Shown here in pieces: positions 1 to 64,000 of a stretch of DNA of 64,000 nucleotides (positions are counted from its first letter, which is position 1; every line of letters starts with the position of its first letter). Source of the DNA: Roseibium litorale (GTDB lineage Bacteria; Pseudomonadota; Alphaproteobacteria; Rhizobiales; Stappiaceae); assembly GCF_014842915.1 (NCBI RefSeq), contig NZ_JACYXI010000014.1:1-64000 (forward strand), written 5' to 3'. The notes below the pieces were generated by a model. It saw only the letters and a program-made list of their open reading frames with translations, was not told the origin of the DNA and made no database searches. The translations under genes and the position numbers were made by a program.

Positions 1-125
1 ACATGAGCCCAAAACGAAGAAGGAGAAAGCCAAGAACTTGACCGAACCCACAGACCCGTAACATACCTAAAAGGAGGGTCAATTCTCGGTGGAAATGCCG
101 GGTTACTTCTCAATGGAAATCAACA
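1..125 (+). mobile_element. Right end of an IS21-family-like insertion sequence
   Basis: Two imperfect direct repeats of 21 bases (76-96 and 100-120, 17 of 21 identical, 24-base period) are followed by a CAACA end at 121-125. Stacked terminal repeats ending in CA are typical of IS21-family ends, where they bind the transposase. The bases before them encode a short basic tail (MSPKRRRRKPRT, stop at 39-41), compatible with the C-terminus of an IstB helper ATPase. The rest of the element lies outside the window, so the family call comes from the end structure alone. Confidence 0.6.
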
Positions 126-504
126 GCAGTCCCTTCAAGGTTTGTCTCAACTCGCCGGCCAGGTGGATAGCGTCCGGATCTTCGAGAGTGAGGGATCTAG
201 TGAGGGGACCAAGGTGCGGGAGCTCGCGCACGTCACAGATGCGTCCGTTGTGATGAAGGAGCCGACGTCCTGGGCTGTCGATGCCGTGTTGGACGGATTA
301 TCGGCCAAGCTGGCGAAAACGGATCAGCTCTCAGAAAAGACACAGCATCTTGATCGGATCATCGAGGCGGCATCTGCTGGAACGGACGCGCATAAAGCGA
401 TTGCCGAACGCGCGGAAGCCTACAAGCAGAAGCTTGAAGGCCTCCAGGCTCCGGAGCGCGAGCGGGCGGCTCCCAGGCGTTCGGACGACGGGTATGGCCT
501 GTGA
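126..504 (+). pseudogene. 3' fragment of an unrecognised gene cut by the IS21-like end
   Basis: The open frame enters directly from the insertion-sequence end and continues to a stop at 504, about 125 residues. No convincing ATG start with a ribosome site is present; the first usable codon is TTG at 142. The C-terminal half is helical and rich in Ala, Glu and Lys, and ends in a charged Arg-rich tail. No domain is recognised. The position next to a Vir-type mobilization block makes a plasmid-transfer protein plausible, but nothing in the residues proves it. The likely explanation is that the insertion removed the 5' part of the gene. Confidence 0.45.
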
Positions 505-645
505 ACCAAGGATGAATGCAAGCCGTTGCAGCCTGTCAGGCGAAACAGATGGCGGCGATAGCAGGGGGCGGTCAATTTCCGGTTTTTCCTCAAAAGTGAC
601 TTTAGAGGCCGCGCAGCATGCGTAAAAACGGAATCTAGAGAATTT

Positions 646-680
646 ACCCTCTTGACAAGAGGGTCGAAATGTGATTTAAT
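646..680 (+). promoter_or_regulatory. Sigma-70-type promoter with operator palindrome, ahead of the toxin gene
   Basis: TTGACA at 652-657 and TTTAAT at 675-680 are separated by 17 bases. A perfect palindrome, ACCCTCTTgacAAGAGGGT (646-664), covers the -35 box, as expected for a repressor operator. The 505-814 stretch between the gene fragment and the toxin holds nothing else recognisable, and in particular no antitoxin gene. Confidence 0.6.
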
Positions 681-814
681 GGTTTGTTAACACAAAAAAT
701 GAACAGCATGAACTTTCACACTATCCATGACAAGCAAACTTAATTTTCAGCAAAATGAAGCTAGCGAAATATCCATGGGTAGTCAACAAAAATACTCATG
801 GAGTTAGAGATTTA

Positions 815-1108
815 ATGAAAGAAAAATTTACAGAAATGCCACTTGAGTGGTCCAGCGAAGCAGAGAGGGATGTGGCCAATATTGTTGGCTATATTAGGGA
901 TAGAAATCCGCAAGCCGCGCATAAGATACTTGATTTAATTGATGAAAAGGCAGCTAGGCTGCCGATCAATCCCAAAATGTGTCGTAAGGGTCGGATGCCA
1001 GGCACGCGAGAGATGCTGGTTACGCCGTCTTATGTCCTCATCTATGAGGAAAGTTCGGCTGGGGTTCGGGTTCTCCGAGTTCTCCATACTGCGCAGATGT
1101 GGCCGTAA
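815..1108 (+). CDS. RelE/ParE-superfamily toxin of a type II toxin-antitoxin system
   Basis: The 97-residue product has the compact RelE/ParE fold signature: an N-terminal W-S-x-x-A-E-R-D-V helix, the central RKGRMPGTREMLV segment and a VLRVLHTAQMWP tail typical of toxins paired with RelB/DinJ-type antitoxins. The family comprises mRNA interferases and gyrase poisons, and this sequence alone does not say which. Starts at 815 (MKEKF) and 836 (MPLEW) are both possible; 815 has GGAG about 11 bases upstream. Usually the antitoxin precedes the toxin in one operon. Here none is upstream, and the only candidate lies downstream on the other strand, separated by a perfect terminator hairpin. Confidence 0.8.
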   Translation: MKEKFTEMPLEWSSEAERDVANIVGYIRDRNPQAAHKILDLIDEKAARLPINPKMCRKGRMPGTREMLVTPSYVLIYEESSAGVRVLRVLHTAQMWP

Positions 1109-1116
1109 TATAGTGT

Positions 1117-1139
1117 GCTGGCAGGGTGTCCCTGCCAGC
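1117..1139. terminator. Bidirectional terminator between convergent toxin and antitoxin
   Basis: A perfect 10-bp stem, GCTGGCAGGG (1117-1126) and CCCTGCCAGC (1130-1139), has a 3-base loop. It fills the 38-base gap between the two convergent stop codons, and the symmetry lets it serve both transcripts. The T-tract is weak. Confidence 0.6.
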
Positions 1140-1146
1140 CATATTC

Positions 1147-1428
1147 TCATTCATCAATGGATGAACGGAGACGTTGCATTACCTCTGCATGAGGGCTGGA
1201 CGGTTCTCTTCTGTTCAGCGCCTCAGAGACTTTGAGCCGGAACCATTCGTCATATGCATCTTCATCAACAATGAGGCCTACGGGAAGCGAGCCTTCCTTG
1301 ACCACGCGTGTGAGCAAAATTCTGACAGCATCGGAAAGAGTGAGGCCGAAATTGGAGAGCGTTTCGGTCGCTGCGGACTTGAGTTCGTCATCTACGCGCA
1401 CATGCAACATACTGGTCTGTGTAGCCAT
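1147..1428 (-). CDS. RelB/DinJ-family antitoxin (ribbon-helix-helix)
   Basis: The 93-residue product starts MATQTSMLHVRVDDELK, the beta-strand of a ribbon-helix-helix DNA-binding domain. The next helices (ETLSNFGLTLSDAVRILLTRV) match the RelB/DinJ N-domain, and a C-terminal toxin-wrapping helix follows. ATG at 1428 is preferred because GGAG lies 11 bases upstream; a longer frame from 1497 would run through the promoter. Proteins of this family normally autorepress their operon and neutralise the toxin encoded just downstream. Here the gene converges on the toxin instead, so the two are expressed from separate promoters. Pairing with that toxin is inferred from family and adjacency. Confidence 0.8.
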   Translation of the reverse strand: MATQTSMLHVRVDDELKSAATETLSNFGLTLSDAVRILLTRVVKEGSLPVGLIVDEDAYDEWFRLKVSEALNRREPSSPHAEVMQRLRSSIDE

Positions 1429-1455
1429 GAGTAAAATCTCCGGTTTGTAATCTGC

Positions 1456-1484
1456 ATTATGTATCTCAAATGAGGTACAGTCAA
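1456..1484 (-). promoter_or_regulatory. Promoter and operator of the antitoxin gene
   Basis: On the minus strand, TTGACT (1484-1479) and CATAAT (1461-1456) are spaced by 17 bases. The spacer is a near-perfect palindrome, GTACCTCAttTGAGATAC (1478-1461, 7 of 8 arm bases paired). This fits an autoregulatory RelB/DinJ site. The remaining bases to 1724 show no gene. Confidence 0.6.
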
Positions 1485-1724
1485 GAGCTGGGAGCATTTT
1501 CCTGAATTTTGTGACGCAGCTAAAACAAAGGCCCCGCGGTTGATGGCGAGGTGGAATGCGAGAGATCCAATTTCGAAAGTTGAAGTAGCCTTTTCCAGCC
1601 CTTTAGGGCCGGAGCTATCTTTCTATGGAAAGATGGCGGAGCAGTCCGGAGGCTGAACGCGCTGCCCATCAAGCGCCGGAGAGAAGCCGTAGGATTGTGG
1701 GAAAGGCGGGCCGCTTGCGCTTGC

Positions 1725-2315
1725 CTATCCGTTTTTCTCATTTTTGAAGAAGGCCGCCAGGGCCGCGGTTGCGATCATCCTGCCGATTTTGTTCAGGGTG
1801 TAGACATCAAGAGGATCGAAAGCCTGTTTTACGACGTTAAAGGCTTCATGCTTTATCGCGCGCCGTGTTGTCGCTGTCGCTGGTTTTGCAGGGTAGTCCT
1901 TCGGAGATTTTTGGAACGATCCGTCAATGAGAGCACTTTCGTATATCGGAAGGGCTTTTTTGAGAATGAGACGAAGGGCCTCTTGCTCCGAATGGTGCTG
2001 TAGCAGGGCTTCGAAAAGTTTTGAGACCCCTTTTTCCGGGATCGGAGCGGAGACGGAGATGGTCATTTTTTCAGATGCTTCGGCATGCCCAGTCCTGGGC
2101 TCTGCTGAATCCGGACTACTCACTGGTTTTTCACGTCTGGTTTTAGGGGGGCGAAAGGCGGTTTCGGGCTCGGGATACGCGCGGGTGTTTTGTGCGGGGT
2201 CTGGTGTATTTGCCTGAGACGCGGAATCGGGTTCGAGGGAGGATCCCGCTTGCTCTTCCTTGCGCATTTCGTTGCGAAGTTCGGCATGTGGAATCGTTGG
2301 CTTTTTAATCGCCAT
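1725..2315 (-). CDS. virC2: VirC2-like protein of the mobilization region
   Basis: This 196-residue protein starts 5 bases after the end of the virC1 frame, the same order as in Agrobacterium virC operons. The first ~85 residues are low-complexity and charged (proline, glutamate and arginine rich). The C-terminal ~110 residues form a compact domain (KLFEALLQHHSEQEALRLILKKALPIYE onward). VirC2 binds DNA near T-DNA borders through a ribbon-helix-helix-like fold and supports relaxosome activity with VirC1. The call rests mainly on synteny with virC1, virD1 and virD2 plus overall architecture; the sequence is diverged. Confidence 0.6.
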   Translation of the reverse strand: MAIKKPTIPHAELRNEMRKEEQAGSSLEPDSASQANTPDPAQNTRAYPEPETAFRPPKTRREKPVSSPDSAEPRTGHAEASEKMTISVSAPIPEKGVSKLFEALLQHHSEQEALRLILKKALPIYESALIDGSFQKSPKDYPAKPATATTRRAIKHEAFNVVKQAFDPLDVYTLNKIGRMIATAALAAFFKNEKNG

Positions 2316-2320
2316 ATTCT

Positions 2321-3015
2321 CTAATCCTCCAGCTCACCGAGAATATCGAGCGCGATCGCATCGGCTTCGTCAATCGCGGTTTGAAAGTTCTTGGCAAAGA
2401 GCTTGTCGTTGGGATTGGCAACGGTTTTTTCCAGGCTCTTGTGAAGGAGACCACGGAATTTCATGTCTTCGAACGCGTTCCGGTTGTGAAGGACGTTCGA
2501 GAAGGCGGGGAGTTTGTCCAGTAGATCGCTGGTGCGGTTCTGGGCGACGGTCAATTTGCCGGTTGGGACTCTTGTTTTGAGGATGGCCGCAGACAATGAG
2601 ATTTGCTCCCGCATCGCGAGCTTCACGGCATGCTGATATGTCTCAAGAGTTTCGTCGGTGTCCAGGGAGGTTAGGGCGGTTGGCAAGACCACGAAATTCG
2701 AGTTGACGAGAATGGCGTCGTTGAGATCCGTGCCGCCTCCCTGGGCATCTACAAGGACGATTTCAGTGCCTTCTGCCTCTGCCTGGCCGTAGGCGACTTC
2801 AAATTTTTCGAAGGTTTCTGCGATGAAGATTTTACAATCGTCGTCCCAAGTTTCCTTGCTCCTGGCATTGTCGCGCCACTGCGAAATCGGCCTGTTGATG
2901 TCGGCTTCGAAGATGGCAATTTTTTTCCGCGCTGGATGAGGCAGGAGGCAATTGCCATGAGCGCAGTGGTTTTTCCTGCGCCGCCCTTGAAGGACATGAA
3001 GGTGACGATTTTCAT
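2321..3015 (-). pseudogene. virC1: VirC1-like ParA-family ATPase, interrupted by a one-base frameshift
   Basis: The N-terminus from ATG 3015 carries the deviant Walker A box FKGGAGKTTA, typical of VirC1/ParA ATPases that bring relaxosome and DNA to the type IV channel. After about 32 residues the homology jumps to another frame (IAIFEADINRPISQW onward), which runs to the stop at 2321. The switch lies in a run of seven T bases at 2920-2926 (A7 on the coding strand). Eight would restore one frame. The run also reads as an A-AAA-AAA heptamer in the correct register for -1 slippage, so a full-length product by frameshifting cannot be excluded. The neighbouring virD2 also carries a frameshift, which favours decay. 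Confidence 0.75.
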
Positions 3016-3080
3016 ATGAGGATCCGTTTGAATGTGAGGAGGTCAAAAAGATGAAAAGTCTGGCTATCAGAACATCGAGA

Positions 3081-3225
3081 TATAGCTACATCAAGACAAC
3101 CTGATATCGCAATGTCACGACATTTCAACCAATCAATATCATAACAACATAATATTTCAACATTTCCACAAACTGACTATCTAAACAATCCAACATCCCA
3201 GCAAACGAACATTGTGACATTTGGA
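3081..3225. other. G-depleted, AT-rich tract in the virC-virD1 intergenic region
   Basis: Between the divergent virC1 and virD1 genes (3016-3495), about 130 bases of the plus strand contain very few G residues. The motif ACAT recurs at 3072, 3088, 3120, 3147, 3160, 3193, 3209 and 3217, with several spacings close to multiples of 16. No ORF in this stretch looks real. It could be a virC promoter/regulator zone or part of an oriT or partition site. Confidence 0.4.
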
Positions 3226-3390
3226 TAGGTCTTGTTGCGCTCAGAAAAGCGGTTTTTGGGGTCTGGCTTCTTAGGCGTACATTTCGCTCGATCCCGGAGG
3301 TACGAAGACTGGACGGCGTGTCGAGCGGTGGTTGAGTTTGAGTGAAGAGATCAGCTGAAAGTGGTTGCTCTGCATTAGGGATTTGGGGTA

Positions 3391-3471
3391 TCGTACGTGG
3401 CTGGATACTGCAAATGTAACACATTTGCGCTTGGGCGCTCCGCACCCCGCCACGTACCCCCACCAGCGCCC
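3391..3471. other. oriT: Candidate origin of transfer (oriT)
   Basis: Directly upstream of virD1 lie three inverted repeats: GTACGTGGC (3393-3401) with GCCACGTAC (3449-3457), GCAAATGT (3410-3417) with ACATTTGC (3421-3428), and GGGCGCT (3433-3439) with AGCGCCC (3465-3471). On the minus strand the second hairpin is followed at once by AGTATCCAGC, one mismatch from the TATCCTGC nick core of MOBP/VirD2-type relaxases. A hairpin just 5' of nic beside the relaxosome genes is the usual oriT layout. No nicking is shown. Confidence 0.5.
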
Positions 3472-3495
3472 GAGGGCGAGCAAATCCAAGTCCAG

Positions 3496-3945
3496 ATGAA
3501 GAGCCAAAACCAAGAAGGAAATCAGACGGCAGACGATGCCAAGACAGCCTCTCCGGAGGACGGATGGACCGTGTTCAGCGTCCGCATGAGAGTGTCCGAA
3601 GTTGCCGAGTTGGATGCGCTTTGCGCCGAGCTGGGCGTGAAGAGAAACAGGGTTTTGCGCACGCTGGTCCTGAAAGCGAATGGCTTCCTGGACTATGACA
3701 AAGAGACCACGGACGTCTTGCGCAATCTCACGCGGCAGATTTCCGGAATGGCAACGAACATAAATCAGCTCGCGAAACAGGCAAACAAGATGGGTGAACC
3801 TGACTTCATCGCCTTCATGGAAGACCGCAAAGGGCTTGGCGGGCTCTTCGCGAAGGTCGAGGCGCAGGTGCAAATTCTCCTCAACGTGAGAAAGCGGAAG
3901 GCCGCTGCGAAGGCCCTTTTAGAAAAGGCTCTCGGCAATGATTGA
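3496..3945 (+). CDS. virD1: VirD1/MobC-like relaxosome accessory protein
   Basis: The 149-residue protein has a ribbon-helix-helix-like core (WTVFSVRMRVSEVAELDALCAELGVKRNRVLRTLVLKANG), followed by the LTRQISGMATNINQLAKQANK segment that marks VirD1/MobC accessory proteins. Such proteins bind oriT and help VirD2 nick supercoiled DNA. ATG 3496 is preferred; an open frame extends upstream to 3397 but passes through the candidate oriT hairpins. The 3' end overlaps the virD2 start by 8 bases, so the two are translationally coupled. This gene looks intact, unlike both of its large partners. Confidence 0.75.
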   Translation: MKSQNQEGNQTADDAKTASPEDGWTVFSVRMRVSEVAELDALCAELGVKRNRVLRTLVLKANGFLDYDKETTDVLRNLTRQISGMATNINQLAKQANKMGEPDFIAFMEDRKGLGGLFAKVEAQVQILLNVRKRKAAAKALLEKALGND

Positions 3946-5856
3946 AAAGGTTGTCGATCCGCTCGAAGCGGTCATGGGCGAGGATTGGGGCATCCTGAAA
4001 ATTCCGGCCTCGATGCGCGGGCCGATGCTGCAGTATGTCCTGGAGCTGCAGAAGAAGATCGCCGGCGGTGGTGGCGGAGGATCGGGTTCGAGCAGCTGGA
4101 CCGACCGGATGACGACGGCCTTTCTGGCGCAGAAGCCGCAGGCTATGGCGAAGCTCATTCGAACGGGCGGCACGTCCGATTTGCGCGGCATTCGCGATCA
4201 GATGGATTACCTTCGCAAAGAGGGCAGCGTTGAGCTTGAGCGCTCAGACCGGTATTTCGGCTTTGTCGTCGATCAGGCGGCCGAGGCTGAAATGATGACC
4301 TCCTGGCAGCTCGCGGACGCTGGCGACGGCAAGGCCGACCGGACCAGTCATTTCAGGTCAGCTTTCCGGAAGGCACTGACCATAGTGCGGCTTACCGCAC
4401 TGGCCGGGCCTGGGCCGAGGAGATGTTCGCCAGCGGCAAATACGGCGATCACTTCGACTATTTCACAGCGTTTCACACGGACCGGGCGCATCCTCACATG
4501 CATATCGTTGTGAACCGGCGCGGGCTTGAGGAAGGGTCGTGGCTGAAAGTGTCGCAGCGCGGGCATTTCGATTATGACGAGATGCGGTTCGTCCAGGTCC
4601 GGGTTGCGGCCGATCACGGAATTGAGCTCGAGGCAACGCCGCGATTTGCTCGGGGCATCGAGGATAGACCTTACACCGATTGCGAGGTGCAGCGCGCCCG
4701 GCGTGAAGAGCGTTCTCCGCAGACCCGCGCTCATGACGCCGTATCCCGTTTGAGGGCCTCGCTGGCAAAGACATTGTTTGTCCGTCAGGTCCGGGGCGAT
4801 GCGGGCTTTATCGGAGGCGAGCACCCGAATTACAGCCTGCTTTTGCGCGAGGCGGCGCAGCTGATTGAGGAAGGGCGGCAGCTTAAGGCGAGCGGCCCCG
4901 CTCATCAGGCGAGGTTGAAACGGACGTTTGACAGCGGCCACAAATTCTACGGCGAGCTTGTGCCGGCCAATATTGTGACGATCAAGGAGATCCGCGAAAT
5001 GAATGCAGCCATTGATGCGCGGCGGGCCGCGATCTTGAGCAACTTCAAGAAGATCGATGCCGAGCTTTCCTCGCTTCCGGAAGGTCCGGACAAGACACGG
5101 TTCGAACGGCTCGCGGCCAGGACCAAGACAGAGGCGGCCCAGTTCATGGCGGACGCTGCTGAGCTGCAGGGCTTCAGGCGTCCGGCCGCAGACAAAGCCT
5201 ATCAGGGCGTGACCTCCTATGACGACTTCACGGATGAGATTTCCGGGAAGGCAAAAGGCCTGGTCATGGATCTGTCGCGCAAGGCCGGCTTGCCGCCTGA
5301 AATCATCGTAGAGCGTTATGGAGGCGACGAGCCTGTTGCCCGGGCCGTTGCTGAAAGCTGGAAGCAAGCCGAGCTGCAGCAGCTCTCGACCTACTATCAG
5401 CAGACAGAGGGCCTGGATGCCGAAGCCAGCCAGGCCAAGGCAGGATCAACGCTTGAGACGGTGCACGCGGAGATCCGCGACATCTTCAGCACAGCGCGGC
5501 GGGACATTGAAGCCTATGAAGGCCGAAAGGCGCGGCTCGTTTCCAGCATCGGCACGGATGACAATGTGAATGACCGGTTCGCGCAGATGTTGAAAGAGAC
5601 ACTGACAAGTTCGAGGCTCCGCGAGCTCGAAAATGGCGACAGGCAAGCCCTGTCGAGCTTGACCCAGGATCCGGATCAGCAATCCATGCTGGCTCGAAGA
5701 TACTTGGAAACCGAATTGGCTGATGCCGAGGGAGCGCGCAAAGGTAAGATTGAACTCGCCCTGGGCAAACTGGACCGAGACCAGCAAAACGAGCGGGCGA
5801 AGCCGGCTGAAAACGCAAAACACCGGCCGCGCAGGGACGAGGAACATGGGCGGTGA
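3938..5856 (+). pseudogene. virD2: VirD2-like relaxase, split by a one-base deletion
   Basis: The first frame (from 3938) holds a Gly-rich N-terminal extension and then IRDQMDYLRKEGSVELERS, equivalent to the catalytic-tyrosine region of VirD2 (Tyr91 here). The second frame holds VSFPEGTDHSAAY, the metal-binding triad segment HPHMHIVVNRR (around 4492-4524) and a long helical C-terminal domain. The two join at 4352-4356, where one base is missing; restoring it gives a continuous relaxase. No slippery sequence is present, so this is probably inactivating. The relaxase would nick oriT and pilot the DNA strand. The frame ends at 5856, where the virD4 fragment begins. Confidence 0.8.
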
Positions 5857-6502
5857 ACCCGGAATTGACGAGCCCTATCCGGTCTTGCTGCTAATGGACG
5901 AGTTTCCGGCGCTTCGCAAAATGGGTTCCTTGAGCCAGGGGATCACGACGCTGCGGTCCCATGGCGGCCGCATGATGATTGTCGCGCAGTCGATTTCCAA
6001 CCTGAAGGCCGCCTATGGCAACGATGGCGCGCAAAACTTCTTGGCGAACTGCCACTTGCAATTGTTCATGGCTCCGGCCGATGCGGAGACACCTGAATAT
6101 GTGTCGAAATCGATTGGCGATTTCACGCGCAAAAGCCGTTCAAAATCGTGGCAAATGAACGAGTTCGGCGGTGCCAACATTTTTGAACGGCAAGAAGGCA
6201 CACGTCTTTTGCGTCCGGAGGACTTGCGCCGTCTCAGCGACGACGAGGTGGTCTTTCTGATTCAGGGGCATGACGCGGTTCGAGCCAAGAAAGTTTCCGG
6301 CACCAAAATCCAGGATGGGTCAATTGAAACAACAGCCGGGGCGCCTACAGTGTCATTCCGCCCTGTACCGCAACTGACCTCTTCTCCTGCTGCCTCACCC
6401 GGTAAAGCTCTGCCGGGCGGTAGGAGGTGCCGGATTCCCGTTCGCCGGTGGGCTCCAGCCAGTTCTTGTCCAGCAGGCGGCGGCGGAAGGCGGGTTTGTT
6501 GA
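5846..6502 (+). pseudogene. 3' fragment of a VirD4/TraG-type coupling protein
   Basis: The frame opens abruptly with the Walker B segment PVLLLMDEFPAL and continues through the RSHGGRMMIVAQSISNLKAAYG motif typical of type IV coupling ATPases. The membrane anchor and Walker A half, roughly 400 residues in a full VirD4, are absent. Coupling-protein-like sequence fades around residue 165. The frame then runs on into sequence that is really the 3' end of nrtR on the other strand, so the gene is truncated at both ends. The deletion joins the end of virD2 directly to the fragment and probably left the region unable to transfer itself. Confidence 0.75.
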
Positions 6503-7121
6503 GGGGGGTGCCCAGGATCGCCTCATGCACGTCCTGAAGGGCGCGGAGCGTGAAGCGCTTCGGCAGCAGGGCGAAGGGCGCTGGAGAATGGTCCAGCTTG
6601 CCGCGCAGGCGCAGGACCGCTGTTTTCAGGATGATCTCATGGTCAAAGGCAAGCGGCAGGGGCGTGCCATCCGGGCCAAGGGCCGCCAGATGCGCATCGA
6701 TTGCTTCGCCTTCCGCCAGACGCAGCGGCGCGAGCTGCAGGCCGGAGCCGGTCTTGACGGCACGGGCCAGGACATCCTCAGGCAGCAGCGCGAAATAGGC
6801 GACGGTGATGATCCGCATGCGCGGGTCGCGGTCCGGGGCGCCGAAGGTGTAGAGCTGCTCCAGCCAGCCGCCGGGCGCCTCTTCCTCCGGCAAGCCCGCC
6901 TTTTGGGCCAGAACCCGCCTCGCGGCCGCGTCCAGCCCCTCGTCCGGACCGACAAAGCCGCCGGGAAGCGCCCAGCTGCCCTTGTGCGGATGGTCCTGCC
7001 GCTGCTGCAGCAGGCTGCAAAGCGCACCGCCGCGCACGGTCATCAGCACCAGATCCACGGTGACCGACGGCCGCGGGAAGGCGGCGGGATCATAGGCTTT
7101 GAGGAAATCGGCCTCTGTCAT
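6345..7121 (-). CDS. nrtR: NrtR, Nudix-related repressor of NAD metabolism
   Basis: The 258-residue protein combines an N-terminal Nudix-like domain (VTVDLVLMTV to about residue 150) with a C-terminal winged-helix domain (PKRFTLRALQDVHEAILG to the end). The Nudix box GFVGPDEGLDAAARRVLAQKAGL lacks the catalytic RE and EE pairs, as expected for NrtR, which binds ADP-ribose-type ligands rather than hydrolysing them. It diverges from nadM and nadV, which are classical NrtR targets. The 3' end abuts the coupling-protein fragment, so it marks the edge of the accessory DNA. The start at 7121 leaves a promoter region of about 195 bases shared with nadM. Confidence 0.88.
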   Translation of the reverse strand: MTEADFLKAYDPAAFPRPSVTVDLVLMTVRGGALCSLLQQRQDHPHKGSWALPGGFVGPDEGLDAAARRVLAQKAGLPEEEAPGGWLEQLYTFGAPDRDPRMRIITVAYFALLPEDVLARAVKTGSGLQLAPLRLAEGEAIDAHLAALGPDGTPLPLAFDHEIILKTAVLRLRGKLDHSPAPFALLPKRFTLRALQDVHEAILGTPLNKPAFRRRLLDKNWLEPTGERESGTSYRPAELYRVRQQEKRSVAVQGGMTL

Positions 7122-7130
7122 GGGCTTTCA

Positions 7131-7190
7131 CTTATTTTCATATTAAGCATAAGATATGCGTTGACAGGATATATGTCAAATGAATATAAG
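7131..7190. promoter_or_regulatory. Divergent nrtR/nadM promoter region with candidate NrtR operators
   Basis: Three symmetric elements overlap: TTGACAggatataTGTCAA (7161-7179), GCATAagaTATGC (7147-7159), and a long-range pair CTTATTTTCAT (7131-7141) with ATGAATATAAG (7180-7190), 10 of 11 paired. TTGACA at 7161 with TATAAG at 7185 (18-base spacing) is a reasonable nadM promoter, so a repressor on the central palindrome would block it. Which element NrtR uses is not known. Confidence 0.5.
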
Positions 7191-7315
7191 GTCTGTGTCA
7201 GCGGAAGACAGGCAGGGCAGGACAAGTGGTCCAGCGCTCCCGGACAGGTCTTCAGGGCTGGCACATCCGCTCCGGGGAGGCCGGAGCCGTTCTTCAGATC
7301 GAGGGAGTCTCGACC

Positions 7316-8356
7316 ATGGCCAAAGCCGATTTCGGCGTCTTCATCGGACGCTTTCAGCCGCTGCATATCGGGCACGAGCATGTGATCCGCCAGGCGCTTG
7401 AGCAGGTGGACCGGCTGATCGTGCTGGTGGGGTCCGCAAGCACGGCACGCAATCCGCGCAATCCCTTCACCTTCGAGGAGCGCGCCGCGATGATCCGTTC
7501 CGCCTTTGCCTATGAGATCGCGGAAGGGCGCCTGCTGATCGAACCGCTCGGCGATCATCTTTATTCGGACACCGCCTGGGTGACCGAGGTTCAGCGGCGG
7601 GTGAATGCTCTGGCGGGAGAGGCCGCGGGCGGCCATCCGGCGCGGGTGGCGCTCACAGGCTATGGCAAGGACGCAAGTTCTTACTATCTCAAGCTTTTCC
7701 CGGAATGGAGCAATATTCAGATCAACAGCCAGTATGGCACGTTCAGCTCCAGCGACGTGCGCAAGCGCTACTTCCAGCGCATTCCGGAGGTGCCTGGCAC
7801 GATCCTGTCCGCCGGTGTCGCCGAGTGGATGGAGGAGTTCAAGATGGGCCCCGCCTTCCGCACCCTGCTGGAGGAGGCCGAATATCTGGCGGACTATCCC
7901 AAAAAATGGGGCAAGGGGCCGTTTGTCACCGCCGACGCGGTGGTGATCCAGTCCGGACATATCCTGCTGGTGGAGCGCGGCAACGCGCCGGGCAAGGGGC
8001 TTCTGGCGCTGCCGGGCGGCTTTGTCGACCATGACGAGCGCATCCGCGATGCGGCGGTGCGGGAATTGCGCGAGGAAACCGGCATTTCGGACGCCAAGGG
8101 GCAGATCCCCCCGGCCATGCTTGCCAGCTTCATCGAGGACAGCCGCACCCGGGTGTTCGATGCGCCGGGCCGCAGCCTCAGGGGCCGGGTCATCACCCAT
8201 GCCTTCCTGTTCCGCCTGCCGGAGCGGCGCGAGCTGTTCCAGGTGCGGGGGCTGGACGATGCGGCCCATGCCCAATGGTTCCGCCTGGGCGACCTGAAGC
8301 CCGGCATGTTCTTTGAAGATCACTGGTCGATCATCGAAGAGATGGCCGATCTTTGA
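7316..8356 (+). CDS. nadM: Bifunctional NMN adenylyltransferase / Nudix hydrolase
   Basis: The N-terminal ~180 residues are a nucleotidyltransferase domain with GRFQPLHIGH, the ATP-binding HxGH motif of NadM; it makes NAD from NMN and ATP. The C-terminal ~150 residues contain a full catalytic Nudix box (GFVDHDERIRDAAVRELREETGI), consistent with ADP-ribose pyrophosphatase activity. ATG 7316 is chosen for its GGGAG ribosome site and because the HxGH motif then falls near residue 15, as in the family. The gene pairs with nadV downstream, so nicotinamide would be converted to NMN and then NAD. The intact Nudix box contrasts with the dead one in adjacent NrtR. Confidence 0.9.
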   Translation: MAKADFGVFIGRFQPLHIGHEHVIRQALEQVDRLIVLVGSASTARNPRNPFTFEERAAMIRSAFAYEIAEGRLLIEPLGDHLYSDTAWVTEVQRRVNALAGEAAGGHPARVALTGYGKDASSYYLKLFPEWSNIQINSQYGTFSSSDVRKRYFQRIPEVPGTILSAGVAEWMEEFKMGPAFRTLLEEAEYLADYPKKWGKGPFVTADAVVIQSGHILLVERGNAPGKGLLALPGGFVDHDERIRDAAVRELREETGISDAKGQIPPAMLASFIEDSRTRVFDAPGRSLRGRVITHAFLFRLPERRELFQVRGLDDAAHAQWFRLGDLKPGMFFEDHWSIIEEMADL

Positions 8357-8433
8357 AACGGGTGAGCGGCGGGGGAGGCCTGCCGCGCCCTGGCATCACT
8401 GCCTGAAAACCCTGATTGTGAGGAGTTCACATC

Positions 8434-9816
8434 ATGACCAACCTTATTCTGGCGACCGACAGCTACAAGCAGAGCCACTTCCTGCAATATCCGCCCGAAG
8501 CGCGCATCATCAGCGCCTATGCGGAAGCCCGCCGCAACGACTTCTCCGACCATGTCGTGTTTCTCGGTCTTCAGGCCTATCTGACCGAATATCTCGGCAA
8601 GCCGATCACGGCAGCGGATATCGATGAGGCGGAAGCGGTGTGCGCGGCCCATGGCGTGCCGTTCAACCGGCAGGGCTGGACGGCGATCCTGACCGATCAC
8701 GGCGGTTATTTGCCCCTGGAATTCAAGGCTTTGCCGGAAGGCATGGTGGTGCCTGCGGGGGTACCTTTGCTGCAGGTGGAAAACACTGACGAGCGCATGC
8801 CCTGGCTGACGACCTTCATCGAGACCGCGCTTTTGCGGGCGCTCTGGTATCCGACCACGGTCGCGACGGTCAGCTGGATGTGCAAGGCGGTGATCCGGGC
8901 CGGTCTTGAAAAGACCTCGGACGACCCGGAAGGCCAGCTGCCCTTCAAGCTGCATGATTTCGGCGCCCGCGGCGTCTCCAGTGGCGAAAGCGCGGCCCTG
9001 GGCGGCATGGCCCATCTGGTCAATTTCATGGGCACGGACACGATGGAAGCGCTGATGGCCGCCCGCCGTTACTATGGCGCGGACATGGCCGGGTTCTCGA
9101 TCCCGGCGGCCGAGCACAGCACCATGACCAGCTGGGGCCGGGCGCGCGAAGAGGCGGCCTATGAGAACATGCTCGACACGTTTGAAGGCGAAGGCCGCCT
9201 GGTGGCCGTCGTCTCCGACAGTTACGATCTGGATGCGGCCGTTCTCGGAATCTGGGGCGGCACGCTGAGGGACAAGGTGCTGAGCCGCAAGGGCACGCTG
9301 GTCGTGCGCCCGGACAGCGGCGACCCGATCGAGACGCCCCTGAGGACGGTCAAGACCCTCTGGGAAAAGTTCGGTGGCACGGTCAATGGCAAGGGCTACA
9401 AGGTGCTGGACCCGCATGTGCGGGTGATCCAGGGCGACGGCATGACCCTGCAGAGCATTGGCCGTCTGGTGGACCGGATGGTGGAAGAAGGCTTTGCCAT
9501 CGACAACATCGCCTTCGGCATGGGTGGCGGGCTCTTGCAGCGCATCAACCGCGACACCATGCGCTTTGCGCTCAAGGCCGATGCCATGAAGGACGCGGAC
9601 GGCACTTGGCGCGATGTCGCCAAGCAGCCCGCGACCGATCCGGGCAAGGCCAGCAAGGCGGGCCGTCAGGCGGTTGTGCTTGAAAACGGCAAGCTGACGG
9701 CTGCCCGGCTGGACGACATCGATCCGGCTCAGGACCAGATGATCCCGGTCTGGCGCAACGGCGAATTCCTCATCCGCCACAGCTTCGACGAGGTCCGTGC
9801 CAGGGCGAATGGATAA
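8434..9816 (+). CDS. nadV: Nicotinamide phosphoribosyltransferase
   Basis: The 460-residue protein matches the NadV/NAMPT family: the N-terminal ATDSYKQSHF signature, LHDFGARGVSS in the middle, PAAEHSTMTSWG, and the phosphate-binding VRPDSGDPIETP segment. It joins nicotinamide and PRPP to NMN, the step before NadM. The length suits the bacterial NAMPT class rather than the shorter PncB nicotinate enzymes. It lies 77 bases after nadM with an AGGAG ribosome site and is presumably in the same NrtR-controlled operon. A strong hairpin terminator follows. Confidence 0.92.
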   Translation: MTNLILATDSYKQSHFLQYPPEARIISAYAEARRNDFSDHVVFLGLQAYLTEYLGKPITAADIDEAEAVCAAHGVPFNRQGWTAILTDHGGYLPLEFKALPEGMVVPAGVPLLQVENTDERMPWLTTFIETALLRALWYPTTVATVSWMCKAVIRAGLEKTSDDPEGQLPFKLHDFGARGVSSGESAALGGMAHLVNFMGTDTMEALMAARRYYGADMAGFSIPAAEHSTMTSWGRAREEAAYENMLDTFEGEGRLVAVVSDSYDLDAAVLGIWGGTLRDKVLSRKGTLVVRPDSGDPIETPLRTVKTLWEKFGGTVNGKGYKVLDPHVRVIQGDGMTLQSIGRLVDRMVEEGFAIDNIAFGMGGGLLQRINRDTMRFALKADAMKDADGTWRDVAKQPATDPGKASKAGRQAVVLENGKLTAARLDDIDPAQDQMIPVWRNGEFLIRHSFDEVRARANG

Positions 9817-9855
9817 GAGCCAGCGGGTGAGGGCTTGCCTCTGGTGCCAATCCAT

Positions 9856-9899
9856 CTCCGCACCGCTGTTCCCTGGAGACGGCGGTGCGGAGGGGTTTT
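9856..9899. terminator. Rho-independent terminator after nadV
   Basis: The stem CTCCGCACCGC (9856-9866) and GCGGTGCGGAG (9882-9892) is perfect over 11 bp, with a 15-base loop and a TTTT tract at 9896-9899. It sits between convergent nadV and the oxidoreductase gene and could stop both. Confidence 0.75.
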
Positions 9900-9900
9900 G

Positions 9901-10896
9901 TCAGATGCCCAGTTCTCGGCGGAGGGTTTCAAGGCTGTCCATGGCGATGACGCCATCGGCGATGGTGGGGGCAGGGGTTTCCTTGCCCTGAAGCGCGGGG
10001 ACCACATCGGCCAGCAGCGAATGATAGCCCTTCGGGTCCTCGTTGGCCGCCGCCGTGAAATTCGGCTTCCAGGTCAGGCTGTCCACGTCATCGGCCAGAA
10101 TGGCCTTCGGATCGTCCACCTTGAAGGGCGGGTTCCGGTTCCAGCGGACCTCGATGACATTGTCGACCTCGATGCGCTGATGATCGCCCATCACCTCGAT
10201 CCGCTCCACCGGAGCGCCGCGGGACTGCACCGTGCCCATGGCGATGGTGCCGATGGCGCCGCATTCAAAGTCGAAGTTGATGTGGAACAGCACCCGGCCC
10301 GGCGCCTTTTCCACCTTGCGGGCGGTCAGCTTCGTCACCGGCGAGACCAGGAAGGACACCAGGTCCATGTAGTGGACGCAGTGGTGCAGGAAGAAGCCGG
10401 TATAGTCGACGTTGCCGGCAAAATAGCCGGGCGCGGTCATGTAGTAGCCGGTCAGCCCCAGCACATCGCCGAAACGGCCGGAGCGCAGGATGTTGGCGGC
10501 AATCTTGTTGCCCGCCGAATAGCGCTTCATGAAGCCGACCAGCAGCGGCTTCTTCGCCTTTTCCGAGGCGGCCAGCAATTCCCGCGCCCCGGCGGCACTG
10601 CCCGACGGCGGCTTTTCCATGAAGACAGGCAGGCCGCGGTCAAGGGCGGCCTTGCCGAAGGCCAGATGCTGGTCCGGCCCGACGGCCATGCCGACCGCAT
10701 CCAGGCCCGGCGTTGCGATCAGCTCCGCGGCGCTGGTGGTCAGGGTGCGGACGCCGAACTGGCGACCGGCGGTCTTCAGCCGTTCCGCGTCGATGTCGCA
10801 GAGCGCGACCAGTTCCACGTCGTGGCGCACCAGTTGGGGAAGAAGCATCTGGGTTGCGTGAACACCGCAACCGATCCAGCCGATTTTCAGGGTCAT
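9901..10896 (-). CDS. Gfo/Idh/MocA-family NAD(P)-dependent oxidoreductase
   Basis: The 331-residue protein opens with a Rossmann motif (IGWIGCGVHATQML) and has the family EKP motif (VFMEKPPSG) and a downstream His-containing segment (FLHHCVHYMDL). Members oxidise or reduce cyclic polyols and sugars such as inositols and sugar acids. ATG 10896 overlaps the stop of the epimerase gene by 4 bases, so a longer reading upstream is rejected. It is the last gene of a sugar-uptake operon and probably acts on the imported sugar or on the epimerase product. The substrate cannot be read from the sequence. Confidence 0.85.
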   Translation of the reverse strand: MTLKIGWIGCGVHATQMLLPQLVRHDVELVALCDIDAERLKTAGRQFGVRTLTTSAAELIATPGLDAVGMAVGPDQHLAFGKAALDRGLPVFMEKPPSGSAAGARELLAASEKAKKPLLVGFMKRYSAGNKIAANILRSGRFGDVLGLTGYYMTAPGYFAGNVDYTGFFLHHCVHYMDLVSFLVSPVTKLTARKVEKAPGRVLFHINFDFECGAIGTIAMGTVQSRGAPVERIEVMGDHQRIEVDNVIEVRWNRNPPFKVDDPKAILADDVDSLTWKPNFTAAANEDPKGYHSLLADVVPALQGKETPAPTIADGVIAMDSLETLRRELGI

Positions 10897-11774
10897 CTGC
10901 GATAATCCGTCAGCATGATGTGAGACTTGATGAAGTCGGCGCTGGCCTTGAGCCGGGCGCTCTCGTCCTCGTGCGGGGCGCGCCACTGGGCAAAGGGCAC
11001 GCCGAAGCGGTCGTCGTTGCGGCGGAAGGGTTCGAGCGACACCGGGCCGGTGTAGCCGACCTCGTGCAGGGCGCGGAACACTTCAACCCAGTCGGTGGCG
11101 CCGGTGCCGGGGAAACCGCGGTGGTTCTCGTTGGCCTGGAAATGCACCAGATGCCTGCCGCCGAGCCGGATCGCCTCGGCCAGATTGGCCTCTTCCATAT
11201 GCATGTGGAACGTGTCGAGCATCAGCTTCACCGCAGGATGATCGACCGCTTCCAGCAGCTCCATGGCCTGCTGGGTGGTGCAGAGTACGTCGCTTTCAAA
11301 ACGGTTGAGCGGTTCGACCGCAAGCAGGATGCCGAGCTTTTCCGCATAGTCGCCGGCTTCCTTCAGCCCATCGACGCAGCGCTGCTTGCGGGCCAGGCGC
11401 TCGGCCTCTTCCACCGGCTTGGGCGCCCGGCCTGCGAAGACCAGCGGGTTGCCGGTCAGCGGGCCGCCGACGATGGTGGCGCCAAGGGCCTTGGCGCTGT
11501 CGGCCGCATATTTCAGATAGTCGATGCCCTTGCGGTGGCAGGCCGGATCGTGGGAGGACAGGTTGCGCTCCAGATTGACCCGGGCGGCCAGCACCACGCC
11601 GAGACCAGCGTCATCCAGTGCCTTGCAGGCCTCTGCCGCATCGATCTCGCCGGGTTCTGGAACCAGCAACTCGACGAAGTCGTATCCAAGATCCTTCATG
11701 GTCTTGAACAGGGGGAAATGCTCGGCGGTGAACGGCCTTGCATATTGCATTGATATCAACCCGACGGGGTTCAT
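10893..11774 (-). CDS. Sugar phosphate isomerase/epimerase (xylose-isomerase-like TIM barrel)
   Basis: The 293-residue protein belongs to the AP-endonuclease-2/xylose-isomerase-like superfamily and resembles ketose 3-epimerases. Candidate metal ligands are spaced as in that family: the Glu of LAVEPLNRFE, the Asp and His of LMLDTFHMHME, the His of HFQANENHRG and the Glu of SLEPF. It would interconvert ketoses or inosose-like sugars. It overlaps the dehydrogenase gene by 4 bases and follows the permease genes by 37 bases, so epimerisation and oxidation are likely consecutive steps on the imported carbohydrate. Confidence 0.82.
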   Translation of the reverse strand: MNPVGLISMQYARPFTAEHFPLFKTMKDLGYDFVELLVPEPGEIDAAEACKALDDAGLGVVLAARVNLERNLSSHDPACHRKGIDYLKYAADSAKALGATIVGGPLTGNPLVFAGRAPKPVEEAERLARKQRCVDGLKEAGDYAEKLGILLAVEPLNRFESDVLCTTQQAMELLEAVDHPAVKLMLDTFHMHMEEANLAEAIRLGGRHLVHFQANENHRGFPGTGATDWVEVFRALHEVGYTGPVSLEPFRRNDDRFGVPFAQWRAPHEDESARLKASADFIKSHIMLTDYRR

Positions 11775-11811
11775 TTCAGGTCCTTCTTTCTTCTCGAAAT
11801 GCCGGTCCGCA

Positions 11812-12645
11812 TCAGCCCTTGACGGCGCCCTGGGTCAGGCCGCCGATCAGCCGGCGCTGAACGATCAGGAAAAGCAGGGTGGCGGGCATCGCTCCGACGA
11901 CGGCGCCTGCAGCAAGCAGGCCCCATTCGATCTGGTACTCGCCGATGAGGGTCTGGATCGCCACGGTCACCGGGCGCACGTTCCGTCCGCCCAGGGTCAG
12001 GGCGTAGAGATATTCGTTCCAGGCCGTGATGAAGATGTAGATGCCGGTGGAGATGATGCCCGGCATGGTGAGGGGCAGAACCACCCGGCGCAGGGCCGTC
12101 AGGCGGGAGCAGCCGTCGATCATGGCCGCCTCGTCCAGGCTCTTCGGGATGGCGCCGATGTAGCTGGTCAGCATCCAGACCGCGAAGGGGATGGCGACCG
12201 TGGAATTGGCGAGGATCAGCCCGAAATGGGTGTCCAGAATGCCGGCTTTGCGCATCACCATGAACAGGGGCAGGATCAGGAGCACCACCGGGAACATGTT
12301 GATCAGCAGGAACTGCAGCATGAACAGCTTGCGGCCGGCAAAGCGGAACCGCGAGAAGGCATAGGCCGCCGTGACCGAGACCACCAGGCCCAGCACCACC
12401 GTGCCGCCTGCGATGATCAGACTGTCCAGCATGTTGCCGAGAAACGAGGTCTGGCGCAGCAGGCGGGCGTAATTGTCCAGGCTCCAGCCGGAGGGCGAGA
12501 GGGACACGCCGGTGGCATCCAGAACCCGGCTGGGGGTCAGCGAGGTCAGGATGATCCAGGCAAAGGGGCCCATGGCGAAGAGCACGATCAGGAGCACCGG
12601 CAGGTCGGTGGTCAGGATCCGGCGCAGGGTCGAGGGCTTGGTCAT
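11812..12645 (-). CDS. Carbohydrate ABC transporter permease (MalG type)
   Basis: The 277-residue protein has about six membrane segments, starting with [19 protein letters not shown], and the cytoplasmic EAA loop ([27 protein letters not shown]) that docks on the ATPase. ATG 12645 overlaps the stop of the upstream permease by 4 bases; longer frames upstream only shadow that gene. The short C-terminus is typical of the MalG/UgpE class. It pairs with the MalF-type permease, the binding protein at 14 kb and the divergent ATPase at 16.7 kb. Confidence 0.9.
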
Positions 12646-13565
12646 CTTTCGACCTCCCGCATGGTGCGCACCAGATAGAGAGCCACCACGGCGCCGAGCA
12701 GGATGGTGAAGGTGACGGCGATGGAGGTGCCATAGCCGAAGTCCAGGTTCTGCCGCGCCTTGACGAAGGCATAGAGCGGCAGGGTGTGGGTGGCATAGCC
12801 CGGCCCGCCGCCGGTCATGACGAAGATCACGTCCATGGAATTGGCGACCCATATGACCCGGAGCAGTCCGGCCGTTCCCAGCACCGGCGCGATGCCGGGC
12901 AGGGTGATATGCAGGAACTGCCGCCAGGACGAGGCGCCGTCGATGGAGGCGGCCTCATACTGGCTTTTCGGGATGCCTTGAAGTCCGGCCAGGATCATGA
13001 CGGCAAAGAAGGGGAAGCCCTGCCAGGTCAAGGTGGCGATGATGGCGTAAAGGGCCAGATCCGGATCGGCGAGCCAGGGCACGGCCTGCTGCACGACGGA
13101 GAGGTAGATCAGGATGTCGTTCAGGACGCCGGTGTTCGGGTCATAGATCCACCGCCACATCAGCGCGATCACGACACTCGGCAGGGCCCAGGGAATGATG
13201 ATCATCGCACGGGCCATGCCGCGCCAGGGAAATTCCCGGTTAAGCAGCAGGGCGGTGACCAGGCCGAGCGCCATCTGAAGCGGCACGGTCAGGCCGATCC
13301 ACAGCGCCGTGTGACCAAGCGAAATCCAGAAGACCTTATCGCCGAACAGCTTGATGTAATTGCCGAAACCGACGAAGCGGCTGGCATTTGGCTTCCACAG
13401 GATCAGGTCGAAGAAGCTGGTGTAGACAGCCTGCACCATGGGAAAGAAAACGATGAACAGCGTCACCACGAAGGCAGGCGCCAACAGCCCATAGGGCATG
13501 AGCCTTGCCGAAAGGGGCGGGCTGATCTTCGTGCCCGGTGAAATGGTCTTGGCGGTCGTCAGCAT
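12642..13565 (-). CDS. Carbohydrate ABC transporter permease (MalF/UgpA type)
   Basis: The 307-residue protein has six predicted membrane helices and an EAA loop (IPKSQYEAASIDGASSWRQFLHITLPGI). The first segment begins at about residue 24 (MPYGLLAPAFVVTLFIVFFPMV). It is the first permease after the binding protein, separated from it by about 97 bases that contain two stem-loops. It forms the heterodimeric channel with the next permease. The substrate is presumably a mono- or oligosaccharide or polyol, judged only from the accompanying epimerase and dehydrogenase. Confidence 0.9.
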   Translation of the reverse strand: MLTTAKTISPGTKISPPLSARLMPYGLLAPAFVVTLFIVFFPMVQAVYTSFFDLILWKPNASRFVGFGNYIKLFGDKVFWISLGHTALWIGLTVPLQMALGLVTALLLNREFPWRGMARAMIIIPWALPSVVIALMWRWIYDPNTGVLNDILIYLSVVQQAVPWLADPDLALYAIIATLTWQGFPFFAVMILAGLQGIPKSQYEAASIDGASSWRQFLHITLPGIAPVLGTAGLLRVIWVANSMDVIFVMTGGGPGYATHTLPLYAFVKARQNLDFGYGTSIAVTFTILLGAVVALYLVRTMREVER

Positions 13566-13592
13566 GGGTCCGGCCTGATAGGGGAAAAGGGT

Positions 13593-13651
13593 CCCGAAGC
13601 GGCAGCGCTGAGGCGCCGCTCCGGGCAGGGGTCTTCGATGGGGTAAGACCC
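13593..13651 (-). promoter_or_regulatory. Stem-loops between binding-protein and permease genes
   Basis: GGGTCTT (13629-13635) pairs with AAGACCC (13645-13651) right after the binding-protein stop. A second stem, GCGGC (13599-13603) with GCCGC (13615-13619) extended by flanking CCCG/CGGG, follows. Such hairpins commonly stabilise the upstream message or partly terminate it, keeping the binding protein in excess over the permeases. Confidence 0.5.
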
Positions 13652-13662
13652 GGGGGAGGGGC

Positions 13663-14862
13663 TTACTGGTCGAACAGGCCTTCGAGCTGTTCCATCATTT
13701 CCTTCGAGGTCACCTGACCTGTCAGGGCCTGCTGCATGCCGATCTGCCAGGCCGTGTTCACGAACTCGGAAGTTGCCGGGGTCTGCGGCAGCACATGGGC
13801 GAAGGGCAAGGAGGCTACGGTCGCGTCGACGAAGCGGCGCTCATGCAGGGTCCAGTTTTCCGAACCGCTCTTGGTCACGGTCATCTGGCCGGTGGCCTTG
13901 TTGAACTCCACGTTGTTCTCGCCTTCCGCCAGGAAGGAGATCCACTTCCATGCCGCGTCCTTGACCTCGGATGCGGAGAAGACGGCCAGGGATTCATCGC
14001 CATAGGATGTCCACTGGCCACCGCCGCATTCAGGCACCGGAACGGCGGAAACCTTGTCGCCAAGCGCATCGACCATGCTCTTGGATGAGCCGATGTGGTG
14101 GATGGTCATGGCGGTCTTGCCGCTCTTGAACGCACCGGTGATTTCCTGGAAGCCGTCGTTCGGCGCGGACGGCGGAATGACCTTGTCCTTCTGGTAGAGG
14201 TCGATCAGCCACTGGTTGGCGGCAACCGCCTTGTCGCTGGTCAAGCCGCCCTTCTTCAGCTCGGCGCCCTGGGAGAGCACGAAGGCGCCCCACTGGTCCC
14301 AGCCGCCCTTGCCGCCGCGCAGGCCGAAGCCGTAGATGTCCGGTGCCTTGGTCAGCTTGATGGCCGCATCGCGGAAGTCTTCGCAGGTTGCCGGCGGCTT
14401 GAGGCCTGCCTCGTTGAAGAGGTCGGCGCGGTAATAGAGGTAGAGCACCACATACTGGATCGGCAGGTAATACTGGTTGCCGTCCGAGGCCTTGGTGAGG
14501 TTCAGCAGATTGTCGAGAAGATCCGCCTTGCCGGCCCAGGCGTCGATCCGCTCGCCTATCGGCTCCAGAGCACCCATTTCCATCAGCCGGGGCTGGGCGA
14601 ACAGCTTGACCATGGCCGCATCGGGCGCATTGCCGCCGATCAGCGAGGTGTAGAGCATGTCGTAATAGCTGTTCCACGGCACGTTCTCGGCCTGGATCTC
14701 GATGCCCGGATTGGCGGCCTCGAACTTCTTGACCAGATCCTCCATCGGATTTTCCGGATTGTCGAAGTGGTACCAGAACCGCACGGTTTCGGCGTTTGCA
14801 GCGCCTGCGGCAAGCATCGCCGAAAAGGCGACACCCGTTGCCAGTGTCTTCAAGAAAGTCAT
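13663..14862 (-). CDS. Extracellular sugar-binding protein of an ABC importer
   Basis: The 399-residue protein has a signal peptide (MTFLKTLATGVAFSAMLAAGAANA, cleavage near residue 24), and the mature chain starts ETVRFWYHFDNPENPMEDLV, the cluster-B (family 1) solute-binding fold. It would capture the carbohydrate in the periplasm and deliver it to the two permeases downstream. An AGGAGGAG ribosome site precedes ATG 14862. It is the first transport gene of the minus-strand operon, after the esterase gene. Confidence 0.9.
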   Translation of the reverse strand: MTFLKTLATGVAFSAMLAAGAANAETVRFWYHFDNPENPMEDLVKKFEAANPGIEIQAENVPWNSYYDMLYTSLIGGNAPDAAMVKLFAQPRLMEMGALEPIGERIDAWAGKADLLDNLLNLTKASDGNQYYLPIQYVVLYLYYRADLFNEAGLKPPATCEDFRDAAIKLTKAPDIYGFGLRGGKGGWDQWGAFVLSQGAELKKGGLTSDKAVAANQWLIDLYQKDKVIPPSAPNDGFQEITGAFKSGKTAMTIHHIGSSKSMVDALGDKVSAVPVPECGGGQWTSYGDESLAVFSASEVKDAAWKWISFLAEGENNVEFNKATGQMTVTKSGSENWTLHERRFVDATVASLPFAHVLPQTPATSEFVNTAWQIGMQQALTGQVTSKEMMEQLEGLFDQ

Positions 14863-14892
14863 GAACTCCTCCTCCTCAGGTTCAGCGGGCGG

Positions 14893-15891
14893 CTAGTCTT
14901 TGGCGGCCATCCGTCTTGCATCCATGCCTGCGCGGCGGAGCGCCTCCCGTGCCGCCTCCAGGTCGATGGTGTTCTGTAAAAATCCGTGGGTGACGCCCGG
15001 CACGATCGTCAGCCGTTCAGGCCGACCAATCGCTTCCAGCCGGGCGGTCAGATTGATGCTGTCCGACAGCAGCGGATCGACGCCTGCCGCCATCAGATGC
15101 AGGGGCGGCAGCGCGCTCAGCGCCGCATCCGTGGCCTGAAGCGGACAGGCCAGCACATCCTGCGTCTGATCAGCGGGACCCGCGTACCAGGTCCAGTAAC
15201 GCTGCATCTTGCCCCGGGTCAGGCCCGGACCCTCTGCAAACTGCCGGTAGGACGGGGTGCCGAAATCCCGGTCGAACGTGCCATAGAAAAGCAGCGCGCC
15301 TGCTGCACCCGGCTTTCCGGCCGTCTGTTCATGCAGCAGCACCGAAAGCGCCAGATTGGCCCCGGCGGAATCGCCCGCAACCAGCAAGGGACCCGGCTTT
15401 ACACCAGCGCTTGCCGATGCCTCGAAGGCCTGGCGGAAGGCGGCGATGGAATCCATCAGCCCGGCGGGGTAGGGATGCTCCGGCGCGAGGCGGTAGTCTG
15501 GCACCAGAACCGGCAAGCCGCTCTCGATCGCCAGCAGGCGGGCACAGCGCTCATGGGTTTCCGGGCTGCAGAAGGCAAAGCCGCCGCCATGGACGAACAG
15601 GATCGCGCCGGGCGCGGCGGCTTCCGGCACAAGGACTTCCATCCGGCAGGCGATGCTGCCGAGAGACGCATCGGCGGCAAGGTGAACCGTGCTGCGGGCG
15701 GCAAGCACCGGCAGATCCAGGTTCCAGTGCCTGTTGGACCGCTCGCTCAGGTCCCGGCCTTGCGCAGGCGAAAGCGTCGTCGGGTCGGGCTGCGGGCCAT
15801 CTTCGGCCACCACGCGGGCCATCAGTGCCGCCATCTCGGGCGCCAGGTCCGCCGGCAGCCGGTCTTCCGTCTGAGGATCGGGAGCGCTCAT
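14893..15891 (-). CDS. Alpha/beta hydrolase, HSL-type esterase
   Basis: The 332-residue enzyme shows the hormone-sensitive-lipase signature: oxyanion motif HGGG (FVHGGGFAFC), nucleophile elbow GDSAG, and downstream Asp (AGVDPLLSD) and His (VTHGF) to complete the triad. There is no signal peptide, so it acts in the cytoplasm. Its start overlaps the GntR regulator stop by 4 bases, and it lies just ahead of the sugar-binding protein gene. This location suggests removal of an acyl group from the imported carbohydrate, or a lactonase role. The exact ester is unknown. Confidence 0.85.
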   Translation of the reverse strand: MSAPDPQTEDRLPADLAPEMAALMARVVAEDGPQPDPTTLSPAQGRDLSERSNRHWNLDLPVLAARSTVHLAADASLGSIACRMEVLVPEAAAPGAILFVHGGGFAFCSPETHERCARLLAIESGLPVLVPDYRLAPEHPYPAGLMDSIAAFRQAFEASASAGVKPGPLLVAGDSAGANLALSVLLHEQTAGKPGAAGALLFYGTFDRDFGTPSYRQFAEGPGLTRGKMQRYWTWYAGPADQTQDVLACPLQATDAALSALPPLHLMAAGVDPLLSDSINLTARLEAIGRPERLTIVPGVTHGFLQNTIDLEAAREALRRAGMDARRMAAKD

Positions 15892-16577
15892 TGCGCCGGC
15901 TCCACGAAGACATCCGGGCCGAGATCGACAATGGTTGCGATATGGTGGCGCAGAGCCTGGCTGGCGCGGAACAGGTCCTGCTCCTCGATGGCGTCGATGA
16001 TCGAGCGGTGACGTTCTGCGGTCGCCACGAGATCTCGCGGCGTGCTGCTGCGCAGGATCTTGAAACGGTGATTGTGGATCAGGCAGCGGTGCAGGATGGG
16101 GTCCAGCGCAGGCAGATCCGCATCGTGGAAGATGCGCCGGTGGAACTCCCGGTCATGAGCCGCCAGCTCCAGTTCGTCATCCACCTTGGCGGCTGCGATC
16201 ATTTCGCCCAGCAGGTCGTTCAGGTCGCCAACGAGCGAACGGCTGGGGCGGGACAGGGCCCGGATGATGCCGCTGCATTCGATCTGCTGGCGAACCTTGA
16301 ACATCTCGATGGCTTCCGCCTCGGTGCATTCGGACACCTGCGTGCCCCGGTGCGCCTTGCGCAGGACAAGACCCTCTTCCTGAAGCTGCAGCAGCGCCTC
16401 GCGCACGGTGCCCTGGCTGCAGCCGAAGTGATTGGCCAGCTCCAGTTCGGTCAGCACGGTACCGGCGGGCAGAAGCCCCAGCATGATCTCCCGCTTCAGA
16501 GCACTGAAAGCCGCCGCCGACTTGGCCGGCTTGGCAGCGATCGTCTTTCCTGTGGTCCGCTCTGAAAAATACGACAT
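15888..16577 (-). CDS. GntR-family (FadR/FCD-type) transcriptional regulator
   Basis: An N-terminal winged helix (AAFSALKREIMLGLLPAGTVLTELELANHFGCSQGTVREALLQLQEEGLV) precedes an FCD ligand domain with its metal-binding histidines (AHDREFHRRIFH, HRSIIDAI, HHIATIV). ATG 16577 gives 229 residues; an ATG at 16619 is possible but lies in the operator-like repeats. The gene heads the esterase/ABC/epimerase operon and faces the ATPase gene, so it probably represses both directions until a sugar-derived acid binds. Confidence 0.85.
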   Translation of the reverse strand: MSYFSERTTGKTIAAKPAKSAAAFSALKREIMLGLLPAGTVLTELELANHFGCSQGTVREALLQLQEEGLVLRKAHRGTQVSECTEAEAIEMFKVRQQIECSGIIRALSRPSRSLVGDLNDLLGEMIAAAKVDDELELAAHDREFHRRIFHDADLPALDPILHRCLIHNHRFKILRSSTPRDLVATAERHRSIIDAIEEQDLFRASQALRHHIATIVDLGPDVFVEPAQ

Positions 16578-16617
16578 CGCACTCGCTTTCCGCATATCCG
16601 CTTGACGCGTTAGGTTC

Positions 16618-16641
16618 ATTATCGATAATGATATTGATAAT
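16618..16641. promoter_or_regulatory. Candidate GntR operator between regulator and ATPase genes
   Basis: The perfect palindrome ATTATCGATAAT (16618-16629) is followed by the related ATTGATAAT (16633-16641). This lies in the divergent region (16578-16731) where a regulator of both the minus-strand operon and the ATPase gene would bind. Confidence 0.45.
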
Positions 16642-16731
16642 GATGGTCAAGCCGGAATTTGCAGCAAGAGACGCTGGACCAGACGCTGCAGTTCCGCAAA
16701 ACCTGACCAGACGATCAAGGGAGGACATGAT

Positions 16732-17808
16732 TTGAGCGCGATTTCTTTGCGGCAGCTCCGCAAGACCTATGGGTCCCTGCAGGTGATCCATGGGGTGGAT
16801 GTCGAGATCGAGAGCGGGGAATTTCTGGTGCTCGTCGGTCCCTCCGGCTGCGGCAAGTCCACGCTGCTCAGGATGATCGCCGGTCTGGAGGAGATCAGCG
16901 GCGGTGAACTGGAAATTTCGGGGCAGGTGGTCAATGCGCTGCCGCCTTCAGAGCGCAACATCGCCATGGTGTTCCAGGACTATGCGCTCTACCCGCACAT
17001 GAGCGTGCGCGAGAACATGGCCTTCGGTCTCAAGATGCGCGGATCGGACACGCCAGCCATCGACAGCCGGGTTGCCAATGCTGCCGATATCCTGAAGATC
17101 CAGCCCTATCTTGACCGGCGGCCGGCCCAGCTTTCCGGCGGCCAGCGCCAGCGTGTCGCCATGGGCCGCGCCATTGTGCGGGAACCGGCCGCCTTCCTGT
17201 TCGATGAGCCCCTGTCCAATCTGGATGCGGCCCTGCGGGTCGAGATGCGTCTCGAAATCGCCAAGCTGCACAAGCGGATGAAGGCGACCACTGTCTATGT
17301 CACCCATGATCAGGTCGAGGCCATGACCCTGGCCGACCGGATCGTGGTCATGAATGGCGGCGTGATCGAGCAGATCGGCGCCCCGCTCGACCTCTATCAC
17401 AAGCCCGCCAGCCTGTTCGTTGCCCGCTTCATCGGCAGCCCGACCATGAACACGGTCGCCGCCGATATCCAGCCGGATGGCGCGGGCGGCACGACGATCA
17501 CTGCGCTTGGATCAACGTTCCGGATTGAAGGCACCGGCTTGCCAACGGGGGAAGTCACCTTCGGCATCCGCCCGAACGATCTGAGGCCCTGTGCTACGGA
17601 AGAGGCCTGGTTCACCGGCGAGATTTCCGTCGCCGAGCGGCTCGGCAGCCAGACCTTTCTCTATGTCGAGCTCGGAGACGGCCAGATGTTTTCCGTCGAG
17701 ATCGACCGCAACGCGGATGTCACCGTCGGCGATCAGATCCACCTCGCCGGCGATCCGTCCGCCATCCACCTCTTCGACAAAACCTCCGGCCGCCGCCTGA
17801 ACGCCTGA
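16732..17808 (+). CDS. Carbohydrate ABC transporter ATPase (MalK/UgpC type)
   Basis: The 358-residue protein carries Walker A GPSGCGKST, Q-loop (FQDYALYPHMSV), signature LSGGQRQRVAMGRA, Walker B FLFDEPLSNLD, the switch His (VYVTHDQ) and a C-terminal OB-fold regulatory domain of about 120 residues. It energises the permeases encoded on the other strand at 11.8-13.6 kb. The start is TTG 16732 with GGGAGGAC upstream; the nearby ATG is followed at once by a stop. Separating the ATPase from its permeases across a divergent promoter is less common, but both sides can share the regulator site. Confidence 0.9.
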   Translation: MSAISLRQLRKTYGSLQVIHGVDVEIESGEFLVLVGPSGCGKSTLLRMIAGLEEISGGELEISGQVVNALPPSERNIAMVFQDYALYPHMSVRENMAFGLKMRGSDTPAIDSRVANAADILKIQPYLDRRPAQLSGGQRQRVAMGRAIVREPAAFLFDEPLSNLDAALRVEMRLEIAKLHKRMKATTVYVTHDQVEAMTLADRIVVMNGGVIEQIGAPLDLYHKPASLFVARFIGSPTMNTVAADIQPDGAGGTTITALGSTFRIEGTGLPTGEVTFGIRPNDLRPCATEEAWFTGEISVAERLGSQTFLYVELGDGQMFSVEIDRNADVTVGDQIHLAGDPSAIHLFDKTSGRRLNA

Positions 17809-17839
17809 TCTGGAAGGGGGGGAGAAGGGCACGGGCCTG

Positions 17840-17859
17840 CCCCGGACATCGATCCGGGG
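17840..17859. repeat. Short GC-rich palindrome after the ATPase gene
   Basis: CCCCGGA (17840-17846) pairs with TCCGGGG (17853-17859) around a CATCGA centre. It resembles the short dispersed palindromes common between genes in alphaproteobacteria, and may also help end the ATPase transcript. Confidence 0.5.
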
Positions 17860-17977
17860 ACTCATGCCGTTCCGTCTCCTGAAAGCAAAGCTTTTCTGCG
17901 AGGCCAGGTTACGGCGTGGATGCCATCGTCAAGCCATGGCAAGACGGAGGAGAGGTGGTGCCCCTTATCCCCTCGGC

Positions 17978-18106
17978 GTCATCCCGGTCAAGCGAAGCGC
18001 GAGCCGGGACCGGTGAGCCGGAAGATCATTGGTTTTTGAACCGTTCAATGCCGATAGACCCAGGCTCACCGATCCCGCATCTCTGCTTCGCTGCGTGCGG
18101 GATGAC
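17978..18106. repeat. Inverted pair of REP-like intergenic repeats
   Basis: The left copy begins GTCATCCCG (17978-17986) and ends GGTGAGCC (18012-18019). The right copy, on the other strand, begins GTCATCCCG (18106-18098) and ends GGTGAGCC (18070-18063). The copies are about 42-44 bases, share AGCGAAGC and related internal blocks, and flank a 43-base centre. The 17809-18133 gap contains no gene. The structure can fold into one large hairpin and looks like a BIME/REP unit. Confidence 0.65.
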
Positions 18107-18133
18107 GATTTGAGAGTTTTGTCCTCAATCTCC

Positions 18134-19420
18134 TTACCGTCCAAACCCTGCCGTGTAGGGCAGCCAGGTGGCGAGGCTGGGGAAGGCGATGAGGAGAGCG
18201 AGGCTGACAATCATCAGCAGCACGAAGGGCGAGGCGCCCTTGACCACTTCCGACAGGGGCGCGTTGGTGATGCCCTTGATGACGAAGAGGTTCATGCCCA
18301 CCGGCGGGGTGATCAGCGCCAGCTCCAGGTTGACCATCAAGAGCACGCCGTACCAGACCGGGTCGATCCCCAGATGGATCATCGTCGGCAGCAGGATCGG
18401 CGTGGTGATCAGGATGATGGCGATCGATTCCAGGAACATGCCCAGAATGAAGATCAGCACCATGACCGCCAGGATGAAGCCGGTGGCCGACAGGCCCATG
18501 CCGGCCACCATTTCGGTGATGGCAACGGGCAGGCGGATGATCGTGATCGCATGACCGAAGACCGCCGCACCCGCGATGATCATGAACACCATCATGGAGG
18601 TGCGCATGGTCTGGATGGCGCAGTCGAACAGCAGCTTCCACGAGAAGTTCCGGTAGACGAAGACAGCGATCACCAGTGCGTAGATCGAGCCTGCGGCAGC
18701 TGCCTCGGAGGCGGTGAAGATGCCGAAATAGATCCCGCCCATCACCACCGGCGGCGCCAGCAGGGCCCAGATCGAGCGCCGGATCGAGGCGGTCGCCTCC
18801 TGCCAGCCCGCCCATTCGGGCGAGGAAACCGCCGGGCGGCGGGAGGCCTGGATCATGCAGAAGACCGCGAAGATCAGCGCAATCATCAGGCCGGGAATGA
18901 TGCCGGCCAGGAACAGGGCGCCGATGGAGGCTTCCGACACGATGGCATAGAGGATCATCGGGCCCGAGGGCGGAATGAGAATGCCGAGCGTGCCGCCTGC
19001 GGCAATCACACCGAGCGCGTCCCGCTCCGGATAGCCGAAGCGCTTCATCTGCGGGATGGAGCTGGCGCCAATGGACAGGGCGGTTGCGACCGACGAGCCG
19101 GAAATGGCGGCAAACACCGTGCAGGCAGCGACCGTCGCGACTCCAAGCCCGCCGCGGATATGGCCGATGACCGTGTTGGTCATGTCATAGAGGTCTTCGA
19201 TCACCTTCGCCTTGATCATGACCTGGGCCATGAAGACGAAGAGCGGAATGGTCGTCAGCGTGGAGAGGTTGAGCGTGGAGAAGATCACGTCGGAGACAGC
19301 CCACAACTTGCCCTCATAGATCCACAGGATCGCGCTGCCCATGAGGCCAAGCGCGGCAAAGATCGGGATGCCGGTCAGGAGCAGGGCAATCAGCGCGGCG
19401 AAAATCAGAAGGGTCGTCAA
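18134..19420 (-). CDS. TRAP transporter large permease (DctM family)
   Basis: This ~428-residue protein has the 12-13 membrane helices of DctM proteins, with family segments IPLFVFMAQVM, FAAISGSSVATALSIG, GTLGILIPPSGPMILY and LITPPVGMNLFVI. Translation probably starts at TTG 19420, with GGAG 7 bases upstream and a 4-base overlap with the small-subunit stop; reading further upstream only shadows that gene. With the DctQ and DctP partners it forms a sodium-driven importer, usually for carboxylates. The neighbouring CoA-transferase and lyase suggest a dicarboxylate. Confidence 0.92.
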   Translation of the reverse strand: MTTLLIFAALIALLLTGIPIFAALGLMGSAILWIYEGKLWAVSDVIFSTLNLSTLTTIPLFVFMAQVMIKAKVIEDLYDMTNTVIGHIRGGLGVATVAACTVFAAISGSSVATALSIGASSIPQMKRFGYPERDALGVIAAGGTLGILIPPSGPMILYAIVSEASIGALFLAGIIPGLMIALIFAVFCMIQASRRPAVSSPEWAGWQEATASIRRSIWALLAPPVVMGGIYFGIFTASEAAAAGSIYALVIAVFVYRNFSWKLLFDCAIQTMRTSMMVFMIIAGAAVFGHAITIIRLPVAITEMVAGMGLSATGFILAVMVLIFILGMFLESIAIILITTPILLPTMIHLGIDPVWYGVLLMVNLELALITPPVGMNLFVIKGITNAPLSEVVKGASPFVLLMIVSLALLIAFPSLATWLPYTAGFGR

Positions 19421-19944
19421 GAGGCGCTCCTTCCCATGAAGACCTGGATCAGGCGGCCGAAGGCGGCCAGGCCCAGCAGGACCGCGCCAAGAACCAGGGC
19501 GGATTGCGGGATCCACATGGGCGTTTCCAGATACCCGGCGGAATAGGATTCAAAATCGCGGGAGAAGCTGGCCGTGTGCCATCCGGTCACGCCAAGGATC
19601 AGCGCGAAGGCCAGCACGCTGGCGTGATACAGCACCCCGGAAATATGCCTCAGGGCCGGTATGCGGGACGAGCGCAGGAAGTCTATCGCGATGTGATCAC
19701 CGCGCCGGTAGGCTTCCGCCGCCCCGGCCATGACGAGAGACACCACCAGATAGCCGGTGAATTCCTCCGCGCCGCGGAACGGGTTGCCCAGGGCATAGCG
19801 GCCGATCACATTGACCGTCGTCACCGCGAGCATCACCAGTATGAGACCTGCGCTTAGCACTCCGCCGGCGCGGATGATCAGATCGATCCCCAACGGCAGA
19901 CGAGAGGTGGATTGCTCCACCTCTCCCTGATGTGGCTTGCTCAT
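19417..19944 (-). CDS. TRAP transporter small permease (DctQ family)
   Basis: The 175-residue protein has four predicted membrane helices and the DctQ hallmark (NVIGRYALGNPFRGAEEFTGYLVV), followed by the RRGDHIAIDFL loop. It sits between the binding-protein gene (7-base gap) and the large permease (4-base overlap), the usual P-Q-M order. It bridges the binding protein and DctM in the membrane. Confidence 0.9.
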   Translation of the reverse strand: MSKPHQGEVEQSTSRLPLGIDLIIRAGGVLSAGLILVMLAVTTVNVIGRYALGNPFRGAEEFTGYLVVSLVMAGAAEAYRRGDHIAIDFLRSSRIPALRHISGVLYHASVLAFALILGVTGWHTASFSRDFESYSAGYLETPMWIPQSALVLGAVLLGLAAFGRLIQVFMGRSAS

Positions 19945-19951
19945 CGCGCGC

Positions 19952-20944
19952 TTACTGCAGCTTTTCGATCAGCTCGAGCAGCTTGGCACCGTCTTCGCCG
20001 GTTTCCTTGGCAAACTCGGCGTCAAAGGCTGGCTTCATGACCGCCTTCAGGGCCGCGTTTTCCTCATCCGTGGCGATGTAGACCTGAACGCCCTTTTCTT
20101 CCAGCTGCTTGGGAGCGGCGGCTGCCGCTTCCTGCGAGGCTTCCAGCGCCCAGCCGGCAGCTTCGATGCCAGCCTGTTCAATGGCTGCCTTCGACTTGCC
20201 GGACAGGCCCGCATACCAGGACGGGTTCACATAGCCATGCAGATAGGCGGCCAGAACCGGAACCACGGTGAAGTGATCCTGCACTTCATAGTATTTGCGG
20301 GAATAGCCAGCGGCCACGTCGGTCACGGCGGCGTCAATGGTGCCGGTTGCCAGCGCCTGATAGACTTCGGAGCCCGGCATTGCGACGGTGCTTGCGCCCA
20401 TGGCGGTCAGGCCGGAGTCAAAGGCCTTGTTCAGGCCGCGCATCTTGATGCCCTGGAAATCGGCCGGAGCCTTCAGGAAACGGCCCTTGGTGGTGAAGAC
20501 CGAGGTGTTGGTCTGGAACATCCAGACAATGTTGTGAACGCCCTTGTCTTCCAGCTTTTCTTCCAGAAGCTTGGCAGCGTCAGAGGTCGGCCACTTCTTC
20601 CATGCGTCGATGGAGGACATGGTGTAGGGCCCAAGCGTCACGTTCATCAGCGGCAGGGTCTTGCCCCACTGGAAGTTCAGCGAGAAGGCGCATTCGATAT
20701 CGCCCTTGGCGACGGAGATGATGTTGTCGTTGGCCTTGACCAGGCTGTCCGCGCCAAAGACCTGGACGTCGATTTCACCGTCGGACAGCTTTTCCACTTC
20801 CGCGGCCCAGCGGTCGACGACCTTGGCGATGTGGTGCGCGGGCGGCAGCTGGTGGCTGCAGCGCATTTCGGTCGCGGCAGATGCGATGGTTGCGGTCGAT
20901 GCGGACAGGACCAGAGCCAGTCCAAGTGCTTTCAATGTTCTCAT
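19952..20944 (-). CDS. TRAP transporter substrate-binding protein (DctP family)
   Basis: The 330-residue protein has a signal peptide (MRTLKALGLALVLSASTATIASA), and the mature chain has the DctP fold: KVVDRWAAEVEKLSDGEIDVQVF near the start and the FQGIKMRGLNKAFDSGLTAMGA hinge region with its conserved arginine, which contacts a substrate carboxylate. ATG 20944 is preceded by GGGAGGAAAG; an upstream ATG at 20971 would disrupt the signal peptide. It delivers the ligand for the CoA-transferase/lyase pathway encoded just upstream in the operon. Confidence 0.9.
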   Translation of the reverse strand: MRTLKALGLALVLSASTATIASAATEMRCSHQLPPAHHIAKVVDRWAAEVEKLSDGEIDVQVFGADSLVKANDNIISVAKGDIECAFSLNFQWGKTLPLMNVTLGPYTMSSIDAWKKWPTSDAAKLLEEKLEDKGVHNIVWMFQTNTSVFTTKGRFLKAPADFQGIKMRGLNKAFDSGLTAMGASTVAMPGSEVYQALATGTIDAAVTDVAAGYSRKYYEVQDHFTVVPVLAAYLHGYVNPSWYAGLSGKSKAAIEQAGIEAAGWALEASQEAAAAAPKQLEEKGVQVYIATDEENAALKAVMKPAFDAEFAKETGEDGAKLLELIEKLQ

Positions 20945-21017
20945 TCTTTCCTCCCAGAGTTTTATTGGCATTTTTCAACCATGCCCCTGACCGCTCCCAC
21001 ATGTCAGGGGGCATTTC

Positions 21018-21977
21018 TCAGGCGCGCCACTCCATGTTTTGCGGTGGCCCGGATTTCGCCAGAGCGCCGTAGAACACGTCTTCTGGCATGGACCCTTCCG
21101 CAACCTGCCGGGCGGCGGCAAGGCCGGTCAGGTCGATCCCTGTTCTGAAACCCATGGTTTCACACAGATAAACCAGATCCTCAAAAACCACATTCCCGGT
21201 TGCACCGGGCGCAAACGGGCAGCCGCCCAGCCCGCCAAGAGAGCCATCCAGAACCCGGGCTCCGTTGTCGAGAGCCGCTGCCGCATTGGCGATGCCCATG
21301 CCACGCGTGTCATGCAGATGCAGGATGAAGGGCCTGTTCCCGCAGAGCCTGTCCAGCGCTGCCGACAGCTGACCAACCTGCCTGGGCCCGGCGTAGCCGA
21401 CCGTATCAGCGGCGCCCACGATATCCGCACCGGCGGCCAGGCAGTCCTCCGCCAGGCGCAGCACCTCTTCGGGGGCGACCGCACCGGAAATCGAGCAGCC
21501 GAAGGACATGGCAAGCCCGGCATTGACGATCTTGCCGGGCGCAACGGCATCGCGCATCTCCGCCACGCGGCGGACCAGCCCCACAGCCTCGGCACGCGAG
21601 CGGCGCATATTGGCTTGGCTGTGCTCCTCCGTGGCCGAGACTACGCAGACGATTTCGCCAACGGCGGTTTGCACCGCCTCTTCCGCGCCCCGTTCATTCA
21701 GGGCGAGCGCTGCGGAATGACCGCCTTCCAGCGCCGCGACAGCCTCCACCATCTGGCGCACATCGGCAAACTGGGGGAAGCGGGTGGGGGGAAGAAACGA
21801 GCCAATTTCGAAATGGCGCACACCGGCGCCATGCTCGTGATGCAGCCAGGCGCGCTTGGCGGCGCTGTCCGGAAAGGTCTTCACCAGCTGCAGCCCGTCG
21901 CGCAGACCGACTTCGCGCAGGGTGACCCGGTCAGAGGGGTAAATGCGTTCTCTTCTGTCCCCTGTGGCACCCATCAC
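21018..21977 (-). CDS. HMG-CoA-lyase-family enzyme
   Basis: The 319-residue TIM-barrel protein has the HMG-CoA lyase/citramalyl-lyase landmarks: LREVGLRDGLQ for metal and substrate, SFGCSISG, LHLHDTRGMGIANAAAAL with the metal His pair, and GGLGGCPFAPGATGNV with the flexible-loop cysteine. It would cleave a 3-hydroxy-3-methyl-acyl-CoA to acetyl-CoA or pyruvate plus an oxoacid. The gene overlaps the CoA-transferase stop by 4 bases, so activation and cleavage are probably consecutive. Hydroxymethylglutarate and citramalate are both possible starting acids. Confidence 0.85.
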   Translation of the reverse strand: MMGATGDRRERIYPSDRVTLREVGLRDGLQLVKTFPDSAAKRAWLHHEHGAGVRHFEIGSFLPPTRFPQFADVRQMVEAVAALEGGHSAALALNERGAEEAVQTAVGEIVCVVSATEEHSQANMRRSRAEAVGLVRRVAEMRDAVAPGKIVNAGLAMSFGCSISGAVAPEEVLRLAEDCLAAGADIVGAADTVGYAGPRQVGQLSAALDRLCGNRPFILHLHDTRGMGIANAAAALDNGARVLDGSLGGLGGCPFAPGATGNVVFEDLVYLCETMGFRTGIDLTGLAAARQVAEGSMPEDVFYGALAKSGPPQNMEWRA

Positions 21978-23161
21978 GCGGTTTCCTTCACGCCGCCGGT
22001 TACCGCCGCAATCGCTGCCTCATCCAGCCCGATGCTGGTGAGGACCGTGGTGGTGTCCGCGCCAACCCCGGCAATGTCGAGGCCGAAAGGTTCGGGCGCA
22101 GCGCCATCCACCTCAATGGGGAAGCCCGGCGCGCGGAAGGTCTGGCCCTCGGGCAATCTCGACGCATAAAGGCCGCCCGGCCGGTTGACATGCGGGTCCT
22201 GATACATTTCCGCAGGCCGGTGAATGGGGGAGAAGGGAATGCCCGCCGGCTCGAAGGCCGCAATCAGGCTGTCGAAATCATGTTTGCGCACGGCCTCGGC
22301 CACCACCGGAATGGTCCAGTCTCGGGCGCCGATCTGATCCATGCGGGTCTGCAGGCGCGGATCGTCCTTCAGGGCGCCAAGGCCGAGCAGGCCGCACAGG
22401 ATCGCCCATTGGCCTTCGGTGACGGCACCGATGAAGATCTGGCGGTTGTCGCGGGTCTCGAAGATGTCATAGACCGGCCAGGAGAATTCACGCTCCGGCA
22501 TGGGCGGGGCCTCGCGGCCCTCGATGTCATATTGCACCATGTGCTGGGCCACGAGCAGCAGGCAGTTCTCGAACAGGCCGACGCGCACCGCGTGGCCCTT
22601 GCCGTCCTTCTGCCGCTGGATCAGCGCGCCGAGCACGCCGAAGGCGCCGAACAGCCCGCCCATGATATCATTTGCGGACGAGCCGATGCGCAGCGGCCGG
22701 CCGGTCGGGCCGGTCATATAGGCCATGCCGGTCATCATCTGGACGACCTCGTCCATCGCCGTACGGTTCTCGTAAGGGCCCTTCAGGAACCCCTTGCAGG
22801 AAGCGACGATCAGCGCGGGGTGGCGCTTGCGCAGCTCGGCGGCGGAAAAGGCCATCTTGGCGAGGGATTCGTCGCGGAAATTTTCCAGGAAGACATCGGC
22901 GGTCGCGATCAGCTTGTCCAGCGCATCGCGTCCTTCGGCCGTCTTCAGATCCAGGGTGATCGACCGCTTGCCGCGGTTGAAGGTCGGATAGAAGCCCCGT
23001 CCCATGCCGGTCAGGTGCCGGGTCTTGTCGCCCTCCGGCGGCTCCACCTTGATCACTTCAGCCCCGAGAAAGCCGAGGAACATGCCGCAGGACGGCCCCA
23101 TGATCATGTGGCTCATCTCGACGACGCGGATTCCCTCCAGCGGCTTAAAGGCATCAGACAT
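21974..23161 (-). CDS. Class III (CaiB/BaiF-type) CoA-transferase
   Basis: The 395-residue protein matches family III CoA-transferases: N-terminal LEGIRVVEMSHMIMGP, GFYPTFNRGKRSITLDLK, and the catalytic Asp in TAMDEVVQMMTGM (about residue 164). It would move CoA, typically from succinyl-CoA, to a free acid. It leads the operon followed by an HMG-CoA-lyase-type gene and a TRAP importer, which together give uptake, activation and cleavage of one branched hydroxy acid. The LysR gene starts 89 bases away on the other strand. Confidence 0.88.
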   Translation of the reverse strand: MSDAFKPLEGIRVVEMSHMIMGPSCGMFLGFLGAEVIKVEPPEGDKTRHLTGMGRGFYPTFNRGKRSITLDLKTAEGRDALDKLIATADVFLENFRDESLAKMAFSAAELRKRHPALIVASCKGFLKGPYENRTAMDEVVQMMTGMAYMTGPTGRPLRIGSSANDIMGGLFGAFGVLGALIQRQKDGKGHAVRVGLFENCLLLVAQHMVQYDIEGREAPPMPEREFSWPVYDIFETRDNRQIFIGAVTEGQWAILCGLLGLGALKDDPRLQTRMDQIGARDWTIPVVAEAVRKHDFDSLIAAFEPAGIPFSPIHRPAEMYQDPHVNRPGGLYASRLPEGQTFRAPGFPIEVDGAAPEPFGLDIAGVGADTTTVLTSIGLDEAAIAAVTGGVKETA

Positions 23162-23206
23162 CTATGGTTCCTCCTGAAGGAACCCTAGCCAAGGCTTCTC
23201 CATCGA

Positions 23207-23231
23207 GATATTACAATGTTTCGATAATATC
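23207..23231. promoter_or_regulatory. Candidate LysR operator between CoA-transferase and LysR genes
   Basis: GATATTA (23207-23213) and TAATATC (23225-23231) are perfect inverted arms with an 11-base spacer. An AT-rich dyad of this size in a divergent lysR promoter is the expected activator binding site. Confidence 0.6.
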
Positions 23232-23250
23232 ATTCTGATTTATAGAACGC

Positions 23251-24180
23251 ATGGACAGCCGCCAGCTCCGCTACTTTGCCGCCATCTTCGAGCACCGTAA
23301 CCTGTCCAGCGCGGCGGCGACCCTGCGTGTGGCCGCCTCGGCGCTGAGCCATCACCTGTCCAATCTGGAAGCGGAACTTGGGTGTGTCCTGTTCGACCGC
23401 AAGCCGCGCGGCATGGAGCCGACGGCGGCGGGCCACCGGCTATACGACCACGCCCGGGTGATCCTGAAGTCGATCAGCGCGGCGGAAGCGGACCTGCGCC
23501 AGGCGGGCGGCAAGATCGCCGGTGCCGTGTCCGTGGGGATGGCCTATTCCGTGGTGAAGGCCATCGGCGTCGACCTGGCCCGCCGGGTGCTGAGCGACTA
23601 TCCCCATGTGGATCTGGCTTTGACGGAAAGCCTGTCCGGGGCGACGCTGGCGAGCCTCATGGCCTCGGACGTCGACATTGCGATGGTCTATAATCCGCCG
23701 GCAGATCCGCAACTGCGCATGCGGGCCGTTCTTGACGAGCGCCTGGTGCTGGTGGGCAAGCCCGGGATCATTGGCGGGAGCCTGGAGCCGATCCCCTTCA
23801 ATGAGGTGCTGGACCTGCCTCTCATTCTTCTGCGCCAGGGGGTTTCGGCCCGGGCGATCCTGGATGACATGAGCCTTCTGAAAAAGATCGAAAGCCGGGC
23901 GAAGCTGCAAATGAACTCTGTTCAGGCGATTGCCGGTTCGCTGGAGGCGGGCCTTGGCTGCGTGATCGGCAACAAGCTGTTCATGGCGGACCAGATTGCC
24001 CGGGGCGATGTCCATGTGCGCCCGATCACTGACCCGGTCCTGACCCGCACGCTTTATCTCTGCGAACTCACCAGCCGCCCGCCGACCTTCGCCATGGAAG
24101 CCATCCGCAATCTCATCCTCGACCTCACCCGCACCGCCGTGCGCAACGGCAAATGGGAAGGAACACTGATCGGGGAGTGA
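23251..24180 (+). CDS. LysR-family transcriptional regulator
   Basis: The 309-residue protein has the LysR N-terminal helix-turn-helix (MDSRQLRYFAAIFEHRNLSSAAATLRVAASALSHHLSNLEAELG) and the two-lobed effector domain from about residue 90. It is divergent from the CoA-transferase/lyase/TRAP operon and most likely activates it in response to the imported acid or its CoA ester. It also represses itself if it binds the dyad at 23207-23231. No second target is visible nearby. Confidence 0.88.
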   Translation: MDSRQLRYFAAIFEHRNLSSAAATLRVAASALSHHLSNLEAELGCVLFDRKPRGMEPTAAGHRLYDHARVILKSISAAEADLRQAGGKIAGAVSVGMAYSVVKAIGVDLARRVLSDYPHVDLALTESLSGATLASLMASDVDIAMVYNPPADPQLRMRAVLDERLVLVGKPGIIGGSLEPIPFNEVLDLPLILLRQGVSARAILDDMSLLKKIESRAKLQMNSVQAIAGSLEAGLGCVIGNKLFMADQIARGDVHVRPITDPVLTRTLYLCELTSRPPTFAMEAIRNLILDLTRTAVRNGKWEGTLIGE

Positions 24181-24325
24181 GAGAAGAAACCGTGACGCTC
24201 CTCCTCAACGCGTTGAAAGAGAAACCGGACGAATAGAGATTTTGTCTTGTTGATCTGGCCTCACAGTAGACTAAAAGCGGAAGTTCCAGAAATTTTTCAA
24301 TAATATCAATAGCTCTCTTGTCATG

Positions 24326-24381
24326 ACCTGACCGGGGTTCTAGTCAGGTGGCCGGGCGTGTCCGTCTTCAATTCGGGACAC
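24326..24381. other. Two tandem stem-loops in a gene-free stretch
   Basis: In the 24181-24497 gap, ACCTGAC (24326-24332) pairs with GTCAGGT (24343-24349), and GTGTCC (24358-24363) with GGACAC (24376-24381). They may be the LysR-gene terminator region, a 5' leader of the next gene or a small RNA. Neither hairpin has a good T-tract and no further signal is seen. Confidence 0.35.
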
Positions 24382-24497
24382 ACTTTCTGCCGCGTGCGGA
24401 TTTCTTGGGGCAGCAAAGGGCTGGCCTTCGCAAGACGGATTGCAGCCCGGGCAACTTGGGTAGTCCGGGCAATTGAGGAAGTTGGGGGGAATTTGGA

Positions 24498-25031
24498 ATG
24501 ATTTTGAGACGTCTTGCTTTGATGCTGGCCTTGCTGCCGGTCACGCCTGCGGCGGCGGAGCCTTTCTCCAGCGGGGACTGGGAAGCAGCAAAAATTGGCG
24601 GGAAATGCCTCGTCTACACCAACAGGTCAGCCCGGGACACCTCCGGCTCCCTGCAATTCAGCTTTGATGTCAAAGGCTATAACGCGGACTTCAGCTACGA
24701 ATACGAGCCCTACACGGCCAATGAAGACGCACCCTGGAGCGACACAGACACGGTTCTGATCTCGGTCGACGATGAGGAAATCTGGCTGGGAGAAGAAATG
24801 TCTCCCGTTGGCCAGTCCAATCCGAACCGCCTGTCGATGACCTCCGGCTTCGTCAAGGACATGGTAGCGGCTGTCGCGAAGGCCGGGCAGATGATCGACA
24901 TATCGGTCGAGCGGGAGAGCCTCGGCGAAACCTGGCTCTATGGCCGCTTCTCGCCTGCCGGCTTCAAGGAAAGCCTCTCGAAGGCTGCCGAAATGTGCGA
25001 TTTCGACCCAGCCAAGCTGCCAGAATCCTGA
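24498..25031 (+). CDS. Secreted protein of unknown function
   Basis: The 177-residue product has a clear signal peptide (MILRRLALMLALLPVTPAAA). The mature part begins EPFSSGDWEAAKIGGKCLVYTNRSARDTSGSLQFSFD and contains only two cysteines (CLVYTN and MCDF), which could form a disulfide. The fold looks like a small periplasmic beta protein, somewhat reminiscent of invasion-associated-locus-B-like proteins, but no signature is decisive. It stands alone, with a LysR gene upstream and a convergent metallohydrolase gene downstream, so context gives no function. Confidence 0.65.
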   Translation: MILRRLALMLALLPVTPAAAEPFSSGDWEAAKIGGKCLVYTNRSARDTSGSLQFSFDVKGYNADFSYEYEPYTANEDAPWSDTDTVLISVDDEEIWLGEEMSPVGQSNPNRLSMTSGFVKDMVAAVAKAGQMIDISVERESLGETWLYGRFSPAGFKESLSKAAEMCDFDPAKLPES

Positions 25032-25145
25032 TCTGGTCAGATCTGGCCTGGTCGTGCCTTTCCAGATCGTCCGGCGGCACCCGATGCAGGTGCCGCCGCG
25101 CGGCTTCAGCCACCCGGGAATTTCAACCGGTGTTCAAACGCCCGG

Positions 25146-26102
25146 TTACTCCGCGTAGTTTAACGGGATGAAGCCATACATCGTTTCATCCCGCACCACA
25201 TGGCCGATTCCCGGAAATGGGATATGTGCGCCGGCAACCAGATACTTCTGCTCGGCCGCTTCTTCCAAAGCAATGGCGCGGGTTTTTACGGCTTCGTGGC
25301 CATCAACGTCAAACGTGACATAGACGTCCGGATCATCGAACTGGATATAGTCTCCGTGGACGATATCGCCCCATATGACAAGCTTCTGCCCCTTCGAGGA
25401 AATCACGATCGAACTGTGACCGGGCGTGTGCCCCGGTCTGGGGATCGAGTCAAAGCCGGGTAGCGGCGGCGTGTTTTCCTTGAACAGCCGGATGCGGTCC
25501 GCTTTGATGTACGGATCAAGCGAGGCCTTTAAGCGGGTGAAGTCCGCCTCCAGTTCCTGAAGCTGTTTGGGGCGCGCAGAGCGGTTGATCCAGAAATCAT
25601 ATTCGCTTTCGGCAACATGAATGTCTGCGTTCGGATACTGCGGGATGCCGTCAACGGTCAGCCCTCCGCTATGATCGGCATGAATATGCGTGAGCACGAT
25701 GGCGTCGATTTGCGGCGGTTGATAACCCGCATTGGCCAGATGGGAGATCAGCTTCCCCGCGACCGGGCCAAATAAAGTGCCTGTCCCTGCATCGACAAGA
25801 ACGAGACGCTTCCCATCATTGATCAGGAACGCATTGATGGAGACATGGGGTTTCGTGCCAAGAAAATTGGCATCGAGTTCCTGCTGCAATTTGTCTTCGG
25901 CTTCATCCTGGTAAATCTTTGCAAGCGGCAGCGGCATGGTTCCATCTGAAATCGCGGTAATTTCCAGATCGCCCAGCATGAAGCGGTAGAACCCCGAATT
26001 CGCCACCTGTGAAAATGCGGCGGCTGGGAAGGCGATGCGAGGGGCGAGAGGCAGCATCGCGGATGCGGCTAAGAGAGACAGCGCTTGTCGGCGGGTGGTC
26101 AT
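25146..26102 (-). CDS. Exported metallo-beta-lactamase-fold hydrolase
   Basis: The 318-residue protein begins with a Tat-like signal (MTTRRQALSLLAASAMLPLAP). It carries the zinc motif THIHADHSGGL, the downstream His of PGHTPGHSS and the Asp of IWGDIVHGD. This is the MBL superfamily, which includes lactonases, phosphodiesterases and esterases; the layout resembles quorum-quenching-lactonase-like periplasmic members, but the substrate is not determined. It is divergent from a LysR gene with a palindrome between them, so it is likely inducible. Confidence 0.82.
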   Translation of the reverse strand: MTTRRQALSLLAASAMLPLAPRIAFPAAAFSQVANSGFYRFMLGDLEITAISDGTMPLPLAKIYQDEAEDKLQQELDANFLGTKPHVSINAFLINDGKRLVLVDAGTGTLFGPVAGKLISHLANAGYQPPQIDAIVLTHIHADHSGGLTVDGIPQYPNADIHVAESEYDFWINRSARPKQLQELEADFTRLKASLDPYIKADRIRLFKENTPPLPGFDSIPRPGHTPGHSSIVISSKGQKLVIWGDIVHGDYIQFDDPDVYVTFDVDGHEAVKTRAIALEEAAEQKYLVAGAHIPFPGIGHVVRDETMYGFIPLNYAE

Positions 26103-26172
26103 TGGTTTCTCCTTTGTATGATGGACCGGAGATAGCCATTGCCGCCCGTGCTGATTACCACTATTTTTCGAA

Positions 26173-26188
26173 TTTCAGTGTTCTGAAA
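26173..26188. promoter_or_regulatory. Candidate LysR operator beside the metallohydrolase gene
   Basis: TTTCAG (26173-26178) and CTGAAA (26183-26188) form a perfect dyad with a TGTT centre in the 96-base divergent promoter between the MBL-fold gene and its LysR neighbour. Confidence 0.5.
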
Positions 26189-26198
26189 ATCTAAGTAA

Positions 26199-27092
26199 TT
26201 GCCAGTGACGGATCTGAACAAGCTCAAGATTTTTCTGGAAGTTGCCCGCACCGGAAGCTTTTCGGCTGCGGCGGCCCGGCTTGGTATTCCGGCAAGCAGG
26301 GTCAGCCGCAATATCTCTGAACTGGAAACGGATCTTGGCACGATCCTGCTGCTGCGAACGACGCGCCGCGTGTCTCTGACTGAAGCGGGAACCCAGCTTC
26401 TCGACATCACCGGAAAGCCCATTGAAACGCTCGACCAGGGGATCAACAGCTTCCTGACGTTTGGCCGGGCTGCCCGTGGCACCTTGCGTATTGCAACCTC
26501 GGTGAGTTTCGCACTGACCTTCCTTCCGGAGATCCTCGCCGATTATGGAAAGCGATGCCCTGAGGTTAAGGTGGATGTTGCAACCAGCCATCGGAACGTC
26601 AACCTGACTGGCGATAGCATCGACGTCGCGATCCGCACGGGCGAGCCGGCGGATAGCAACATGATCTACCGGAAAATCGGTCAGATAAGACAAGGGCTTT
26701 TCGCAGCGCCGGGCTATTGCAGCGCATTGAAGCTGTCTTCCCCCGACGATCTGCACGCGGCCAGGTTCATCGCCCATCGAGCGCGGATGAACCGGGATAT
26801 TCTGGACGTGTCATTGTCGAACGGTCAGGACCGCTTCTCGTTGAAGCGGGTTCCTGCTTTGATTGCCGACGATCCCGCAATTGCGGAGAAAATCGCGATC
26901 AGCGGGGCCGGTATTGCATTTCTGAGTTACGATCTTGCGGCGGACAGCATCAGCCGTGGTTTGCTGCAGCCGGTGCTGCCGCAGTGGTCCGGGCCCGCAG
27001 TCCCTGTTTACTACCTTGTGCACAGAGGAACGGCCAAGCTGACGAAAATCGCAGAGTTCCTCAAATCAGCTCGTAAGATCATGGCGAAATGA
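26199..27092 (+). CDS. LysR-family transcriptional regulator
   Basis: The 297-residue protein has the N-terminal LysR helix-turn-helix (LNKLKIFLEVARTGSFSAAAARLGIPASRVSRNISELETDLG) and a substrate-binding domain of the CrgA/AaeR-like type (GTLRIATSVSFALTFLPEIL). The start is TTG 26199 or GTG 26205, both in frame, with no ATG nearby. It probably controls the divergent MBL-fold hydrolase through the dyad at 26173-26188. The 27093-27230 gap to the amidase stop contains nothing recognisable. Confidence 0.87.
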   Translation: MPVTDLNKLKIFLEVARTGSFSAAAARLGIPASRVSRNISELETDLGTILLLRTTRRVSLTEAGTQLLDITGKPIETLDQGINSFLTFGRAARGTLRIATSVSFALTFLPEILADYGKRCPEVKVDVATSHRNVNLTGDSIDVAIRTGEPADSNMIYRKIGQIRQGLFAAPGYCSALKLSSPDDLHAARFIAHRARMNRDILDVSLSNGQDRFSLKRVPALIADDPAIAEKIAISGAGIAFLSYDLAADSISRGLLQPVLPQWSGPAVPVYYLVHRGTAKLTKIAEFLKSARKIMAK

Positions 27093-27230
27093 AACGCGGG
27101 CGCCGCTAAAAATCGATAGCTGCTTTGACGCGCCCTGGGACATGACGGCGCCTCAGCGGGCCTGCCTTCACCCCGGCAGCATTCCCAATCGGGATGACGT
27201 CCTGGACCTGCCGCTGATACGCGAAGTTGC

Positions 27231-28649
27231 TCACCCCTCTTCAGCCAATGCGGGCCATGTGTGCGGAAAGGGAAAAGCCGTCTCGATCTGCCGCGCCAGA
27301 CGCAGAAGCCGCCAGTCGCGGTTGAAGCCGCCGATGAGCTGGATACCGATTGGCATCCCTGTCCTGGAGGGCTCAGCGGGCAAGGTGATGGCCGGGTGGC
27401 CGATGGCATTGACCCAGCCCGTATAGACCGCATGGCCGCGCGGCCCCACCGGCTGACCATCAATCTCCGGCGGATAGTCTATGCTGATGGCCCAGGGCAT
27501 GGCGGCGGCAGACGGCGTGAGGATGGCATCCACCTCGCAAAAGACCCCGGCCGCCTTGCGTCTGAGACCGGCAATGGCATCCATCAGCGCGAAGAAGCCG
27601 CCGCAGCCGGTGGCGCGGCCTTCCGCTGCCATGTCCCGGTATTTGGCGGAGGCCTTCTGGAAATCGTTCCCGATCGTCTGTTCCAGAAACGCCAGCCCGC
27701 TCTTGCCAATCAGCGGCCAGCCTGCGGTCAGCGGAGAAATATCCAGCGGCAAGGGGCCCTCCGTAACCGTGTGGCCCAGCTCCTTCAGCTGATCCGCGAA
27801 GGCGCGGCAGGAGGCGGCAATGGTGGGGTCCAGCGGGGCATCACCAAAGTGCTCCACATAGAGGATCTTCAGCGGGCCGGGCGCCTGATCGAGGCTTGCC
27901 CCGGCCTCCTCTTCTTGCCTGTGCCAGGACCTTGGATCCAGCGTATGCGGACCTGCCATGGTCTGGAAGATCAGGGCCGCATCTTCCACCGTGCGGGTGA
28001 GGGGTCCGATCACCTCCAGATCCAGGAGGATCTGGGGCAGGCACTCTACGCGCGGCACCCGCCCGATGCTGGGTTTCAGGCCGATCAGGCCGGTGTATCC
28101 GGCGGGCCGGCGGATCGAGCCGCCGCCATCGGTGCCAAGGGCGGCGGGAAAGAGCCCGGCCGCCACCCCCGCGACAGAGCCGCCGCTGGAGCCGCCGGGG
28201 GTCAGGGCCGGATCGAACGGGTTGCGGGTGGGGCCGAAGAGCGGATTGTCGGTGAAGCCTTCCAGGGTGAACTCGGGCACATTGGTCTTGCCCAGAATGA
28301 CCATGCCGGCAGCCTTCAGCCGGGCGACCGCGATTTCATCCGCATCCGGCACATAATCCGCATAGCTGGGGCTGCCCCAGGTGGTGCGGATGCCTGCGGT
28401 GAGGATGTTGTCCTTGACCGCCAGGGGAATGCCGTCGAGCGGGCCAAGCGGGCGTCCCTCCGCCCGGCGGCGGTCGGAGGCCTGTGCCTGGGCCTCCGCC
28501 TCCGGATTGGGGGTGACAAGCGCGTTGAGCTGCGGGTCCAGCTTGCGGATCCGGGCGGTGAAGGCCTCCAGCAGGCTCACCGCCGTGACCTCTCCGGCTT
28601 GCAGCGCTGCGGAAAGCCCGGTCAGGGGCAGGCGCCAGACCTCCGTCAT
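27231..28649 (-). CDS. Amidase-signature-family enzyme
   Basis: The 472-residue enzyme has the amidase-signature triad: Lys in IPLAVKDNI, cis-Ser in the GGSSGGS segment (PGGSSGGSVAGVAAGLFPAALGTD) and nucleophile Ser in GGSIRRPAGYTG. It hydrolyses an amide or carbamoyl group in the cytoplasm. ATG 28649 overlaps the TRAP large-permease stop by 4 bases, so it is co-translated with a transporter. Together with the divergent hydantoinase and deacetylase genes it points to catabolism of a ureide, imide or cyclic amide. Confidence 0.88.
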   Translation of the reverse strand: MTEVWRLPLTGLSAALQAGEVTAVSLLEAFTARIRKLDPQLNALVTPNPEAEAQAQASDRRRAEGRPLGPLDGIPLAVKDNILTAGIRTTWGSPSYADYVPDADEIAVARLKAAGMVILGKTNVPEFTLEGFTDNPLFGPTRNPFDPALTPGGSSGGSVAGVAAGLFPAALGTDGGGSIRRPAGYTGLIGLKPSIGRVPRVECLPQILLDLEVIGPLTRTVEDAALIFQTMAGPHTLDPRSWHRQEEEAGASLDQAPGPLKILYVEHFGDAPLDPTIAASCRAFADQLKELGHTVTEGPLPLDISPLTAGWPLIGKSGLAFLEQTIGNDFQKASAKYRDMAAEGRATGCGGFFALMDAIAGLRRKAAGVFCEVDAILTPSAAAMPWAISIDYPPEIDGQPVGPRGHAVYTGWVNAIGHPAITLPAEPSRTGMPIGIQLIGGFNRDWRLLRLARQIETAFPFPHTWPALAEEG

Positions 28650-29941
28650 TGGAACATGCTCTGCGGCAGGAACAGCACGATCTGCGGGAAGGCGATCAGG
28701 AGCAGGGTGAAGACCAGCATGATCACCGCATAGGGCAGGGCGCCGCGCACCGCATCCATGAAGGGGCCGCCGTCGAGCCGCACGCCATGGACCACGTAAA
28801 GGTTCATGCCGACGGGCGGAGTGATCAGGCCCAATTCGCACATCAGCACGACAAAGATGCCGAACCAGACCGGATCGATGCCTGCGGCCACGATCACCGG
28901 CACGGCGATGGGAATGGTCAGGACCTGCATGGACAGGACATCCATGAACATGCCGAGCACCAGATAGAACAGGATCAGCACCAAGAGCAGGCCGGTGGCC
29001 GACAGGCCCAGGGAGGCAATCCAGGTGGTCATGGCCTGAGCCGCGCCGGTCAGGGACAAGGTGACGTTGAGCACGAAGGCGCTGGTGACGATCAGGAGCA
29101 CCATGCCCGTAGTCTTGGCGGTCTGGATGAAGCAGCGGTTGAGGAAGTCCTTGGTGAACTTGCCATGCAGGGCAACGAAGATCATCGCGGCCACAACGCC
29201 GAGCGCGGCGGATTCCGTGGGCGTGGCAATGCCCAGATAGATCGAGCCCATGACGATGAAAAAGATCACCACCGGCGGGAACAGGGCCTTCAGCGCCCGC
29301 AACTTGACGGCAAGCGGCGCGGAGACTTCGGTCATGCCGTGTTCGCCCCGGTTGGCGAAGGCAATGTAGCCCATGAAGCAGAGGGTCAGGAGCACGCCCG
29401 GCACGATGCCGGCGACGAAGAGCTGGCCAATGGACTGCTCCGCCATGGAGCCATAGACGAGCAGGTTGACGCTTGGCGGAATGAGGATGCCGAGCGTGCC
29501 GCCTGCCGCCAGGCTGCCCAGCGACTTGTCACTGGCATAGCCGCGCTTGTCGAGGGTGGGCATGGCCACGGTGCCGATGGTGGCCGCGGTTGCGACGGAC
29601 GAGCCGGAAGTGGCGGAAAACAGGGCGCAGCAGCCGATGTTGGTGTGCAGCAGGCCGCCCGGAAGACGGCCGAACCAGAGCGACAGCGCCCCGTACATCT
29701 GATCGGCGATGCCGCTGCGCAGCAGAAGTTCGCCAAGGAGAATGAACAGCGGGATGGCGGTCAGGAGGTTCTCGTTCTGAACGCCCCAGACAACGGCCCC
29801 CATGGATTCCACCAGCGGCCAGCCGAAGGCCAGAACACCGGCGACGATGCCGGTCAGGGCCATAACGGCGGCAATCGGAACGCCTGCCAGCATGATGGCC
29901 AGCATGAGGAAGAAGGCCAGGAAAATCGCGGTTACAGACAT
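28646..29941 (-). CDS. TRAP transporter large permease (DctM family)
   Basis: The 431-residue protein contains DctM segments IPLFILLGELLLRSG, FSATSGSSVATAATIGTVAMP, GTLGILIPPSVNLLVYG and LITPPVGMNLYVVHG, and about 12 helices. It forms the ion-coupled channel with the small subunit 6 bases upstream. It overlaps the amidase by 4 bases, so the imported compound is probably an amide substrate or is converted to one. Confidence 0.92.
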   Translation of the reverse strand: MSVTAIFLAFFLMLAIMLAGVPIAAVMALTGIVAGVLAFGWPLVESMGAVVWGVQNENLLTAIPLFILLGELLLRSGIADQMYGALSLWFGRLPGGLLHTNIGCCALFSATSGSSVATAATIGTVAMPTLDKRGYASDKSLGSLAAGGTLGILIPPSVNLLVYGSMAEQSIGQLFVAGIVPGVLLTLCFMGYIAFANRGEHGMTEVSAPLAVKLRALKALFPPVVIFFIVMGSIYLGIATPTESAALGVVAAMIFVALHGKFTKDFLNRCFIQTAKTTGMVLLIVTSAFVLNVTLSLTGAAQAMTTWIASLGLSATGLLLVLILFYLVLGMFMDVLSMQVLTIPIAVPVIVAAGIDPVWFGIFVVLMCELGLITPPVGMNLYVVHGVRLDGGPFMDAVRGALPYAVIMLVFTLLLIAFPQIVLFLPQSMFQ

Positions 29942-29947
29942 GCCAGA

Positions 29948-30502
29948 TTACCTCTGCTCCAGATCGTCGAGTTCGTCGCGGAGCTCTTCCATGGCGCCTT
30001 TCGGGCCGAAGTTCCGGTTGATGGCGGCAATGTCGCCGCGCAGAAGGTCGCGGAGGCCGCATCCCAGCAACAGGACGCAGGCGAGGAAGAAGACGGCCAG
30101 CGCCCCGTACCAAAGCGATTGCGGATAGATCAGGGGCGTTGCCCAGGGCGTCGCGGCGGTGCTGCCATAGTCCAGCGTGTCCTTGATCACCGTGTAGCAA
30201 TAGCGGATGAAGAACAGGCCGACGCCGGTGAGAAACAGCAGGGAAATGAGGTTCATCACCGCTTGCAGGCGCGGGCCGAGCCGGTCGTGCAGGAAGTCGA
30301 TGCGCACATGCCCGCGTTCGATCAGGGCAACCGTGAAGGCGAGGGACCCGCAAATGGCGAGGACATAGCCCCCCAGCTCGTCGGCTCCCTGGAAGGAATG
30401 GTTGAAGAGCTTCCGGCTGACCGTCTCGAGGGAGACGAACAGGGACAGCCCCAGAAGCAGGATTCCGAAAATCCAGCTGACCGCGATGGTGAAACGATGC
30501 AT
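29948..30502 (-). CDS. TRAP transporter small permease (DctQ family)
   Basis: The 184-residue protein has four predicted helices and the DctQ hallmark (ETVSRKLFNHSFQGADELGGYVLAICG) followed by the RGHVRIDFL loop. The ATG at 30502 is chosen because the first helix then starts immediately; a GTG at 30532 would add ten poorly hydrophobic residues. The C-terminal tail is unusually acidic (MEELRDELDDLEQR). It bridges the binding protein and DctM. Confidence 0.87.
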   Translation of the reverse strand: MHRFTIAVSWIFGILLLGLSLFVSLETVSRKLFNHSFQGADELGGYVLAICGSLAFTVALIERGHVRIDFLHDRLGPRLQAVMNLISLLFLTGVGLFFIRYCYTVIKDTLDYGSTAATPWATPLIYPQSLWYGALAVFFLACVLLLGCGLRDLLRGDIAAINRNFGPKGAMEELRDELDDLEQR

Positions 30503-30614
30503 GGCCCGGTTCCAGGATGCGCCGCACGGCACGCGCGGCAGGAAAGACGTTCATGCGCCGGACCCCGGGGCAGGGGCCCCTGAACTGAGATCCGGCGCAT
30601 CAGGGCGGGATGGC

Positions 30615-31646
30615 TTACATGCCGAGGCGCTTGCCGACGGTTGCCTTCCAGTCAGCCGAGCAGGTCGGACGGGTGGCGTCGCAGACTTCTGCCCAGGCCG
30701 GGAAGGAGAGTTCCTTCACCGCATTCTGGACCAGAGCCAGATCTTCCTCGGAAATCGGCACTTCGGTGAGGTTGTACGGCTTGTTCAGCTCGCACGGGGT
30801 CTTGCCGACATTGCAGCGCATGGCATCGTCGAACAGCTCTTCCGAATAGACCCAGATGTCATCGACCAGGCCCTTGAAGGCCGTTTCCAGCTTGGCCTGC
30901 TCTTCCGGAGAGAACTTGTTCCAGGTGTCCAGGTTGATGCCATAGCCGTTGACGGCGATCTGGAAGGCGAGCGGCAGAACGTGGGTGGTGACTTCCGGCC
31001 AGGCGGCGGAGTTGGCCGAGCTCGGACCGGTCACGGCGCAATCCACGACGCCGCGGGAAAGCGACTGCTGCACTTCAGCAAAGCCGAGCGGAACCGGAAT
31101 GCCGCCGACGGACTCGATGAACTTCGCCAGGTTCTGGTCATAGACGCGGACCTTGTAGCCCTTCAGGTCCTTGAGACCCTTGATCTCGGGCTTGCAGAAC
31201 AGAACCTGCGGGCCGAAGGGCCAGACACCCAGAAGCTTGGTGTTGAACTTCTCCTGCAGGGCCTTGTCGACGATGGGAAGATATTCCTCGACCGTCTTCT
31301 TGCCATCCGCATAGGTCGGGTTCAGGCCGACAAGATCGAGGCCGAGAATGCTCGGGTCATCGCGGCTGACCTGGGACAGGCGCAGGGAGACCACGTTGAA
31401 CAGGCCGCCCTTGAGGATGCGCAGTTCTTCCGTGTCCTTGATGCCCGTCACGTCCAGTGGCTGGAAATTGACGGAGATGTCGAGGCCGGTTTCCTTGGCC
31501 AGGTTCTCGAAGAAGGGAACTTCCTTGTTCTTCTGGATCAGGCCGGTGGAACCGGGCTGGCCGAGAACCTTGAGTTCGATGGTTTCTGCAAGAGCCGGTT
31601 GAGCCAGGCCGGCGGCGATTGTGAGGGCTGCTAAGATTTGACGCAC
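30615..31646 (-). CDS. TRAP transporter substrate-binding protein (DctP family)
   Basis: The 343-residue protein starts at GTG 31646 with a GGGGAG ribosome site and a signal peptide ending near QPALA. Mature features are the DctP hinge and arginine region (LKDLKGYKVRVYDQNLAKFIESVGG) and an uncommon C-terminal insertion with four cysteines (MRCNVGKTPCELN, VCDATRPTCSADW) that could form two disulfides. The binding pocket belongs to the long-chain DctP group. It would bring in the ligand for the amidase/hydantoinase island. Confidence 0.87.
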   Translation of the reverse strand: MRQILAALTIAAGLAQPALAETIELKVLGQPGSTGLIQKNKEVPFFENLAKETGLDISVNFQPLDVTGIKDTEELRILKGGLFNVVSLRLSQVSRDDPSILGLDLVGLNPTYADGKKTVEEYLPIVDKALQEKFNTKLLGVWPFGPQVLFCKPEIKGLKDLKGYKVRVYDQNLAKFIESVGGIPVPLGFAEVQQSLSRGVVDCAVTGPSSANSAAWPEVTTHVLPLAFQIAVNGYGINLDTWNKFSPEEQAKLETAFKGLVDDIWVYSEELFDDAMRCNVGKTPCELNKPYNLTEVPISEEDLALVQNAVKELSFPAWAEVCDATRPTCSADWKATVGKRLGM

Positions 31647-31728
31647 TTGGAACTCCCCAGTTAGGTGACGGGAAGCACTTTGCAACCAGCATGCCACCCG
31701 CCGGACCAGCGCTGGGGAAGGCGCGCGC

Positions 31729-32430
31729 TCAGCCCCCGGCCGCAAACCCCTGAACAGCGCTTCCCGCGACATCACCCGTGCGTCTCACATGGGCCTTCAG
31801 GAGGCTTCCTGCACGCTCTGTATCGCCCGCTTCCATGGCCTCCATGATGGCGTCATGTTCGGCCATCGCCTCGTGCCAGCGGTCTTCGTCGGCCAGCGCC
31901 CAATAGCGGTAATGGCGGGCGCGGATCATCAGGTTTCCGTGGGTCTCGATCAGGATCGGGTTGCCGGACATTGCCACGATCTTCAGGTGAATCTGGTGGT
32001 TGAGCGCGAAATATTCCTTGCGCTCTCCGGCCTTGTGATGGCCCGCCATGCGATCGTGCATGGCCCGCAAGCGTTTGATATCTATCGGCTTTGAAACGGC
32101 GATCACTAGCTCGACGGCCAATTGTTCCAGTGCGGAGATGACCTGGAACAGCTGATGCATTTCGCCCGGCGTAAGACTGGCGACGCGCGCGCCCCGGTTC
32201 GGCAGATGCTCGATCAGGCCTTCGTGGGTGAGCGCCTTGATCGCCTCGCGCATCGGCGTTCTGGAGACGGACAGCGCCTCGCAAAGCTCCGTCTCCACGA
32301 TCCGGTCGCCGTCCTTCAGCGTGCCCTCGATGATGAGCGTGCGCAGGTGCTCGGCGATCTCTTCCGGAAGGGACCGGCGGCGGATCGCATGCGTCTTTGT
32401 GGTTGTGTTTTTTATTTTCTCAAGCCGCAC
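31729..32430 (-). CDS. GntR-family (FadR/FCD-type) transcriptional regulator
   Basis: The 233-residue protein has a winged helix (LPEEIAEHLRTLIIEGTLKDGDRIVETELCEALSVSRTPMREAIKALTHEGLI) and an FCD domain with candidate metal histidines (NHQIHLKI, MAEHDAIM, LKAHVRRTG). It starts at GTG 32430. It lies between the TRAP/amidase operon and the divergent racemase/deacetylase/hydantoinase operon and probably governs both, with an organic acid as ligand. Confidence 0.87.
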   Translation of the reverse strand: MRLEKIKNTTTKTHAIRRRSLPEEIAEHLRTLIIEGTLKDGDRIVETELCEALSVSRTPMREAIKALTHEGLIEHLPNRGARVASLTPGEMHQLFQVISALEQLAVELVIAVSKPIDIKRLRAMHDRMAGHHKAGERKEYFALNHQIHLKIVAMSGNPILIETHGNLMIRARHYRYWALADEDRWHEAMAEHDAIMEAMEAGDTERAGSLLKAHVRRTGDVAGSAVQGFAAGG

Positions 32431-32508
32431 CGAAGCGCCCTTCCTGATCGTGTGATCTCATTTTCAGAAGATAGAAAATGCCTATAAGACAATCAACTAG
32501 GATTAAAA

Positions 32509-32523
32509 TGTATACAGAATACA
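32509..32523. promoter_or_regulatory. Candidate GntR operator in the divergent promoter
   Basis: TGTAT (32509-32513) and ATACA (32519-32523) form a perfect dyad with a 5-base centre, matching the compact operators typical of FadR-type regulators. It lies in the AT-rich gap (32431-32714) ahead of both divergent transcripts. Confidence 0.5.
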
Positions 32524-32714
32524 ATATGGGATAAACAGAATATGCCATCCCCCGGCCGGAATGGACATACTCGGCGGAACAAGATCCAAAGGTTTGAAGG
32601 ACTTGGCAGAAAAAGCGTGAGCCGCGCGGGCTTTGGCATGGGGGTTGCGACAGGAAAGGAGAAAGAGCGGCACAGCCCGCCCGCCCAAAGACCATAAAGA
32701 CCGGAACCTGCAGA

Positions 32715-33452
32715 ATGCCCCTTCCCAAGCGCCATCTCCTTGGCATGCTGACCCCGTCCTCCAACACCATCCTGGAACCCGTCACCGCCGCCATGCTGGC
32801 GGACACGGACACTGTCTCGGCCCATTTTGGCCGGTTCCGCGTCACGGAAATCTCCCTCGGCGATCAGGCTCTCGGCCAGTTCGATCTGGAGCCGATGCTG
32901 GCAGCCGCCGAGCTTCTGGCCGACGCCCGCGTGGGCAGCATCTGCTGGAACGGCACCTCCGCCGGCTGGCTCGGCTTCGACCGGGACGAGGCCCTGTGCG
33001 CGGCCATAACCGAGAGAACAGGGGTGCCTGCCTGTTCTTCCGTTCTGGCCGTCAACGAGATCTTCGCCCGCACCGGCGTCAGGCGTTACGGTCTGGTCAC
33101 GCCTTATCTGCCGGAAGTGCAGGAGCGCATCATCGCCAATTATGCGTCCGCCGGCTACAACTGCGCGGCGGAACGCCATCTGGACCTGAAGGTCAATTAC
33201 GCCTTCTCCGAAGTGACGCCCGAGCAACTGGAACAGATGATCCGGGAGGCCGCCGCCGAAGGCAAGCCCGACGCCATCGTCATCTATTGCACCAATCTGG
33301 CAGGCGGGCCCCTGGTCGAGCGGCTGGAGCAGGAGCTGGGCATTGCCATCTACGACACGGTCCAGACCGCGGTCTGGGCCTCCTTGCGCACCTGCGGGGC
33401 AGATCCCCGGCAGATCAAGGGCTGGGGCCGGCTGTTCCGGGACCTGGATTAA
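32715..33452 (+). CDS. Asp/Glu-racemase-superfamily enzyme (maleate-isomerase-like)
   Basis: The 245-residue protein has the two-cysteine active site of this superfamily: SICWNGTSAGW (Cys about 76) and VIYCTNLAGG (Cys about 195), plus the N-terminal LTPSSNTILEPV typical of maleate cis-trans isomerases and arylmalonate decarboxylases. Hydantoin racemases share the fold, so racemising a hydantoin or isomerising a maleate-like acid are both possible. It leads the operon with a PuuE-like deacetylase and a hydantoinase. Confidence 0.82.
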   Translation: MPLPKRHLLGMLTPSSNTILEPVTAAMLADTDTVSAHFGRFRVTEISLGDQALGQFDLEPMLAAAELLADARVGSICWNGTSAGWLGFDRDEALCAAITERTGVPACSSVLAVNEIFARTGVRRYGLVTPYLPEVQERIIANYASAGYNCAAERHLDLKVNYAFSEVTPEQLEQMIREAAAEGKPDAIVIYCTNLAGGPLVERLEQELGIAIYDTVQTAVWASLRTCGADPRQIKGWGRLFRDLD

Positions 33453-33466
33453 GCGGCGCACAGACC

Positions 33467-34411
33467 ATGACCAGCTACAACAGAGACTTTCTCGGCTATG
33501 GCCCGCAGCCGCCCCAGCCCCACTGGCCGGGTCAGGCGCGGGTCGCCATCTCCCTTGTGATCAATGTGGAGGAGGGTTCCGAGTTCTCCATCCGCCGGGG
33601 GGATGAGGTCAATGACCGGATCTTCGACATGCTGGCCGAACCGTCCGGCCATCCGGACATCGCCATGGAGAGCCACTTCGACTATGGCCCGCGGGCAGGC
33701 TATTGGCGGATCATGCGGGTTCTGGAACGCCATAAGGTGCCCGCGACCCTCAGCGCCACCGGCGAGACCGCAGCCTTCTATCCCTGGCTGTTCAGGGATG
33801 CGGTCGGCCGTGGCCATGAAGTGTCGGCCCATGGCTGGCGCTGGGAGGCCCATGGCGCGCTGACACCGGAGCAGGAAAGCGGCCGGATCGCCCGCACCTT
33901 CGAGGCATTGGGCGAGGCTTCCGGCACGCCGCCTGTCGGCTGGCACACCCGTGGCACCGCAAGCCCCCTGACCCGTGACCTCCTGATCCGGCACGGCGGC
34001 TTCCTCTATGACAGCGACGCCTATGATGACGATCTGCCGAGGACGATCGGTGCGGACAGCACCCGGCCTCATGTCATCGTACCCTATGCGCTGGACACCA
34101 ACGACATGCGCTTCCAGCTGCCCAACGGCTTCCGGGACGGGGCGGACTTTGCCCGCTATCTCTGCGCGGCCTATGACTGGCTGTGGGAGGAGGGGGCAAC
34201 CTCGCCCAAGATGATGAGCATCGGCCTGCACATGCGCATCATCGGTCGGCCTGCCCGCATCGGCGGCCTTGCCAGCTTTCTGGACCATGTGGCCGCCCGG
34301 GGCGGTGCCTGGTTCGCGACCCGCGAAGCCATTGCCTGCCACTGGCTTCGCCAGCACCCGCTTCAGCCGTCCCCACAGTCTTTCCCGCAGCCCGGAGACA
34401 TCCGCTCATGA
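33467..34411 (+). CDS. Polysaccharide-deacetylase-family protein, PuuE/allantoinase-like
   Basis: The 314-residue protein resembles PuuE-type allantoinases of the carbohydrate esterase 4 fold: GPQPPQPHWPGQARVAISLVINVEEGSE at the N-terminus, MESHFDYGPRAGYWR, and GHEVSAHGWRWEAH, with metal and substrate histidines. These open allantoin-like cyclic ureides rather than deacetylating sugars. ATG 33467 follows the racemase-type gene by 14 bases, and its stop overlaps the hydantoinase start by 4 bases. The tight coupling with a dihydropyrimidinase suggests two ring-opening enzymes of one pathway. Confidence 0.85.
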   Translation: MTSYNRDFLGYGPQPPQPHWPGQARVAISLVINVEEGSEFSIRRGDEVNDRIFDMLAEPSGHPDIAMESHFDYGPRAGYWRIMRVLERHKVPATLSATGETAAFYPWLFRDAVGRGHEVSAHGWRWEAHGALTPEQESGRIARTFEALGEASGTPPVGWHTRGTASPLTRDLLIRHGGFLYDSDAYDDDLPRTIGADSTRPHVIVPYALDTNDMRFQLPNGFRDGADFARYLCAAYDWLWEEGATSPKMMSIGLHMRIIGRPARIGGLASFLDHVAARGGAWFATREAIACHWLRQHPLQPSPQSFPQPGDIRS

Positions 34412-35802
34412 CCCCTTCCTTCGATACCATCATTTCCGGCGGAACGGTCGTCACCGCTTCCGACACGTTCAAGGCCGACATCGGCATCCGGGGCGGCCGG
34501 ATCGTGGCCATTGCCGACACGCTGACCGGCGCCGCCGAAGTCATCGATGCCAGTGGCCGTCTGGTCATGCCCGGCGGCATCGACAGCCATGTCCATATCT
34601 CCCAGCCCTCCGGCGAGGGCGTGGTCATGGCCGATGACTTTGACAGCGCGACCCGCTCGGCGGCCTTTGGCGGCAACACCACGGTCATGCCCTTCTGCTT
34701 TCAGGAGCAGGGCCAGAGCCTGCGCGACGCCTTGAGCTGGTATCACGGTCTGGCCGAGGGCCAGTGCCATGTGGATGTCAGCTTTCACCTGATCGTCTCC
34801 GACCCGACACCCCAGGTGCTCGGACAGGAACTGCCGGCTCTGGCGGAGGAGGGCTACACCTCCTTCAAGATGTTCATGACCTATGAGGGGCTGAAGCTGA
34901 CCGACCGCCAGATCCTGGAGACCATGACGGCGGCAAAGCTCTCCGGCGCGCGGGCCATGATCCATGCGGAAAACGACGACGCCATCAATTTCCTGCGCGA
35001 TCAGGCCGAACTTGCGGGCGACACGGCCCCGAAATTCCACGCGCTCACCCGGCCCATTCCCGTGGAGCGGGAGGCGACCCACCGGGCCATTTCGCTCGCG
35101 GAAATCGCCGGTGTGCCGCTGGTGATCGTCCATGTCTCCAACCGGGAGGCCATGGAGGAAATCGCCAGGGCGCGGGCGCGGGGGCTGAAAATCTACGGCG
35201 AAACCTGCCCGCAATATCTGGTGCTGACGGCTGAGGATCTGGATAGTCCCCAGGGCGCCAAGAATGTCTGCTCGCCGCCGCCCCGCGACACGGCCAGCCA
35301 GGCGGCCTGCTGGGAAGGGATCGAGCAGGGCATCTTCAATGTCTATTCCTCCGATCACTGCCCCTTCCGCTATGACGACACGGCGGGCAAGAAGCATCCA
35401 ATGGGCGAAAAGAGCTTCCGCTGGATTCCGAACGGCATTCCGGGCGTCGAAACCCGCCTGCCGATCCTCTTTTCCGAAGGCGTCGTGAAGGGCCGGATTT
35501 CCCCGCAGCGCTTCGTGGCGCTGACCGCGACCAACCACGCCCGGCTTTACGGCCTCTATCCGCGCAAGGGCACCATTGCGATTGGAGCGGATGCGGATAT
35601 CGTCCTGTGGGATCCGGAGCGGCAGATAACCCTGTCCCAGGACATCCTGCATCACGGCTCGGACTATACGCCCTATGAGGGCTTTGAGGTCACCGGCTGG
35701 CCTGTCCTGACCATGGTGCGCGGGCAGGTCGTGGTTCGCGACGGAACGCTCTCCACCTCTTCCTCCGGCCTCCATATCCCAAGGGAAAAGCCGCAGGCGT
35801 GA
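34408..35802 (+). CDS. Dihydropyrimidinase / D-hydantoinase
   Basis: The 464-residue amidohydrolase has the binuclear-metal motif DSHVHI, the carboxylated-lysine segment SFKMFMTYEG, and HAEND, VHVSN and SSDHCPF motifs. It hydrolyses the cyclic amide of dihydropyrimidines or hydantoins. The 4-base overlap with the deacetylase gene shows co-translation. The product would be an N-carbamoyl amino acid that the divergent amidase could process further. A weak hairpin-free gap of about 112 bases separates it from convergent phnF. Confidence 0.9.
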   Translation: MTPSFDTIISGGTVVTASDTFKADIGIRGGRIVAIADTLTGAAEVIDASGRLVMPGGIDSHVHISQPSGEGVVMADDFDSATRSAAFGGNTTVMPFCFQEQGQSLRDALSWYHGLAEGQCHVDVSFHLIVSDPTPQVLGQELPALAEEGYTSFKMFMTYEGLKLTDRQILETMTAAKLSGARAMIHAENDDAINFLRDQAELAGDTAPKFHALTRPIPVEREATHRAISLAEIAGVPLVIVHVSNREAMEEIARARARGLKIYGETCPQYLVLTAEDLDSPQGAKNVCSPPPRDTASQAACWEGIEQGIFNVYSSDHCPFRYDDTAGKKHPMGEKSFRWIPNGIPGVETRLPILFSEGVVKGRISPQRFVALTATNHARLYGLYPRKGTIAIGADADIVLWDPERQITLSQDILHHGSDYTPYEGFEVTGWPVLTMVRGQVVVRDGTLSTSSSGLHIPREKPQA

Positions 35803-35914
35803 CGCCGGGAGGAGGGGGCTGGGCCACCAGGCAACGCCATCTCCCCGCGTCCATCATTGGGGCGGCACGCCAGGACCACGTGGAGATCCGCGCCCGAACC
35901 CCAATTTGCACCCC

Positions 35915-36679
35915 TCAGTTCTCCACCGTCAGCTGGATGCGGTCGGCGGCGAAGCGGGTGCGGGAGACCTGGACCGGGGTGCCTGCCTCGTCGACGTTGA
36001 CAAGGTCCGTCACCAGAACAGGCGCCCCTTCGGCAAGCTGCAGCCAACGGCTTTCCTCCGGTTCCGCCAGCCGGGCAGAGATCTCCGTCTTCTTGCGGAT
36101 GTAATCGGCAACGCCATGGGCGGCAAGCGCCTTGGTGATGGAGCCGGTCTCCGCGTAGCGGGAGACGAGGTCCGGGAACCGGTGCGCCGGGAACCAGTTC
36201 GTGCTGAGGGACACGGCGATGCCGTCGGCCACATGGAGGACCTCCAGTCTGTGAACCGCTTCCTGCCCCAGAGACAGCCGCAGCTTCTCCACCAGCCAGG
36301 GCTGGGCCGCTTCCCGTCCGCTGCCGATCAGCCGTCCGCCCGGCTCGCGCGACTGGCGGCTGATGATCTCGGAAAACCGGGTCCTCGGGCCAATCGGATA
36401 GGTGAGGGGAGAGGGCGCGTTTTCGACAAAGGTGCCGCGGCCCTGGCGTGAAGACAAAAGCCCTTGCGCCGAAAGCTCCGAAATCGCGCGCCGGATGGTG
36501 TGCCGGTTGACGCCGAAACGGGCCGACAGCACCTGCTCCGTGGGCAGTTTTCCGCCCTCTTTCCACGTGCCGTTGCGGATGTCGGTCCTCAGGCGCTCGG
36601 CAATCTGCCGCCACAGGGCGACCCCCGCCGTCCGTTCCATTTCCAGGTTCCCGCCAGGTTGTTCGTCCAAAAGGGCCAT
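35915..36679 (-). CDS. phnF: PhnF, GntR-family (UTRA-type) regulator of phosphonate use
   Basis: The 254-residue protein has a GntR winged helix (LWRQIAERLRTDIRNGTWKEGGKLPTEQVLSARFGVNRHTIRRAISELSAQGLL) and a UTRA effector domain from about residue 95. It diverges from phnG, the usual place for PhnF, which represses C-P lyase operons. Starts at 36679 or 36640 (MERTAGVALW) are both in frame. A palindrome at 36728-36745 is its likely operator. Confidence 0.9.
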   Translation of the reverse strand: MALLDEQPGGNLEMERTAGVALWRQIAERLRTDIRNGTWKEGGKLPTEQVLSARFGVNRHTIRRAISELSAQGLLSSRQGRGTFVENAPSPLTYPIGPRTRFSEIISRQSREPGGRLIGSGREAAQPWLVEKLRLSLGQEAVHRLEVLHVADGIAVSLSTNWFPAHRFPDLVSRYAETGSITKALAAHGVADYIRKKTEISARLAEPEESRWLQLAEGAPVLVTDLVNVDEAGTPVQVSRTRFAADRIQLTVEN

Positions 36680-36727
36680 CGGCTGTCATGTCTCCGTCAC
36701 TTACCGGCGCTAATCCTAGAGTCCTGA

Positions 36728-36745
36728 AATCTAGTTGTCTAGATT
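36728..36745. promoter_or_regulatory. Candidate PhnF operator
   Basis: AATCTAGttgtCTAGATT is a perfect 7-bp dyad with a 4-base centre, located between divergent phnF and phnG. Its size and position suit a GntR/UTRA repressor controlling both directions. Confidence 0.65.
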
Positions 36746-36785
36746 AGTAGATAAATTAGGCGTGGGTATGAACAGGGAAACAGCC

Positions 36786-37223
36786 ATGACGCGGCAGGAA
36801 GCAATGGCAGTGCTTGCGCGCTCCAGCCTGGAGAAGTTGCGTGCCGCCTGGGACGGATGGGACAGCAAGCCGGCGACAGAGCTGCTGCGCGGGCCGGAGA
36901 CCGGCATGATCATGATCCGGGGCCGGACCGGCGGCAGCGGCGCGCCGTTCAATCTGGGCGAAGCCAGTGTGACCCGCGCCACGGTGCGCCTCGGCACCGG
37001 CGAAGTCGGCTTTTCCTGCATTTTGGGCCGCGACACGGAAAAAGCGCGCCTTGCCGCGATTTTCGACGGGCTGTGGCAGCGTGATGGCGACAGGGGCCGG
37101 ATCGAGCAGGATCTGCTGCTCCCGCTGGCAGAGCGCCTTGCCGCTGCGGACCGCACCGTCCGGGCGCAGACCGCCGCCACCCAGGTCAATTTCTTCACCA
37201 TGGTCCGCGGAGACGACGAATGA
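36786..37223 (+). CDS. phnG: PhnG, alpha-D-ribose 1-methylphosphonate 5-triphosphate synthase subunit
   Basis: This small PhnG protein (MTRQEAMAVLARSSLEKL start, about 145 residues) is part of the PhnGHIJ core that, with PhnI, exchanges adenine of ATP for a phosphonate. ATG 36786 is preferred for its AGGGAAA ribosome site; ATG 36768 is also in frame, while a TTG at 36735 would fall inside the PhnF operator. Family segments GEASVTRATVRL and GEVGFSCILGRD are present. Its stop overlaps phnH by 4 bases. Confidence 0.92.
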   Translation: MTRQEAMAVLARSSLEKLRAAWDGWDSKPATELLRGPETGMIMIRGRTGGSGAPFNLGEASVTRATVRLGTGEVGFSCILGRDTEKARLAAIFDGLWQRDGDRGRIEQDLLLPLAERLAAADRTVRAQTAATQVNFFTMVRGDDE

Positions 37224-37828
37224 GCAGCCTTTCCTACAGCGGCGGCTTTGCGGAGCCGGTGTTCGCGGCGCAGGCGGCCTTCCGCGCGGTGCTCGACGCC
37301 TTTGCCCGTCCGGGCAATGTCATTTCAAAGCCCGCTGAAACCCGCCCTCCGGAGCCGTTCCTTGGCGTGACGGGCGATCTTCTCTGCACTTTGGCGGATA
37401 CAGACACGCCGGTCTTTCTGGCTCCTCTCGCAGACGAAGACAGCGCGGCGGCCGCCTGGCTCCGGTTTCACACCGGCGCGGAAGTGACCCGCGATGCCTC
37501 CAGGGCGGTCTTTGCCGTCTGTACCAGTCTCAAGGCCCTGCCGGCGCTCAGCCAGTTTCCGCAGGGCACGGCGGAGTATCCCGACCGCTCCACAACGCTG
37601 ATCCTGCAGGTGGAAAGCCTGGAGGGCGGGGAGACGCAGGTGCTTCTGTCCGGCCCTGGGCTGGCGCAGGAGCGGCCCTTTGCGCCCAAGGGCCTGGCGG
37701 AGCCGTTCTGGCACGAGGTGGCCCGCAACAACGGGCAATACCCGCGCGGGGTGGATTTTCTCTTCGTCAGCGCTTCGGCCATCGCCGGGGTGCCCCGGTC
37801 CACCAAGATCCAGCTGCAAGGGGCCTGA
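37220..37828 (+). CDS. phnH: PhnH, C-P lyase core complex subunit
   Basis: The 202-residue protein shows PhnH features: FAEPVFAAQAAFRAVLDAFARPG at the N-terminus, FLAPLADEDSAAAAWLRFHTGAE, and C-terminal NNGQYPRGVDFLFVSASAIAGVPRSTKI. PhnH is a PLP-transferase-fold subunit without cofactor that completes the PhnGHIJ complex. It is translationally coupled to phnG and separated from phnI by only 3 bases. Confidence 0.93.
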   Translation: MSSLSYSGGFAEPVFAAQAAFRAVLDAFARPGNVISKPAETRPPEPFLGVTGDLLCTLADTDTPVFLAPLADEDSAAAAWLRFHTGAEVTRDASRAVFAVCTSLKALPALSQFPQGTAEYPDRSTTLILQVESLEGGETQVLLSGPGLAQERPFAPKGLAEPFWHEVARNNGQYPRGVDFLFVSASAIAGVPRSTKIQLQGA

Positions 37829-37831
37829 ACC

Positions 37832-38959
37832 ATGTATGTTGCCGTCAAAGGCGGAGAAACGGCCATCCGGAACGCGCACCGGCTGGTGGCGGACAAGCGC
37901 CGGGGCGACCGGTCGGTGCCCTCTATCAGCCTGGACCAGATCGTCAATCAGCTGGCGCTGGCCGTGGACCGGGTGATGGCCGAAGGCTCGCTTTACGATC
38001 CTGAGCTTGCCGCGCTTGCGATCAAGCAGGCCCGGGGCGACATGATCGAGGCGATCTTCCTGCTGCGCGCCTTCCGCACGACCGCGCCCCGGTTCGGCTT
38101 TTCCGAACCGCTGGACACCTCGAACATGCTGGTGGAACGGCGGATTTCCGCCACCTTCAAGGATCTTCCGGGCGGCCAGCTGCTCGGCCCGACCTTCGAC
38201 TACACCCACCGTCTGCTCGATCCTGAGCTCGCAGGCGATGCCGAGATCCCGGCTCCCGAGCTGGCGGAGGCCGGAGACGGGGTGATGCCGCGCGTCACCG
38301 ATCTTCTCGGTCAGGAAGGCCTGATCGAAGCCGATGCAGACGCCGGCGAAGAGGCTGAGACCGGCGATCTGACCCGCGAGCCCCTGTCCTTCCCGGCGGA
38401 CCGCGCGTTGCGGCTGCAGGCTCTGGCGCGGGGCGATGAGGGCTTCCTGCTGTCGCTCGGCTATTCCACCCAGCGCGGTTATGCGCGCAGCCATCCCTTT
38501 GCCGGCGAAATCCGGCTGGGCGAAGTGGAAGTGATGGTCGAGATCCCGGAGCTGGGCTTCACGGTGTCCATTGGCCGGATCGAGGTCACCGAATGCCAGA
38601 TGATCAACCAGTTCAAGGGCTCGGCCAAGGTGCCACCCCAGTTCACAAGGGGTTATGGCCTGGTCTTCGGCCACGCGGAACGCAAGGCCATGAGCATGGC
38701 CCTGGTCGACCGGGCGCTGCGCTGGCGGGAGCTGGGCGAGGAAAAGACCGCCCCGGCCCAGGACGAGGAATTTGTCCTCTCCCATTCGGACAATGTGCAG
38801 GCGACCGGCTTCGTGGAGCATCTGAAGCTGCCTCACTATGTCGATTTCCAGGCGGAGCTGGAGCTGGTGCGCCGGATGCGCGCCAAACATGAGGCAGCCG
38901 TGCGTGACTCTGCCGGTCAGGACGAGAGTAAAGCCAAGCAGCAGGAGGCCGCAGAATGA
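37832..38959 (+). CDS. phnI: PhnI, nucleosidase subunit of the C-P lyase core
   Basis: The 375-residue protein matches PhnI: MYVAVKGGETAIRNAHRLVADKRRGDRSVPSI at the start, LVERRISATFKDLPGGQLLGPTFDYTHRLLD, and SHSDNVQATGFVEHLKLPHYVDFQAEL near the end. PhnI displaces adenine from ATP with the phosphonate to form the ribosyl phosphonate triphosphate, with PhnG, PhnH and PhnL. It overlaps phnJ by 4 bases. The acidic insertion around residues 130-180 is variable in the family. Confidence 0.94.
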   Translation: MYVAVKGGETAIRNAHRLVADKRRGDRSVPSISLDQIVNQLALAVDRVMAEGSLYDPELAALAIKQARGDMIEAIFLLRAFRTTAPRFGFSEPLDTSNMLVERRISATFKDLPGGQLLGPTFDYTHRLLDPELAGDAEIPAPELAEAGDGVMPRVTDLLGQEGLIEADADAGEEAETGDLTREPLSFPADRALRLQALARGDEGFLLSLGYSTQRGYARSHPFAGEIRLGEVEVMVEIPELGFTVSIGRIEVTECQMINQFKGSAKVPPQFTRGYGLVFGHAERKAMSMALVDRALRWRELGEEKTAPAQDEEFVLSHSDNVQATGFVEHLKLPHYVDFQAELELVRRMRAKHEAAVRDSAGQDESKAKQQEAAE

Positions 38960-39831
38960 TCTCCGCAGCCTATAATTTCGCTTATCTCGACGAGCAGACC
39001 AAACGGATGATCCGCCGGGCCATTTTGAAGGCCGTTGCGATCCCCGGCTACCAGGTGCCTTTCGCCAGCCGCGAAATGCCCATGCCCTATGGCTGGGGCA
39101 CGGGCGGTGTGCAGGTGACGGCAGCGGTGCTGGGGCCGGACGATGTGCTCAAGGTGATCGACCAGGGCGCCGACGACACCACCAATGCCGTTGCAATCCG
39201 GGGCTTTTTTGAAAAGACCGCCCGGGTCCGCACCACCACGGCGACGGCGGAGGCAACGGTGATCCAGACCCGCCACCGCATCCCGGAAGAGCCGCTGACC
39301 GCCGGACAGATCCTCGTCTATCAGGTGCCGATCCCCGAGCCCCTGCGGTTTCTGGAGCCGCGCGAGACGGAAACCCGCAAGATGCATGCTCTGACCGAAT
39401 ACGGCCTCATGCATGTTAAGCTTTACGAGGACATCGCCCGGCACGGCCATATCGCCACCACCTATGCCTATCCGGTGCATGTGGCCGGGCGCTATGTGAT
39501 GGACCCCTCGCCGATCCCCAAGTTCGACAATCCGAAGATGAACGATTGCGAGGCGCTGCAGCTCTTCGGCGCGGGGCGTGAAAAGCGGATCTATGCCATT
39601 CCGCCCCATACCGAGGTGGTGAGCCTGGATTTCGAGGATCATCCCTTCCGCGTCCAGGAATTTGCCGAGCCCTGCGCCCTGTGCGGCTCGACCGGCGTCT
39701 ATCTCGACGAGGTCATTCTCGATGACAGGGGCGGGCGCATGTTCGTCTGTTCCGACACGGATTATTGCACCAGCCACCGGCCTTCCGGCCCGGACGATCA
39801 GAGCGCTGCAGAATGGGAGAACGCCCGATGA
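38956..39831 (+). CDS. phnJ: PhnJ, radical-SAM C-P lyase
   Basis: The 291-residue protein is the catalytic C-P bond-cleaving subunit. The four key cysteines are conserved in order: Cys240, Cys243 and Cys265 ligate the 4Fe-4S cluster (C-x2-C-x21-C), and Cys271 corresponds to the thiyl-radical cysteine. It converts ribose 1-phosphonate 5-phosphate to the 1,2-cyclic phosphate and an alkane such as methane. It is coupled by 4-base overlaps to phnI and phnK. Every expected catalytic residue is in place, so the pathway looks functional. Confidence 0.95.
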   Translation: MISAAYNFAYLDEQTKRMIRRAILKAVAIPGYQVPFASREMPMPYGWGTGGVQVTAAVLGPDDVLKVIDQGADDTTNAVAIRGFFEKTARVRTTTATAEATVIQTRHRIPEEPLTAGQILVYQVPIPEPLRFLEPRETETRKMHALTEYGLMHVKLYEDIARHGHIATTYAYPVHVAGRYVMDPSPIPKFDNPKMNDCEALQLFGAGREKRIYAIPPHTEVVSLDFEDHPFRVQEFAEPCALCGSTGVYLDEVILDDRGGRMFVCSDTDYCTSHRPSGPDDQSAAEWENAR

Positions 39832-40661
39832 GCCTTGCTCCTGAAACGGGTCTGGACACAGCCAAGGGCGCCGCTCCGGCCGCCGATGCGGACTTGCCGC
39901 TGCTGCGGGTTTCTGGTTTGAGCAAATTCTACGGTGACCGCGTTGGCTGCCGGGATGTCTCGCTTGCCGTGTGGCCAGGCGAAGTGCTTGCGATTGCAGG
40001 GGAAAGCGGCTCCGGCAAGACGACGCTGCTGAACTGCCTGGCAACGCGCCTGACGCCCACCTCCGGTGTGGTTGAGTACCGTATGAGAGACGGTTCCGTC
40101 CGCGATCTTTACCGACTGAGTGAGGCCGAACAGCGCCTCTTGATGCGCACCGACTGGGGTTTTGTGCATCAGAACCCGATCGACGGGCTACGCATGAATG
40201 TGTCCGCAGGTGCAAACGTCGGCGAGCGGCTGATGGCCGTCGGCGCCCGGCACTATGGCAAGCTGCGCAGCGAGGCGGAGCGGTGGCTGGAGCGGGTGGA
40301 AATTCCCGCCAGCCGGATTGATGACGATCCACGCGCCTTTTCCGGCGGCATGCGCCAGCGGCTGCAGATCGCCCGCAATCTGGTCACCGGCCCGCGTCTG
40401 ATCTTCATGGACGAGCCGACCGGCGGCCTGGACGTCTCGGTGCAGGCCCGGCTGCTGGATCTTCTGCGCCAACTGGTTGCAGACCTGGGCCTCGCGGTGG
40501 TCATCGTCACCCATGATCTGGCGGTCGCCCGGCTTCTGTCCCACCGGATGATGGTGATGAAGGGCGGGGAGGTGATCGAGGAGGGTCTGACGGACCGGAT
40601 CCTGGATGACCCGCGCGAGCCCTACACCCAGCTTCTCGTTTCCTCGATCCTGCAGGTGTGA
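39828..40661 (+). CDS. phnK: PhnK, ABC-type ATPase associated with C-P lyase
   Basis: The 277-residue protein has Walker A GESGSGKTT, signature SGGMRQRLQIARNL, Walker B LIFMDEPTGGLD and switch His (VIVTHDLA), with the KFYG insertion segment of PhnK. It is not a transporter ATPase; PhnK docks on the PhnGHIJ core at PhnJ. ATG 39828 overlaps the phnJ stop, and an upstream in-frame start inside phnJ is rejected. The ~20-residue Ala/Pro-rich N-terminal extension before LLRVSGLSKFYG is slightly long. Confidence 0.93.
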   Translation: MSLAPETGLDTAKGAAPAADADLPLLRVSGLSKFYGDRVGCRDVSLAVWPGEVLAIAGESGSGKTTLLNCLATRLTPTSGVVEYRMRDGSVRDLYRLSEAEQRLLMRTDWGFVHQNPIDGLRMNVSAGANVGERLMAVGARHYGKLRSEAERWLERVEIPASRIDDDPRAFSGGMRQRLQIARNLVTGPRLIFMDEPTGGLDVSVQARLLDLLRQLVADLGLAVVIVTHDLAVARLLSHRMMVMKGGEVIEEGLTDRILDDPREPYTQLLVSSILQV

Positions 40662-41377
40662 TGATGCCAGCCCGTCTTATCGTCTCCGGTGTCTCCAAGA
40701 GCTTCGTCATGCATCTGCGCGGCGGCGTGCAGATTCCGGTCATCTCCGGCGTCTCCTTTTCGCTCGATGCAGGCGAATGCGTCGTGCTCGGCGGGCCGTC
40801 GGGCATCGGCAAGAGCTCGATCCTGAAAATGGTCTACGGCAATTATGGCGTGGACAGCGGCCAGATCATCGCCGTGCGCCCGGATGGCAAGATGACCGAT
40901 ATCGCGTCCGCAAACGCGCGGACCATTCACGCCTTGCGGCGCAGCACCATCGGCTATGTCAGCCAGTTCCTGCGCGCCGTGCCCAGGGTGTCGGCCCGCG
41001 ACGTGGTGGCTGAGCCTCTGGCTGGCCAGGGGATTGCGCGCGAGGAGGCTCTTGGCCGGGCCGAGGAGTTGCTGGAAAAGCTGAACCTGCCCAAGGCCTT
41101 GTGGGATCTGCCGCCTGCCACCTTTTCCGGTGGCGAACAGCAGCGTGTGAACATTGCCCGCGGTTTCATCACCTCCCATCCGGTCCTGCTGCTCGATGAG
41201 CCGACCGCCTCTCTCGACGCGCAGAACCGCCAGGTGGTGGTCGATCTGATCCGCGACAAGAAGGCAGCGGGAACGGCCATGCTCGGCATCTTCCACGATC
41301 AGGACGTGCGCGACGCCGTGGCGGACCGGATTGTCGATGTGGCCCGTTTCTCCGGGCGGGGGGAGGCTGCGGCATGA
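40661..41377 (+). CDS. phnL: PhnL, ABC-type ATPase associated with C-P lyase
   Basis: The 238-residue protein has Walker [10 protein letters not shown], signature [14 protein letters not shown], Walker [12 protein letters not shown] and the PhnL-specific N-terminus [17 protein letters not shown]. It acts with PhnK and the core complex in making the activated phosphonate. GTG 40658, ATG 40661 and ATG 40664 are all possible starts overlapping or adjoining the phnK stop. The stop overlaps the acetyltransferase start by 4 bases. Confidence 0.92.
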
Positions 41378-42012
41378 CCCGGCTTTCCGAAACACCGCTG
41401 GTGCACCCTACGGCCACTGTCACCGCCTCGACCCTCGGGCGCTATACCGAGGTGGCCGACCGCTGCCGGATCAATGAATGCGTGGTGGGAGATTATTCCT
41501 ATCTGATGCAGGACTGCGACGCCTTTGCGGCGGATATCGGCAAGTTCTCGAACATCGCCAGCCATGTCCGGCTCAACGCCACAAACCATCCGGTTTCGCG
41601 GGCAACCCTGCATCATTTCACCTACCGGGCAGGCGACTATTTCGAGGATGCGGAGCACGAGGCGGAGTTCTTCGGCCAGCGCCGGTCCAAGCGCGTGGTC
41701 ATCGGCCATGACACCTGGATCGGCCACGGGGTGACGATCCTGCCGGGCGTCACCGTCGGCACCGGCGCCGTGGTCGGGTCCGGCGCGGTCGTGACGAAGG
41801 ATGTGGAGCCTTACACCATCGCTGGCGGCGTTCCGGCAAAGCCGATCAAGCGCCGGTTCCCACCGGAGATCGCTGAGCAACTGCAGGCACTGGCCTGGTG
41901 GGACTGGTCCCACGCTGCCTTGCGCAGCGCGCTCGATGACTTCCGCAAACTGCCGGTTGAGGCCTTTCTGGAGCGCCATCAGCGCCCGGAGCAGGCGGAA
42001 CACGACACTTAG
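41374..42012 (+). CDS. Hexapeptide-repeat acetyltransferase of the phn operon
   Basis: The 212-residue protein is a left-handed beta-helix acyltransferase of the CatB/xenobiotic type: [30 protein letters not shown] and the hexapeptide stretch [29 protein letters not shown]. Members of this group sit in phosphonate operons and may acetylate aminoalkylphosphonates, a role played by the unrelated PhnO elsewhere. The 97-base gap to phnC contains no terminator, so transcription probably continues. Confidence 0.88.
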
Positions 42013-42109
42013 CCGAACAAAAAAACGCAGCGTCACCGGAGTGTCATGGAAGCGAAATTCGCACGCCACACAAACGCGCTAGGGACGAGCGGAAAACAGG
42101 GAGAAATCC

Positions 42110-42961
42110 ATGGTTGCCATTACGATTGACGGACTCTCCAAGCGCTTCGGGCGCATGCGGGCTCTGACAGATATTTCCCTCGAAATCCAATCGGGAGAGA
42201 TGGTTGCCCTGATCGGCGCGTCGGGCTCGGGAAAGTCCACTCTGATCCGTCACATGGCCGGTCTGGAGTGCGGCGGCGGCACCAGCGGATCGATCGCCAT
42301 CCATGGCGAAGAGATGCAGAAGGACGGCAAGCTCTCCCGCAACGCCCGCGTTCTGCGCCGGGAAATCGGCGTTGTGTTCCAGCAGTTCAATCTGGTGACC
42401 CGGTTGCCGGTTCTCACCAATGTTCTCATCGGCTTTCTGGGGCAGATCAGCCAGCTGCGCGGCACATTTGGCCTGTTCTCGGCAGAGGAAAAGCAGGCTG
42501 CCATGCGGGCGCTGGCCCGGGTCGGGATTGCGGACACCGCACGGCAACGCGCCTCGACCCTGTCGGGTGGTCAAAAGCAGCGCGCGGCCATTGCCAGAGC
42601 CCTTGTGCAGGGCGCCAGGCTCATGCTGGCGGACGAGCCGATCGCCTCGCTCGATCCGGCCTCTTCCAAGCGGGTTCTGGAGATCCTGTCCGGCCTCAAC
42701 AAGGAAGACGGCCTGACCGTCGTCGTCGCCCTGCACCAGGTCGAATATGCCCGGCGCTATTGCCCCCGCGCCATCGCACTCAAGGACGGTCAAATTGTCT
42801 ACGACGGCCCGTCGTCGGCGCTGGACAATACCTTCCTGAAAGAACTTTACGGCGAGGCGTCCGAAGAGCTGATCCTGCCGGACGCTCCGGTCAATGACAC
42901 GCCCGTCAAACGGCCCGCCGTGGCCATCAGATCTGGCGCTCCTGCGCTGGTAACTGCCTGA
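42110..42961 (+). CDS. phnC: PhnC, phosphonate ABC transporter ATPase
   Basis: The 283-residue protein has Walker [25 protein letters not shown], Walker [14 protein letters not shown] and the PhnC-typical [16 protein letters not shown] segment. It powers import of phosphonates through PhnE. ATG 42110 has a GGGAGAAA ribosome site. The C-terminal ~25 residues ([20 protein letters not shown]) look unstructured and extend past the usual family end. Confidence 0.93.
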
Positions 42962-43005
42962 CGCAACCCGCTCAGGCCCCAAAGTCCGTAACTGGAGGAC
43001 AGTCC

Positions 43006-44004
43006 ATGAATGCATTTCTCAAGAATGCTGCTGCAGCGGTTTTTGCCCTGACCCTGACCACCGCAGCCCACGCGGAAACGACAGACATCAACTTCGGCAT
43101 CATCTCCACCGAGTCCCAGCAGAACCTGAAGACCCAGTGGGATCCGTTCCTGGCCGAAATGGAAAAGGAAACCGGCCTGAAGGTTCACGCCTTCTTCGCC
43201 TCCGACTATGCCGGTGTCATCGAAGGCATGCGTTTCGGCAAGGTGCAGGTTGCCTGGTTCGGCAACAAGTCCGCCATGGAAGCCGTTGACCGTTCCGGCG
43301 GCGAAGTCTTCGCCCAGACCGTCGACAGCGAAGGCAACCCGGGCTACTGGTCGCTGCTCCTGGCCCACAAGGACAGCCCGCTCAACTCCCTCGACGATGT
43401 TCTGAAGTGCGATGGCACGCTGAACTTCGGCATTGGCGATCCGAACTCCACCTCGGGCTTCCTGGTTCCGACCACCTTCGTCTTCGCCAAGAACAACATT
43501 GACCCGAAGACCTGCTTCAAGACGGTCCGCAACGCCAACCACGAGACCAACGCTCTGGCAGTTGCCAACGGCCAGGTGGATGTTGCCACCAACAACACCG
43601 AAAACATGGCCCGCATCGAGAAGAACAACCCGGAAGCCTTCAAGAACATCAAGGTGATCTGGAAGTCTCCGCTGATCCCGTCCGACCCGATCGTCTGGAA
43701 GAAGGACCTCGACGAGGCGACCAAGGACAAGGTCTACAAGTTCTTCATGTCCTATGGCCGTCTGGGCACCCCGGAAGAAGTCGCCAAGGCGCGTGAGATC
43801 CTGGCCGCCCTGCAGTGGGCACCGTTCAAGCCGTCTTCTGACGCCCAGCTCTACCCGATCCGGGTTCTGCAGCTGTCGAAGGAAATCTTCAAGATCCAGG
43901 GCGACGACAAGATGTCCGCTGAGGAAAAGACCGCCAAGATCAAGGACCTCGAGACCGAGAAGTCCAAGGTCGAAGAGCTGATGGCCAAGGTTCCGCAGGC
44001 ATAA
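43006..44004 (+). CDS. phnD: PhnD, phosphonate-binding protein
   Basis: The 332-residue protein has a signal peptide (MNAFLKNAAAAVFALTLTTAAHA) and PhnD landmarks: NFGIISTESQQNLKTQWDPFLAEMEKETGLKVHAFFASDYAGVIEGMRFGKVQVAWFGNKSAM and IGDPNSTSGFLVPTTFVF. It captures phosphonates or phosphonate-like ligands in the periplasm. Only two cysteines are visible in the mature chain (LKCDG and KTCFK), which could pair. A strong hairpin follows the stop, likely to keep its expression above that of the permease. Confidence 0.94.
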   Translation: MNAFLKNAAAAVFALTLTTAAHAETTDINFGIISTESQQNLKTQWDPFLAEMEKETGLKVHAFFASDYAGVIEGMRFGKVQVAWFGNKSAMEAVDRSGGEVFAQTVDSEGNPGYWSLLLAHKDSPLNSLDDVLKCDGTLNFGIGDPNSTSGFLVPTTFVFAKNNIDPKTCFKTVRNANHETNALAVANGQVDVATNNTENMARIEKNNPEAFKNIKVIWKSPLIPSDPIVWKKDLDEATKDKVYKFFMSYGRLGTPEEVAKAREILAALQWAPFKPSSDAQLYPIRVLQLSKEIFKIQGDDKMSAEEKTAKIKDLETEKSKVEELMAKVPQA

Positions 44005-44036
44005 GCGGCCCGCTGAGCGAACGATAAATCCGGATT

Positions 44037-44061
44037 GACGGCGCCGCCTGAAGGCGCCGTC
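44037..44061 (+). terminator. Hairpin between phnD and phnE
   Basis: GACGGCGCC (44037-44045) and GGCGCCGTC (44053-44061) pair perfectly over 9 bp with a 7-base loop and no T-tract. It most likely stabilises or partly terminates the phnD message, so the binding protein exceeds the permease. Confidence 0.6.
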
Positions 44062-44089
44062 AGTTCCAAACGCCTTGCTGGATCAGACC

Positions 44090-44905
44090 ATGACGACACA
44101 GACTTCCGGACAGGCCCTTGAGGCCGTGCCAATCCCGCCGAAGGACCTCTCCCGCAGCCTGTTCAATTTCCTCGTCTGGGGCGTCCTTGCGGCGGCCCTA
44201 GCCTGGAGCTGGGCGCCCGCCGAGATGGAACGGTTCGTCTATCTGTTCACCGATGCCGGCAACATGGCGGAATATGCCTCCGGCTTCCTGAAGCCGAACT
44301 TCCGGGATCTGGACTATTATATCAGCGAGATGATCCTGACGGTTCAGATCGCCATCTGGGGCACGGCCCTTGCCGTTGTGGCGGCCATTCCCTTCGGCAT
44401 CCTGTCGTCCAACAACATGATGCCCTGGTACATTTATCAGCCAGTGCGCCGCCTGATGGATGCCTTCCGGGCGATCAACGAAATCGTCTTTGCCGTTCTC
44501 TTCGTCGTCGCCGTTGGGCTCGGCCCCTTTGCCGGTGTGATGGCCCTGTTCATCCACACAACGGGCATTTTCGCCAAGCTGTTTTCCGAGGCCGTCGAGG
44601 CCATCGACCCCTATCCGGTCGAAGGCATCCGGGCGACAGGGGCCACGAAGCTGCAGGAAATCATCTTCGGGGTCATTCCCCAGGTTCTGCCGCTCTGGAT
44701 TTCCTATGCGCTTTACCGGTTCGAATCCAACGTCCGCTCCGCCACCGTGCTGGGTCTTGTCGGCGCGGGCGGTATCGGCCAGGTGATGTTCGAGTCCATC
44801 CGCGGCTTCTATTACGCGGAAAGCGCGACAATCCTGATCGTAGTCGTGGTCACCGTGACCCTGATCGACCTGATCTCGCAGCAATTGCGCAAGCTGGTGA
44901 TCTGA
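44090..44905 (+). CDS. phnE: PhnE, phosphonate ABC transporter permease
   Basis: The 271-residue protein has about five membrane helices and PhnE segments ([45 protein letters not shown] and [37 protein letters not shown] with the EAA-like loop). ATG 44090 is used; a TTG at 44075 is in frame. Rhizobial operons often carry two phnE genes; here there is only one, so it would act as a homodimer. Confidence 0.93.
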
Positions 44906-44943
44906 CCCGGCCCGCGCAGCCTTTTCTTTCTCCCCTTTTTTGC

Positions 44944-44969
44944 CGGGCGGCTTCTCCCGCCGCCCGTTT
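44944..44969 (+). terminator. Hairpin between phnE and phnM
   Basis: CGGGCGGC (44944-44951) and GCCGCCCG (44959-44966) pair perfectly with a 7-base loop and are followed by TTT. The preceding 20 bases are a pyrimidine-rich tract. It may attenuate transcription into phnM and phnN. Confidence 0.5.
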
Positions 44970-44984
44970 CAGGACGGACCTGAT

Positions 44985-46127
44985 ATGGAAACCATCTTCA
45001 CCAATGCGCGGCTGGTTTTGCCGGACAGCGTGATCCACGGCGGCATCCTTGTCCGCGATGGCCTGATTGCCGGGATCAGCACCGGCGGAACCGGAAACAT
45101 TCCCGGCGCGATCGACTGCGAGGGCGACTGGCTCATTCCCGGCCTGGTGGAGCTGCACACCGATCATCTTGAAAGCCATTATACGCCCCGCCCGAAGGTG
45201 CGCTGGAACCCGGCAGCGGCGGTTCAGGCCCATGACGCCCAGATTGCCGCCTCCGGCATCACCACGGTGTTCGATGCGCTGCGCGTCGGCATGGACGAGG
45301 ATGCCCGGATCAGCGCGGCCGACATGCGGCTGCTGGCGGATGCGATCAACGCGGGACAGAACGGCGGTCGCCTGCGCGCCGAGCATTTCATCCACCTGCG
45401 CTGCGAAGTGTCCTGCGCCGATGTGGTGGAAGGCGTGCATCTCTTCGAGGGCGATCCGCGTGTCCGGCTCGCCTCGCTGATGGACCACACGCCGGGCCAG
45501 CGCCAGTTCGTCAGCCTGGACGCCTACAAGGTCTATTACCAGGGCAAGACCGGCATGTCGGATGCGGAATTCGACGCCTTTACCGCCCGGCGGCAGGCGC
45601 AGGCGGGCAAATTTTCAAACGCCAACCGTGCGGCCCTTGCAAGCTTCTGCCAGGACAGGGACATCGTACTGGCCAGCCACGACGACGCGACGCTGGACCA
45701 TGTCGGCGAGGCGCAGGAACAGGGCATTCTCGTTGCCGAATTTCCAACCACGCTGGAAGCGGCCAAGGCCTCCCATGCTGCGGGCATGAAGGTGCTGATG
45801 GGCGCGCCGAATGTGGTGCGCGGCGGCTCCCACTCGGGCAACATTGCCGCCCGTGATCTGGCCGAGCACGGCGTTCTCGACATCCTGTCCTCGGACTACG
45901 TGCCCTTCAGCCTGCTCCATGGCGCCTTCCTGCTGGCGGAAGCGGTGGAGGGCATTTCGGTCAGCACGGCAATCAACATGGTCACCAAGGCGCCCGCGGA
46001 AGCCGTCGGCCTGACAGACCGCGGCACGCTGGAGACCGGCAAACGCGCCGATCTGGTGCGTCTCCGCATCGAGACGGACGTTCCGGTCGTCCGCTCCGTC
46101 TGGCGCGAAGGTCAAAGGGTGTCCTGA
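44985..46127 (+). CDS. phnM: PhnM, ribosyl-phosphonate triphosphate pyrophosphohydrolase
   Basis: The 380-residue amidohydrolase-fold enzyme has the metal motif ELHTDHLESHY, LASHDDAT and SSDYVPFSLLHGAF. It removes pyrophosphate from the ribose 1-phosphonate 5-triphosphate made by PhnGHIL, giving the PhnJ substrate. ATG 44985 is preferred to the in-frame 44940 start, which lies in the hairpin. Its stop overlaps the phnN start by one base. Confidence 0.93.
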   Translation: METIFTNARLVLPDSVIHGGILVRDGLIAGISTGGTGNIPGAIDCEGDWLIPGLVELHTDHLESHYTPRPKVRWNPAAAVQAHDAQIAASGITTVFDALRVGMDEDARISAADMRLLADAINAGQNGGRLRAEHFIHLRCEVSCADVVEGVHLFEGDPRVRLASLMDHTPGQRQFVSLDAYKVYYQGKTGMSDAEFDAFTARRQAQAGKFSNANRAALASFCQDRDIVLASHDDATLDHVGEAQEQGILVAEFPTTLEAAKASHAAGMKVLMGAPNVVRGGSHSGNIAARDLAEHGVLDILSSDYVPFSLLHGAFLLAEAVEGISVSTAINMVTKAPAEAVGLTDRGTLETGKRADLVRLRIETDVPVVRSVWREGQRVS

Positions 46128-46768
46128 TGCCGGAAAGCTCTGGCGTCTTTGCCGCGGTGGTCGGGCCAAGCGGGGCGGGCAAGGACAGCCTGATCTCCTT
46201 CGCCAGATCGGAACTCGCGGACGACCCGCGCTTTGTCTTCGTCCGGCGGGTGGTGACGCGCCGGTCAGATGCCGCGCTGGAAGACCACGACAGCCTGCCG
46301 CCGGAGGCGTTTGACCGCAGGGCGCAGGAGGGCGGCTTTGCCCTGTTCTGGCGGGCCCACGACCTGAGCTACGGCCTGCCCGCATGCATCCATCAGGATC
46401 TGGCCGAAGGCCGCATCGTGGTCGCCAATCTCTCCCGCAAGAGTATCGGCGAGGCCCGTGTGGTCTTTCCGGAGTGCCGGATCTTGTCCGTGACGGCCCC
46501 AGTGGAGGTCCTCAGGGCGCGTCTCATGGCGCGCGGACGGGAAAGCGCGGCGGATGTGGAGGCCCGGCTAAACCGGCCAAAGGTGTCGCTCACGGGACTG
46601 GGCGTGATTGAAATCGAAAACGCCGGAACGCTTGCGGATGCGGGCGGGCGGTTCGTCGAGGCGCTTCTGCGTCTGGCCGGGGAGGGGGAACGGCAGCCCG
46701 TCCGCTCCGGTCCGGCGCATCTCTCCCACACGGCAAGGGCAGGTTCCGCCCCTCAAGATGCGGATTGA
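46127..46768 (+). CDS. phnN: PhnN, ribose 1,5-bisphosphokinase
   Basis: The 213-residue kinase has the P-loop GPSGAGKDSLI, FVRRVVTRRS and the lid segment (LRARLMARGRESAADVEARLNR). It phosphorylates ribose 1,5-bisphosphate to PRPP, the last step of C-P lyase catabolism. PhnP, the cyclic phosphodiesterase that supplies its substrate, is not found in this window. The ~25 C-terminal residues (RQPVRSGPAHLSHTARAG) look disordered. The gene ends the operon and converges on a histidine-kinase gene 34 bases away. Confidence 0.92.
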   Translation: MPESSGVFAAVVGPSGAGKDSLISFARSELADDPRFVFVRRVVTRRSDAALEDHDSLPPEAFDRRAQEGGFALFWRAHDLSYGLPACIHQDLAEGRIVVANLSRKSIGEARVVFPECRILSVTAPVEVLRARLMARGRESAADVEARLNRPKVSLTGLGVIEIENAGTLADAGGRFVEALLRLAGEGERQPVRSGPAHLSHTARAGSAPQDAD

Positions 46769-46802
46769 ACCGTCTGGTCTCTTCCCGGCTCTCCGGTTTT
46801 CG

Positions 46803-48134
46803 TCACTCTCCGGCGGGGAGGCTGACTTCGGCCAGGAAGCCGGAGCTTTTGCCGGGAACCGGCGACTTGAGCACCAATTCGCCCCCGGTCCTATCGGCGA
46901 TGGTGGCGACGATCGCAAGACCCAATCCCGCGCCCTTGCTGGAGGGGGTGGGGCGCTCGAAACGATTGGTCAGGCCCTGGAGCACATCTGCTGAAATCGC
47001 TGGACATTCGTTTTCGACCGAGAACTGTCCGTGCGGCGACAGCTCGACCTTGATCGCCGTCTTGGGCGCCGCATAGCGGAAGGCATTCTCGACCAGGTTC
47101 CGGATCAGGATACCAAGAGCATCGGGGTCGATATCCGACAGGACCGGTTGTTCCGGCATGGAGAGGTGGATGTGTTCCACCGGAAACAGCCGTTCCAGAT
47201 CCTCCATGATGATCCGCAGAACCGGCCGCACGTCGCGCGGAGTGTCCGTGCGCAGACGCCCGCCCTCTGCCCGGGCCATTTGCATCAGGCGTTCGGACAC
47301 GCGGGTCAGCCGCTTGAGGGAAGCCTCGATCTCGCCAGCCCTCCTGGCGGCATCCGGATCGGATGTTTCGGACTGGAGCCGCTGAGCCTGAGCAATGGCC
47401 CCGGCCAGCGGCGTGCGCAGCTCGTGGGCGGCATTGGCCGCAAAGCTGCGTTCGGCGTCAAAGGCGGCCTTGAGCCGCGACAACAAGCCATTCAGCGTGT
47501 CGGTGATCGGTGTGATTTCACCGGGAAGCGCATCCGCATCCACCGGTGACATGTCGCGTGCACCGCGCGTGGCCAAGGCATCCCGGAACTGGCGCAGCGG
47601 TGCCAGACTGCCCCGCAGGACGAACCCGACGGCAAGCAGCGTGATCGGGATCACCGCCAGCAGCGGCAGGCCAAGACCGATCTGCGCTTCGCGCGCGGCC
47701 TTTTCACGGCGGGACAGAGGTTCGGCGACGGTCAGGCGGATGCTGCCTTGCAAGGCGTCTTCATTATAAAGCCGCAGCGTCGCGGTCTGCCGGAAGCCCG
47801 GGCCGTCATATGCCGGAAAGAGAGCCGGATCGGCGGCATGGGACTGCACCAGAACGTGCCCTTCCGCATCACGGATAATATAGGTGAGGCGCTCCTCGTG
47901 CGCCCGGATTGCCGCCAACCGCTGCGTAACGCCGTCGTCATCCCGGCCGACAATATCGATAACAGCCAGAGGCAACAGGCGCTGCGCGACTTCCATCAGC
48001 GCTGCGTCGAAGACCTCGTTCATCTCCTTCTGCACCTGGACAGCCGTCACGGCCGCCGCACCGATCCAGAGCAGTGTCGACAGGAGGCCGATGCCCAGGG
48101 TCAGCCGGACCTGAAGGGTGCGGGGCAATCTCAT
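46803..48134 (-). CDS. Two-component sensor histidine kinase
   Basis: The 443-residue kinase has two membrane helices (about residues 9-30 and 155-175) flanking a ~125-residue periplasmic sensor domain. A HAMP-like stretch follows, then HisKA with the phospho-acceptor His in AANAAHELRTPLAGA, and an HATPase domain with N-box (NLVENAFRYA) and GLGLAIV. It is coupled to the response-regulator gene by a 4-base overlap. The QseC/TctE-like layout and the divergent PepSY gene suggest sensing of a metal, redox or cationic-peptide stress, but the signal is not visible. Confidence 0.88.
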   Translation of the reverse strand: MRLPRTLQVRLTLGIGLLSTLLWIGAAAVTAVQVQKEMNEVFDAALMEVAQRLLPLAVIDIVGRDDDGVTQRLAAIRAHEERLTYIIRDAEGHVLVQSHAADPALFPAYDGPGFRQTATLRLYNEDALQGSIRLTVAEPLSRREKAAREAQIGLGLPLLAVIPITLLAVGFVLRGSLAPLRQFRDALATRGARDMSPVDADALPGEITPITDTLNGLLSRLKAAFDAERSFAANAAHELRTPLAGAIAQAQRLQSETSDPDAARRAGEIEASLKRLTRVSERLMQMARAEGGRLRTDTPRDVRPVLRIIMEDLERLFPVEHIHLSMPEQPVLSDIDPDALGILIRNLVENAFRYAAPKTAIKVELSPHGQFSVENECPAISADVLQGLTNRFERPTPSSKGAGLGLAIVATIADRTGGELVLKSPVPGKSSGFLAEVSLPAGE

Positions 48135-48790
48135 CCGGCGCCCAGCCGGTAGCCGAGGCCGCGCTCGGTCACGATGGTATTGGCCCCCAGCTTCTTGCGC
48201 AGGCGGCTGACGTGAACCTCAATGGTGTTGCTCTCGATTTCCTTGTCGAAGGAGTAGAGCCGTTCTTCCAGTTGACCCTTGGACAGAAGCTGTCCGGGCC
48301 GTTGCAGAAAGGCCTCGAACAGAACCCACTCGCGTGCGGTGAGCTGCACCGGTTTGCCGTCCTTGCGGATGCTGCGGGCCGCGAGATCGATCTCCAGCGG
48401 GCCATGGGAGATGATCGGATTGGGATTGCCGCTGTAGCGCCGCGCAACGGATCCGATGCGCGCGGACAGCTCGGCGAGATCGAAAGGCTTGACCATATAA
48501 TCGTCTGCGCCTGCATTCAGTCCGCTGATCCGGTCGGACACCTGGTCAAGAGCCGTCAGGATGATCACGGGGGTGACATCGCCCCGCGCTCTGAGGTCCT
48601 TGAGAAAGGGAATGCCGCGGCCATCGGGCAGCATCAGGTCCAGCAGAACCAGCTCGAAGCTGGCGCTGTTGATGGCGTCACGCGCCTCGTCAAGCCGGGT
48701 GACCCAATCAACAGAATGGCCATCTCCCGCAATCTGGTCGCGCACGGCTGTTCCCAGCACGGTGTCATCTTCAATCAGCAATACCCGCAT
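48131..48790 (-). CDS. OmpR/PhoB-family response regulator
   Basis: The 219-residue protein has a receiver domain with the acidic pair (LLIEDD), phospho-acceptor Asp in ELVLLDLMLPDG, Thr/Ser and Lys (ILTALD, MVKPFD), and a C-terminal winged helix (LTAREWVLFEAFLQRPGQLLSKGQLEERLY). ATG 48790 is chosen since the domain begins there, and an in-frame upstream extension is low-complexity shadow. Its divergent neighbours are PepSY-type genes, a frequent pairing. The direct repeat CGCATTCCGC at 48786-48795 and 48806-48815 spans its start. Confidence 0.9.
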   Translation of the reverse strand: MRVLLIEDDTVLGTAVRDQIAGDGHSVDWVTRLDEARDAINSASFELVLLDLMLPDGRGIPFLKDLRARGDVTPVIILTALDQVSDRISGLNAGADDYMVKPFDLAELSARIGSVARRYSGNPNPIISHGPLEIDLAARSIRKDGKPVQLTAREWVLFEAFLQRPGQLLSKGQLEERLYSFDKEIESNTIEVHVSRLRKKLGANTIVTERGLGYRLGAG

Positions 48791-48977
48791 TCCGCACGCG
48801 ACCTCCGCATTCCGCTTCAGCATAGCTTCTATCGTACAGCTGACACAAAGCTGAAGGCGCATCGAATCCGTCTTCAGGATCCTGTAAGTTTCATAGCGCA
48901 AGTGTTCTGCCAATATCCAAGGCGGCCCGCGTTCCCGGCAGGTTGGCCCTCGGTTATTCCGGAATGGAGTTTGGCCT

Positions 48978-49292
48978 GTGAAAATACCCCTGACAGCTCT
49001 TCTGATCGCCGCAAGCGCCGCTCTGACTGGAACCGCCCGCGCCGACGACGACTGCTTTGTTCCCATGAGGGACTGGCAACCCCGCGAAGCCGTGAGCAAG
49101 TTTGCGCAGGAAAAGGGCTGGACCGTGCTCCGGATCAAGATCCATGACGGGTGTTACGAAGTTATCGGGCAGACAGCCGAAGGCCAGCCCATCGAGGTGA
49201 CGCTCCACCCGGCAACTCTTCAGGTGCTTGACTATGAGCTTCGGGACCGCGATCACAAACGCCGGGAAGGCAGACACGGCGAAAAGGACTGA
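48978..49292 (+). CDS. Periplasmic PepSY-domain protein
   Basis: The 104-residue product has a signal peptide (MKIPLTALLIAASAALTGTARA) and a PepSY domain (WQPREAVSKFAQEKGWTVLRIKIHDGCYEVIGQTAEGQPIEVTLHPATLQVLDYE), then a basic His-rich tail (RDRDHKRREGRHGEKD). PepSY domains are commonly regulated by an adjacent two-component system, as here. It starts at GTG 48978. The paired cysteines (DCF and DGC) may form a disulfide. A terminator follows, so it is probably a separate transcript within the periplasmic flavin locus. Confidence 0.8.
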   Translation: MKIPLTALLIAASAALTGTARADDDCFVPMRDWQPREAVSKFAQEKGWTVLRIKIHDGCYEVIGQTAEGQPIEVTLHPATLQVLDYELRDRDHKRREGRHGEKD

Positions 49293-49326
49293 GCCAGTTG
49301 CCGGTCCTGCCTTGCCCTTCGGCTGT

Positions 49327-49363
49327 TTCCAGGCCGTTTGAGACCTGGAACCCTGTTGTTTTT
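49327..49363 (+). terminator. Terminator after the PepSY gene
   Basis: TTCCAGG (49327-49333) pairs with CCTGGAA (49344-49350), with a 10-base loop; a T-run lies at 49359-49363, a few bases beyond. It would end the short PepSY transcript before the Asp-rich gene. Confidence 0.5.
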
Positions 49364-49534
49364 CAATGAGTCATTCCCACTCACGGTCTCAAGCCTGCAT
49401 GTTCCGCCATGGGGCGAAATGGAAACGGGGCCTTACCTGAACGCAAGCTGAAGCAGAAATCCGTTTGCCGTCAGGAAGCGCTCAGGCTCGGAGGTGAGAT
49501 TTGCTTCATCGGATCACATGAAAGGATCTTCCCG

Positions 49535-49906
49535 ATGAAAAAGACCCTCGCTCTCCTGGCCGCCGCCACCGCATTGACTGCCGTGATCGGCGTGTCCGCC
49601 TACAGCAGCCTCCTCGGCCCCGTTTCCGGTGGCGGAAATCTCGCCCACCTCCTCTCCGGCGCCGATACGGAACAGGCTCCGGTCATTCTGGCCGGCGGTC
49701 ATGATGACGAACGCGGCAACAAGCGTCTTCGCAGGGGCGATGACGACCATGGCCGCTACGGCGAACATGATGATGATGATGACGACGATGATGACGATGA
49801 CGGCGGCAACGCCCGCGGTCAGTCAAACCCGGCGCCGGCTGGCACCGTCGCTCCGCCGAAGAACGGACTTTTCGGCACAGGCACACCGAAAGTGCAGGTC
49901 AACTGA
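49535..49906 (+). CDS. Secreted Asp/His-rich protein of unknown function
   Basis: The 123-residue product has a signal peptide (MKKTLALLAAATALTAVIGVSA). Its central third is extremely acidic: scattered Asp, His and Arg, then an uninterrupted run of eleven Asp (about residues 79-89) encoded by GATGAT-type repeats at 49768-49801. The tail is Pro/Gly rich. Nothing catalytic is recognised. Such a segment would bind divalent cations such as Ca or Fe. It lies between the PepSY gene and the DUF2271/reductase/ApbE genes, so it may be a metal-handling partner. Confidence 0.7.
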   Translation: MKKTLALLAAATALTAVIGVSAYSSLLGPVSGGGNLAHLLSGADTEQAPVILAGGHDDERGNKRLRRGDDDHGRYGEHDDDDDDDDDDDGGNARGQSNPAPAGTVAPPKNGLFGTGTPKVQVN

Positions 49907-49998
49907 ACCGGCATGACACTTGCGCAGAAAAGGTGGTGAGGGGCCTCCCTATACCCTCACCACCTGGCCCCAACGAACACAGCAGAAGGCAGACACCT

Positions 49999-50469
49999 AT
50001 GAAATCGCTCCTGGCCGCACTCGCCCTGACAACAGCCCTGACACTTCCCTCGATTGCGTCTGCGCGTCCTGTGACCCTGACCACAACCCTCAAGGACTAC
50101 GGGGGCAACGGGGCATATGTCGCGCTGTATGTTACCGACGCGACGGGCGCCTATGCCGGCAGCCTCTGGATGGCGGGCGGGAAGTCCAAATACTATCAGC
50201 ATCTGAGCGACTGGTACCGGGCGACCAACGGCAACCGGGCGGAGATCGACGGCATCACCGGCGCCAGCGTCGGGGCAGGCCGCACGCTCAAGATCACTCT
50301 GGACCTCGCCGATGCCCTGTTTGACGCTGGCTATGAGCTGCATATCGACGCAGCCGTCGAAGACATGCGTGACAGCCCGAATGAAGTCGCCGTACCCTTG
50401 ACCTCGGCTGGTGCGGGAAAGGCCACGCGCGGCCGCCGCTACATCGACTCCTTCAGCTATAATTTCTGA
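49999..50469 (+). CDS. Periplasmic DUF2271-family protein with covalent-flavin motif
   Basis: The 156-residue protein has a signal peptide (MKSLLAALALTTALTLPSIASA). The DUF2271-type domain (LKDYGGNGAYVALYVTDATGAYAGSLWMAGGKSKYYQHLSDWYRA) is followed by EIDGITGASVGAG. The segment D84-G-I-T87-G-A-S fits the D-x-x-[ST]-G-[AST]-[ST] consensus that ApbE uses to attach FMN to Thr or Ser. The gene is 10 bases ahead of the PepSY/FNR reductase and in the same operon as apbE. The inference is a periplasmic FMN carrier, with T87 as the attachment site. Its electron acceptor is unknown. Confidence 0.82.
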   Translation: MKSLLAALALTTALTLPSIASARPVTLTTTLKDYGGNGAYVALYVTDATGAYAGSLWMAGGKSKYYQHLSDWYRATNGNRAEIDGITGASVGAGRTLKITLDLADALFDAGYELHIDAAVEDMRDSPNEVAVPLTSAGAGKATRGRRYIDSFSYNF

Positions 50470-50479
50470 GGAGACAAGC

Positions 50480-52687
50480 ATGATCCGCGTCCTCCACCGC
50501 TGGCCGGGACTGCTGGCGGCAGCTCTTCTGGTTGTTATTGCCTTGAGCGGTGCCGCTCTCTCGCTCTTCCCGGCTGCCGAGACCCTTACGGTGCCGGAAG
50601 TCGAGGCCGGCTTGCCGGTGGCGGATCTCGCGCAACGCATTCAGAACACCTATCCCGGGGTCGAACAGATCCGGCGGGCGCCCTCTGGCCGGATCACGGC
50701 ATACTGGTTCGACAATGGCACACCCGGCTCGGCCGTGATCGACCCGGCAACCGGAATCCGGGCCGCTTCGGCGGACCCGAACGCAACCGAACGCTGGCTG
50801 ACGAACCTTCACCGGTCCCTGTTTCTGGGCGATACCGGACGGATCGTCTCGGCGATCGGCGCGGGCGCGCTTCTGGTGCTGACCCTCTCCGGCATGTTTC
50901 TGGTTGCCCGCCGCACGGGCGGCTGGCGCCGCTGGTTCACCCCGCTTCAGGGACCGCTGGCAGGCCGCCTGCATGTGGAAGTGGCCCGGATCGCGATCGC
51001 CGGACTGCTGCTTTCCTCTGTAACCGGGCTCTGGATGACCGCCGCCACCTTCGAGCTTCTGCCTGAAGGCGGCAGCGCCCCCGCTTTTCCGGCGGACGTC
51101 AGCGGCAGCACCGGTGTTGCCCTGAAGGCGATCCCGGCACTGCAGCAGACTGCCGTAACCAGTTTTCGCGAGCTGTCGTTCCCCTATGCGGGCGATGCCA
51201 CCGATGTCTTCACCCTGAAAACCGACGCCGGGACGGGTTACATCGACCAGGGCACGGGCCAGCTGCTCGTCTGGTCCGGTCTGTCGGCCTATGAGCGCGT
51301 TTCCGAAACCGTCTATATGCTCCACACCGGGCGGGGCGCGTCTCTGCTTGGTCTGGTTCTTGGGGTGATGGCGCTCGGCGTTCCGGTGATGGGCGGAACC
51401 GGTCTTCTCGTCTGGGCAAACGGGCGCCTGGGACGGCCAAGGCTGCGCGGCAACGTGGCGGCTGGAAAAGCTGAGACAATTCTCCTTGTCGGCAGCGAAG
51501 GCGGCAGCACCTGGGGCTTTGCCGCAACGCTCCAGAGCGCGTTGAAGGCTGCAGGACAACAGGTGCATGTCGCTCCCATGTCCAGCTTCGCACCGGGCCG
51601 CTACGCCAATGCCCGCCGGATTGCCGTCCTCGCCGCGACCTATGGCGACGGAGATGCCCCGGCCTCAGCGGCGGGCTTTCTCGACAAGCTGCGCGCGCTG
51701 GACAAGGCGCCCGGGGCTCCTCTTGCCGTCCTTGGCTTCGGTGACCGCAGTTTTCCCGCTTTCTGCGCCTTTGCAAAACAGGTTGAAGAGGCGGCAAGGG
51801 CCAAGGGCTGGCCATTCCTGATGCCGATGGATACGGTCGACCGCCAATCGCCGCAGGATTTCGCCCGCTGGGGCCGCAGCTTCGGCGCGGCGGCCGGTGT
51901 TGATCTCGAACTCAACCACCAGCCCCAGATGCCGGCGGCCACCAGCCTGACACTCCTCTCCCGCCGGGACTACGGCGCCGAGGTCCAGGCCCCGGCGGCA
52001 ATCCTGCGCTTCGCGATCCCGCAGGCGTCTCTGTGGGCGCGTCTGACTGGCCGTGGCTTCCAGACGTTCAAGCCAGGCGATCTCATGGGCATCGTGCCCG
52101 AAGGATCAACCTTGCCCCGCTTCTATTCGCTGGCGTCCGGCACGGAGGACGGTTTTGCCGAGATCGCGGTGCGCAAACACCCCGGCGGCCTGTGCTCCGG
52201 TCAGCTGATGAACCTTCAGCCGGGCGGAAGCGTGCGGAGCTTCATCCGCCGCAATCCGGACTTTCACCCCGGCCGCGGCAAGGCGCCCCTTCTGCTGATC
52301 GGGGCGGGCACCGGTATCGGGCCTCTGGCCGGGTTCATCCGCTCCAATGCCTCCCGCCGTCCGGTTCACCTGTTCTTCGGCGCGCGCCACCCGGACAGCG
52401 ATTTCCTCTATGCGGAAGAGCTCGCCGAATGGTCAAGGGACGGGCGGGTTGGCCGGGTGGAGATGGCCTTTTCCAGAGGACAGCCGCCCATCTATGTCCA
52501 GGACGCCCTCCTGAAGGATGCCGCCGAAGTCTCCCGCCTGATCGCGGAGGGCGCACGGATCATGGTTTGCGGCGGACGCGGCATGGCCCGGGGCGTAAGC
52601 GAGAGCCTGACCGCAATTCTTGCCCCTTCCGGACAGACACCGGCAATGCTGAAGGCCGAGGACCGCTATGTCGAAGACGTTTACTGA
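50480..52687 (+). CDS. PepSY membrane protein fused to flavodoxin and FNR-type reductase
   Basis: The 735-residue protein joins three modules. Residues 1-320 are a PepSY_TM domain with four membrane helices and candidate heme-ligand histidines (H6, H111, H165, H282). Residues 334-480 are a flavodoxin-like FMN domain (LLVGSEGGSTWGFAATL, ATYGDGDAP). Residues 500-735 are an FNR-type FAD/NADPH domain (RFYSLAS at 547, GAGTGIGPLAGFI at 608, CGGRGMARGV). It resembles bacterial CysJ-like/PepSY reductases. Electrons would flow from NADPH through FAD and FMN to membrane hemes and out to the periplasmic flavoprotein encoded just upstream. It overlaps apbE by 20 bases. Confidence 0.9.
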   Translation: MIRVLHRWPGLLAAALLVVIALSGAALSLFPAAETLTVPEVEAGLPVADLAQRIQNTYPGVEQIRRAPSGRITAYWFDNGTPGSAVIDPATGIRAASADPNATERWLTNLHRSLFLGDTGRIVSAIGAGALLVLTLSGMFLVARRTGGWRRWFTPLQGPLAGRLHVEVARIAIAGLLLSSVTGLWMTAATFELLPEGGSAPAFPADVSGSTGVALKAIPALQQTAVTSFRELSFPYAGDATDVFTLKTDAGTGYIDQGTGQLLVWSGLSAYERVSETVYMLHTGRGASLLGLVLGVMALGVPVMGGTGLLVWANGRLGRPRLRGNVAAGKAETILLVGSEGGSTWGFAATLQSALKAAGQQVHVAPMSSFAPGRYANARRIAVLAATYGDGDAPASAAGFLDKLRALDKAPGAPLAVLGFGDRSFPAFCAFAKQVEEAARAKGWPFLMPMDTVDRQSPQDFARWGRSFGAAAGVDLELNHQPQMPAATSLTLLSRRDYGAEVQAPAAILRFAIPQASLWARLTGRGFQTFKPGDLMGIVPEGSTLPRFYSLASGTEDGFAEIAVRKHPGGLCSGQLMNLQPGGSVRSFIRRNPDFHPGRGKAPLLLIGAGTGIGPLAGFIRSNASRRPVHLFFGARHPDSDFLYAEELAEWSRDGRVGRVEMAFSRGQPPIYVQDALLKDAAEVSRLIAEGARIMVCGGRGMARGVSESLTAILAPSGQTPAMLKAEDRYVEDVY

Positions 52688-53630
52688 GCTGTGCCGCCAC
52701 GCCCTGAACGGGGCGACCATGGGCACCCGCTGGTCGGCGCTGTTTCATCAGCGGCAGGGTTTCGACCCGGCACCGGTGCAAGCCGCGCTGCAGGCCGCCG
52801 TGGAGGAGGTCGACGCGCAGATGTCGACCTGGAAACCGGACAGCGATCTGATGCGCCTCAACGCCGCGCCGGCCGGAACCTGGTGGCCTGTTCCAGCCCG
52901 GCTCATGCAGGTGCTCGACGCGGGGCTGACGATTGGCCGGGCGTCCGGCGGGGCTTTCGACATTGGCCTTGGCGATGCGGTCACCGCATGGGGGTTCACC
53001 GCCAGCGATGCCGATACGGCAAGGATACGCGCGGCCCTGAAGGCCGTGCGCCATCCCGCCCACACCGTTCTCGAACTGGACCGTGAGGGGCTTCTGGTCA
53101 GGAAGCTGGCCCCTCTGACGCTTGACCTCAACGGGATTGCCAAAGGCTATGGTGTCGACCGTCTTGCTGAAACGCTCGGCGAATTCGGTATCAAAGACGC
53201 TCTTGTCGGCATTGACGGCGAGTTGCGCGCCCTCGGCTTGCAGCCTGACGGCAATCCCTGGACGGTTGCGGTCGAGGCTCCGGACAGGGAGACCAGAACG
53301 CCGCATTCCATCCTGGCCTTGCAGGACGCCGCAGTGGCGACTTCCGGCGACTACCGTCACTGGATCGAGGCCGGCGGCCGGCACCTTTCGCATACCATGG
53401 ATCCGCAGCGCGGCGCGCCCTTGCAGACATCGCCAGCCTCCGTCACCGTTGTTGCCGGGAGCTGCATGGAAGCCGATGCCTGGGCCACCGCCATGATGGT
53501 TCTGGGTGCTGACGAGGGGGGGCAGCTCGCTCAGCAACAGGGTCTCGACGCCTTGTTCCTGACGAGGCAGGGACCCCGGATCGTGTCCCGCGCCACCGGC
53601 AAGCTGTTCGCAGGCGCTCCGGCGGAATGA
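52668..53630 (+). CDS. apbE: ApbE, FAD:protein FMN transferase
   Basis: The 320-residue protein has ApbE motifs: GATMGTRWSALF, STWKPDSDLMRLN, SGGAFDIGLGDAV, LDLNGIAKGYGVDRL, and the metal/flavin loop ATSGDYRHWIE with SHTMDPQRGAP. It transfers FMN from FAD to Thr or Ser of a target protein. No clear signal peptide is visible from ATG 52668, so export may depend on an alternative start or it may act on an unfolded cytoplasmic target. The DUF2271 protein in the operon supplies the obvious substrate motif. The start overlaps the reductase by 20 bases. Confidence 0.9.
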   Translation: MSKTFTELCRHALNGATMGTRWSALFHQRQGFDPAPVQAALQAAVEEVDAQMSTWKPDSDLMRLNAAPAGTWWPVPARLMQVLDAGLTIGRASGGAFDIGLGDAVTAWGFTASDADTARIRAALKAVRHPAHTVLELDREGLLVRKLAPLTLDLNGIAKGYGVDRLAETLGEFGIKDALVGIDGELRALGLQPDGNPWTVAVEAPDRETRTPHSILALQDAAVATSGDYRHWIEAGGRHLSHTMDPQRGAPLQTSPASVTVVAGSCMEADAWATAMMVLGADEGGQLAQQQGLDALFLTRQGPRIVSRATGKLFAGAPAE

Positions 53631-53644
53631 TCCGGATGGAATGG

Positions 53645-54919
53645 TCAGGGGCAGGTTGCCGCGACCTTCTCGAGTGACTGCAAGAAGCCCTCGATGTGTT
53701 TTTCCTCAATGGCTTGCGACACGGCGATAAGTCCACGGTCCGCGATGAAATAGCCGTCCTCCAGAAGCCTGAAACGCAGGAGCTTTTGGCGCGTGAGCGC
53801 TTCTTCCGGGGTCGTGCCTTCGGCATGGATGTTCATGATGGAACCCATGCCGGTGATCTTGAACGGGGCTCCGGTCCGCTTGAAGATGTCTTTGATCGCT
53901 GCCTGCAGGTCTTCGCCGGTCTGATAGAGCGCCGTCAGCTTATCGGCCGTCAGATAGGTGTCGATGGCGGCAAGACCGGCTGCCATTGTCAGCCGGTTGT
54001 TGTTGAAGGTTCCCGCATGCGGGAGCGCGCCGGGCCGCGCCGGATCGAAGCGGTCCATGATGTCAGCCCTGCCACCGAAAGCGCCAAAAGCCATGCCGCC
54101 GCCGAAGAATTTTCCGATGGTCGTCATGTCCGGTATCACGCCGAATATTGACTGTGCCCCTCCGTAGGACATCCGTGCCGTCTGGACCTCATCGAAAATG
54201 AGAATGGCGCCATGTGTTTGCGTCAGATTGCGAAGGACTTCGAGGAAGGCGCGATCTGCAACCCTGCATCCTCCGGCTCCTTGCATTGGTTCAACCAGAA
54301 CAGCAGCGATTTCGCTTCCTTCAGCGGCAAAAGCGGTGCTTGCGGCGGCTGCGTCATTGAAGGGCAGAAGAAGGTAGTCGAAGGGCGCGTTGACCGGCGA
54401 GGAGCCGTGGCCGAAGCTGAGAAAGCCGCCATGATACGCACCGTCGAAGACGGCGATCTTCCCGCGTCCTGTCGTAAGTTTCGCCGCCATGACGGCCATC
54501 ATGTTGGCTTCAGTGCCGGAGTTGGCAAAACGGAGCCTGTCCATGGAGGGAAAACGCTCAACGATGCGTTCGGCAAACGCCACTTCGTAGGGTGTGTGCG
54601 AACTCAGCCCGAAACCATCGGCATGAGCCTGGGCGACAGCTTCCGCCAGCACGGGAGAGGTGTGGCCGAAGATGCCGGCCGTGAATTCTCCCAGAAAATC
54701 AATGTACTCGTGACCATCCACGTCGCGGATCCGGCAGCCCTCGGCGCTTTCGATACAGAGCGGGAACGGGTCGGACCAGAGCGACGTACGGGTGTTTCCA
54801 CCGGGCATCACGGCCCTCGCGCGGTCCAGCATGGCCGCGCTCTTGGGGTTCCGGTTGCGGTAACCCTCGATGGCTGCCTGGAGGCTTTCGGCGAGGCCGG
54901 ACTTGGATGTAACAGACAT
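53645..54919 (-). CDS. Class III aminotransferase (glutamate-1-semialdehyde-aminomutase-like)
   Basis: The 424-residue PLP enzyme shows RARAVMPGGNTRTSLWSDPFPL, RFANSGTEANMMAVMAAKL, VEPMQGAGGC, LIFDEVQTARMSYGG and the PLP-lysine segment TTIGKFFGGG. The N-terminal region resembles GSAM-type enzymes, but housekeeping hemL normally stands elsewhere, so a catabolic omega-transaminase or aminomutase is likely. It is the last gene of a minus-strand operon with a D-amino-acid-dehydrogenase-like flavoenzyme, a Rid protein and TetR, and so probably handles an unusual amino acid. Confidence 0.88.
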   Translation of the reverse strand: MSVTSKSGLAESLQAAIEGYRNRNPKSAAMLDRARAVMPGGNTRTSLWSDPFPLCIESAEGCRIRDVDGHEYIDFLGEFTAGIFGHTSPVLAEAVAQAHADGFGLSSHTPYEVAFAERIVERFPSMDRLRFANSGTEANMMAVMAAKLTTGRGKIAVFDGAYHGGFLSFGHGSSPVNAPFDYLLLPFNDAAAASTAFAAEGSEIAAVLVEPMQGAGGCRVADRAFLEVLRNLTQTHGAILIFDEVQTARMSYGGAQSIFGVIPDMTTIGKFFGGGMAFGAFGGRADIMDRFDPARPGALPHAGTFNNNRLTMAAGLAAIDTYLTADKLTALYQTGEDLQAAIKDIFKRTGAPFKITGMGSIMNIHAEGTTPEEALTRQKLLRFRLLEDGYFIADRGLIAVSQAIEEKHIEGFLQSLEKVAATCP

Positions 54920-54947
54920 TATCTTGAACTTTCAACAGCTTGGATAA

Positions 54948-56186
54948 TCAGACCGCAATGCGTCCGGTGGGGTCCAGGCCGGTGAGCACGCCTGAACCGG
55001 GGGTGTCGAAGGCTTCTGCGAGGAGGTCTCCGGTCGTCGGGCCAAGTGTGAAGCCCTGATGGCCGTGCCCGAAGTTGAAGAGCAGTCCCTTGTGCCGGGG
55101 GCTTGGGCCGACAAGGGGAAGCATGTCCGGGAGACAAGGACGGGTGCCGAACCACTGAGGCTCTTCGATCTGACGGCCGAGGTCGATCAGCTCACCCAGA
55201 GCCTGCCTTCCGCGAACGAGCTGTTTCGGTTCAGCCGGTGCATCCAGGGGGACGAGAGCGGCGCCGGTCGAGATGCGCAGACCCGTCTGCATGGACGCGG
55301 CAACGACGCCGTTTGCTGCATCCATGAAGGGGCGGCGCAGAGGCGTGCGGCTTTCGTAGTGGCCATGATAGCCACGCTTGTAGACCATCGGGATACGATA
55401 GCCGAAGCTGCGCAACAGTTGCGGCGACCATGGGCCGAGGGCGACGACGACCGTGCTGGCCTGTTGTGTCCCGCCCGCCGTGCTGACCGACCAGCTCCCG
55501 CCGGCCTGTTTCAGGGTTGCTGCATCGCCTTCCAGGACCTCGCCGCCCCTTGCGCGGAACAGATCCGCATAGGCTTCAACGAGCGCGCCGGGATTGGCGC
55601 AGGACCAGCTAGGCTCCCAATGAATGCCACCAGCCGGCGTCACCTTCAAGGCGGGCTCTTCAGCCGCATAGTCAACGCCTGCAAGAGCGCGGTAGGGAAC
55701 CCCGTAGGTGCTGCGGATGCGTTCGGCGGCGGCCGCCGCTTCCTCGAAGGCGCGCGGATCGCGATAGAGAACGCAAAGGCCCTCTTTGGAAATCATGTTC
55801 TGGGCGTTGGCCGCTTCGATCAGCGGAGCATGATCCTGCGTCGCGCGGCAGGTCAGCCCGGCATAGATCTGTGAGATCCGGCGATGGCGTCCGGGCAGGG
55901 AATTGCGGAAATAGGACAACAGCGCGGGCGTCATCCGCATAAGCCCAGAGACGCTCCAGACGACATCGTTGCTGATGCCTGCTGCCATTTTGAAGAGCGT
56001 GCTGATGTCCAGCGGCAGAGCATAGGGTTCGGCTGCTTCTGACTGAATGATGCCTGCATTGCCGAAGCTTGTCTCACGGCCAGGTTGCTTGCGGTCGACA
56101 ACGATGACGCTGTGTCCGCGTTTCTGAAAGGCGAGGGCAGTCGATATGCCCACCATTCCGGCGCCGAGAACTATGATGTCTGCCAT
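54948..56186 (-). CDS. DadA-like FAD amino acid dehydrogenase/oxidase
   Basis: The 412-residue protein has the dinucleotide motif VLGAGMVGISTALAFQKRGHSVIVVDR, SFGNAGIIQSEA and C-terminal LLFNFGHGHQGFTLGPTTGDLLAEA, typical of DadA/glycine-oxidase-family enzymes. These oxidise D- or N-methyl amino acids to imines. ATG 56186 places the FAD motif at the N-terminus. The neighbouring Rid gene fits hydrolysis of the imine product. Whether the substrate is a D-amino acid or a secondary amine is not clear. Confidence 0.88.
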   Translation of the reverse strand: MADIIVLGAGMVGISTALAFQKRGHSVIVVDRKQPGRETSFGNAGIIQSEAAEPYALPLDISTLFKMAAGISNDVVWSVSGLMRMTPALLSYFRNSLPGRHRRISQIYAGLTCRATQDHAPLIEAANAQNMISKEGLCVLYRDPRAFEEAAAAAERIRSTYGVPYRALAGVDYAAEEPALKVTPAGGIHWEPSWSCANPGALVEAYADLFRARGGEVLEGDAATLKQAGGSWSVSTAGGTQQASTVVVALGPWSPQLLRSFGYRIPMVYKRGYHGHYESRTPLRRPFMDAANGVVAASMQTGLRISTGAALVPLDAPAEPKQLVRGRQALGELIDLGRQIEEPQWFGTRPCLPDMLPLVGPSPRHKGLLFNFGHGHQGFTLGPTTGDLLAEAFDTPGSGVLTGLDPTGRIAV

Positions 56187-56240
56187 GGATTTACCTGGAG
56201 AGGAGGAGGAGAGGATGCGCCGCATGGCGGCGCATCGAGG

Positions 56241-56588
56241 TCAGGCTTCTGCGATTACCGTGATTTCAACCTTCGCCGCCGGCAGCATCAGTCCGCTTTG
56301 GACGGTCGTGCGCACCGGAAGAGGGGCGGAAAAGAAACCGGCATAGATCGCGTTGAAGGCCTGGAAATCTGCGGCATCGGTCAGGTAGCAGGTGCAGGAA
56401 ACCACCTTGCCCAGGCTAAGGCCTTCGGCTTCCAGCGTTGCCTTGATGCGCTCGAGGCAGTTTCGGGTCTGAGCCTCGATGCCCTCAGGCAGGCCGCCGT
56501 TTGCATCAAATCCAAGCTCACCCGAAAGATAGAGCGTGGAGCCGAGGCGGCGGGACTTGGAGAACGGGGGTTGCGGGATAGCCGGCAT
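56241..56588 (-). CDS. RidA-family imine/enamine deaminase
   Basis: The 115-residue protein has the Rid fold and the conserved arginine in LPVRTTVQSGLMLPAAKVEITVIA, plus GSTLYLSGELGFDANG. RidA proteins hydrolyse 2-imino or enamine intermediates to ketoacids and so protect PLP enzymes. It sits between TetR and the DadA-like flavoenzyme, which would make imines, and the PLP aminotransferase, which would be harmed by enamines. The ligand-specific subgroup cannot be decided. Confidence 0.88.
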   Translation of the reverse strand: MPAIPQPPFSKSRRLGSTLYLSGELGFDANGGLPEGIEAQTRNCLERIKATLEAEGLSLGKVVSCTCYLTDAADFQAFNAIYAGFFSAPLPVRTTVQSGLMLPAAKVEITVIAEA

Positions 56589-56612
56589 GGTCGGTCCTTT
56601 GAGCTTGTGAGG

Positions 56613-57359
56613 TCACGTTGTCTTCCGGGCTCTCATGTCGAGGCCCTCGATGAGAAGGTCGAGCAGCAGCTCGAAGCTGCTGTCGTAGGGAATGCGCACG
56701 CCGTTCTGCCAGCGTAGAACGAAGATGCGATTGGTGACGGTCGGAAGGACCGAATGGGTTATCGGATAGAGCTTGGGGTCAATCCCGGCGACGCGCCGGG
56801 CGAAGAGGTCTTCCCATTCATCCTGGGTTTCCGTAGGGGCAGTGGCGAGCTCCATCGTTACGAAGCCCGCCAATCCGCCGATCAGAGCATTAAAGGCATC
56901 CTTCAGGGCCTCCCCCTCATATCCGGCATCCACAAGGGCCGACAGAACCGTTTCCACCCAGTCCAGGTTGGCGACCCCGTTTGATTTCATCTGCGCACCG
57001 AGCAGCGGAGATACGTTCGGATGGATGTGAACGAGTTGCCGGTAGCGCAGGAAAACAGCGCGCAGGCGTTCCTTCCAGTTCTGGCTTGGATCCAGCTCGT
57101 GCGACAGCTCGGACGTGATCGAGGCAGAGATCTCGGCAAAAAGATCTTCCTTGCCGCCGCCGACATGCCAATAGATCACCGCTGGCGAGACGTTTAACGA
57201 GCGCGCCAGTTCACGCAGCGAAAAGGAGGGGAGCCCCTTTTCGTCGATCTGTTTGATAGCCGCGGCGACGACCTGGGCTTTGGTCAGGCCAATGACCGCT
57301 GCTCGTCCACGAGGGGACTTTCCTTTAGCCTGGTGCATTCTTGTCTCAATTTCCGGCAT
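56613..57359 (-). CDS. TetR-family transcriptional regulator
   Basis: The 248-residue protein has the TetR helix-turn-helix (LTKAQVVAAAIKQIDEKGLPSFSLRELARSLNVSPAVIYWHVGGGKEDLFAEI) and a larger C-terminal domain of the TetR_C type. It heads the Rid/oxidase/aminotransferase operon and diverges from the TRAP genes. The palindromes at 57425-57464 are its likely operators. Starts at 57359 or 57338 are both possible. The ligand is unknown. Confidence 0.88.
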   Translation of the reverse strand: MPEIETRMHQAKGKSPRGRAAVIGLTKAQVVAAAIKQIDEKGLPSFSLRELARSLNVSPAVIYWHVGGGKEDLFAEISASITSELSHELDPSQNWKERLRAVFLRYRQLVHIHPNVSPLLGAQMKSNGVANLDWVETVLSALVDAGYEGEALKDAFNALIGGLAGFVTMELATAPTETQDEWEDLFARRVAGIDPKLYPITHSVLPTVTNRIFVLRWQNGVRIPYDSSFELLLDLLIEGLDMRARKTT

Positions 57360-57424
57360 GTCGATGATAATTTATGCAACGGGATCGAATGCCTTCAGCC
57401 AATGCAAATTTGCAGTTTACATTT

Positions 57425-57464
57425 ATAGAACGGTGTCCAATAAATGTATAGAACGATGTTCTAT
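57425..57464. promoter_or_regulatory. Tandem TetR-type operators between tetR and TRAP genes
   Basis: ATAGAACgatGTTCTAT (57448-57464) is a perfect 7-bp dyad. A second, imperfect copy, ATAGAACggtGTCCAAT, lies at 57425-57441, 23 bases upstream. A TTTACA element just upstream could be the TRAP promoter -35, so repression by occlusion is plausible. A third copy occurs at 62313. Confidence 0.65.
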
Positions 57465-57529
57465 CAACAATCAAGCGTGGCTGATTGGCAAGGTCTCGCG
57501 CTTCAAACGGCATAGGCATAGAACCCCGA

Positions 57530-58816
57530 ATGGCAGCCTTGTTCATTCTCGCAGTCTCTGCGGTTCTTCTCCTCGGCGGAGCGGTTCTGGCGCATCTGAT
57601 CGGGGCGGCATCCATCTTGTCGTTCGTCGCGGCGGATCGTGTCCGCTTCCTCGCGGCGGCTCCGCAGAGGATCATCGCGCATATCGATCTTTTTTCCATC
57701 ATGTCGATGCCTCTCTTCATTCTGGCTGGGGAGATCATGAACAGGGCGGGTGTCACAAAGGCCCTGATCGATCTTGCGATGGCGCTGATGGCGCGGCTGA
57801 AGGGCGGACTCGGGCATGTTAACATCCTGACTTCAGTGTTCTTTGCCGGCATTTCCGGTTCCGCGATGGCGGACGCGGCCTCTGTGTCCAGTACACTTGT
57901 TCCGGCTATGCGCAAAGCGGGCTATACGGCGCAATATGCCGGTGCGATCACGGCAGCTTCTTCGGTCATTGGCCCGATCATTCCGCCCTCGATCATCATG
58001 ATTTTCTACGGGGCGATGATGAATACGTCTGTCGCCGCGCTTTTTGTCGCTGGCATCGTGCCTGGGATCATCATGGCGCTGGCGCTCTTCCTTGCGAATG
58101 GCTGGCTGGCTCATCGGCACAACCATCCTGCCGGCGAGAAAGTCCCAGCGGCAGAGGTCATCCGCCGCGCCGGCTATGCGCTGCCTGCAACGGTCATTCC
58201 GATCATCATTCTCTCCGGAATTGTCTTTGGCGTGATGACGCCAACGGAAGCTGCAGGCGTTGCCGTATGTTGCTCCATTCTCGCGGGCATCATCTACCGC
58301 CAGATGACTGTCCGCAAATTGATCGAGAGCCTTGAGCGCACGGCCATCCTTTCCGGCTCAATCTTCATTCTGCTCTCCGGCGTCGCGATCTTCGGCTATC
58401 TGGCCGGTCTTGAGAAATTGCCGACCAAGCTTGCTGAAGTTCTGATCGGCTTCGGCTTCGAGGGCTGGAAATATCTGCTGCTGCTGAACTTCGTGTTTCT
58501 CGTCGCCGGCATGTTTCTTGAAGTTCCGGTTGCCCTTGCCCTGCTCGTGCCGCTCCTCGTTCCAGCCGGTATCTCCATGGGCGCCGATCCGATCCATCTC
58601 GGCATCGTGATCGTCGTGAACATGATGCTGGGTATCGTGACGCCCCCCTTCGGCGCGGCGCTCCTTGTCGTGTCGGCGGTTTCGCGCACGCCTTACTGGG
58701 GAATTGCAAGGGCGGCGATGCCGTTCCTGCTCGTGCAGCTCGTTGTGCTGCTCATCCTGACTTTCGTTCCCGAGCTGAGCCTTGCCCTGCCGCGGCTTGC
58801 CGGCTTCATCCAGTGA
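57530..58816 (+). CDS. TRAP transporter large permease (DctM family)
   Basis: The 428-residue protein has DctM segments MPLFILAGEIMNRAG, FFAGISGSAMADAASVSSTLVPAM, VIGPIIPPSIIMIFYG and IVTPPFGAALLVVSA, and about 12 helices. It is the first gene after the TetR operators, in the order M, Q, P. ATG 57530 is preferred to an in-frame 57485. Its neighbours suggest an amino acid, amide or related acid as cargo. Confidence 0.92.
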   Translation: MAALFILAVSAVLLLGGAVLAHLIGAASILSFVAADRVRFLAAAPQRIIAHIDLFSIMSMPLFILAGEIMNRAGVTKALIDLAMALMARLKGGLGHVNILTSVFFAGISGSAMADAASVSSTLVPAMRKAGYTAQYAGAITAASSVIGPIIPPSIIMIFYGAMMNTSVAALFVAGIVPGIIMALALFLANGWLAHRHNHPAGEKVPAAEVIRRAGYALPATVIPIIILSGIVFGVMTPTEAAGVAVCCSILAGIIYRQMTVRKLIESLERTAILSGSIFILLSGVAIFGYLAGLEKLPTKLAEVLIGFGFEGWKYLLLLNFVFLVAGMFLEVPVALALLVPLLVPAGISMGADPIHLGIVIVVNMMLGIVTPPFGAALLVVSAVSRTPYWGIARAAMPFLLVQLVVLLILTFVPELSLALPRLAGFIQ

Positions 58817-58826
58817 GGGCCTGCGC

Positions 58827-59366
58827 ATGATTTTTCTCGTCGAGTCCCTCTACCGGCTCTCCGGTCTCCTGAACCGGATCGCCCTGCGGATTGCCGCCTT
58901 CTGTATTCTCGGCATGCTGGCTGTGATGATGCTCCAGGTTGTTGCCCGGTATGTTTTCGTATCGCCGCCCTTCTGGACGGAAGAATTGGCGCGCTGGCTG
59001 ATGGTCTGGGGAGGGCTGCTCGGAGCGTCCGCCGCCTTCCGCTTTCATGCCGATCCGGCAATGGTCGAGGCACCAGCCTCGTCCTTGGTGCGGCAGCGGG
59101 CACAGGCCGTTGCCCGCTTCGTGGCCTCGTGGCTCTTCTTTGTTCCAGTGCTTTGGTATTGCTGGCCGTTTGTCGAACGCCAGCTGCCGCGTATGTCCGA
59201 GGGACTGGAGGTGTCCACCGCATGGATGGTGACGGCGCTTCCCGTGGCCATCGTTTTGATCCTCCTTCACGGGCTCGCCGGTCTGGGCGCGCTCGTTTCC
59301 CCTTGGGTTCTGTCGCAGGAAATTGCCCACGGGAAAGACGCTGATGAACCCCCACTGGAGTCATGA
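58827..59366 (+). CDS. TRAP transporter small permease (DctQ family)
   Basis: The 179-residue protein has four helices and DctQ hallmarks: VVARYVFVSPPFWTEELARWLMVWGGLLGAS. It follows the large subunit by 10 bases and overlaps the binding-protein start by 4 bases. The unusual Q-before-P order is found in part of the TRAP family. Confidence 0.9.
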   Translation: MIFLVESLYRLSGLLNRIALRIAAFCILGMLAVMMLQVVARYVFVSPPFWTEELARWLMVWGGLLGASAAFRFHADPAMVEAPASSLVRQRAQAVARFVASWLFFVPVLWYCWPFVERQLPRMSEGLEVSTAWMVTALPVAIVLILLHGLAGLGALVSPWVLSQEIAHGKDADEPPLES

Positions 59367-60355
59367 TCATGAAAATACTACTGGCGGCTGCCGCCTGTCT
59401 TATAGCCCTTTCTGGTGCAGCCGAGGCGCAGTCGGTCAACATTGCACTCGATTCAAACCCGGTGCGTGATCAGTCCGGCACGTACCGCTATACGGACAAT
59501 CTGTTCAAAGCGCTCGAAGCCAAAGGCTGGAAGACGGAGCAGTTCCCGCGCGACACAATCGGTGGCGAAGACGAACGGCTGGACCAGATCCGCGCTGGAA
59601 TTCTGGACATCTCCTTGTCCAATTTTGCGGTTGCCACGCAGTTCGTGCCGGAAATGCGGGTGCTGCAATTGCCGTACACTTTCGCGAACCCTCAGCATGA
59701 GCTGAAGTTCTTCACCGAAAGCGGCTATCTCGACACGGTAAACGAGACCCTTGCCAAGGAAGGCATGAAGATCCTGGCCGTTGTTCCGACCGGTGGCTTC
59801 CTCGGAATTTTCAACAATAAGCACGAAGTGAAGACGGTTGCGGACATGCAGGGCCTGCGGATGCGGGCGCTCGATCCGAACCAGCTGGAAATGTTCAAGA
59901 TGATGGGCGCAAGCGGTGTCGTCATTCCCTTCTCCGAAGTTCCGAATGCGCTTCAGACGGGCATTGCGGATGGCTACGTGAACGCCTCCCTCGTTCCGCT
60001 GGTCTTTGGACAGGCCGATCTTTTCTCCAATTTCACCGATGCGAAGGTCATTATGTCCGCGCGGCTGGTGCTTGCTTCCACTGCCTGGTGGGACGGTCTG
60101 AGTGAAGAAGAACAGGGCCAGTTCAAGGAAGCGTCCGATGCGGCGCTGAAGGAAGTCTTCGACTGGGTTGATTCAAGCGAGAAACAGCACAAGAAGGGTC
60201 TGGCCGACGCCGGGATCGCCGTCTACGAGCCGAGCGGCGAAGAGCTTTCTACCTTCAAGGAAGCCACCAAGCCGATGGCCAGCGTCCTGAGCGACGTGCC
60301 GGTGGAGCGGACCGAAGAGCTCCGGCTGATGGTCGATCAATACAAGCCGGAATAA
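59363..60355 (+). CDS. TRAP transporter substrate-binding protein (DctP family)
   Basis: The 330-residue protein has a signal peptide (MIMKILLAAAACLIALSGAAEA). Its mature core has the DctP hinge and arginine region (VADMQGLRMRALDPNQLEMFKMMGASGVVIPFSEVPNALQTGIADGYVNAS). The first of two closely placed ATG codons (59363) overlaps the small-subunit stop. A strong terminator follows at 60397-60423. The cargo is probably linked to the amidase or amino acid enzymes around it. Confidence 0.9.
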   Translation: MIMKILLAAAACLIALSGAAEAQSVNIALDSNPVRDQSGTYRYTDNLFKALEAKGWKTEQFPRDTIGGEDERLDQIRAGILDISLSNFAVATQFVPEMRVLQLPYTFANPQHELKFFTESGYLDTVNETLAKEGMKILAVVPTGGFLGIFNNKHEVKTVADMQGLRMRALDPNQLEMFKMMGASGVVIPFSEVPNALQTGIADGYVNASLVPLVFGQADLFSNFTDAKVIMSARLVLASTAWWDGLSEEEQGQFKEASDAALKEVFDWVDSSEKQHKKGLADAGIAVYEPSGEELSTFKEATKPMASVLSDVPVERTEELRLMVDQYKPE

Positions 60356-60396
60356 GCTGCCGCTCGTGGTCTTGAAGCCAGCGGCTGAAACAATGA

Positions 60397-60423
60397 AAGG
60401 GCGCCATTCGCGGCGCCCTTTTG
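60397..60423. terminator. Terminator after the TRAP operon
   Basis: AAGGGCGCC (60397-60405) and GGCGCCCTT (60412-60420) pair perfectly over 9 bp with a 6-base loop, followed by a TT tract. It separates the TRAP operon from the convergent amidase and may serve both. Confidence 0.75.
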
Positions 60424-60448
60424 GGTTATGCGGAGTGTCTTCGTGGCC

Positions 60449-61948
60449 TCAGAGACTGAAGAACCCCGGTGTCTTGGAGAGGGCAGGTGCGTTGGCAAGA
60501 GCTCCGAGATCCGGCGCTTGCGGGGCCAGGCCGGAGAGGCCGCCGATGATGGCCTCAAGTTCGGCGGCTACGGCCAGAACACCAAGATCGTCATATCTGC
60601 GGCCGACGATCTGAAGCCCGAAGGGCATTCCGTTCGCATCGTGCCCGCAGGGAATGGTGATCGAAGGATGGCCGGCAATTGTCGAGGCATAGGCCATGGC
60701 GAGCCAATGGTAATAGCTCTTGGTCTCCTTGCCGTCGATGTGCGTCGGGTATAGCTCGTGCCAGTCGCGCGGGCTGATGGTAACTGCGGGCGAAATCACA
60801 TAGTCGTAGGTCTCGAAAAACGCCTGCCACCGATGGAAATAAGCCGTCTGGCGGCTGAAAGCATCCGCCATGTCGTCGGTCGTGAAAGACCGGCCTTCAA
60901 TCACGTTGTCGCGGACGTTCGGACCAACCTGCTCGGGGCTTTGGTCAAGCCGTTTGCCATGCATACCGACGAAAAGCAGACCGCGCAGGACCGAGAAGAT
61001 GCGGTCTGCATCCGAGCAGTCCGGGGTGGCGTTCTCCAGCGCCGTGAAGTAAGGCGCAAGCTGGTTTACCGCCTTGCGGAAATGATCGCGAATGAGGGAC
61101 TCGGTCGGAGCGAAGCCATAATCCTCGCTGACGGCGACCTTGAGCGGGCTCAGGTTCTTTTGCGGCAGGCAGGCGAAATTTTCCGGTTTCCAGAGCGTTC
61201 TGCCATCGATGACTGCTGTGTAGGCATCCCGTCCGTCTGGACGGGCGATGACGGAAAGCATCAGGGCAGCATCCGCCACGGTGCGCGCCATCGGGCCGGA
61301 GGTCGACATGGGAATGTAGCCGATCGCGCGGGTGTTGCCGGGAACGACGCCGGGGCTTGGACGATAGCCGACGACCCCGCAGAAGGCGGCCGGGTTTCGG
61401 AGACTTCCTCCGGTATCGGATCCGGTCGCAAGAGGTGCGTATCCGCAGGCCAGCGCGGCAGCCGATCCCCCTGAGGAACCGGCGGCACTGCGGGTCACAT
61501 CATGCGGATTACCTGTTGCGCCATAAACGCGGTTGCGGGTGTTGCCGCCTGCGCTCCATTCCGGATTGTTGGTCTTGCCAATCGGGATCGCGCCGGCCTT
61601 CCGCATAGCAGTGACCAGCGCGTCGTCCTTTTGGGCGATGTTGTCACGGAAGAGCTCCGAGCCGAAAGTTGTCGGCAGGCCCTTCACGTCGATCATGTCC
61701 TTCACGCCGAAGGGAAGACCATGCAGCGGACCCAGGTCTTCGCCGTCAGTTACCCGTTTGTCGGCCGCCCGTGCGCCTTCCAGGAGACGCTCGAAATCTC
61801 TGGCAACAAGGGCGTTCACCGCGTGGTCAACGGCCTCAACCCGCGCGATGCAGGCGGCGGCCAATTCAGTGGCTGAGAGTTCCTTGCGCGCAATCAGCCG
61901 GCGGGCTTCCAGTGCACTGAGATCGGCAGGGTTTGATTTCGAAGGCAT
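60449..61948 (-). CDS. Amidase-signature-family enzyme
   Basis: The 499-residue protein has the catalytic Lys in LPFGVKDMID, the Ser pair region AGSSGGSAAALACGYAPLATGSDTGGSLRNPAAFCG and PIGKTNNPEW. It hydrolyses an amide bond in the cytoplasm. ATG 61948 is chosen; an upstream ATG at 61996 is less likely. It converges on the TRAP operon. Its own promoter region contains a TetR-type palindrome (62313-62329) like those at the TRAP promoter, so it may belong to the same regulon. Confidence 0.88.
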   Translation of the reverse strand: MPSKSNPADLSALEARRLIARKELSATELAAACIARVEAVDHAVNALVARDFERLLEGARAADKRVTDGEDLGPLHGLPFGVKDMIDVKGLPTTFGSELFRDNIAQKDDALVTAMRKAGAIPIGKTNNPEWSAGGNTRNRVYGATGNPHDVTRSAAGSSGGSAAALACGYAPLATGSDTGGSLRNPAAFCGVVGYRPSPGVVPGNTRAIGYIPMSTSGPMARTVADAALMLSVIARPDGRDAYTAVIDGRTLWKPENFACLPQKNLSPLKVAVSEDYGFAPTESLIRDHFRKAVNQLAPYFTALENATPDCSDADRIFSVLRGLLFVGMHGKRLDQSPEQVGPNVRDNVIEGRSFTTDDMADAFSRQTAYFHRWQAFFETYDYVISPAVTISPRDWHELYPTHIDGKETKSYYHWLAMAYASTIAGHPSITIPCGHDANGMPFGLQIVGRRYDDLGVLAVAAELEAIIGGLSGLAPQAPDLGALANAPALSKTPGFFSL

Positions 61949-62312
61949 CGGGCTTCCTCTAGATGAAGGCTTTTCGAAGGATGTTAAGCGCGGCAAGAAC
62001 GGCGAACGGCGCCGAGATCCGCTGCAGGTGCATGGGCGGGGAGATGGCGGGAGAAACGGGCGCCGGTGGTCATCGGTGGCGCGCCTTCGGCTGGCTGACC
62101 ATGACAGAGGTGATGCCGGCGCGAAGGGAGATCAGGGCCCTGAAAGCGACCAGTGCGGACCCGCTGAAGGGGCCGCTGCCGCCATCAAGCAAGCCGGAAG
62201 GAATGACTGCTATTGCACCGTCCCCAAAGAGGGGAGATTTCGCCATGGCGAAGGGAAGGCCAATCATGAGGAGGAGCCATCGATATGAAACTGGACCTGA
62301 CCATATCCATCA
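61949..62312 (-). other. Transcribed-leader-like stretch with a small unrecognised ORF
   Basis: Between the TetR-type site and the amidase start, the minus strand opens at ATG 62267 (MIGLPFAMAKSPLFGDG) and reads 65 residues to a stop at 62070. The same frame then continues another 36 codons to a stop near 61963. The product is not recognised. This could be a degraded gene that once preceded the amidase, or chance. The rest, to 62523, shows nothing convincing. Confidence 0.3.
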
Positions 62313-62329
62313 ATAGTACGTTGTTCAAT
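62313..62329. promoter_or_regulatory. Third TetR-type palindrome, upstream of the amidase
   Basis: ATAGTACgttGTTCAAT differs from the perfect operator at 57448 by one arm base on each side. On the minus strand it is overlapped by TTGAAC and TATGGT spaced by 17 bases, a plausible promoter running toward the amidase. This suggests one TetR regulon. Confidence 0.5.
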
Positions 62330-62523
62330 TAATTTCACACCTCGAGCGTCCAATCGGCATGAAGCGGCGATTTGGACCGCCGCGTCTGCTGCTGCCGTCG
62401 GAAAAATCCCCTGCGCGATCCGGAACAAATCTCTTCGCCCAGCAGAAATGACCGCGCAAAGCTCGGAATCTCATAGCTGGCTGCGCCTGTTGCTCCAGCG
62501 GACGCTTGGAGAATGCGCTGGCG

Positions 62524-63078
62524 TCAGGCGGGCTTCCATTTGATGGAACAGCCGATGGACGGGATTTGCTCCGCGGGGCCCTGGCCGGTTTCCGCGACCT
62601 CTCGCATGGCTTCATAAAGGTCTCTGCGCAAACCGGGGACTTCACGCTCACGCCGTGAGGCGTCGAGCCGGCCGCGGTATTGCAATTCCAGCGCAGCGTT
62701 GAAACCAAAAAAGTCCGGCGTGCAGACGGCATTGTAGGCGCGGGCTACCGACTGGTCTTCATCGTGGAGATAGGGGAAGGGAAACTGTTCCGCTTCCGCA
62801 AGCTCTGCCATTTTGGCGAAGCTGTCTTCGGGATAGGCATTGCTGTCGTTGGAGCTGATGGCGGCAACGCCAATGCCGAGCGCGGCAAGGTCGCGGGCAT
62901 CACGCAGGATGCGGTCCCGGATGGCAATCACATAGGGGCAATGATTGCAAATGAACATGATCAGCGTGCCCTTGGGGCCAGCGATGTCTTCAAGACGATA
63001 GCGCCTGCCATCGGTGGCTGGCAGATCGAAATGAGGGGCTTTCCAGCCGAAGTCGCAGACAGGCGGGGTGGCTGCCAT
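62524..63078 (-). CDS. Thioredoxin/peroxiredoxin-like family protein
   Basis: The 184-residue protein has the AhpC/TSA-thioredoxin fold with FICNHCPYVIAIRDRI: the N-H-C-P-Y motif keeps one redox cysteine where thioredoxins have CxxC (the first position is Asn). Two other cysteines (AVCTPDFFGF and SIGCSIKW) could serve as resolving partners. No signal peptide is present from ATG 63078, which has a GGGAG site. Members are thiol-disulfide proteins of unclear partner. It stands alone between the amidase region and rpe. Confidence 0.82.
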   Translation of the reverse strand: MAATPPVCDFGWKAPHFDLPATDGRRYRLEDIAGPKGTLIMFICNHCPYVIAIRDRILRDARDLAALGIGVAAISSNDSNAYPEDSFAKMAELAEAEQFPFPYLHDEDQSVARAYNAVCTPDFFGFNAALELQYRGRLDASRREREVPGLRRDLYEAMREVAETGQGPAEQIPSIGCSIKWKPA

Positions 63079-63184
63079 TTTTCGTCTCCCGGTATTAGCC
63101 AGGCCGCCGGGTAGGCGCCTTATCGCAGGATCTGTTGAAGCCAAAGATATTCCGGATCAGAGACAGGACAAGGGTTTCGTCCGC

Positions 63185-63886
63185 TTATGCGGCCTCGGAT
63201 CTGGAGCTTCCGGCGGCCTCGCGCAGCGCCTGGATGTTCGCGCCGTAGACGGAGGGCTGATCCACACTGCCATTCCTGAAGACCGCTGAGCCGGCGACAA
63301 GAACATCCGCGCCCGCCTCTGCCACCAGGGGGGCGGTCGATGGATCGACGCCGCCGTCGACCTCGATATGGATGGGCCGGTCGCCGATGAGCGCTCTCAG
63401 CCTCCGGATCTGGTCAATCTGTGAATGGATGAATTTCTGGCCGCCGAAGCCGGGGTTGACGGTCATGATGCAGATCAGATCGCACAAATCCAGCAGGGGA
63501 AGTGCGGCCTCCACCGGCGTGCCCGGATTGAGCGCGAGGCCGGCCTTCTTTTCGAGGTCCCTGACGGCTTGCAGGGAGCGATGGGTGTGCGCCCCGGCCT
63601 CCAGATGAAGGGTGATGACGTCGGCGCCTGCCTCGGCAAAGGCTTCGAGATAGGGATCGACCGGCGCGATCATCAAATGCACGTCCATCACCGTCTTGAT
63701 GTGCTTGCGGATGGCCTTGCACAGTGGCGGCCCGAAGGTGAGGTTCGGAACGAAATGCCCGTCCATCACATCCACATGCACCCAGTCGCAGCCTTGCGCC
63801 TCAATGGCCTCAATCTCCTGGCCGAAATTGGCAAAGTCCGCAGACAGGATCGACGGGGCAATCTTTATGGATCGGTCGAAAGTCAT
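63185..63886 (-). CDS. rpe: Ribulose-phosphate 3-epimerase
   Basis: The 233-residue TIM-barrel protein contains IAPSILSADFANFG, WVHVDVMDGHFVPNLTFGPP, MTVNPGFGGQKFI and IEVDGGV, with the catalytic Asp pair and metal histidines. It interconverts ribulose 5-phosphate and xylulose 5-phosphate in the pentose phosphate pathway. The C-terminal tail (AAGSSRSEAA) is short and disordered. The gene is followed upstream by the tail of a gene on the same strand, so it may be the second gene of an operon. Confidence 0.94.
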   Translation of the reverse strand: MTFDRSIKIAPSILSADFANFGQEIEAIEAQGCDWVHVDVMDGHFVPNLTFGPPLCKAIRKHIKTVMDVHLMIAPVDPYLEAFAEAGADVITLHLEAGAHTHRSLQAVRDLEKKAGLALNPGTPVEAALPLLDLCDLICIMTVNPGFGGQKFIHSQIDQIRRLRALIGDRPIHIEVDGGVDPSTAPLVAEAGADVLVAGSAVFRNGSVDQPSVYGANIQALREAAGSSRSEAA

Positions 63887-63916
63887 CTGGTCTTCCTGGT
63901 TCTCAAGAGTGAAGGG

Positions 63917-64000
63917 TCATTCTGCCGCTGTGGATTGAACCACCCGGCCCGTATCGAGCCCGCCCCGGAACACCCGGCTGGCACGCAGATCCTGTTCGCA
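63917..64000 (-). CDS. C-terminal end of a gene that continues beyond the window
   Basis: On the minus strand the frame from the window edge reads CEQDLRASRVFRGGLDTGRV and onward to a stop at 63917, 27 residues. The gap to rpe is 30 bases. The fragment is too short to assign a family. Linkage to rpe suggests carbohydrate metabolism, but that is only context. Confidence 0.4.
   Translation of the reverse strand, partial: CEQDLRASRVFRGGLDTGRVVQSTAAE

Follow-up and report, generated by a model that had tools for sequence, protein, structure and literature searches.

The closest described relatives of the locus studied here are the PepSY-like flavinylation systems (Meheust et al. 2021, PMC8238504), which combine a PepSY membrane protein, a DUF2271 protein with an [S/T]GA[S/T] motif and the FMN transferase ApbE, and in which the PepSY protein carries an NAD-binding domain in 1077 published cases. 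That work linked these clusters to iron, and experiments in another species have shown a DUF2271 protein being flavinylated by its own ApbE (PMC8238504); from the experimentally tested Amantichitinum ApbE, which may resemble L049 (below), the authors removed a putative signal peptide (PMC8238504). A sister architecture is represented by the Caulobacter operon CC_3059-3063, which likewise unites PepSY-family, DUF2271, ApbE and flavoprotein genes, is iron-responsive through repression by Fur (PMC3751524) and causes fitness loss under EDTA when mutated (PMC11870441). ApbE attaches FMN to the final Ser or Thr of a DxxS/TGAS/T motif only seven residues long (PMC12052999). Excerpts of that 2025 review describe the enzyme as typically anchored to the membrane in the periplasm, call the route of FAD to periplasmic ApbE obscure, and cite signal-less enzymes with cytosolic targets, as in trypanosomatids and for the soluble fumarate reductase of Klebsiella.

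The window, a 64,000-nucleotide stretch of Roseibium litorale DNA, contains the following features:

46803..48134, minus strand: sensor histidine kinase (2CSK_N, HisKA, HATPase_c; Pfam) with a periplasmic E37xxE40
48131..48790, minus strand: OmpR/PmrA-type response regulator (Pfam and NCBIfam)
48839..48856, plus strand: predicted response-regulator box 1, GCTGAC-N5-GCTGAAG, between divergent promoters
48872..48888, plus strand: predicted box 2, in opposite orientation, CTTCAG-N5-TGTAAG
48978..49292, plus strand: small secreted PepSY_2 protein (Pfam PF13670) adjoining the two-component system
49436..49453, plus strand: predicted box 3, upstream of the acidic protein/DUF2271 operon
49535..49906, plus strand: small secreted acidic protein with an 11-Asp run and a conserved C-terminal tail
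49769..49801, plus strand: 11 consecutive Asp codons (from the sequence)
49829..49906, plus strand: conserved tail PAPAGTVAPPKNGLFGTGTPKVQVN and stop codon
49999..50469, plus strand: DUF2271 protein (Pfam) with a Sec-type signal peptide, predicted covalent FMN carrier
50248..50268, plus strand: ApbE motif DGITGAS, residues 84-90; predicted acceptor S90 at 50266-50268
50480..52687, plus strand: PepSY_TM/Flavodoxin_1/NAD_binding_1 (FNR) fusion of 735 residues (Pfam), invariant His 6, 111, 165 and 282
52668..53630, plus strand: ApbE FAD:protein FMN transferase (Pfam) without a signal peptide

A first-pass annotation, made from the sequence alone, had described an array of a DUF2271 protein, a PepSY/flavodoxin/FNR fusion and ApbE, flanked by a two-component system and a PepSY gene. 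Pfam matches and reading frames confirm this layout, with PF10029 on the DUF2271 protein (49999-50469, E 4.6e-35), an ApbE family match at 52668-53630 (E 1.5e-80) and a flanking PepSY gene of the PepSY_2 type. The order DUF2271, PepSY, flavodoxin, FNR, ApbE recurs in all 80 loci kept out of 265 found in named genome records, which is more than chance would produce. The annotation was also right that PepSY/DUF2271/ApbE clusters are known from genome surveys (PMC8238504). Because these clusters, and DUF2271 as an ApbE target, are published, the core of the locus is of a known kind, and the module is less obscure than the annotation held, given the demonstrated flavinylation of DUF2271, the published iron link (PMC8238504) and the Caulobacter data (PMC3751524, PMC11870441). 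As in the published class, PepSY_TM is encoded together with ApbE and its substrate, DUF2271 bears [S/T]GA[S/T], and the PepSY protein has an NAD-binding domain. The locus differs in its predicted Ser acceptor, where the class has Thr; in joining PepSY, flavodoxin and FNR on one chain; in lacking, among the seven locus proteins scanned with Pfam, DUF4198, a frequent but not obligatory partner; and in adding an acidic-tail protein and an apparently dedicated two-component system. Its ApbE is encoded last and shows neither the signal peptide nor the lipobox of a textbook extracytosolic ApbE; since the published class requires a signal on one target gene only, this is compatible with membership. 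The Caulobacter operon differs from this locus in its separate PepSY protein, DUF4198 and Fur control.

The DUF2271 protein contains D84-G-I-T-G-A-S90. The first-pass annotation had recognised this motif, which is indeed present, but its supposedly consensus Asp is a minority state: among the best 120 of 2966 homologues, query included, the motif reads NGITGAS in 101, DGITGAS in 16, NGISGAS in two and SGITGAS in one. T87 had been named as the flavinylated residue, which is incorrect; ApbE uses the residue that closes the motif (PMC12052999), so that S90 is predicted, with high probability, to be the FMN acceptor. An alignment of 65 relatives has Ser at position 90 without exception and Thr at position 87 in almost every row, and in sister-type loci with a nearby ApbE the last residue is always Thr (31/31), the preceding GA being variable. 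None of the six other locus proteins scanned contains the motif. An export-signal-like N-terminus was observed on 55 of 63 DUF2271 proteins; Tat export of the window-type proteins was considered and is not supported, with RR in the first 16 residues of 0 of the best 120 of 2966 homologues, window included. In the predicted structure, residues 69-90, motif included, have pLDDT below 50, and the floppy look of this loop could merely reflect a mediocre model (mean pLDDT 72). Comparison of the model with PDB folds gave no matches at E up to 0.001, and a DUF2271 profile gave four weak matches to PDB sequences (best E 0.33), none DUF2271 by name.

The most unusual feature of the locus, absent from the first-pass annotation, is the missing export signal of ApbE. 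The 320-residue protein occupies a stop-to-stop frame of just 325 residues, which leaves no upstream start able to supply a signal peptide, and its gene starts inside the reductase gene with a 20-nt overlap. Export-signal-like ApbE starts were found in none of 12 sampled window-type operons, in none of the 80 named-record loci and in five of 31 sister-type loci, one of these (L049) being a clear lipoprotein. They were present in 38 of 46 other ApbEs from the same genomes and in all four ApbE-DUF2271 fusions, which are exported as one; the same scoring applied to response regulators returned 0/75. The nearest ATG lies 4 to 16 residues from the first conserved ApbE motif in the 80 named-record loci, and this short N-terminus is conserved there and in the best 120 of 7447 homologues. 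Nine window-type genomes with several ApbEs encode ten others, of which eight start like Tat substrates and two like lipoproteins. The ApbE beside an unfused DUF2271 is both the sole ApbE and signal-negative in 27 of 43 genomes (24 of 31 sister-type and three of 12 window-type genomes, the latter being the window, L086 and L097). These data make it very probable that the window ApbE is cytosolic. In sister-type loci lacking a neighbouring ApbE, an ApbE with an export-signal-like start was found elsewhere in all 18 sampled genomes, so periplasmic modification of DUF2271 is probable in some bacteria. Two independent signal losses were considered as well: the ApbEs of sister type (31 rows) and window type (12 rows) form separate supported tree groups, but a single clade was not rejected (p 0.41; p 0.20 without L049).

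The NADPH domains, four invariant His and the ApbE motif lend good support to the annotated role in electron transfer through a covalent flavin. Family and PDB sequence matches identify the NADPH domains of the fusion as CysJ/P450-reductase-like, and the best 60 of 177 PDB sequence matches cover the flavodoxin/FNR domains only. The four His are invariant in 93 of 93 aligned rows, as expected for two bis-His hemes; FoxB (PDB 7ABW, named in PMC11334425) has the same PepSY_TM core, in which four conserved His serve two hemes, a core that in the window protein is extended by cytosolic flavodoxin and FNR domains. A path from NADPH through the fusion to the DUF2271 flavin is hence strongly indicated. 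Cytosolic NADPH would reduce the FNR/flavodoxin half, electrons would cross the inner membrane via the two hemes of the PepSY_TM half, and these would pass them to the FMN covalently held at S90 of the periplasmic DUF2271 protein. From there they would go to a periplasmic acceptor, for which ferric iron, or some other metal held close to the acidic protein and PepSY_2, is the likeliest candidate. Some relatives also have genes that, judged by eye, resemble cytochrome b561 or ferric reductases.

The response regulator was taken to start at 48790, since it is from residue 4 of the 48131-48799 frame onwards that most family alignments match. The protein pair missed the NCBIfam equivalog cut-offs for PmrA (204.9 of 330 bits) and QseC (180.8 of 475 bits). 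The 4.94-Mb genome contains CTGAM-N5-GCTGAAG at just two positions, each of them at the locus, box 1 (48839..48856) being one of only two CTGAMNNNNNGCTGAAG sites; with up to one mismatch, CTGA-N7-CTGAAG is found in 33 of 36 regions upstream of the acidic protein/DUF2271 operon, against an expectation of 0.6 from simple shuffles. The confinement of the box to the locus makes the two-component system look dedicated to it, an aspect that is new here, and control of the operon by this system is predicted with considerable confidence. The kinase/regulator pair, probably modulated by PepSY_2, would turn on its own promoter region as well as the operon that runs from the acidic protein through DUF2271 and the reductase to ApbE. 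Beyond the locus, a related pattern matched twice (L243, L242), which gives candidates for further targets; by eye, no related gene was seen among the ORFs near L243. The arrangement resembles DbfQRS and BqsRS (PMC12714742, in excerpt; PMC12666569; PMC4682146) in that the genes for a kinase and regulator lie no more than four genes away from one for a small secreted PepSY protein, in its predicted tandem pentamer operator with a 6-bp spacer and in its sensor ExxE (a motif associated with iron-sensing kinases; E37 in 95% and E40 in 93% of 75 aligned kinases, window included, a stretch that may be family-wide for other reasons). It differs in using PF13670 and not their PepSY entry, in divergent orientation, in being joined to a flavin reductase operon and in a predicted operator of TTCAG/GTCAG type where theirs is TTAAG. 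In Vibrio cholerae, an excerpt of PMC12714742 reports, the small PepSY protein directly binds the sensor domain of the neighbouring kinase.

Sec substrates normally must be unfolded, and the addition of covalent cofactors to Sec-exported proteins is generally thought to follow export. The pairing of a signal-less ApbE with a sole recognisable target that bears a Sec-type signal, which is new here, suggests flavinylation before export, a reading we somewhat favour. ApbE, made from its start codon within the reductase gene and using cytosolic FAD, would place FMN on the DUF2271 precursor ahead of Sec export. According to excerpts of PMC12052999, covalent FMN was obtained when truncated NqrC and ApbE were co-expressed in the cytosol. 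More tentatively, and at slightly less than even probability, cytosolic flavinylation of the unfolded precursor on its linear seven-residue motif, followed by Sec passage with FMN attached, may hold generally for two large clades of proteobacterial ApbEs. If so, a covalent cofactor would be installed ahead of Sec export and FAD export would no longer be needed; a widespread group whose ApbE apparently stays inside while its target leaves would be a direct test case for passage of a flavinylated chain through the Sec channel. Weaker DUF2271 signal peptides might be expected where flavinylation comes first; the two sister-type DUF2271 groups did not differ (mean 1.95, n=30, against 2.03, n=18; p 0.42), which counts against the proposal, as do the exported ApbE-DUF2271 fusions and the ApbEs with signal-like starts encoded elsewhere in sister-type genomes. 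The complete account, a two-component-controlled, NADPH-driven transmembrane reductase with flavinylation before export, appears slightly more likely than not.

An ApbE that reaches the periplasm without a recognisable signal, for instance carried by a partner, and flavinylates DUF2271 there would agree with the usual location of the enzyme, with the signal-like starts of all four fusions and with the failure of a cytosolic Salmonella ApbE to rescue an apbE mutant phenotype (PMC12052999, in excerpt), which also counts against modification before export. It is nonetheless rather unlikely, given the uniform lack of signals in the 80 named-record and 12 surveyed loci, the short N-terminus and the ordinary signals by which the same bacteria export their other ApbEs. 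Attributing the missing signal to a start-site or prediction artefact, in an otherwise ordinary published system, would fit the gene content of the class (PMC8238504), but a signal would not fit into the stop-to-stop frame, and the homologues and loci listed above retain the short N-terminus, making this very improbable indeed. Equally signal-less enzymes such as that of Klebsiella (PMC12052999, in excerpt) raise the question of whether ApbE acts on another, cytosolic protein, leaving the DUF2271 motif unmodified or modified otherwise. This is quite improbable: the genome (99.86% complete, 4.94 Mb) encodes one ApbE and one DUF2271 protein, of Sec type, and has no match to FMN_bind, NQR2/RnfD or DUF3570; the motif is confined to DUF2271 among the proteins scanned, with an invariant acceptor, and a DUF2271 protein elsewhere is a proven substrate (PMC8238504).

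A metal or iron role, argued from the sister type and by analogy, has about an even chance. The module might instead reduce a respiratory acceptor, or products of protein oxidation in the periplasm, with the acidic protein only a scaffold, which is possible though somewhat doubtful; this would suit the module's own two-component system, the lack of DUF4198 and transporters among the seven proteins scanned and the cytochrome-b561-like or ferric-reductase-like genes of some relatives, but sister-type clusters respond to iron (PMC8238504, PMC3751524, PMC11870441), and acidic runs, PepSY proteins and the sensor ExxE, with the reservation noted above, fit metals. The acidic-tail protein and the dedicated-looking two-component system are two further candidate components from which the substrates of these reductases might be worked out. 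The Asp-run protein, suspected in the first-pass annotation of being an extra component, is a conserved part of window-type loci, a result that is new here: an acidic run with a PAPAGTxxPPxNGLFG tail, standalone or fused to PepSY_2, occurs in 68 of the 80 named-record loci. Variation in the tail is biased to third codon positions, and PepSY_2 (PF13670) itself is matched in 78 of the 80.

Reading frames and Pfam matches outlined the following gene organization, in agreement with the locus coordinates of the first-pass annotation; the acidic protein was identified from its reading frame, and all other genes from both sources.

Minus strand, histidine kinase
Minus strand, response regulator
48978-49292, plus strand, PepSY_2 protein
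49535-49906, plus strand, small secreted acidic protein
49999-50469, plus strand, DUF2271 protein
50480-52687, plus strand, PepSY_TM/flavodoxin/FNR fusion (reductase)
52668-53630, plus strand, ApbE

The genes that come next (53645-56588, minus strand) are unrelated, their translations being judged by reading to be a class-III-like aminotransferase, a DadA-like amino acid dehydrogenase and a RidA-like protein.

That DUF2271 serves as a substrate of ApbE is established: its Amantichitinum member is flavinylated by its own ApbE, and a Thr-to-Ala substitution abolishes flavinylation (PMC8238504). Both constructs, DUF2271 and ApbE, were signal-peptide-truncated (PMC8238504) and therefore carry no information on where flavinylation takes place. 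As the first-pass annotation pointed out, PepSY-like clusters are known from surveys (3220 in total, 2833 with DUF2271 and 1500 with DUF4198, with 1077 PepSY genes bearing an NAD-binding domain), and iron reduction has been proposed as their role (PMC8238504). Furthermore, the sister operon of Caulobacter is Fur-repressed (PMC3751524) and insertion mutants of this operon show reduced fitness in the presence of EDTA (PMC11870441). Iron limitation enriches for DUF2271 genes of Alteromonas (PMC7190382). Since the substrate role, the clusters and the iron links have all been published, the core of the locus, a DUF2271/PepSY/ApbE flavin reductase, is of an already known kind. The DUF2271 protein of a Roseibium aggregatum record (L192) presents 84% identity to that of the window, among matches from which near-identical records may be missing.

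The electron-transfer module proposed in the first-pass annotation is well supported as regards the reductase, which resembles NADPH sulfite and P450 reductases in one half and in its membrane half conserves His 6, 111, 165 and 282 in all 93 aligned rows, in keeping with the pair of bis-His hemes described for the Pseudomonas PepSY protein FoxB (PMC11334425). The acceptor assigned in it, T87, does not stand. FMN attachment takes place at the final Ser/Thr of D-x-x-[S/T]-G-A-[S/T] (PMC12052999), and the D84-G-I-T-G-A-S90 motif of the window DUF2271 therefore predicts S90 as the acceptor. The conservation pattern fits this assignment: S90 is invariant across 65 aligned relatives, and the motif ends in Ser in 14/14 sampled window-type loci and in Thr in 31/31 sister-type loci with an adjoining ApbE, where the middle of the motif is variable (GP, SA, SP or QP are also seen) and the final Thr is kept. 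The first residue of the motif is Asn in 103 and Ser in one of the 120 listed DUF2271 homologues, and its Asp-to-Ala substitution has been described to cause only minor effects with the Klebsiella enzyme (PMC12052999).

A survey of 398 proteobacterial genomes detected DUF2271 in 70, with 65, including that of the window, over the cut-off. The window and 69 regions around DUF2271 matches (67 over the cut-off and two below it, with eight more sub-cut-off matches left out) were sorted with profiles built from the window proteins. The resulting 70 loci comprise 31 of type A, the sister type (a short PepSY protein encoded separately, DUF2271 and ApbE nearby), 12 of type B, the window type (DUF2271, fusion and ApbE, window included), and four of type C (ApbE-DUF2271 fusions). 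The remaining 23 are 18 A-like and two B-like loci (L093, L094) in which no ApbE lies nearby, L098, and the two weak DUF2271 matches (L100, L101). A ferric-reductase-like or cytochrome b561-like gene, named by eye, lies near PepSY_2 and DUF2271 in L087, L093 and L094 and in L090 and L099. L094 presents such a gene with DUF2271 and neither PepSY fusion nor ApbE nearby, which suggests alternative electron donors for DUF2271.

A salient feature of the locus is the N-terminus of its ApbE, which starts with MSKTFTELCRHALNGATMGT. The whole open frame encodes 325 amino acids, so that no upstream extension could supply a signal, and similar starts devoid of signal-like stretches by eye were found in 120 listed homologues (the best of 7447, window included). 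Using a simple hydropathy score with a threshold of 1.85, chosen after the data were seen, signal-like N-termini were detected in 0/12 type-B and 5/31 type-A ApbEs (L033, L034, L072, L078 and L049, a clear lipoprotein), 4/4 type-C proteins, 38/46 other ApbEs of the same genomes, 55/63 unfused DUF2271 proteins (six of the eight misses lying within 0.13 of the threshold) and 0/75 response regulators. The L033, L034 and L072 starts contain an RVLIP-like stretch. By eye, about 11 of the 31 type-A ApbEs (among them L033, L034, L053, L061, L067 and L069) carry such a short motif instead of a signal peptide, possibly as a docking element. Among loci sharing the core order in named genome records (the best 80 of 265 found, some genomes being present twice), no ApbE start was signal-like (threshold 1.8). 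In the nine type-B genomes with several ApbEs, all ten other copies score as exported (eight Tat-like, two lipoprotein-like), indicating that signal-bearing ApbEs are exported in these bacteria. Moreover, if the ATG closest to the first conserved ApbE motif is taken as the start, the ApbE and reductase genes share 11 nt in 45 of the 80 loci, 20 nt in 22 loci and 31 nt in a single locus (12 have no overlap), so that in most loci the synthesis of ApbE is tied to that of the cytosolic reductase.

The most interesting reading of a signal-less ApbE is that flavinylation could precede export, with ApbE possibly acting on the unfolded DUF2271 precursor in the cytosol. Such a reaction is conceivable because the recognition motif spans only seven residues and truncated forms of ApbE and NqrC have been described to react in the Escherichia coli cytosol (PMC12052999). 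In the predicted structure of DUF2271 (beta-rich domain, mean pLDDT 72.3), residues 69-90, motif included, fall below a pLDDT of 50, consistent with a flexible target loop. Counting against flavinylation before export, signal-peptide strength did not differ between the sister-type DUF2271 groups with and without a nearby ApbE, and cytosolic Salmonella ApbE did not complement (PMC12052999). A separate periplasmic ApbE would be an alternative source of the modification. All 64 further genomes whose DUF2271 passed the cut-off encode ApbE. The adjoining copy is both signal-negative and the only ApbE of the genome in 24/31 type-A and 3/12 type-B loci (window, L086, L097), which a separate enzyme cannot explain unless the assemblies are incomplete. 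The window genome, 99.86% complete, encodes one ApbE and one DUF2271. Searches of it for FMN_bind, NQR2/RnfD and DUF3570 gave no match, so no other partner for its ApbE was found. Conversely, where an A-like locus has no ApbE close by, the genome (18/18) encodes at least one ApbE with a signal-like start elsewhere, with a lipobox-like sequence in 17 of these genomes; this contrast suggests that DUF2271 can be modified on either side of the membrane.

A tree was built from 92 ApbE rows, with all but one of the 46 other ApbEs included. In it, types A, B and C each formed one side of a supported branch, and a single common clade of A and B was not rejected. Within type A, the L049 lipoprotein branched as sister to the remaining 30 rows, the branch of which (93/87) was not starred. 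A further signal-negative ApbE-like group (L142, L143, L150, L151) came together on the tree and had no DUF2271 link here.

No discussion of a signal-less ApbE adjoining DUF2271 was found in passages of PMC8238504, PMC11334425 and PMC12052999, nor was a paper on this arrangement among those listed by searches of a mainly open-access library. The eLife survey dropped signal-less ApbE and FMN-binding genes from its genome counts and accepted clusters with one target gene bearing a predicted signal (PMC8238504); the phrase "cytosolic flavinylation" was counted once in that source, whose main text did not show it.

The locus also presents evidence of two-component control. The gap between regulator and PepSY_2 genes contains tandem predicted boxes, and the CTGAMNNNNNGCTGAAG pattern has only two sites genome-wide (48840 and 49437), both at this locus, versus five for the reversed control pattern. 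Where the acidic protein has a gene of its own, the box was identified, with up to one mismatch, in 33 of 36 upstream regions, against 0.6 expected from single-base shuffles; these are the genes, among 41 (window included), with a long enough region and a PepSY_2 hit. The predicted geometry resembles the BqsR operator TTAAG-N6-TTAAG (PMC4682146), and the E37xxE40 motif conserved in the sensor of the aligned kinases resembles that of Fe(II)-sensing BqsS (PMC12666569), but may be family-wide. Regulator, kinase and PepSY_2 were present in 75, 75 and 78 of the 80 named-record loci, some of them cut by contig ends, and in the wider survey the regulator/kinase pair adjoins all but two (L088 and L092) of the 14 loci that are B-type or B-like. 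In Vibrio cholerae, a small PepSY protein controls the adjoining two-component system, and such pairs are widespread (PMC12714742).

The acidic protein matched no Pfam or NCBIfam family. Its last 40 residues returned 188 database matches with E up to 0.01, some perhaps via the acidic run. After this run, a tail resembling PAPAG[T/S]xxPPxNGLFGxGxxPxxQVN was identified in 68 of the 80 named-record loci, in a separate gene (39), as a PepSY_2 extension (28) or as both (1). The 12 loci without a match comprise 11 Rhizobiales by title and one Pseudooceanicola (L178), and three of the 12 (L185, L187, L194) show a similar, degenerate tail end by eye. Across 13 tail codons in 57 distinct of 69 segments, nucleotide differences were 0.21, 0.16 and 0.52 at codon positions 1 to 3, and this concentration at the third position is the pattern of a selected protein. 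As judged from these sequence features, the acidic protein is more than a low-complexity accident, and we infer that it may bind metal. In 12 of 40 separate acidic proteins a Cys pair flanks the acidic run, suggesting a disulfide loop that a flavin reductase could open; C-(D)n-C arrangements are seen in L165, L171, L173, L226, L230 and L233.
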